DNA from: Burkholderia sp.
Lineage (GTDB): Bacteria; Pseudomonadota; Gammaproteobacteria; Burkholderiales; Burkholderiaceae
Assembly: GCA_028292565.1 (NCBI GenBank)
Contig: JAQGMD010000107.1
Span: 1-17,461 of the forward strand
Reading direction: 5' to 3'
Length of the DNA stretch: 17,461 nucleotides
In this document: positions 1 through 17,461 of the stretch, piece by piece
How positions within the stretch are numbered: the first letter of the stretch is position 1
Layout: each line of letters begins with the position of its first letter
Notes under the pieces: model-generated
What the model saw: the letters and a program-made list of their open reading frames with translations, nothing else
Told to the model about the DNA's origin: nothing
Database searches by the model: none
Made by a program: the position numbers and the translations under genes

Positions 1-54
1 GATGAAAAGATGGCAATGGCCGCAAACCATGGCCACATACTAAAAGTGAACATC

Positions 55-1323
55 ATGAAAGAATTGAACGCGCTCGGGAATTTTGCAGAGCGTCAACCAA
101 CCCCTACTGCGGCGATGCACCAGACCGCGCGTTACAACCTTCCGGATGCAAAAGGCCATTTCGGTCCGTATGGCGGCACCTTCGTCTCCGAAACGCTGAC
201 GCACGCGTTGAATGAGTTGAAAGAAGGCTACGCCCACTACCAGGCTGATCCGGAGTTCCTTGCTGAATTCGACAACGAGCTGAAGCACTTCGTCGGCCGC
301 CCCAGCCCGATATACCACGCCAAACGCTGGTCGGAGATGGCCGGTGGCGCGCAAATCTACTTCAAGCGGGAAGACCTCAACCATACCGGCGCGCACAAGA
401 TCAATAACGTGATCGGGCAGGCATTGCTGGCCAAACGCATGGGCAAGCCGCGCGTCATCGCCGAGACCGGCGCAGGGCAGCATGGCGTCGCGACCGCGAC
501 AATTTGCGCCCGCTTTGGCCTGGAGTGCGTTGTCTACATGGGCAGCGAGGACGTCAAGCGCCAGGTGCAGAACGTTTACCGCATGGAGTTGCTCGGCGCA
601 AAAGTGGTGCCGGTCGAATCCGGTTCCAAGACCCTGAAGGACGCGCTCAACGAAGCGATGCGCGACTGGGTCACCAACGTCGAAAACACGTTTTACATCA
701 TCGGCACGGTCGCCGGTCCCCATCCGTATCCGATGATGGTCCGCGATTTTCAGTCGGTGATCGGCAACGAATGCCTGGTGCAGATGCCTGAAATGACCGG
801 CCGCCAGCCGGATTATGTCGTCGCCTGCATCGGCGGAGGCTCGAATGCGATGGGTATTTTTTATCCGTACATCGACCACAAAGACGTACAGCTGATCGGC
901 GTGGAAGCGGCGGGCGAGGGCCTCGACACCGGCAAGCATGCGGCGTCTCTCACCGCGGGATCGCCCGGGGTGTTGCACGGCAATCGCACCTACCTGCTGC
1001 AAGACGAGAACGGCCAGATCATCGAAACGCATTCAGTATCGGCCGGCCTGGACTATCCCGGCGTCGGGCCAGAACACGCCTGGCTGAAGGATTCCCGTCG
1101 TGCCGGATATGTCAGTGTGACCGACGAGGAAGCCCTGGAAGCGTTCCATAACTGCTGTCGCATCGAAGGTATCATCCCGGCTCTGGAATCGAGCCACGCG
1201 CTCGCCTATGCGGCCAAACTGGCCGCGACGCTGCCGAACGATAAAATCATTCTTGCCAACTTGTCCGGCCGGGGCGACAAGGACATGCACACCGTTGCAG
1301 AGCGGATGAAGAAGAAGCTATAA
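55..1323 (+). CDS. trpB: Tryptophan synthase beta chain
   Basis: TrpB joins indole and L-serine to make L-tryptophan by PLP chemistry, in a cytoplasmic alpha2beta2 complex with TrpA. Seen here: the PLP lysine in GAHKINN (AAG at 397-399), the [10 protein letters not shown] segment and the glycine-rich phosphate-binding loop GGGSNAMG. The start is uncertain. In-frame ATGs lie at 10, 55 and 115. Family proteins begin close to the FGPYGGTFV motif, which fits 115 (402 residues), but no ribosome binding site precedes that ATG. Position 55 (422 residues) has a weak purine stretch (AAAAGTGA) upstream and is my choice with low certainty. The end of the upstream gene, expected to be trpF, may be the TAA at 41-43 or the TGA at 3-5, but too little of it is visible to identify. 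trpA follows after 22 bases, so the two are almost certainly cotranscribed. Confidence 0.97.
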
Positions 1324-1345
1324 CGACAAGAATACAAACCAGATA

Positions 1346-2143
1346 ATGTCCAGAATACAATCCGCGCTGTCCGCGTTGGCAGCAAAAAATAAAAAGGGCC
1401 TGATTCCATTTATCACCGCCGGCGATCCGGCGCCTGAACTCACCGTGCCCTTGATGCACGCGTTGGTCGCGGGCGGCGCAGACGTGATCGAACTGGGGGT
1501 GCCGTTTTCCGATCCAATGGCGGACGGCCCGGTGATTCAGAGGGCTTCCGAGAGGGCGTTGGCGAAAGGGGTCACCCTGCGACAAGTCCTTCAGTTTGTA
1601 CGCGAATTCCGTAATACGAATCAAAACACGCCGGTGGTGCTGATGGGTTACGCCAACCCGATCGAGCGTATGGGTGTTTCCGTGTTTATCGAAGCGGCCG
1701 CGGATGCGGGGGTGGACGGTGTGCTGGTGGTCGATTACCCGCCCGAAGAATGTGAAGAATTTGCCGCCTCGATGAAAGAGAAGGGCCTCGACACGATTTT
1801 CCTGCTGGCGCCGACTTCGACCGACGAACGTATCGGGCTGGTCGGCAAGATTGCCAGCGGCTACGTGTATTATGTCTCGCTGAAAGGTGTTACCGGCTCT
1901 GGCCTCCTGGATTTGCAGGCAGTGGCCGACATGATTCCGCGCATCAAAAAGCACGTCAAAGTGCCGGTCGGCGTCGGTTTTGGCATCCGCGACGCAGAAA
2001 CTGCGAAGGCGATTGCTTCCGTGTCGGACGCCGTAGTCATCGGCAGCAGGATCATCCAGGAACTGGAAAACACACCGCGCGAGAGCGCAGTGCAGGCAGT
2101 GCAGACGTTTATCAGCGGTATCCGCAAGGCTCTGGATGAGTAA
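1346..2143 (+). CDS. trpA: Tryptophan synthase alpha chain
   Basis: TrpA cleaves indole-3-glycerol phosphate to indole and glyceraldehyde 3-phosphate and channels indole to TrpB. The 265-residue protein has the usual family length and a TIM-barrel pattern. The catalytic acids are visible at the canonical numbers, Glu49 in [11 protein letters not shown] and Asp60 in MADGP. The phosphate-binding glycines appear in VGVGFGI and in VVIGSRI near the C-terminus. The gene lies 22 bases after trpB on the same strand, as expected for a trpFBA cluster. I see no clear terminator behind it; accD has its own candidate promoter in the 121-base gap that follows. Confidence 0.98.
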
Positions 2144-2202
2144 TTCATCAACGCATCCGAGCAACAGTGGCTGGTCGAAACATGCGCTTTGAACGTACGG
2201 TG

Positions 2203-2231
2203 TTGGCGTGCGGCAAGGCGAGCGGTACAAT
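2203..2231 (+). promoter_or_regulatory. Candidate sigma70 promoter for accD
   Basis: TTGGCG (2203-2208), a 17-base spacer and TACAAT (2226-2231) form a plausible sigma70 promoter, with predicted transcription start near 2238, about 27 bases before the accD ATG. The -10 box matches consensus at 5 of 6 bases and the -35 box at 4 of 6. This is pattern matching only. Confidence 0.5.
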
Positions 2232-2264
2232 TCGGCACGTAAAGAACAGAAAGAAGAGGTCACT

Positions 2265-3137
2265 ATGAGTTGGCTTGAAAAGCTGCTCCCACCGCGCATA
2301 CAGCGTTCCGATTCGGCAACCCGCAAGTCGGTGCCGGAAGGGTTGTGGGTGAAATGTCCGTCGTGCGAAGCAGTGCTCTATCGCACCGACCTGGAATCTA
2401 ACATCCACGTTTGCCCGAAATGCAACCATCACATGCGCATCCGCGCCCGTGACCGCCTCGACGCATTGCTCGATGCGGGTGGCCGTTATGAAATCGGCCA
2501 GGAAGCGCTGCCGGTGGATACGCTGAAATTCAAGGACAGCAAGAAGTACCCGGACCGCCTGAAAGACGCGCTTGACGCGACCGGCGAAACCGACGCGCTG
2601 ATCGTGCTGGGCGGTTCCATCATGACATTGCCGGTGGTGGTCGCCTGTTTTGAATTTGAATTCATGGGCGGCTCGATGGGTTCCGTGGTCGGCGAGCGCT
2701 TTGCGCGCGGCGCCCAGATCGCACTGGAGCAGAAGGTCCCGTTCATCTGCATCACCGCGACCGGCGGCGCCCGCATGCAGGAAGGCCTGTTGTCCCTGAT
2801 GCAAATGGCGAAGACCACTTCCATGCTGACCAAGCTGTCGGAGAAGAAGCTGCCGTTCATTTCGGTGCTGACCGATCCCACCATGGGCGGCGTGTCGGCC
2901 TCGTTTGCCTTCATGGGCGATGTCGTGATTGCCGAGCCGAAGGCGTTGATCGGTTTCGCCGGCCCACGCGTGATCGAAAACACGGTGCGCGAAAAATTGC
3001 CGGAAGGCTTCCAGCGCGCCGAGTTCCTTGTGCAAAAAGGTGCGGTCGACATGATCGTGGATCGCCGCAAGATGCGTGAGGAAATCGCCCGGTTGTTGGC
3101 GCTGCTGCAGAATCAGCCTGCTGAAGTAATCGCTTAA
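2265..3137 (+). CDS. accD: Acetyl-CoA carboxylase carboxyltransferase subunit beta
   Basis: AccD is the beta subunit of the carboxyltransferase half of acetyl-CoA carboxylase. With AccA it moves CO2 from carboxybiotin on AccB to acetyl-CoA, giving malonyl-CoA for fatty acid synthesis. The 290-residue protein has the diagnostic N-terminal four-cysteine zinc ribbon (Cys31, Cys34, Cys50, Cys53), followed by the crotonase-like carboxyltransferase core with [11 protein letters not shown] and the GGVSASFA segment. The ATG at 2265 is chosen over an in-frame start at 2208 because it has a good ribosome binding site (GAGG at 2255-2258) and matches the family N-terminus [11 protein letters not shown] strong terminator follows at 3156-3185, so accD may be a single-gene transcription unit. 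Confidence 0.98.
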
Positions 3138-3155
3138 ACAGGATGTAAAATACCC

Positions 3156-3186
3156 AAGCCCGGGCCGCACAGGTCCGGGCTTTTTG
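3156..3186 (+). terminator. Intrinsic terminator of accD
   Basis: An 11-bp stem (3156-3166 with 3172-3182, including one G-U pair) closes a 5-base GCACA loop. It is followed by a T run (3181-3185). It lies 19 bases after the accD stop codon. Confidence 0.93.
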
Positions 3187-3253
3187 CTTTCAGGCCGCTT
3201 TCGTCGGGCCTGTCAGGTCGTCTAACCTTTTTCGACTCTCTCGTCTCACAGCA

Positions 3254-4555
3254 ATGCATAACCTTCCCACCACATTGGCCGACTGGCTGTCCAGGCTTGA
3301 AAAGATGCATCCCAAGGCCATTGACATGGGCCTCGAGCGCGTTGCGCAAGTCAAGGAAAGGCTGGGCTTTCATTTCGACTGTCCGGTGATCACGGTCGGC
3401 GGCACCAATGGCAAAGGATCGACTTGCGCGATGCTTGAGTCGATCCTGCTGCAAGCCGGATATCGGGTGGGTCTGTACACATCGCCGCACCTGATCGACT
3501 TTAACGAGCGCGCCCGCATGGGCGGTGAATCCGTAACGGACGAAGCGCTGGTGGAAAGCTTCGCGGCAGTGGAGGGTAAAAGGGGCGACGTGTCGCTGAC
3601 CTATTTCGAGTTCACTACGCTGGCTATCCTGCACATGTTCGCGCAAGCGAAGCTCGATGCGGTCATCCTTGAAGTCGGACTGGGTGGCCGGCTGGATGCG
3701 GTGAATGTGATCGATGCCGATGTCGCCGTGGTCACCAGTGTCGACATCGACCATACCGATTACCTGGGCGATACGCGTGAAAAGATCGGCTTTGAAAAGG
3801 CAGGCATCTTCCGGGCGGGCAGGCCAGCGATCTGCAGCGACCCCGTGCCTCCGCAATCGCTGATCGACCATGCGGAGCGGATCGGCGCTGACCTGTGGCT
3901 GCTGGGACGTGACTTCAACTATGGAGGCGACAAGCAGCAGTGGAATTACGGCGGCCGTGGCCAGAGGCGAAATTCGTTGGGCTATCCCAGCCTGCGGGGC
4001 GCCAACCAGTTGCTGAATGCATCCGCCGCGCTGGCTGCGCTTGAAGCCTTGCGCAATCGCCTGCCCGTCGGAGCGCAGGAAGTGCGCACCGGCCTGGTGA
4101 TGGTCGATCTTCCCGGCCGCTTCCAGGTCCTACCCGGCAGGCCGAGTATCGTCCTCGATGTCGCGCATAACCCGCATGCGGCTGCCACGCTGGCGCAGAA
4201 CCTCGATAACATGGGCTTTCATGCATATACCTACGCAGTGTTCGGCGCGATGCAGGACAAGGATATCGACGGCGTTATCGCCCACCTGAAGGATCGCATC
4301 GATCACTGGTATGTGACCGACCTGCCGGTGCCACGCGCAGCCAGCGCGGAGCTGTTGAAACAGAAGCTGCTCGATGCGGGCGTCGTGCCAAAGAGCCAGG
4401 CGGGCGCGGAGAAATCGATTGAAACTTTTGCATCGCCTGAGGAGGCTTTCGCGAAGGCGCGTAACCGGGCAGGGGAGAATGATAGAATTGCGGTGTTCGG
4501 ATCATTCCTCACCGTGGCCGGTGTGATGCAAGCCCGAAGAACCCTACTTCATTGA
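3254..4555 (+). CDS. folC: Bifunctional dihydrofolate synthase / folylpolyglutamate synthase
   Basis: FolC adds L-glutamate to dihydropteroate (giving dihydrofolate) and then further glutamates to reduced folates, using ATP. The 433-residue protein shows the Mur-ligase-like fold: the P-loop GTNGKGST at residues 50-57, the family motif YTSPHLIDFNERAR, the EVGLGGRLDAVN segment, and the C-terminal domain motif DVAHNP at 302-307. Length agrees with other proteobacterial FolC proteins. The ATG at 3254 has no obvious Shine-Dalgarno sequence but gives the expected N-terminus. Because an accD terminator precedes it, folC should have its own promoter in 3187-3253; I could not find a convincing one. 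dedD follows after 19 bases. Confidence 0.97.
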   Translation: MHNLPTTLADWLSRLEKMHPKAIDMGLERVAQVKERLGFHFDCPVITVGGTNGKGSTCAMLESILLQAGYRVGLYTSPHLIDFNERARMGGESVTDEALVESFAAVEGKRGDVSLTYFEFTTLAILHMFAQAKLDAVILEVGLGGRLDAVNVIDADVAVVTSVDIDHTDYLGDTREKIGFEKAGIFRAGRPAICSDPVPPQSLIDHAERIGADLWLLGRDFNYGGDKQQWNYGGRGQRRNSLGYPSLRGANQLLNASAALAALEALRNRLPVGAQEVRTGLVMVDLPGRFQVLPGRPSIVLDVAHNPHAAATLAQNLDNMGFHAYTYAVFGAMQDKDIDGVIAHLKDRIDHWYVTDLPVPRAASAELLKQKLLDAGVVPKSQAGAEKSIETFASPEEAFAKARNRAGENDRIAVFGSFLTVAGVMQARRTLLH

Positions 4556-4574
4556 AGAATTCACTTTTTATCGC

Positions 4575-5462
4575 ATGAGCTTGTTCTCGTTCCTCCGCAA
4601 AAACAAGCAGGAATCCGCTTCCGGTGGCAGTGCCTACTATTCAAGTGCCGAGGACGAATCGAGCGCACTGCGTGGCCGCAGCCGCCGCAGGAAGGGCAGT
4701 AAAGACAACGAAGCGCTCGATCCGGTGCTCCCCCAGAAGAAGCGCGCCCGCCGTCGCCTGATCGGCGCGGTGGCATTGGTGCTGGCCGCGGTCATCGGCC
4801 TGCCTATGGTCCTGGATTCCGAGCCGAAGCCTTTGGCAAACGACATCGCGATTCAGATTCCGTCCAAGGATAGAGCGGCGCAGCCGAACGGCAGCCGCCA
4901 GCCTGCCACCTCGGCCGCATCCAGCGTAGCTACATCGGCATCGCTCGATCCGAAGGAGGAAGTGGTCGAACCGACAGCGCCACCTGCCGCCAGCGCAAAG
5001 CCTGCTCCCCAGACGGGAGCGGCAGAACCCGCGCCGACGGCCGAGAAGCCAAAAGAAGATGCGAAATCTGCGAAACCTGTACAGCTTGCTGCTGTCGAAA
5101 AGCCTTCAGCCGCACCTTCCAGGAGTGAAAGCAAGCCAGAGTCCAAGGCGCCGGCAAAGGCGGATGATTCATCGCGTGCGATCGCGCTGTTGGAAGGTAA
5201 GTCGGAGAGCAAACCCGCCGCCGAAAAAAAATCCGGAAAATTTGTAATCCAGGTCGCTGCCCTGGCGACTAAGGATAAGGTCAGCGAACTGCAGAACAAA
5301 CTGAAAGACGCCGGTATCAAATCATACACACAGAAGATCGCAACCGACACCGGGGAACGCATCCGTATCCGCGTCGGTCCTTTCGGCAGCAAGGAAGAGG
5401 CGGACAAAGTGCGTGCGAAGATCGTCAAGCTGGGACTGAATGGCAGTATCGTGCCGGCTTGA
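4575..5462 (+). CDS. dedD: DedD-like SPOR-domain inner-membrane protein
   Basis: This is a bitopic membrane protein predicted to bind denuded septal peptidoglycan and assist cell division. Visible in order over 295 residues: a basic cytoplasmic N-terminus with an RRRKGSK stretch, one transmembrane helix at about 62-80, a long low-complexity periplasmic linker rich in Ala, Pro, Lys and Ser (about 82-220), and a C-terminal SPOR domain at about 222-295 starting KFVIQVAALATK and containing RIRVGPFGSKEEA. The position between folC and cvpA is the conserved place of dedD in proteobacteria. The linker is compositionally biased and will align poorly even among close relatives. The division role is known for the family and inferred here. 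Confidence 0.9.
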   Translation: MSLFSFLRKNKQESASGGSAYYSSAEDESSALRGRSRRRKGSKDNEALDPVLPQKKRARRRLIGAVALVLAAVIGLPMVLDSEPKPLANDIAIQIPSKDRAAQPNGSRQPATSAASSVATSASLDPKEEVVEPTAPPAASAKPAPQTGAAEPAPTAEKPKEDAKSAKPVQLAAVEKPSAAPSRSESKPESKAPAKADDSSRAIALLEGKSESKPAAEKKSGKFVIQVAALATKDKVSELQNKLKDAGIKSYTQKIATDTGERIRIRVGPFGSKEEADKVRAKIVKLGLNGSIVPA

Positions 5463-5473
5463 CCACTTCGACT

Positions 5474-5962
5474 GTGACGATATTTGATTTCCTGGTTTTG
5501 TTTGTGCTGATCTGTTCTGTTGTCATCGGCACCCTGCGCGGGCTTGTTAAAGAACTACTGTCCCTGTTGAGTTGGATCGTCGCTTTGGTGGTCGCGAATG
5601 CCTATGCCGAGACCCTGGCGATACTGCTCCCGGATGTGATACCTGGAAACGTGGCTCGATTGATCATCGCCTTTATCGCATTGTTTATCGGCGTAAGATT
5701 GTTGGTAATGCTGCTGACCATGGCTATCGATGAGTTCATCAAGGCAACCGGATTGACCCTGGCGGATCGCGGACTGGGAAGCCTCTTTGGATTCGCGCGC
5801 GGCCTGCTAATCGTATTGGCGGTAGTGCTGTTGTGTGGCACCACGGCACTTCCGCAACAGCCATTCTGGAAAGACGCGTTGTTCAGGCCCTATGCGGAAA
5901 CTGCGGCGCGTACCGTCAAGCCATTCCTGCCGGGCGACTTCGCGCGGCACGTACAGTTTTGA
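5474..5962 (+). CDS. cvpA: CvpA family membrane protein
   Basis: CvpA is a small polytopic inner-membrane protein. It is named for its need in colicin V production in E. coli and is found next to purF in many proteobacteria; its molecular activity is unresolved. The 162-residue product has about four hydrophobic helices and the family signatures TLRGLVKELLSLLSW near the N-terminus and the LADRGLGSLFGFARG region before the last helix. The start is non-ATG. GTG at 5474 gives MTIFDFLVLFV, which fits the family N-terminus. TTG at 5459, overlapping the dedD stop codon, would add five residues. Neither has a strong ribosome binding site, so translational coupling to dedD is likely. purF follows after 24 bases. 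Confidence 0.92.
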   Translation: MTIFDFLVLFVLICSVVIGTLRGLVKELLSLLSWIVALVVANAYAETLAILLPDVIPGNVARLIIAFIALFIGVRLLVMLLTMAIDEFIKATGLTLADRGLGSLFGFARGLLIVLAVVLLCGTTALPQQPFWKDALFRPYAETAARTVKPFLPGDFARHVQF

Positions 5963-5986
5963 ATCGTTTTTGTTGAGGAGTCCACC

Positions 5987-7504
5987 ATGTGTGGCATTGT
6001 TGGCGTCGTCTCTCACGGTCCCGTTAATCAGCTCATTTATGACGCGTTGCTGTTGTTGCAGCATCGCGGCCAGGATGCTGCGGGCATCGCAACCACTCAT
6101 GGCAATATGTTTTCCATGCATAAGGCCAATGGCCTGGTGCGTGATGTGTTCCGCACGCGCAATATGCGCTCGTTGCCCGGCAATGCCGGCATCGGTCAGG
6201 TGCGCTATCCGACCGCCGGCTCGGCCAGCGCGGAGGAGGCGCAACCGTTTTATGTGAACGCACCGTTCGGCATCATCCTTGCGCACAACGGCAATCTCAC
6301 CAACTGGGAACAACTCAAGATCGAGATGTTCCAGAACGATCGCCGCCACATCAATACCGATTCCGATTCCGAGGTGCTGTTGAACGTGCTGGCCCATGAA
6401 ATCCAGGAGTCGACTTCGGGTTATTCGCTCGATCCGGCGGCCTTGTTCAAGGCGGTGACGGTATTGCACAAACGGGTACGCGGCTCGTATGCGGTCGTTG
6501 CGCAAATCGCCGGACATGGCTTGCTGGCTTTCCGGGATCCCTACGGCATCCGGCCGCTGTGCATCGGCTTCAATGACACGGAAAACGGCCCGGAGTATAT
6601 GCTGGCCAGCGAGTCGGTTGCGCTGGAAGGCCTCGGCTTCCGGTTCCTGCGTGATGTGATGCCGGGTGAGGCGATCTTCATTGACCTCGAAGGCAATCTC
6701 TACAACCAGCAGTGCGCGGAAAATCCCCAGCTCAGCCCATGCGCATTCGAATTCGTCTACCTTGCTCGCCCTGATTCCGTCATCGACGGCGCCTCGGTTT
6801 ACCAGACGCGCCTGAAGATGGGTGAATACCTCGCCGACAAGATCAAGAGCCAGATGTCCGCCGGTGAAATCGACGTGGTGATGCCCATCCCCGACTCGTC
6901 CCGTCCGGCTGCGATGGAACTCGCGCTCAAGTTGAACCTGCAGTACCGCGAAGGTTTCATCAAGAATCGCTATATCGGCCGCACCTTCATCATGCCGGGC
7001 CAGGGGATGCGCAGGAAATCCGTGCGCCAGAAGCTGAACGCGATCGGCTCCGAATTCAAAGGCAAGAACGTATTGCTGGTCGATGATTCCATCGTGCGCG
7101 GCACGACTAGCCGTGAGATCGTACAGATGGCGCGTGAAGCTGGCGCCAAGAGCGTGATCTTCGCGTCGGCCGCGCCGCCGGTGAAATTTCCGAACGTGTA
7201 CGGCATCGATATGCCGACGCGTAACGAGTTGATCGCCTATGGCCGCACCGACGAAGAAGTGTGTCGCGAGATCACCGCGGATGCGCTGGTGTACCAGGAC
7301 ATCGAAGCGCTCAAGCGCTCCATCTCCGATGCGAATCCGCTGCTGAAGAGCTTCGAGGCGTCTTGCTTCGATGGCGTCTACGTAACCGGCGACATTTCGC
7401 GCGATTACCTGGATCGCATCGAGATCGCGCGCAATAACCCGAAGCCCGAAAACGAAGATGCAGTGCGTTCGCAGTTGAACCTCGGCTTAGCCCAGGTCGA
7501 TTGA
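5987..7504 (+). CDS. purF: Amidophosphoribosyltransferase
   Basis: PurF catalyses the first committed step of purine synthesis, making 5-phosphoribosylamine from PRPP and glutamine. The 505-residue length equals that of the E. coli enzyme. The N-terminal Ntn glutaminase domain begins MCGIVGVV, so Cys2 becomes the N-terminal nucleophile after Met removal; LQHRGQDAAGIA and the AHNGNLTN motif are also visible. The C-terminal phosphoribosyltransferase domain has the PRPP-binding loop LLVDDSIVRGTTS, with the two aspartates at 366-367. A ribosome binding site (GAGGAG, 5974-5979) precedes the ATG. A strong terminator follows 18 bases after the stop codon. I see no PurR-type operator here. Confidence 0.98.
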   Translation: MCGIVGVVSHGPVNQLIYDALLLLQHRGQDAAGIATTHGNMFSMHKANGLVRDVFRTRNMRSLPGNAGIGQVRYPTAGSASAEEAQPFYVNAPFGIILAHNGNLTNWEQLKIEMFQNDRRHINTDSDSEVLLNVLAHEIQESTSGYSLDPAALFKAVTVLHKRVRGSYAVVAQIAGHGLLAFRDPYGIRPLCIGFNDTENGPEYMLASESVALEGLGFRFLRDVMPGEAIFIDLEGNLYNQQCAENPQLSPCAFEFVYLARPDSVIDGASVYQTRLKMGEYLADKIKSQMSAGEIDVVMPIPDSSRPAAMELALKLNLQYREGFIKNRYIGRTFIMPGQGMRRKSVRQKLNAIGSEFKGKNVLLVDDSIVRGTTSREIVQMAREAGAKSVIFASAAPPVKFPNVYGIDMPTRNELIAYGRTDEEVCREITADALVYQDIEALKRSISDANPLLKSFEASCFDGVYVTGDISRDYLDRIEIARNNPKPENEDAVRSQLNLGLAQVD

Positions 7505-7522
7505 TCAGGGGCCCTCGATCGC

Positions 7523-7560
7523 AGCCCGTTTGCCGGTTCCGCCGGCAAACGGGCTTTTTA
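7523..7560 (+). terminator. Intrinsic terminator of purF
   Basis: A perfect 14-bp stem (7523-7536 with 7542-7555) closes a 5-base loop TTCCG and is followed by TTTTT (7555-7559). The 14-base string AAACGGGCTTTTTA at 7547-7560 recurs exactly at 7718-7731 in the terminator before the next gene. Confidence 0.96.
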
Positions 7561-7573
7561 ATGGCCGGTAATT

Positions 7574-7601
7574 TTGCGATCGCTTGTTTTTACGATACGA
7601 T
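7574..7601 (+). promoter_or_regulatory. Candidate sigma70 promoter of the SAM-II riboswitch leader
   Basis: TTGCGA (7574-7579), a 16-base spacer and TACGAT (7596-7601) predict transcription starting near 7607-7608. That is immediately before the P1 stem of the aptamer, as expected if the leader RNA is the riboswitch alone. The assignment is by pattern and position only. Confidence 0.5.
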
Positions 7602-7605
7602 GAGA

Positions 7606-7683
7606 CCTGCGCCGATTTGAACTGCTTGCGGGCGCGGGAGGCTCTTGCAAATGTGCGATCCCAATAAATGCTGCTAAACGGGG
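7606..7683 (+). ncRNA. SAM-II (SAM_alpha) riboswitch aptamer
   Basis: The order and spacing of conserved blocks match the SAM-II aptamer. P1 is GCGCC/GGCGC (7609-7613 with 7631-7635) and can extend three more pairs to 7606/7638. Inside P1 lies GATTTGAAC (7614-7622), then TTGC (7626-7629). After P1 come AATAAATGC (7663-7671) and GCTAAA (7673-7678). TTGC can pair with GC(U)AA at 7673-7677, leaving U7675 unpaired, and G7624-C7679 and C7622-G7681 extend the helix. This reproduces the H-type pseudoknot that binds S-adenosylmethionine. Between P1 and the 3' block there is an extra segment (7636-7662) with GGGA/TCCC ends, consistent with the variable insertion some members carry. The gene downstream is a methionine-pathway enzyme, the usual SAM-II target. 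SAM-V is a related alternative but is less likely in this lineage. Confidence 0.85.
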
Positions 7684-7697
7684 ATGCCATCTTTTAT

Positions 7698-7731
7698 AGC
7701 CCGTTTCAGCTCACGCTAAACGGGCTTTTTA
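7698..7731 (+). terminator. Riboswitch expression-platform terminator
   Basis: AGCCCGTTT-C-AGC (7698-7710) pairs with GCT-AAACGGGCT (7715-7726) around a TCAC loop, 12 bp with one bulged C, followed by TTTTT (7726-7730). It ends seven bases before the ATG of the downstream gene. Its 5' arm (7700-7710) can alternatively pair with the aptamer 3' end GCTAAACGGG (7673-7682), 10 bp with the same bulge. The terminator and antiterminator are therefore mutually exclusive. The predicted logic is OFF when SAM is bound. Confidence 0.88.
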
Positions 7732-7737
7732 TTGACC

Positions 7738-8982
7738 ATGACAGATACCACGAAAAAATACGGCTTCACCACCACCATTTTGCATAGCGACCGGCAAAAG
7801 CCGATCGAGCATGGTTCTTTGCACAAGCCGATCCACACTTCCGTCACCTTCGGTTATGAAGACTCGCGCGAACTGGCTGCTGTATTCCAGGGCAAGAAGC
7901 CGGGCTATCGATATGGGCGTCAGGGTAATCCGACGGTTTCCGCGCTGGAAGACAAAGTCACGCAAATGGAGCAGGGCATCGCGACGATCTGTTTCGCGAC
8001 TGGCATGGCGGCAATCGGCGCTGTGGTGCAAGCGCTATTGCGTCAGGGTGATCACATCGTATCCTCGTCCTTTCTGTTCGGGAATACCAACAGCCTCTGG
8101 CAAACGGTGGCCGGGCAGGGAACTGATGTGTCGTTTGTCGATGCGACTGACGTCAGCAACGTCGAGGCTGCGTTGACGCCGGCCACCCGCATGGTGTTTG
8201 TTGAAACCATAGCCAATCCACGGACGCAAGTCGCGGATCTGAAACGCATCGGCCAGTTGTGCCGCGATCGCGGCATACTCTATGTCGTCGACAACACCAT
8301 GACCTCGCCATACCTATTCCAGCCGAAAGCGGTAGGTGCCAGCCTCGTGATCAATGCGCTGACCAAGTCGATCGGCGGGCATGGCAACGCATTGGGCGGC
8401 AGCCTGACGGATACCGGCCTCTACGACTGGACGAAATACCAGAACATCGTCGACAGCTACAAACGTTATGCGCCGGCACAATGGGGCATGGCACAGATCC
8501 GCGCCAAAGCGCTGCGTGACTTCGGCGGCACGCTCGGTCCCGAGGCGGCACACCATCTGGCGGTCGGAGCAGAAACAATGGCGCTGCGCCTGGAGCGCGA
8601 GTGTGCAAATGCGCTGGCGGTGGCAAAGATGCTCGAAGCCGATGAACGGGTGGCGGCCGTCTACTATCCAGGTTTGCCGTCCCACCCGCAGCACGCGATA
8701 TCTACTGAGCTGTTCCGCTCTTACGGCAGCCTGTTCAGCTTTGAACTGAAAGAGGGCATCGACTGTTTTGACTACCTGAACCGCCTGAAGCTCGGCGTGC
8801 CGGCCAGTAACCTGGGCGATACCCGCACCCTCGTCATTCCGGTCGCGCACACCATCTTCTTTGAAATGGGGCCTGAACGCAGAGCCAGCATGGGTATTGC
8901 GGAATCGTTGATCAGGGTGTCGGTTGGTATTGAAGATACGGCCGACCTGGTCGATGACTTCCACCAGGCTTTGGATTCCTAG
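7738..8982 (+). CDS. Cystathionine gamma-synthase family PLP enzyme (probable O-acylhomoserine sulfhydrylase)
   Basis: This is a 414-residue member of the Cys/Met metabolism PLP-enzyme family. Visible are YRYGRQGNPT near residue 60, CFATGMAAI (PLP phosphate contact region), VVDNTMTSPYLFQP with the cofactor-binding Asp, and the PLP lysine Lys210 in ALTKSIGGHG. The C-terminal NLGDTRTLVIPVAHT and RVSVGIEDTADLVDDF segments are also typical. The place after purF and the SAM-II riboswitch in front argue for methionine biosynthesis, most likely sulfhydrylation of O-succinyl- or O-acetylhomoserine (the MetZ/MetY role). Sequence alone does not exclude cystathionine gamma-synthase or a gamma-lyase, so no symbol is given. 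ATG 7738 is preferred over TTG 7732 because it matches the family start MTDT. The site lacks a clear ribosome binding site except GGG at 7722-7724, which lies inside the terminator stem. Confidence 0.93.
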   Translation: MTDTTKKYGFTTTILHSDRQKPIEHGSLHKPIHTSVTFGYEDSRELAAVFQGKKPGYRYGRQGNPTVSALEDKVTQMEQGIATICFATGMAAIGAVVQALLRQGDHIVSSSFLFGNTNSLWQTVAGQGTDVSFVDATDVSNVEAALTPATRMVFVETIANPRTQVADLKRIGQLCRDRGILYVVDNTMTSPYLFQPKAVGASLVINALTKSIGGHGNALGGSLTDTGLYDWTKYQNIVDSYKRYAPAQWGMAQIRAKALRDFGGTLGPEAAHHLAVGAETMALRLERECANALAVAKMLEADERVAAVYYPGLPSHPQHAISTELFRSYGSLFSFELKEGIDCFDYLNRLKLGVPASNLGDTRTLVIPVAHTIFFEMGPERRASMGIAESLIRVSVGIEDTADLVDDFHQALDS

Positions 8983-9008
8983 GGCAGGTCTGCTCCGCCA
9001 GAATGTAG

Positions 9009-9054
9009 GGTGCGCGCCCCGCGCACCATGCCCTTCGGGTCCGCATGGCGCGCG
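9009..9054. repeat. REP-like palindromic element
   Basis: Two overlapping hairpins lie 26 bases after the stop codon. GGTGCGC (9009-9015) pairs with GCGCACC (9021-9027) around GCCCC. Alternatively CGCGC-A-CCATGC (9020-9031) pairs with GCATGG-C-GCGCG (9043-9054) with one mismatch, capped by a CTTCGG tetraloop (9033-9038). The GTAGGGTGCGC start resembles short dispersed palindromes common in proteobacterial intergenic regions. Only one copy is in the window, so a dispersed repeat cannot be proven here. It could also serve as a 3' end for the upstream transcript, although there is no T run. Confidence 0.5.
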
Positions 9055-9073
9055 AATTTCCTAACAAAAACAA

Positions 9074-9100
9074 TTCACTATAGGAAATTGTGGATACAAT
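9074..9100 (+). promoter_or_regulatory. Candidate promoter of the MSHA pilus operon
   Basis: TACAAT at 9095-9100 is a good -10 box. TTCACT at 9074-9079 is a 4/6 match to -35 with a short 15-base spacer. The predicted start is near 9107, about 26 bases before the mshE ATG. The surrounding AT-rich stretch (9056-9100) contrasts with the GC-rich flanks. Confidence 0.4.
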
Positions 9101-9132
9101 ACGCGCGTGAATTACCGTGGCGAGGAGCGCGT

Positions 9133-10836
9133 ATGCCGAGGCCGGAAAAAGTCCGCTTGGGAGAAATTCTGGTTCAGCAAAGGTTGCTCTCCGACGAGCA
9201 GCTACAGTTTTCCCTCGCCGAACAGAAAAGAACCGGGCGCAAGCTCGGTCGGGTGTTTGTCGAAAACGGCTTCGTCACCGAAGAAGAAATCTCAGGCGCG
9301 CTCGCCAAGCAATTCAATATCCCGTACGTCAATCTCAAGTTCTACAACGTCGATCCGGCGGTAGTGCGCCTGCTGCCCGAGACCCAGGCACGCCGCTTCC
9401 GCGCGATTGTGCTGGAAGATCGCGGCAAGTCGCTATTGATGGGCCTGGCTGACCCCACGGACCTGTTTGCGTACGACGAAATTGCACGGGTGGTGAAGAG
9501 AAACATCGAGCTTGCAGTGGTCAATGAGAGCGAGCTGCTGCACACCATCGACCGCATTTATCGCCGTACCGAAGAAATCACCGACTTTGCCCGTGAGCTT
9601 CAGCAGGACCTGGGCGACACCTACGTCGATTTCGGCGCTCTGGGCGGCACGCCCGGCATTGAAGAAGCCCCGGTCGTCAAACTGCTGCAATCAGTGTTCG
9701 ACGACGCTACCCAGGTGATGGCATCCGATATTCATATCGAGCCGCAGGAGGGGCGTCTCCAGATCCGCTTCCGCATCGACGGCATGCTGCATTTGCAAAC
9801 CGAGGCGGATATCCGGATTGCCCCGGCACTGGCCCTTCGCCTCAAGCTGATGTCCGGCCTCGATATTTCTGAAAAACGCCTGCCGCAAGACGGCCGTTTC
9901 GCCATCAAGGTGAAACAGCAACAAGTAGACGTTCGTATTTCGACGATGCCGACGCAGCACGGCGAATCCGTCGCGATGCGCCTGTTGAACCAGAGCGGCG
10001 GCACACTCAACCTCGATTCGATCGGCATGCCGGTCGACATGCTTGCCAGGCTCCGGGAGCTTTTGCAGCGTGCGCACGGCCTGATCCTGGTGACGGGCCC
10101 GACCGGAAGCGGCAAGACCACCACGCTGTACGGGGCGCTCGCCGAGCTCAATACCATGTCGCGCAAGCTGATCACCGTGGAAGACCCGGTGGAATATCGG
10201 CTGAGTGGCATCAACCAGGTACAGGTCAATGAAAAGATCGACTTGTCCTTCGCCCGCGTATTGCGCTCCGCATTACGTCAGGACCCCGACGTGGTGCTCG
10301 TCGGTGAGATACGTGACGAGGAAACCGCGCAGATCAGCATGCGGGCCGCACTGACGGGTCACCTGGTGCTCTCTACCCTGCATACCAACGATGCGGTCAG
10401 TACGCCGATCCGTTTGCTCGATATGGGCGTACCCCGCTATATGGTCGCGACCTCTCTGCACGCGGTGGTCGCTCAGCGGCTGGTCCGGATTGTTTGCGAG
10501 AGCTGCGCCGACAGCTATGATCCCAAACCCACTGAACTAGCGTGGCTGAAGGCGGAGCTAGGTGAGACCGTATCCGAACACCGCTACTTTCATGGGCGTG
10601 GCTGCTCGCATTGCAACGGCACCGGCTATCGCGGACGTACCGGTGCTTATGAGATGCTCGAGATAACGGAATCCGTGGCAGACGCAGCAAGCCAGGACGA
10701 TCACACGCAATTCATGAAAGTCGCCCAGGCGCAGATGGCAGGGCGTACTTTGCGCCGGCATGCAGTGAGTCTGGTCGTTGCTGGCAGGACGACCATCAGC
10801 GAAGCAATGCGTGTCAGCAACCAATTTGAGGAGTAG
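9133..10836 (+). CDS. mshE: MSHA-type pilus assembly ATPase MshE (GspE/PilB family)
   Basis: This 567-residue cytoplasmic hexameric ATPase powers polymerisation of the pilus. At the N-terminus are two tandem 24-residue MshEN motifs, Arg8-Gln31 and Lys37-Gln60, each with the R/K-L-G start, a hydrophobic residue and a Leu at motif positions 17 and 21, and the closing Gln that binds cyclic di-GMP. The GspE core follows: Walker A GPTGSGKTT with Lys328, Walker B region ending at Glu392 in VLVGEIRDEE, and the His box LTGHLVLSTLHTNDA. A zinc tetracysteine motif is present (Cys455, Cys458, Cys491, Cys494). The ATG at 9133 is preferred to an in-frame start at 9010 because GAGGAG (9122-9127) lies six bases upstream and the longer form would translate the REP-like element. 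mshG follows after 8 bases. Confidence 0.95.
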   Translation: MPRPEKVRLGEILVQQRLLSDEQLQFSLAEQKRTGRKLGRVFVENGFVTEEEISGALAKQFNIPYVNLKFYNVDPAVVRLLPETQARRFRAIVLEDRGKSLLMGLADPTDLFAYDEIARVVKRNIELAVVNESELLHTIDRIYRRTEEITDFARELQQDLGDTYVDFGALGGTPGIEEAPVVKLLQSVFDDATQVMASDIHIEPQEGRLQIRFRIDGMLHLQTEADIRIAPALALRLKLMSGLDISEKRLPQDGRFAIKVKQQQVDVRISTMPTQHGESVAMRLLNQSGGTLNLDSIGMPVDMLARLRELLQRAHGLILVTGPTGSGKTTTLYGALAELNTMSRKLITVEDPVEYRLSGINQVQVNEKIDLSFARVLRSALRQDPDVVLVGEIRDEETAQISMRAALTGHLVLSTLHTNDAVSTPIRLLDMGVPRYMVATSLHAVVAQRLVRIVCESCADSYDPKPTELAWLKAELGETVSEHRYFHGRGCSHCNGTGYRGRTGAYEMLEITESVADAASQDDHTQFMKVAQAQMAGRTLRRHAVSLVVAGRTTISEAMRVSNQFEE

Positions 10837-10844
10837 GACCGAGC

Positions 10845-12074
10845 GTGCCGTTCTATGCGTATAAAGCCCGCAATGCGCGTGGCGAGCTGCTGAAGGGCGT
10901 GATTGAAAGCGCCGATAGCGACTCTGTCGCCGATCAGCTCTTCAACACGGGCGTCACGCCTGTCGAAATTGTGGCGACCCGAAAACCCGGGACGAACGGC
11001 TCGCAGGGTTGGTGGGCTACCCTGTTCGAGCAAAAGGTGGGGCCGCTCGATGTGCAGTTATTCAGCCGGCAGCTGCATACGTTGTTGAAGGCGGGTGTGC
11101 CGATCATGCGCAGCCTGGCAGGCTTGCAGGAGTCCGCAATCAACAAATCGTTTGGCCGGGTGATCCAGGACTTGCGCGAGTCACTGGACGCGGGACGCGA
11201 ACTTTCGGCTGCGATGCGCAGGCATCCACAGGTATTTTCCCCGTTCTATCTCAGCATGGTGCGCGTAGGCGAAATGACCGGCCGCCTCGATGAAGTATTC
11301 CTGCGCCTGTTCGACTATCTCGAATTCGATCGCGACATGCAGCAGCGTGTTCGCTCGGCGTTGCGATATCCGATGTTCGTCGTCATCGTCATGGTTATCG
11401 CCATCGCGATCATCAATCTGTTCGTGATTCCGTCATTTGCCAAGGTCTACGCGAGCTTCCATGCCGAGCTGCCTTTGATGACCAAGGTCCTGATCGCGAG
11501 CTCGAACTTCACGGTGCAGTTCTGGCCGTTTATCCTGGCAGCCGTTGCGTCAGCGGTTCTGGCCTTCAGGACGTGGATTGCTACCCCATTTGGCCGCTAT
11601 CGCTGGGACATGGTGAAGTTACGCTTTCCGATTGCCGGCAAAATTTTGCTCAAGGGAGCGCTCGCCCGCTTCGCGCGTTGCTTCGCCTTATCCGCCAAGA
11701 GCGGCGTCCCGATTGTGCAGGCACTAAATGTAGTCGCGCAGACGGTAGACAACGCCTACATTGCGAGCCGCATCGAGCAGATGCGCGACGGAGTGGAACG
11801 TGGTGACAGCATTTTGCGTACGGCTGCAACGACGGGTGTTTTCACTCCGGTCGTGCTGCAAATGGTGGCAGTCGGCGAAGAAACCGGTGAAATGGATAGT
11901 TTGATGGACGAGATCGCGCAGATGTACGAGGGCGAGATCGATTACCAGTTGAAGTCGCTTTCGGCGCAGATTGAGCCGATTTTAATTGTCGGTCTCGGCG
12001 TTCTGGTCCTGATGCTTGCGCTCGGCGTATTTTTGCCTGTGTGGGATCTTGGGAAGGCTGCGTTGCAAAAATGA
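10845..12074 (+). CDS. mshG: MSHA-type pilus inner-membrane platform protein MshG (GspF/PilC family)
   Basis: MshG is the polytopic inner-membrane platform that couples the ATPase to the pilin subunits. The 409-residue protein starts with GTG and reads MPFYAYKARNARGELLKG, the classic GspF N-terminus. It carries two GspF cytoplasmic domains (about 50-175 and 255-375), the first with FSRQLHTLLKAGVPI and the second with FARCFALSAKSGVPI. Three transmembrane helices are predicted at about 177-198, 225-245 and 377-400. Length and layout fit the family. It ends in an ATGA overlap with the next pilin gene, which indicates translational coupling. Confidence 0.95.
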   Translation: MPFYAYKARNARGELLKGVIESADSDSVADQLFNTGVTPVEIVATRKPGTNGSQGWWATLFEQKVGPLDVQLFSRQLHTLLKAGVPIMRSLAGLQESAINKSFGRVIQDLRESLDAGRELSAAMRRHPQVFSPFYLSMVRVGEMTGRLDEVFLRLFDYLEFDRDMQQRVRSALRYPMFVVIVMVIAIAIINLFVIPSFAKVYASFHAELPLMTKVLIASSNFTVQFWPFILAAVASAVLAFRTWIATPFGRYRWDMVKLRFPIAGKILLKGALARFARCFALSAKSGVPIVQALNVVAQTVDNAYIASRIEQMRDGVERGDSILRTAATTGVFTPVVLQMVAVGEETGEMDSLMDEIAQMYEGEIDYQLKSLSAQIEPILIVGLGVLVLMLALGVFLPVWDLGKAALQK

Positions 12075-12613
12075 CCGCGCGCGTCTATCCGTTTGATTTC
12101 AGAAAAGCAGGGCACGCCGGCTTCACGCTGATTGAACTCATTGTGGTCATTTCCATCGTGGCCGTTGCTGCCGGCGTACTTCTCGAGCGCGTGCTCGTCT
12201 ATCGGGAGCAAGCGGAAAAGGCTGCAATGGAGCACACCGTCGGCGCCTTGCGTAGCGCTTTGCACCTGGAATTCGCGTCTCTTATTGCGAAAAATAGGGC
12301 GCACGAGTTGCCAAAATTGCTAGAACAGAACCCGATGGACTGGCTTGCGCAGAAACCTGCGAACTATGTTGGTGAGTACTTTGCGCCAAAACCACAGGAT
12401 ATAACAAAAGGCAGTTGGTATTTTGACTTACGGAAACGAAACCTAATATACTCCGTGCAAACCAAGACTCACTTCAAAAATACTCAAGGTGAGCAGGACT
12501 TGATCGGTTTCCAGGTCAGGTTGGTCACTAGGAAACAAGGTGAACAGGGCCAGTCCGCTACCGATATTGAAGGCGTCGTTCTGGATCCGGTTTTCTCTTA
12601 TACGTGGTTCTGA
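12071..12613 (+). CDS. Prepilin-like minor pilin (MSHA locus, mshB position)
   Basis: This is a 180-residue pseudopilin or minor pilin. A 17-residue leader ends in Gly17, and the mature protein would start FTLIELIVVISIV with Glu22 as the conserved +5 glutamate, so a PilD-type prepilin peptidase should cleave and methylate it. The rest is an N-terminal helix and a globular domain without any cysteine, so no disulfide D-loop. ATG 12071 overlaps the mshG stop codon (ATGA) and is preferred to GTG 12041, which would give a needlessly long leader. The segment around 12360-12500 is visibly more AT-rich than its neighbours. Position suggests the MshB slot, but the similarity is too general to assign the symbol. 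Confidence 0.88.
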   Translation: MTARVYPFDFRKAGHAGFTLIELIVVISIVAVAAGVLLERVLVYREQAEKAAMEHTVGALRSALHLEFASLIAKNRAHELPKLLEQNPMDWLAQKPANYVGEYFAPKPQDITKGSWYFDLRKRNLIYSVQTKTHFKNTQGEQDLIGFQVRLVTRKQGEQGQSATDIEGVVLDPVFSYTWF

Positions 12614-12637
12614 TTCCGGAACTACAATTTTTATAAT
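12608..12637 (+). promoter_or_regulatory. Candidate promoter of the major pilin gene
   Basis: A perfect TATAAT lies at 12632-12637, 18 bases before the pilin ATG. The best -35 candidate, TTCTGA at 12608-12613 with an 18-base spacer, is weak (3/6) and partly overlaps the end of the upstream gene. A separate promoter would fit the need for abundant major pilin. I see no sigma54 -24/-12 motif. Confidence 0.4.
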
Positions 12638-12655
12638 ACGTTCGGGAGGCACTAA

Positions 12656-13132
12656 ATGGGCAGCACGCAATATAAGAAGAGTCAGTCAGGCTTCACCCTG
12701 GTTGAGTTAATCGTAGTGATTGCAATTCTGGGTATTCTGGCAGCGACTGCAATTCCGCGTTTTACTGGAATGTCGGCTGATGCCCGCTTCGCAGCTTCCA
12801 AGGGATTGCAGGCGGCAGTTCAATCGGCTGCTTCGATTGCGCATGCACAGGCGTTGGTTCAAAACCAGGCAGGCGCATCCGGATCGATCACCATGGAGGG
12901 CCTGGCCGTCGCATTGGTCAATGGTTATCCCGCTACTGCAACCGGAGGAATTGATAACGCATTGGCCTCATTTCAAGGCTTCACTTTTGCCGCCGGGGTT
13001 TTCAGTCAGACTAGCGCCACTGTGCCGGCCAACTGCGGTGTGACGTATGCCCAACCGGCTGCCCTCAACGGTGCGCCGACAATCAGCTTAGGTGCGACCG
13101 ATTCAACAAACTACACGACAAGATGTAATTAA
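12656..13132 (+). CDS. mshA: MSHA-like major pilin
   Basis: This 158-residue type IV pilin is the likely fibre subunit. Its 12-residue leader ends in Gly12, and the mature chain begins FTLVELIVVIAILGILAATAIPRF with Glu17 at +5. The small Ala/Gly/Thr-rich C-terminal domain has a cysteine pair, Cys127 and Cys157, that could form the D-loop disulfide. A very good ribosome binding site (GGGAGG, 12644-12649, six bases from the ATG), a TATAAT box upstream and an intrinsic terminator downstream single it out as the highly expressed gene of the locus. The mshA assignment rests on these expression signals, size and position after mshE and mshG. It does not come from a database match. Confidence 0.87.
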   Translation: MGSTQYKKSQSGFTLVELIVVIAILGILAATAIPRFTGMSADARFAASKGLQAAVQSAASIAHAQALVQNQAGASGSITMEGLAVALVNGYPATATGGIDNALASFQGFTFAAGVFSQTSATVPANCGVTYAQPAALNGAPTISLGATDSTNYTTRCN

Positions 13133-13153
13133 GGAACGGTGGCTCGGTCCGAC

Positions 13154-13187
13154 AAGGCCCGGCTTGGAAACAAGTCAGGGCCTTTTT
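13154..13187 (+). terminator. Intrinsic terminator behind the major pilin gene
   Basis: AAGGCCCGGCTTG (13154-13166) pairs with CAAGTC-A-GGGCCTT (13171-13184) around a GAAA tetraloop, 13 pairs with one bulged A and one G-U. TTTTT follows (13183-13187). It lies 21 bases after the mshA stop codon. Genes of the same locus continue downstream, so it probably attenuates transcription and does not end the operon completely. Confidence 0.88.
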
Positions 13188-13303
13188 ACTTGGACGGTTC
13201 TGTCGCTCCCTATCTGCTCATGGGTAGTCAGTTGACCGGCCCGGTTTCGAATCGTCTGATGCGCGTCTTTTGCGTTGACACAAAAAGCCACGAAAGAAAT
13301 GGC

Positions 13304-13840
13304 ATGTCCCGGAAAGCTGAGGCAGGATTCACCCTGACGGAATTGGTCGTGCTACTCGTAATCATGGGCATCCTGGCTGCGGTCGCGATTCCACGCTTCT
13401 TTGATCGTGAAACGTTCGATGCTCGGGGTTTTTCGGACCAGGCACGGTCCATGATCCGCTATGCACAAAAGGTGGCAATCGCTCAAAACCGTAATGTGCA
13501 TGTTCGCCTGAACGGTGTCAGTCTGGCATTCTGCTTTGCTCCATTTGCGGCGGATGGTTCTTGTGCCAGTCAGGTATCCGCACCGGCCGGAACGAACAGT
13601 GGCAGCGCGGCGACGCTGGCTGCATGCGGTAACAGCTCCGCATGGTTTTGTGAAGCGGTTCCTGCGGGGATCGCCTATGCCGCAACTCCGCTATTCTTTT
13701 TCAACGCTTCAGGCAAGCCGTTTCATGCCGGCGATGTCGTCCCGGACTCTACGTTTGCGGGACTCGACATGGTACTCACGGGCGGGGGCGTGATCCATCA
13801 CGTCGTTATTGAAAGGGAGACGGGTTATGTACACCCGTAA
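13304..13840 (+). CDS. mshC: Prepilin-like minor pilin (MshC-like, GspH/FimT type)
   Basis: This is a 178-residue minor pilin. The 8-residue leader MSRKAEAG precedes FTLTELVVLLVIMGILAAVAIPRF with the +5 glutamate at residue 13. After the helix comes a GspH/FimT-like region (SDQARSMIRYAQKVAIAQNRNVHVRLNG), typical of tip-complex pseudopilins that prime fibre assembly. Four cysteines lie in the globular part. ATG 13304 is preferred because it gives a normal short leader. An in-frame ATG at 13259 or GTG at 13139 would give leaders of 23 or more residues, and the latter reads through the terminator hairpin. The ribosome binding site is weak (AAAGAA). The end overlaps the next gene by 14 bases. Confidence 0.85.
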   Translation: MSRKAEAGFTLTELVVLLVIMGILAAVAIPRFFDRETFDARGFSDQARSMIRYAQKVAIAQNRNVHVRLNGVSLAFCFAPFAADGSCASQVSAPAGTNSGSAATLAACGNSSAWFCEAVPAGIAYAATPLFFFNASGKPFHAGDVVPDSTFAGLDMVLTGGGVIHHVVIERETGYVHP

Positions 13841-14414
13841 CCGTCGAAAGTGCGGACGGCGCGAGGGTGGACTTACGCTGGTTGAATTGGTGCTGTTCAT
13901 TTTGATCGTTAGCCTTGCCGTTGCGGGAGTGATGCAGGTGTTGACCTATACAGCCCGGCATAGCGCTGACCCGCAAATGCGCAAACAGGCACTGGCACTG
14001 GCCGAGGCGCTGCTCGAGGAGGTTCAGGCCATGCCTTTCACCGACTGCGATCCGGAGGCGTTTGATCTGGAAACCGATAATTGCGCGTTGGCCGAAGCGC
14101 CGGGCGCGGAAGCAGCCGGTGCCGGGCAACCACAGCCCGAGGTTCGTGGCGCGTCCGATGCGCCATTCGATAACGTGAATGATTACGCCGGATTCACTCT
14201 CGCAGCTGGCGGTACCGACATGTCGGGAACTGTTATGGCACCAGCCGGTTATTCCGCGGCAGTCACAATCACCGAGGAGGGCGGCTTCGGCCCGGCAGGC
14301 GCGCAGCCTCCGCAGGCGGATGTGCTGCGGATCATGGTGACCGTCAACTATGGTAGCGACAGCCTCGTACTGGAAGGTTATCGGACGAAATATGCACCGA
14401 CCGCGTACCCGTAA
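13827..14414 (+). CDS. mshD: Prepilin-like minor pilin (MshD-like, PilV type)
   Basis: This is a 195-residue minor pilin with the basic leader MYTRNRRKCGRREGG and mature start LTLVELVLFILIVSLAVAGVMQVL. The +1 residue is Leu where Phe is usual, and the +5 glutamate is Glu20. The following KQALALAEALLEEVQAMPF stretch is the usual MshD/PilV helix continuation. The C-terminal part holds the acidic, Ala/Gly-rich segment around residues 85-125. A ribosome binding site (GGGAGA, 13815-13820) supports ATG 13827 over the TTG at 13809. It overlaps the upstream pilin gene by 14 bases. Symbol by position and family resemblance. Confidence 0.82.
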   Translation: MYTRNRRKCGRREGGLTLVELVLFILIVSLAVAGVMQVLTYTARHSADPQMRKQALALAEALLEEVQAMPFTDCDPEAFDLETDNCALAEAPGAEAAGAGQPQPEVRGASDAPFDNVNDYAGFTLAAGGTDMSGTVMAPAGYSAAVTITEEGGFGPAGAQPPQADVLRIMVTVNYGSDSLVLEGYRTKYAPTAYP

Positions 14415-15294
14415 AATGCCGAAAACAATGACGGGGAGCCAGCGAGGCTTTACGCTCGCCGAGGCGGTCATTGTGATCGCGATTACCGGCATCGTCGCGG
14501 CGACGGTAGCCATCTTTATTCGTCTCCCGGTCCAGGGCTACCTCGACAGCACAGCGCGAGCGGAATTGACAGACACCGCGGATACGGCGCTGCGCCGCAT
14601 CTCACGCGATATACGGCTTGCCGTGCCCAACAGCGTCCGCGTGAGCAGTGCCGGTGGCGTTGATTATATTGAATTCCTGCTTGCAAATACCGGCGGACGC
14701 TACCTTGCGGAAGAAGACAATCCTACAGACCCGGTCGCGAGGCCTTTTCTCAGTTTCGATAATCCTGCGCAGACCAGCTTTACGGTTGTTGGCGGTTTGG
14801 CCGCGGGAGCGCAAGAGATCGCTGTAGGTAACCGCATTGTGGTCTACAACCTGGGATCTGGCCAGGCGCCGGCTGATGCGTATGTGGGGGGGAATATCGC
14901 TACGGTCAGCGCGGTCGATACCGGCAATAGCAGAATCACGCTGGCCAGTAACCCCTTTGCCGCGCAGGTGCCAGTCATGTCTTCGCCCGCCCGGCGTTTC
15001 GATGTGGTCCAGACACCGGTGACCTACGCTTGCAATCCCGCCGCCGGCACCCTGACGAGATACTGGGGTTATCCGATCAGTGCCGCTCAACCGATTAACG
15101 CTGCGACCGCGCCTTTGTCGAACGGTCAAAACGCACTATTGGCGCGGGGAGTGGTTGGTTGTACGTTCGCTTACAGTAATCCCGGCAATTTTCGCAGTGG
15201 GTTGGTTGGACTGCAGCTGGCTATGCAGACGCCGGGGAGCGCAAGTGGCACAGTCGTTCTGTTCCACCAGGTCCATGTCAAGAACACGCCATGA
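14392..15294 (+). CDS. mshO: Prepilin-like minor pilin (MshO-like, PulJ/GspJ type)
   Basis: This is a large minor pilin of about 300 residues, the size expected for MshO. Its mature start FTLAEAVIVIAITGIVAATVAIF keeps the +5 glutamate and is followed by ELTDTADTALRRISRDIRLAVPNSV, the GspJ/PilW-like amphipathic helix. Two cysteines lie in the C-terminal third (YACNPAAG and VGCTFAYS). The start is uncertain. ATG 14392 overlaps the mshD end and has GGA six bases upstream; ATG 14416, one base after the mshD stop, gives an 11-residue leader. The 3' end forms an ATGA overlap with the next gene. Confidence 0.84.
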   Translation: MHRPRTRKMPKTMTGSQRGFTLAEAVIVIAITGIVAATVAIFIRLPVQGYLDSTARAELTDTADTALRRISRDIRLAVPNSVRVSSAGGVDYIEFLLANTGGRYLAEEDNPTDPVARPFLSFDNPAQTSFTVVGGLAAGAQEIAVGNRIVVYNLGSGQAPADAYVGGNIATVSAVDTGNSRITLASNPFAAQVPVMSSPARRFDVVQTPVTYACNPAAGTLTRYWGYPISAAQPINAATAPLSNGQNALLARGVVGCTFAYSNPGNFRSGLVGLQLAMQTPGSASGTVVLFHQVHVKNTP

Positions 15295-15749
15295 AAATGA
15301 ACCAGAATCCGAGCCGCAGGCTGCGACGGGAGAAGGGCTTCACCATGGTGAGCGCGATATTCCTTTTGGTCGTCTTAGCCGGGTTGGGCGTCGCCATCGC
15401 CAATATTTCGGTCATGCAGAACACCAGCTCATCCTTGGATCTTCAGGGCACGCGCGCGTACCAGGCGGCGCGTGCAGGCATCGAATGGGGGCTACACCGC
15501 GAACTGGTTGCAGCACCAGGCTCATGCGCCGGAACGACATCTTCGTTTGTGCTGCCGGCGCCGTCACTCAATGCATTCACGGTAACCGTCACTTGTAACT
15601 CCACAGTCTTTGCCGATGCCGATCCGACTATTATCGTTCGGCGTATGCGTGCGGTAGCTTGCAACCAGCCGACCGCAGGCAGTTGTGTCGCCGGTACGGG
15701 TCAGAACAATCCGAATTTTGTGCAGCGGGATCTACAGGTGACATTTTGA
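15291..15749 (+). CDS. mshP: MshP-like pilus biogenesis protein (PilX type)
   Basis: This 152-residue protein has a basic N-terminus (PSRRLRREKG) and a single N-terminal hydrophobic helix, FTMVSAIFLLVVLAGLGVAIA. The Gly-Phe cleavage context is present, but the +5 position is Ser, not Glu, as in PilX/GspK-like proteins that sit at fibre tips. Four cysteines in the C-terminal half could make two disulfides. The segment LDLQGTRAYQAARAGIEWGL is the family hallmark following the helix. The gene is coupled by ATGA overlap to mshO and by a TGATG overlap to the next gene. Confidence 0.83.
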   Translation: MKMNQNPSRRLRREKGFTMVSAIFLLVVLAGLGVAIANISVMQNTSSSLDLQGTRAYQAARAGIEWGLHRELVAAPGSCAGTTSSFVLPAPSLNAFTVTVTCNSTVFADADPTIIVRRMRAVACNQPTAGSCVAGTGQNNPNFVQRDLQVTF

Positions 15750-17461
15750 TGGCCACAGTACTCTCGGAAGGATGGACTGGTTTATCTGCGCTGCTGCGGC
15801 GGCGCGGACCTGCACTCGCATTCGTACTGGTCCAGGCGCTATGCTGGACCTCGGCTGCACAAGCCGCCGTCTGCACTTCCCGGGCATCGGGCAATTGGAA
15901 CGTTGCTAATACGTGGTCGGGATGCGGGGGTGTTGTACCTGGGTTTCGCGACACCGCGATCATTGCGAATACTCATACCGTTACGGCAACTGCAACGGTG
16001 TGGGTCGCCGCGCTTACTGTCAATTCAGGAGGCCTGCTCAATGTTAACAACGTAAACTTCTCGGTCTTGGGCGCGGCCAATGTCTCCGGCACAATAGCGC
16101 ATCCCGCCGCAGGCGGAACCAAAGCTTATTATGGTCGTGTAACCGTGAATGCAGGCGGTGTCTGGAGCAACACGAGCAACCAGGCAGTCAGCTTCTATGG
16201 CGGCATCACGCATAACGGAACAAGCTTCAGTTCGGGTACTGGTCTTCAGACATTTAACACGGTCGACGCCGGCAATGCGACCAATCAGGCCCTCGGCGGC
16301 GCAAGCCCTATTAATTTTGCCGGCCCTGTGACTGTGGCGAATAATGTCACCGTCACTAACAACAATACGGGCATGGTGACGATAGCCGGAGTGCTGACGG
16401 CTGCCGCGGCCAACTCGACGTGGATCAACGGAGCAAATTCGACGCTGAATTACGCCGATCCAACCGCGCCGATGGCTGCGGGGATACTGAATGCGAGCGC
16501 AAACCCGAATACCGTGAATTACACCGGTGCGGCCCAGGCGATTAAAACGCCTGCCGCGTCGCATTACCACCTGATCTTGAGCGGCAGCGGGGCGAAAACA
16601 GCTGCCGCTAACCTGCTGGTAAATGGCAACCTGACCATAGCCGGAAGCGCGAGTTTTAACGCTGGAACGTCGCGGACTCATACGTTCAATGGCAACTGGA
16701 TCGTGGATACCTCCGCGGCCAACCCGTTCTCCTTTACTACTGAAAGTGTCATCAATTTCAATGCCCCGGTACCGGCCGCACCGACGACGATCGGTGGTAC
16801 AACGACCGCGACGCTTGCCTTCAACGACGTCAACATTAACAACATCAGCGGCGTGAACCTGGCTGAAAACGTCAGCTTCTCCAACGGTACTTCGCCCACA
16901 CTAACGATCGGACCAGGAGCGAAGCTGATACCGTCGGCGGCAATTGTCATCAGCGGTACCGGTACCCTGACGGGGAACGGTACTGTCGCCGTCACGCGAA
17001 TTGCATCGGGCACGGAGAACTTCAGTTCGCAGTACACCATCACGACCAGGACGCTTACCAATCTGACTGTGGAATATGCCGGCACGGGTGCGCAGACGGT
17101 CAACGCGCTAACCTATGGTGGACTCACGATCAATAACGCCAGCGGAGTGACGCTGCAAGGAAATACAACGGTAAACGCACGCCTGACGCTGACCACAGGG
17201 AATATCACTACCGGGGCGAGCACTCTGATCACAGTCCTTAACTGTGCGGCGAGCGTGTTCCGGACTAGCGGCCATGTCGTCGGTAATCTCAGGAAATCGA
17301 TTCCCGCGGGCGCGTCGACCTGTGTCTTTGAGATCGGCACCGGGGGCAGCTACACCCCGGCTGTCCTGACGTTCGCGGCAGGCACCGGAGCCGGGAACAT
17401 TACTGCGAGCACAACCGGAACCGACCATGGCTCGGTCAGCTCGTCCGGCATCGATGCGGCC
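15749..17461 (+). CDS. Exported repeat protein in the MshQ position, 5' part
   Basis: An uninterrupted frame of 571 codons starts at ATG 15749 and stays open at the window end, so only the N-terminal part is seen. AGGTGA (15736-15741) lies seven bases before the start, which overlaps the mshP stop codon (TGATG). The protein has a Sec-type signal (RRR, then a hydrophobic core, likely cleavage after Ala39 in AAQA-AVC). Residues 46-100 (GNWNVANTWSG, VVPGFRDTAIIANTHTV) resemble the start of surface beta-helix proteins. The rest is rich in Asn, Thr, Gly and Ala, with loosely repeated units of about 50 residues, for example 254-306 (NYTGAAQAI, LVNGNLTIAG) and 438-489 (EYAGTGAQTV, TVNARLTLTTG). In other MSHA loci this place is held by MshQ, a large exported protein. 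An adhesin or pilus-associated role is inferred. Confidence 0.82.
   Translation, partial: MATVLSEGWTGLSALLRRRGPALAFVLVQALCWTSAAQAAVCTSRASGNWNVANTWSGCGGVVPGFRDTAIIANTHTVTATATVWVAALTVNSGGLLNVNNVNFSVLGAANVSGTIAHPAAGGTKAYYGRVTVNAGGVWSNTSNQAVSFYGGITHNGTSFSSGTGLQTFNTVDAGNATNQALGGASPINFAGPVTVANNVTVTNNNTGMVTIAGVLTAAAANSTWINGANSTLNYADPTAPMAAGILNASANPNTVNYTGAAQAIKTPAASHYHLILSGSGAKTAAANLLVNGNLTIAGSASFNAGTSRTHTFNGNWIVDTSAANPFSFTTESVINFNAPVPAAPTTIGGTTTATLAFNDVNINNISGVNLAENVSFSNGTSPTLTIGPGAKLIPSAAIVISGTGTLTGNGTVAVTRIASGTENFSSQYTITTRTLTNLTVEYAGTGAQTVNALTYGGLTINNASGVTLQGNTTVNARLTLTTGNITTGASTLITVLNCAASVFRTSGHVVGNLRKSIPAGASTCVFEIGTGGSYTPAVLTFAAGTGAGNITASTTGTDHGSVSSSGIDAA

Follow-up and report, generated by a model that had tools for sequence, protein, structure and literature searches.

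In the window, by which we mean the whole 17,461-nt stretch of DNA analyzed here, trpB, trpA, folC and purF are followed by a noncoding element and then by a gene for a PLP enzyme; between the first four lie genes that, from their translations, we take to be accD, a SPOR protein gene and cvpA. The locus raises the question of what this element is and how it might act on the gene behind it. The PLP enzyme's nearest kin among the best 80 of 503 loci belong to Noviherbaspirillum and other Oxalobacteraceae (at most 87% identity), so the window is betaproteobacterial. A preliminary description had predicted a SAM-II riboswitch 5′ of a methionine-type gene in a betaproteobacterium, and four lines of evidence now support this prediction: the pocket residues, a bridging model, the genes behind the element and a terminator; the computation also shows conservation of the element and competing pairings. 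In our reading, positions 7609–7730 are very probably a SAM-II (SAM_alpha) riboswitch with a transcription-terminating platform and with predicted binding of SAM.

Building blocks and predicted ligand pocket

Direct reading of the window bore out the sequence blocks, their order and their coordinates as first described (Table 1). The P1 stem-loop, the A-rich strand and the 3′ strand follow one another in the order expected of SAM-II, the linker being enlarged by the insert. SAM-II has 13 fully conserved residues, U10–12, U20, U21, G22, C23, G42, C43, U44 and A45–47, of which U11 and U21 sense the positive sulfur, U44 the adenine and A47 the methionine part (PMC3764141; this and the other papers cited by PMC number are represented here by excerpts). 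All 13 are found in the window, at 7616–7618, 7626–7629 and 7673–7678. UUGC and GCUAAA occur in 98 of 98 leaders (87 model matches, the window and 10 loci), U10–U12 in 95–96 and G8 in 93, the leaders having been chosen by a model that favors such letters.

The preliminary description had also noted complementarity in the pseudoknot. This stands for the letters of the window, where C7622–G7681 and G7624–C7679 can pair with U7623–G7680 between them, but it does not extend to the family. When P2a strands were swapped between loci, no covariation was detected over 28 distinct strand combinations (mean of 2.04 contiguous pairs versus 2.27 after the swap), and 476 of 500 swaps were at least as good as the leaders' own strands. 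P1 hardly varies and P2b is invariant, so both are uninformative on covariation.

Table 1. Coordinates of the element and of the features around it in the window.
Feature	Position	Strand	Remarks
Upstream purF terminator hairpin	7523–7555	+	15 pairs, then a T-run; divides purF from the proposed riboswitch
Putative promoter	7574–7601	+	TTGCGA 7574–7579, 16 nt, TACGAT 7596–7601; a few nt 5′ of P1
P1 stem-loop	7609–7635	+	GCGCC 7609–7613 / GGCGC 7631–7635; R2 28.6 bits, RF00521 11.1 bits
Loop L1 within P1	UUU 7616–7618, UUGC 7626–7629 (TTGC in DNA)	+	
Block GATTTGAAC	7614–7622	+	Direct reading
27-nt insert	7636–7662	+	Closing GGGA/UCCC possible; proposed optional hairpin of the extended subtype
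A-rich strand AATAAATGC (L3)	7663–7671	+	Direct reading; conserved in alignments A1 and A3
Predicted pseudoknot P2, 3′ strand	7673–7682	+	GCUAAA 7673–7678 plus CGGG; would double as antiterminator strand
Intrinsic terminator	7698–7730	+	Hairpin 7698–7726, T-run 7726–7730
PLP gene under proposed control	7738–8982	+	ATG at 7738; TTG at 7732 as alternative start

The TACGAT of the putative promoter lies directly 5′ of P1 in 11 of the 12 window-type leaders defined below. A promoter scan of the window did not list the putative promoter at 7574–7601. Its sole listing, TTGACC/AAAAAT at 7732–7759, falls within the gene start and was set aside.

Link to SAM-II through relatives

At the gathering score, no Rfam family matched in the window. 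In a permissive search of 7490–7780, RF00521 (SAM_alpha) matched 7609–7635 with 11.1 bits (E 5) against a gathering cut-off of 36, which is an operational threshold and no structural feature; a significant direct match to RF00521, put forward earlier as a check on the call, was therefore not obtained. Since the direct score lies below the cut-off, the SAM-II membership of the window rests on its relatives. The same search gave matches to RybB, CyaR, anti-hemB, toxic sRNA and snoR77, all under cut-off and several overlying terminator hairpins; these were rejected.

Whole loci of relatives of the PLP enzyme were pattern-searched, and 11 of the best 80 of 503 loci carry the element 5′ of the PLP gene (L001, L002, L003, L006, L007, L009, L010, L018, L023, L035 and L063). 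L076 also gave a pattern match, which lies elsewhere in the locus, in the opposite orientation, and looks like chance; it was discarded. In the 12 leaders made up of the window and these 11, GCGCCGATTT, TTGCGGGCGC and GCTAAA are conserved, and the insert differs from leader to leader in both length and sequence. Model R1 was built from the 12 leaders. For the bridging model, R2, we used 17 of the 18 places that RF00521 itself accepts over its cut-off (the eighteenth was left out); the sequences were trimmed to the limits of R1, and their acceptance is Rfam's. In the window alone, R2 matched 7609–7636 (28.6 bits, E 1.4e-8) and, a second time, 7641–7684 (10.9 bits, E 0.021), which are the two halves of the element parted by the insert. 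It detected all 12 window-type leaders at E ≤ 1.8e-5 and gave no match at E ≤ 0.1 in 11 loci without the element, E-values of both R1 and R2 being rough.

Distribution in the order

Of 300 genomes from the order, 197 contained an R1 match at E ≤ 0.01; because R1 finds the family so widely and R2 finds the window, the motif is beyond chance. In a smaller draw of 100 genomes, R1 matched 62, often with 2–4 copies and at most 4 per genome. RF00521 alone matched 56 genomes of this draw at E ≤ 0.1, 16 of them over cut-off. Weak matches that stay under cut-off also turn up at E 0.1 in 2 of 14 control genomes, so the weakest RF00521 rows may be chance. The places found by RF00521 in the draw coincided with R1 matches in 18 of 18 cases over cut-off, in 55 of 57 at E ≤ 0.001 and in 65 of 80 overall.

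Among 22 genomes reached via named loci, 18 have a match to the element and four do not (Rugamonas fusca, Massilia polaris, Telluria antibiotica and Duganella rivi). In the genome of Noviherbaspirillum aerium (G001), copies lie 5′ of the orthologue of the window gene (L127), of metH (L128) and of metX (L188). The suggestion that a betaproteobacterial copy bears on the spread of SAM-II does not hold as a point of novelty: apart from the 16 of 100 genomes of the order in which RF00521 exceeds its cut-off, SAM-II is described as commonest in Alpha-, Beta- and Gammaproteobacteria (PMC2704228) and is mentioned for alpha- and beta-Proteobacteria (PMC2258182).

Compact and hairpin-inserted forms

From the 109 R1 matches listed, we took the 87 with E ≤ 1e-5. 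RF00521 lists 63 of these as well; they represent a compact form of 58–64 nt. The 24 that it leaves unlisted comprise 22 long copies of 70–104 nt and two of 58 and 61 nt. In 20 of the 22 long copies, the linker from P1 to GCUAA is 26–51 nt long, versus 12 in most compact copies; the other two have a long L1 in its place. Run at E ≤ 0.1 on 100 genomes, where filters at such a search size drop some weak matches, RF00521 listed none of the 20 strong long-linker R1 matches.

The 27-base insertion of the window had been thought to be a possible extra hairpin. Folding of 31 inserts (from the 20 long-linker copies, the window and another 10 leaders, some closely related) favors this for the family, with a mean z of −2.15 versus mononucleotide shuffles and 26 of 31 below −1. 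For the window taken singly the indication is faint: its insert has z −0.78 against mononucleotide and −1.27 against dinucleotide shuffles, 24 of 200 of the latter being as good, and in the fold of the window's leader GGG 7636–7638 lengthens P1 instead. We propose that the insert would be an optional hairpin lying outside the ligand pocket, which would leave SAM binding undisturbed.

Downstream genes

The gene behind the element was expected to encode a methionine-type enzyme, and this is supported. It scores 732.6 bits against NF004609, "cystathionine gamma-synthase family protein" (cut-off 555), so NCBIfam places it in that family. The narrower assignment to a strict O-succinylhomoserine sulfhydrylase is rejected by the NCBIfam cut-off (NF006003, 304.7 bits, cut-off 522).

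For the 87 matches, the downstream ORF was picked mechanically as the longest group starting within 500 nt; one match (L189) lies at a contig end and yielded no ORF, which leaves 86. Domain searches found a Cys/Met PLP domain in 34, an alpha/beta hydrolase in 21 and a homocysteine methyltransferase in 14. By blastp against four references, 69 of the 86 were assigned: 31 sulfhydrylase-type PLP enzymes, 3 window-type PLP enzymes, 21 MetX and 14 MetH. Because the choice was mechanical, wrong picks and tandem loci are among the 17 ORFs that lack a methionine-gene match.

3′ of the PLP gene, the window holds a run of genes for type II secretion or a type IV pilus (9010–15749). Its first, 9010–10836, is a GspE/PilB-type ATPase that stays under the equivalog cut-offs and has an MshE-type c-di-GMP motif over cut-off; ORFs later in the run have prepilin-like starts, as judged by eye.

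Terminator and proposed switch

The terminator of the window folds with −17.3 kcal/mol (z −5.88), and none of 200 shuffles is as good; a simple terminator scan did not list 7698–7730. Among the relatives, 85 of 87 have a terminator 3′ of the element; the corresponding figures are 8 of 87 for shuffled tails and 6 of 87 for the antisense reading. An antiterminator fold is also available in the window (−13.6 kcal/mol, a value equalled or bettered by 3 of 200 shuffles). The sequence GCUAAACGGG occurs twice, at 7673–7682 and, as the 3′ arm of the terminator, at 7715–7724, and both copies are thus able to pair with the 5′ arm 7700–7710. The nascent leader up to 7712 folds as antiterminator, and this fold vanishes once 7673–7681 are kept unpaired. 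In the full-length leader without SAM the terminator is favored by energy, so the choice between OFF and ON has to be made kinetically.

We asked if this competition is a property of the family. Pairing between aptamer strand and terminator arm reaches −9.0 kcal/mol or better in each of the 12 window-type leaders. Across the 96 model-selected leaders with a terminator, a leader's own arm gives −7.53 compared with −6.80 (sd 0.13) for swapped arms, none of 50 swaps being as good, and a complement of GCUAAA is present in 23 terminator arms versus 0.82 expected. Taken singly, only 34 of the 96 leaders beat shuffled arms at p 0.05 (mean z −1.3); the aptamer-strand antiterminator is therefore not established for every member, and others may switch differently.

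We infer SAM binding and the switch itself. In the absence of SAM, the 3′ strand of the aptamer (7670–7673 and 7676–7682) would pair with the terminator 5′ arm 7700–7710, and with this antiterminator formed the polymerase would continue into the PLP enzyme gene. In the presence of SAM, the pseudoknot of UUGC 7626–7629 and GCUAAA 7673–7678 would close round the ligand; the 3′ strand would then be held in the pseudoknot, the terminator 7698–7730 could form and the gene would be off.

Alternative identities and earlier records

The element shares with the SAM-II/SAM_alpha riboswitch (RF00521; the metA element of PMC1273637) P1, the UUGC and GCUAAA strands, the A-rich strand, the pocket residues, methionine genes and a terminator downstream. 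It differs from RF00521 in the 27-nt insert that separates P1 from the A-rich strand, in a different and shorter P2a strand and in its score (11.1 versus 36). The SAM-II riboswitch of metZ in Sinorhizobium meliloti likewise lies 5′ of metZ and has a predicted SAM-dependent terminator, but it is alphaproteobacterial and was studied in vivo (PMC9373788).

A rival reading is a SAM-II fold that senses a different ligand, or SAH in addition to SAM, its specificity altered by the inserted hairpin or the short P2a. The window's P2a strand departs from the RF00521 consensus and lacks pairing support in the family, and the extended subtype is invisible to RF00521. Yet U11, U21, U44 and A47, with the roles given in PMC3764141, are all kept and the target genes serve methionine synthesis, and we regard a changed ligand as very unlikely. 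The element could also belong to SAM-V, which the preliminary description had named for a model search, or to some further SAM class. This would account for the low direct SAM-II score, and SAM-V has its core in common with SAM-II. However, a search of 7490–7780 with all Rfam families gave no SAM-V match at E ≤ 10, and compact relatives of the element pass RF00521, which makes this class assignment extremely unlikely.

The remaining alternative comes from Rfam itself. RF02424 (Bp2_287, "Burkholderia sRNA") matched the minus strand at 7576–7730 in the permissive search (33.3 bits, E 5.2e-6), and the conserved stretch could accordingly be a small RNA gene on that strand; RT-PCR support has been reported (PMC3521395). 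Bp2_Cand287 adjoins purF, metZ and metX (Figure 6A legend, PMC3521395), and thus shares place and neighbors with the element, but Rfam models it in the reverse orientation and classes it as an sRNA gene. The RF02424 score is under its cut-off of 70, and at E 1 the model also matches 6 of 14 control genomes. In 5 of 7 loci that it matches (L095, L097, L098, L099 and L115), RF00521 matches the same place on the opposite strand. Its consensus opens with an A-run that precedes a hairpin, which is how a terminator reads in complement, and the 2012 authors themselves propose a cis-acting element in methionine metabolism (PMC3521395). We reject the minus-strand gene because the orientation of the terminators (85 of 87 in the sense reading against 6 of 87 in antisense) favors the plus strand, and we hold it to be highly improbable. 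RF02424 looks like a wrong-strand model of the riboswitch.

A second earlier record is the metXZ element of 2014, reported from 35 beta-proteobacterial genomes with a pseudoknot, a terminator and one copy per genome; the published alignment has six conserved regions (Figure S2), and SAM_alpha is reported there only in Rhizobiales and Rhodobacterales (PMC4239095). Bacterial group, the genes metX and metZ and the downstream terminator are the same as here, and a pseudoknot is predicted here too. The excerpted text names no ligand, and the single copy per genome differs from the 2–4 that R1 often finds. Compared by text description, the element in the window is probably this metXZ element. A literature search on SAM-II in betaproteobacteria/Burkholderiales, metXZ and Bp2_Cand287, covering excerpts of part of the papers listed, mainly openly available ones, found no paper tying metXZ or Bp2_287 to SAM-II.

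A probable wider regulon and tandem copies

A SAM-II riboswitch in the window fits a broader picture, which we consider likely: a wide SAM-II regulon in the order, comprising metX, metH and Cys/Met PLP genes, in which some copies, overlooked by RF00521, have an extra hairpin inserted 3′ of P1, ahead of the A-rich strand. This would supply the ligand of metXZ and make RF02424 a wrong-strand model, and the hairpin may tune folding speed and thus the SAM threshold of termination. If so, SAM becomes a testable ligand for the metXZ candidate element, the strand and class of RF02424 are corrected, and RF00521 misses long-linker copies systematically. What is new here is the proposed hairpin-inserted SAM-II form overlooked by Rfam's model; SAM-II in beta-Proteobacteria and tandem SAM-II were already known.

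In eight loci selected for visual inspection (L106, L134, L159, L173, L184, L196, L200 and L205), we noticed tandem pairs of SAM-II-like elements. In most, the first element has a terminator and the second lies directly 5′ of the start codon. They resemble the 44 published examples of tandem SAM-II, some of which combine a terminator with subsequent control at the ribosome site (PMC9481103), and we do not count them as novel; the window itself has a single copy.

Five tandem loci contain an ORF of ~95–118 aa whose first part has the letters MFDC or MYDC; behind it lies a MATE transporter gene, a candidate for a SAM-controlled transporter (L205:407–2081 (+), L184:3–1719 (−), L173:3–1703 (−), L200:403–2079 (+) and L196:403–2077 (+)). 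The small ORF had no Pfam match in the three loci tested (L184, L200 and L205). In a further locus, L115, an SAH riboswitch (2794–2871 (+), 59.9 bits, cut-off 37) lies ~1.2 kb 3′ of the SAM-II element.
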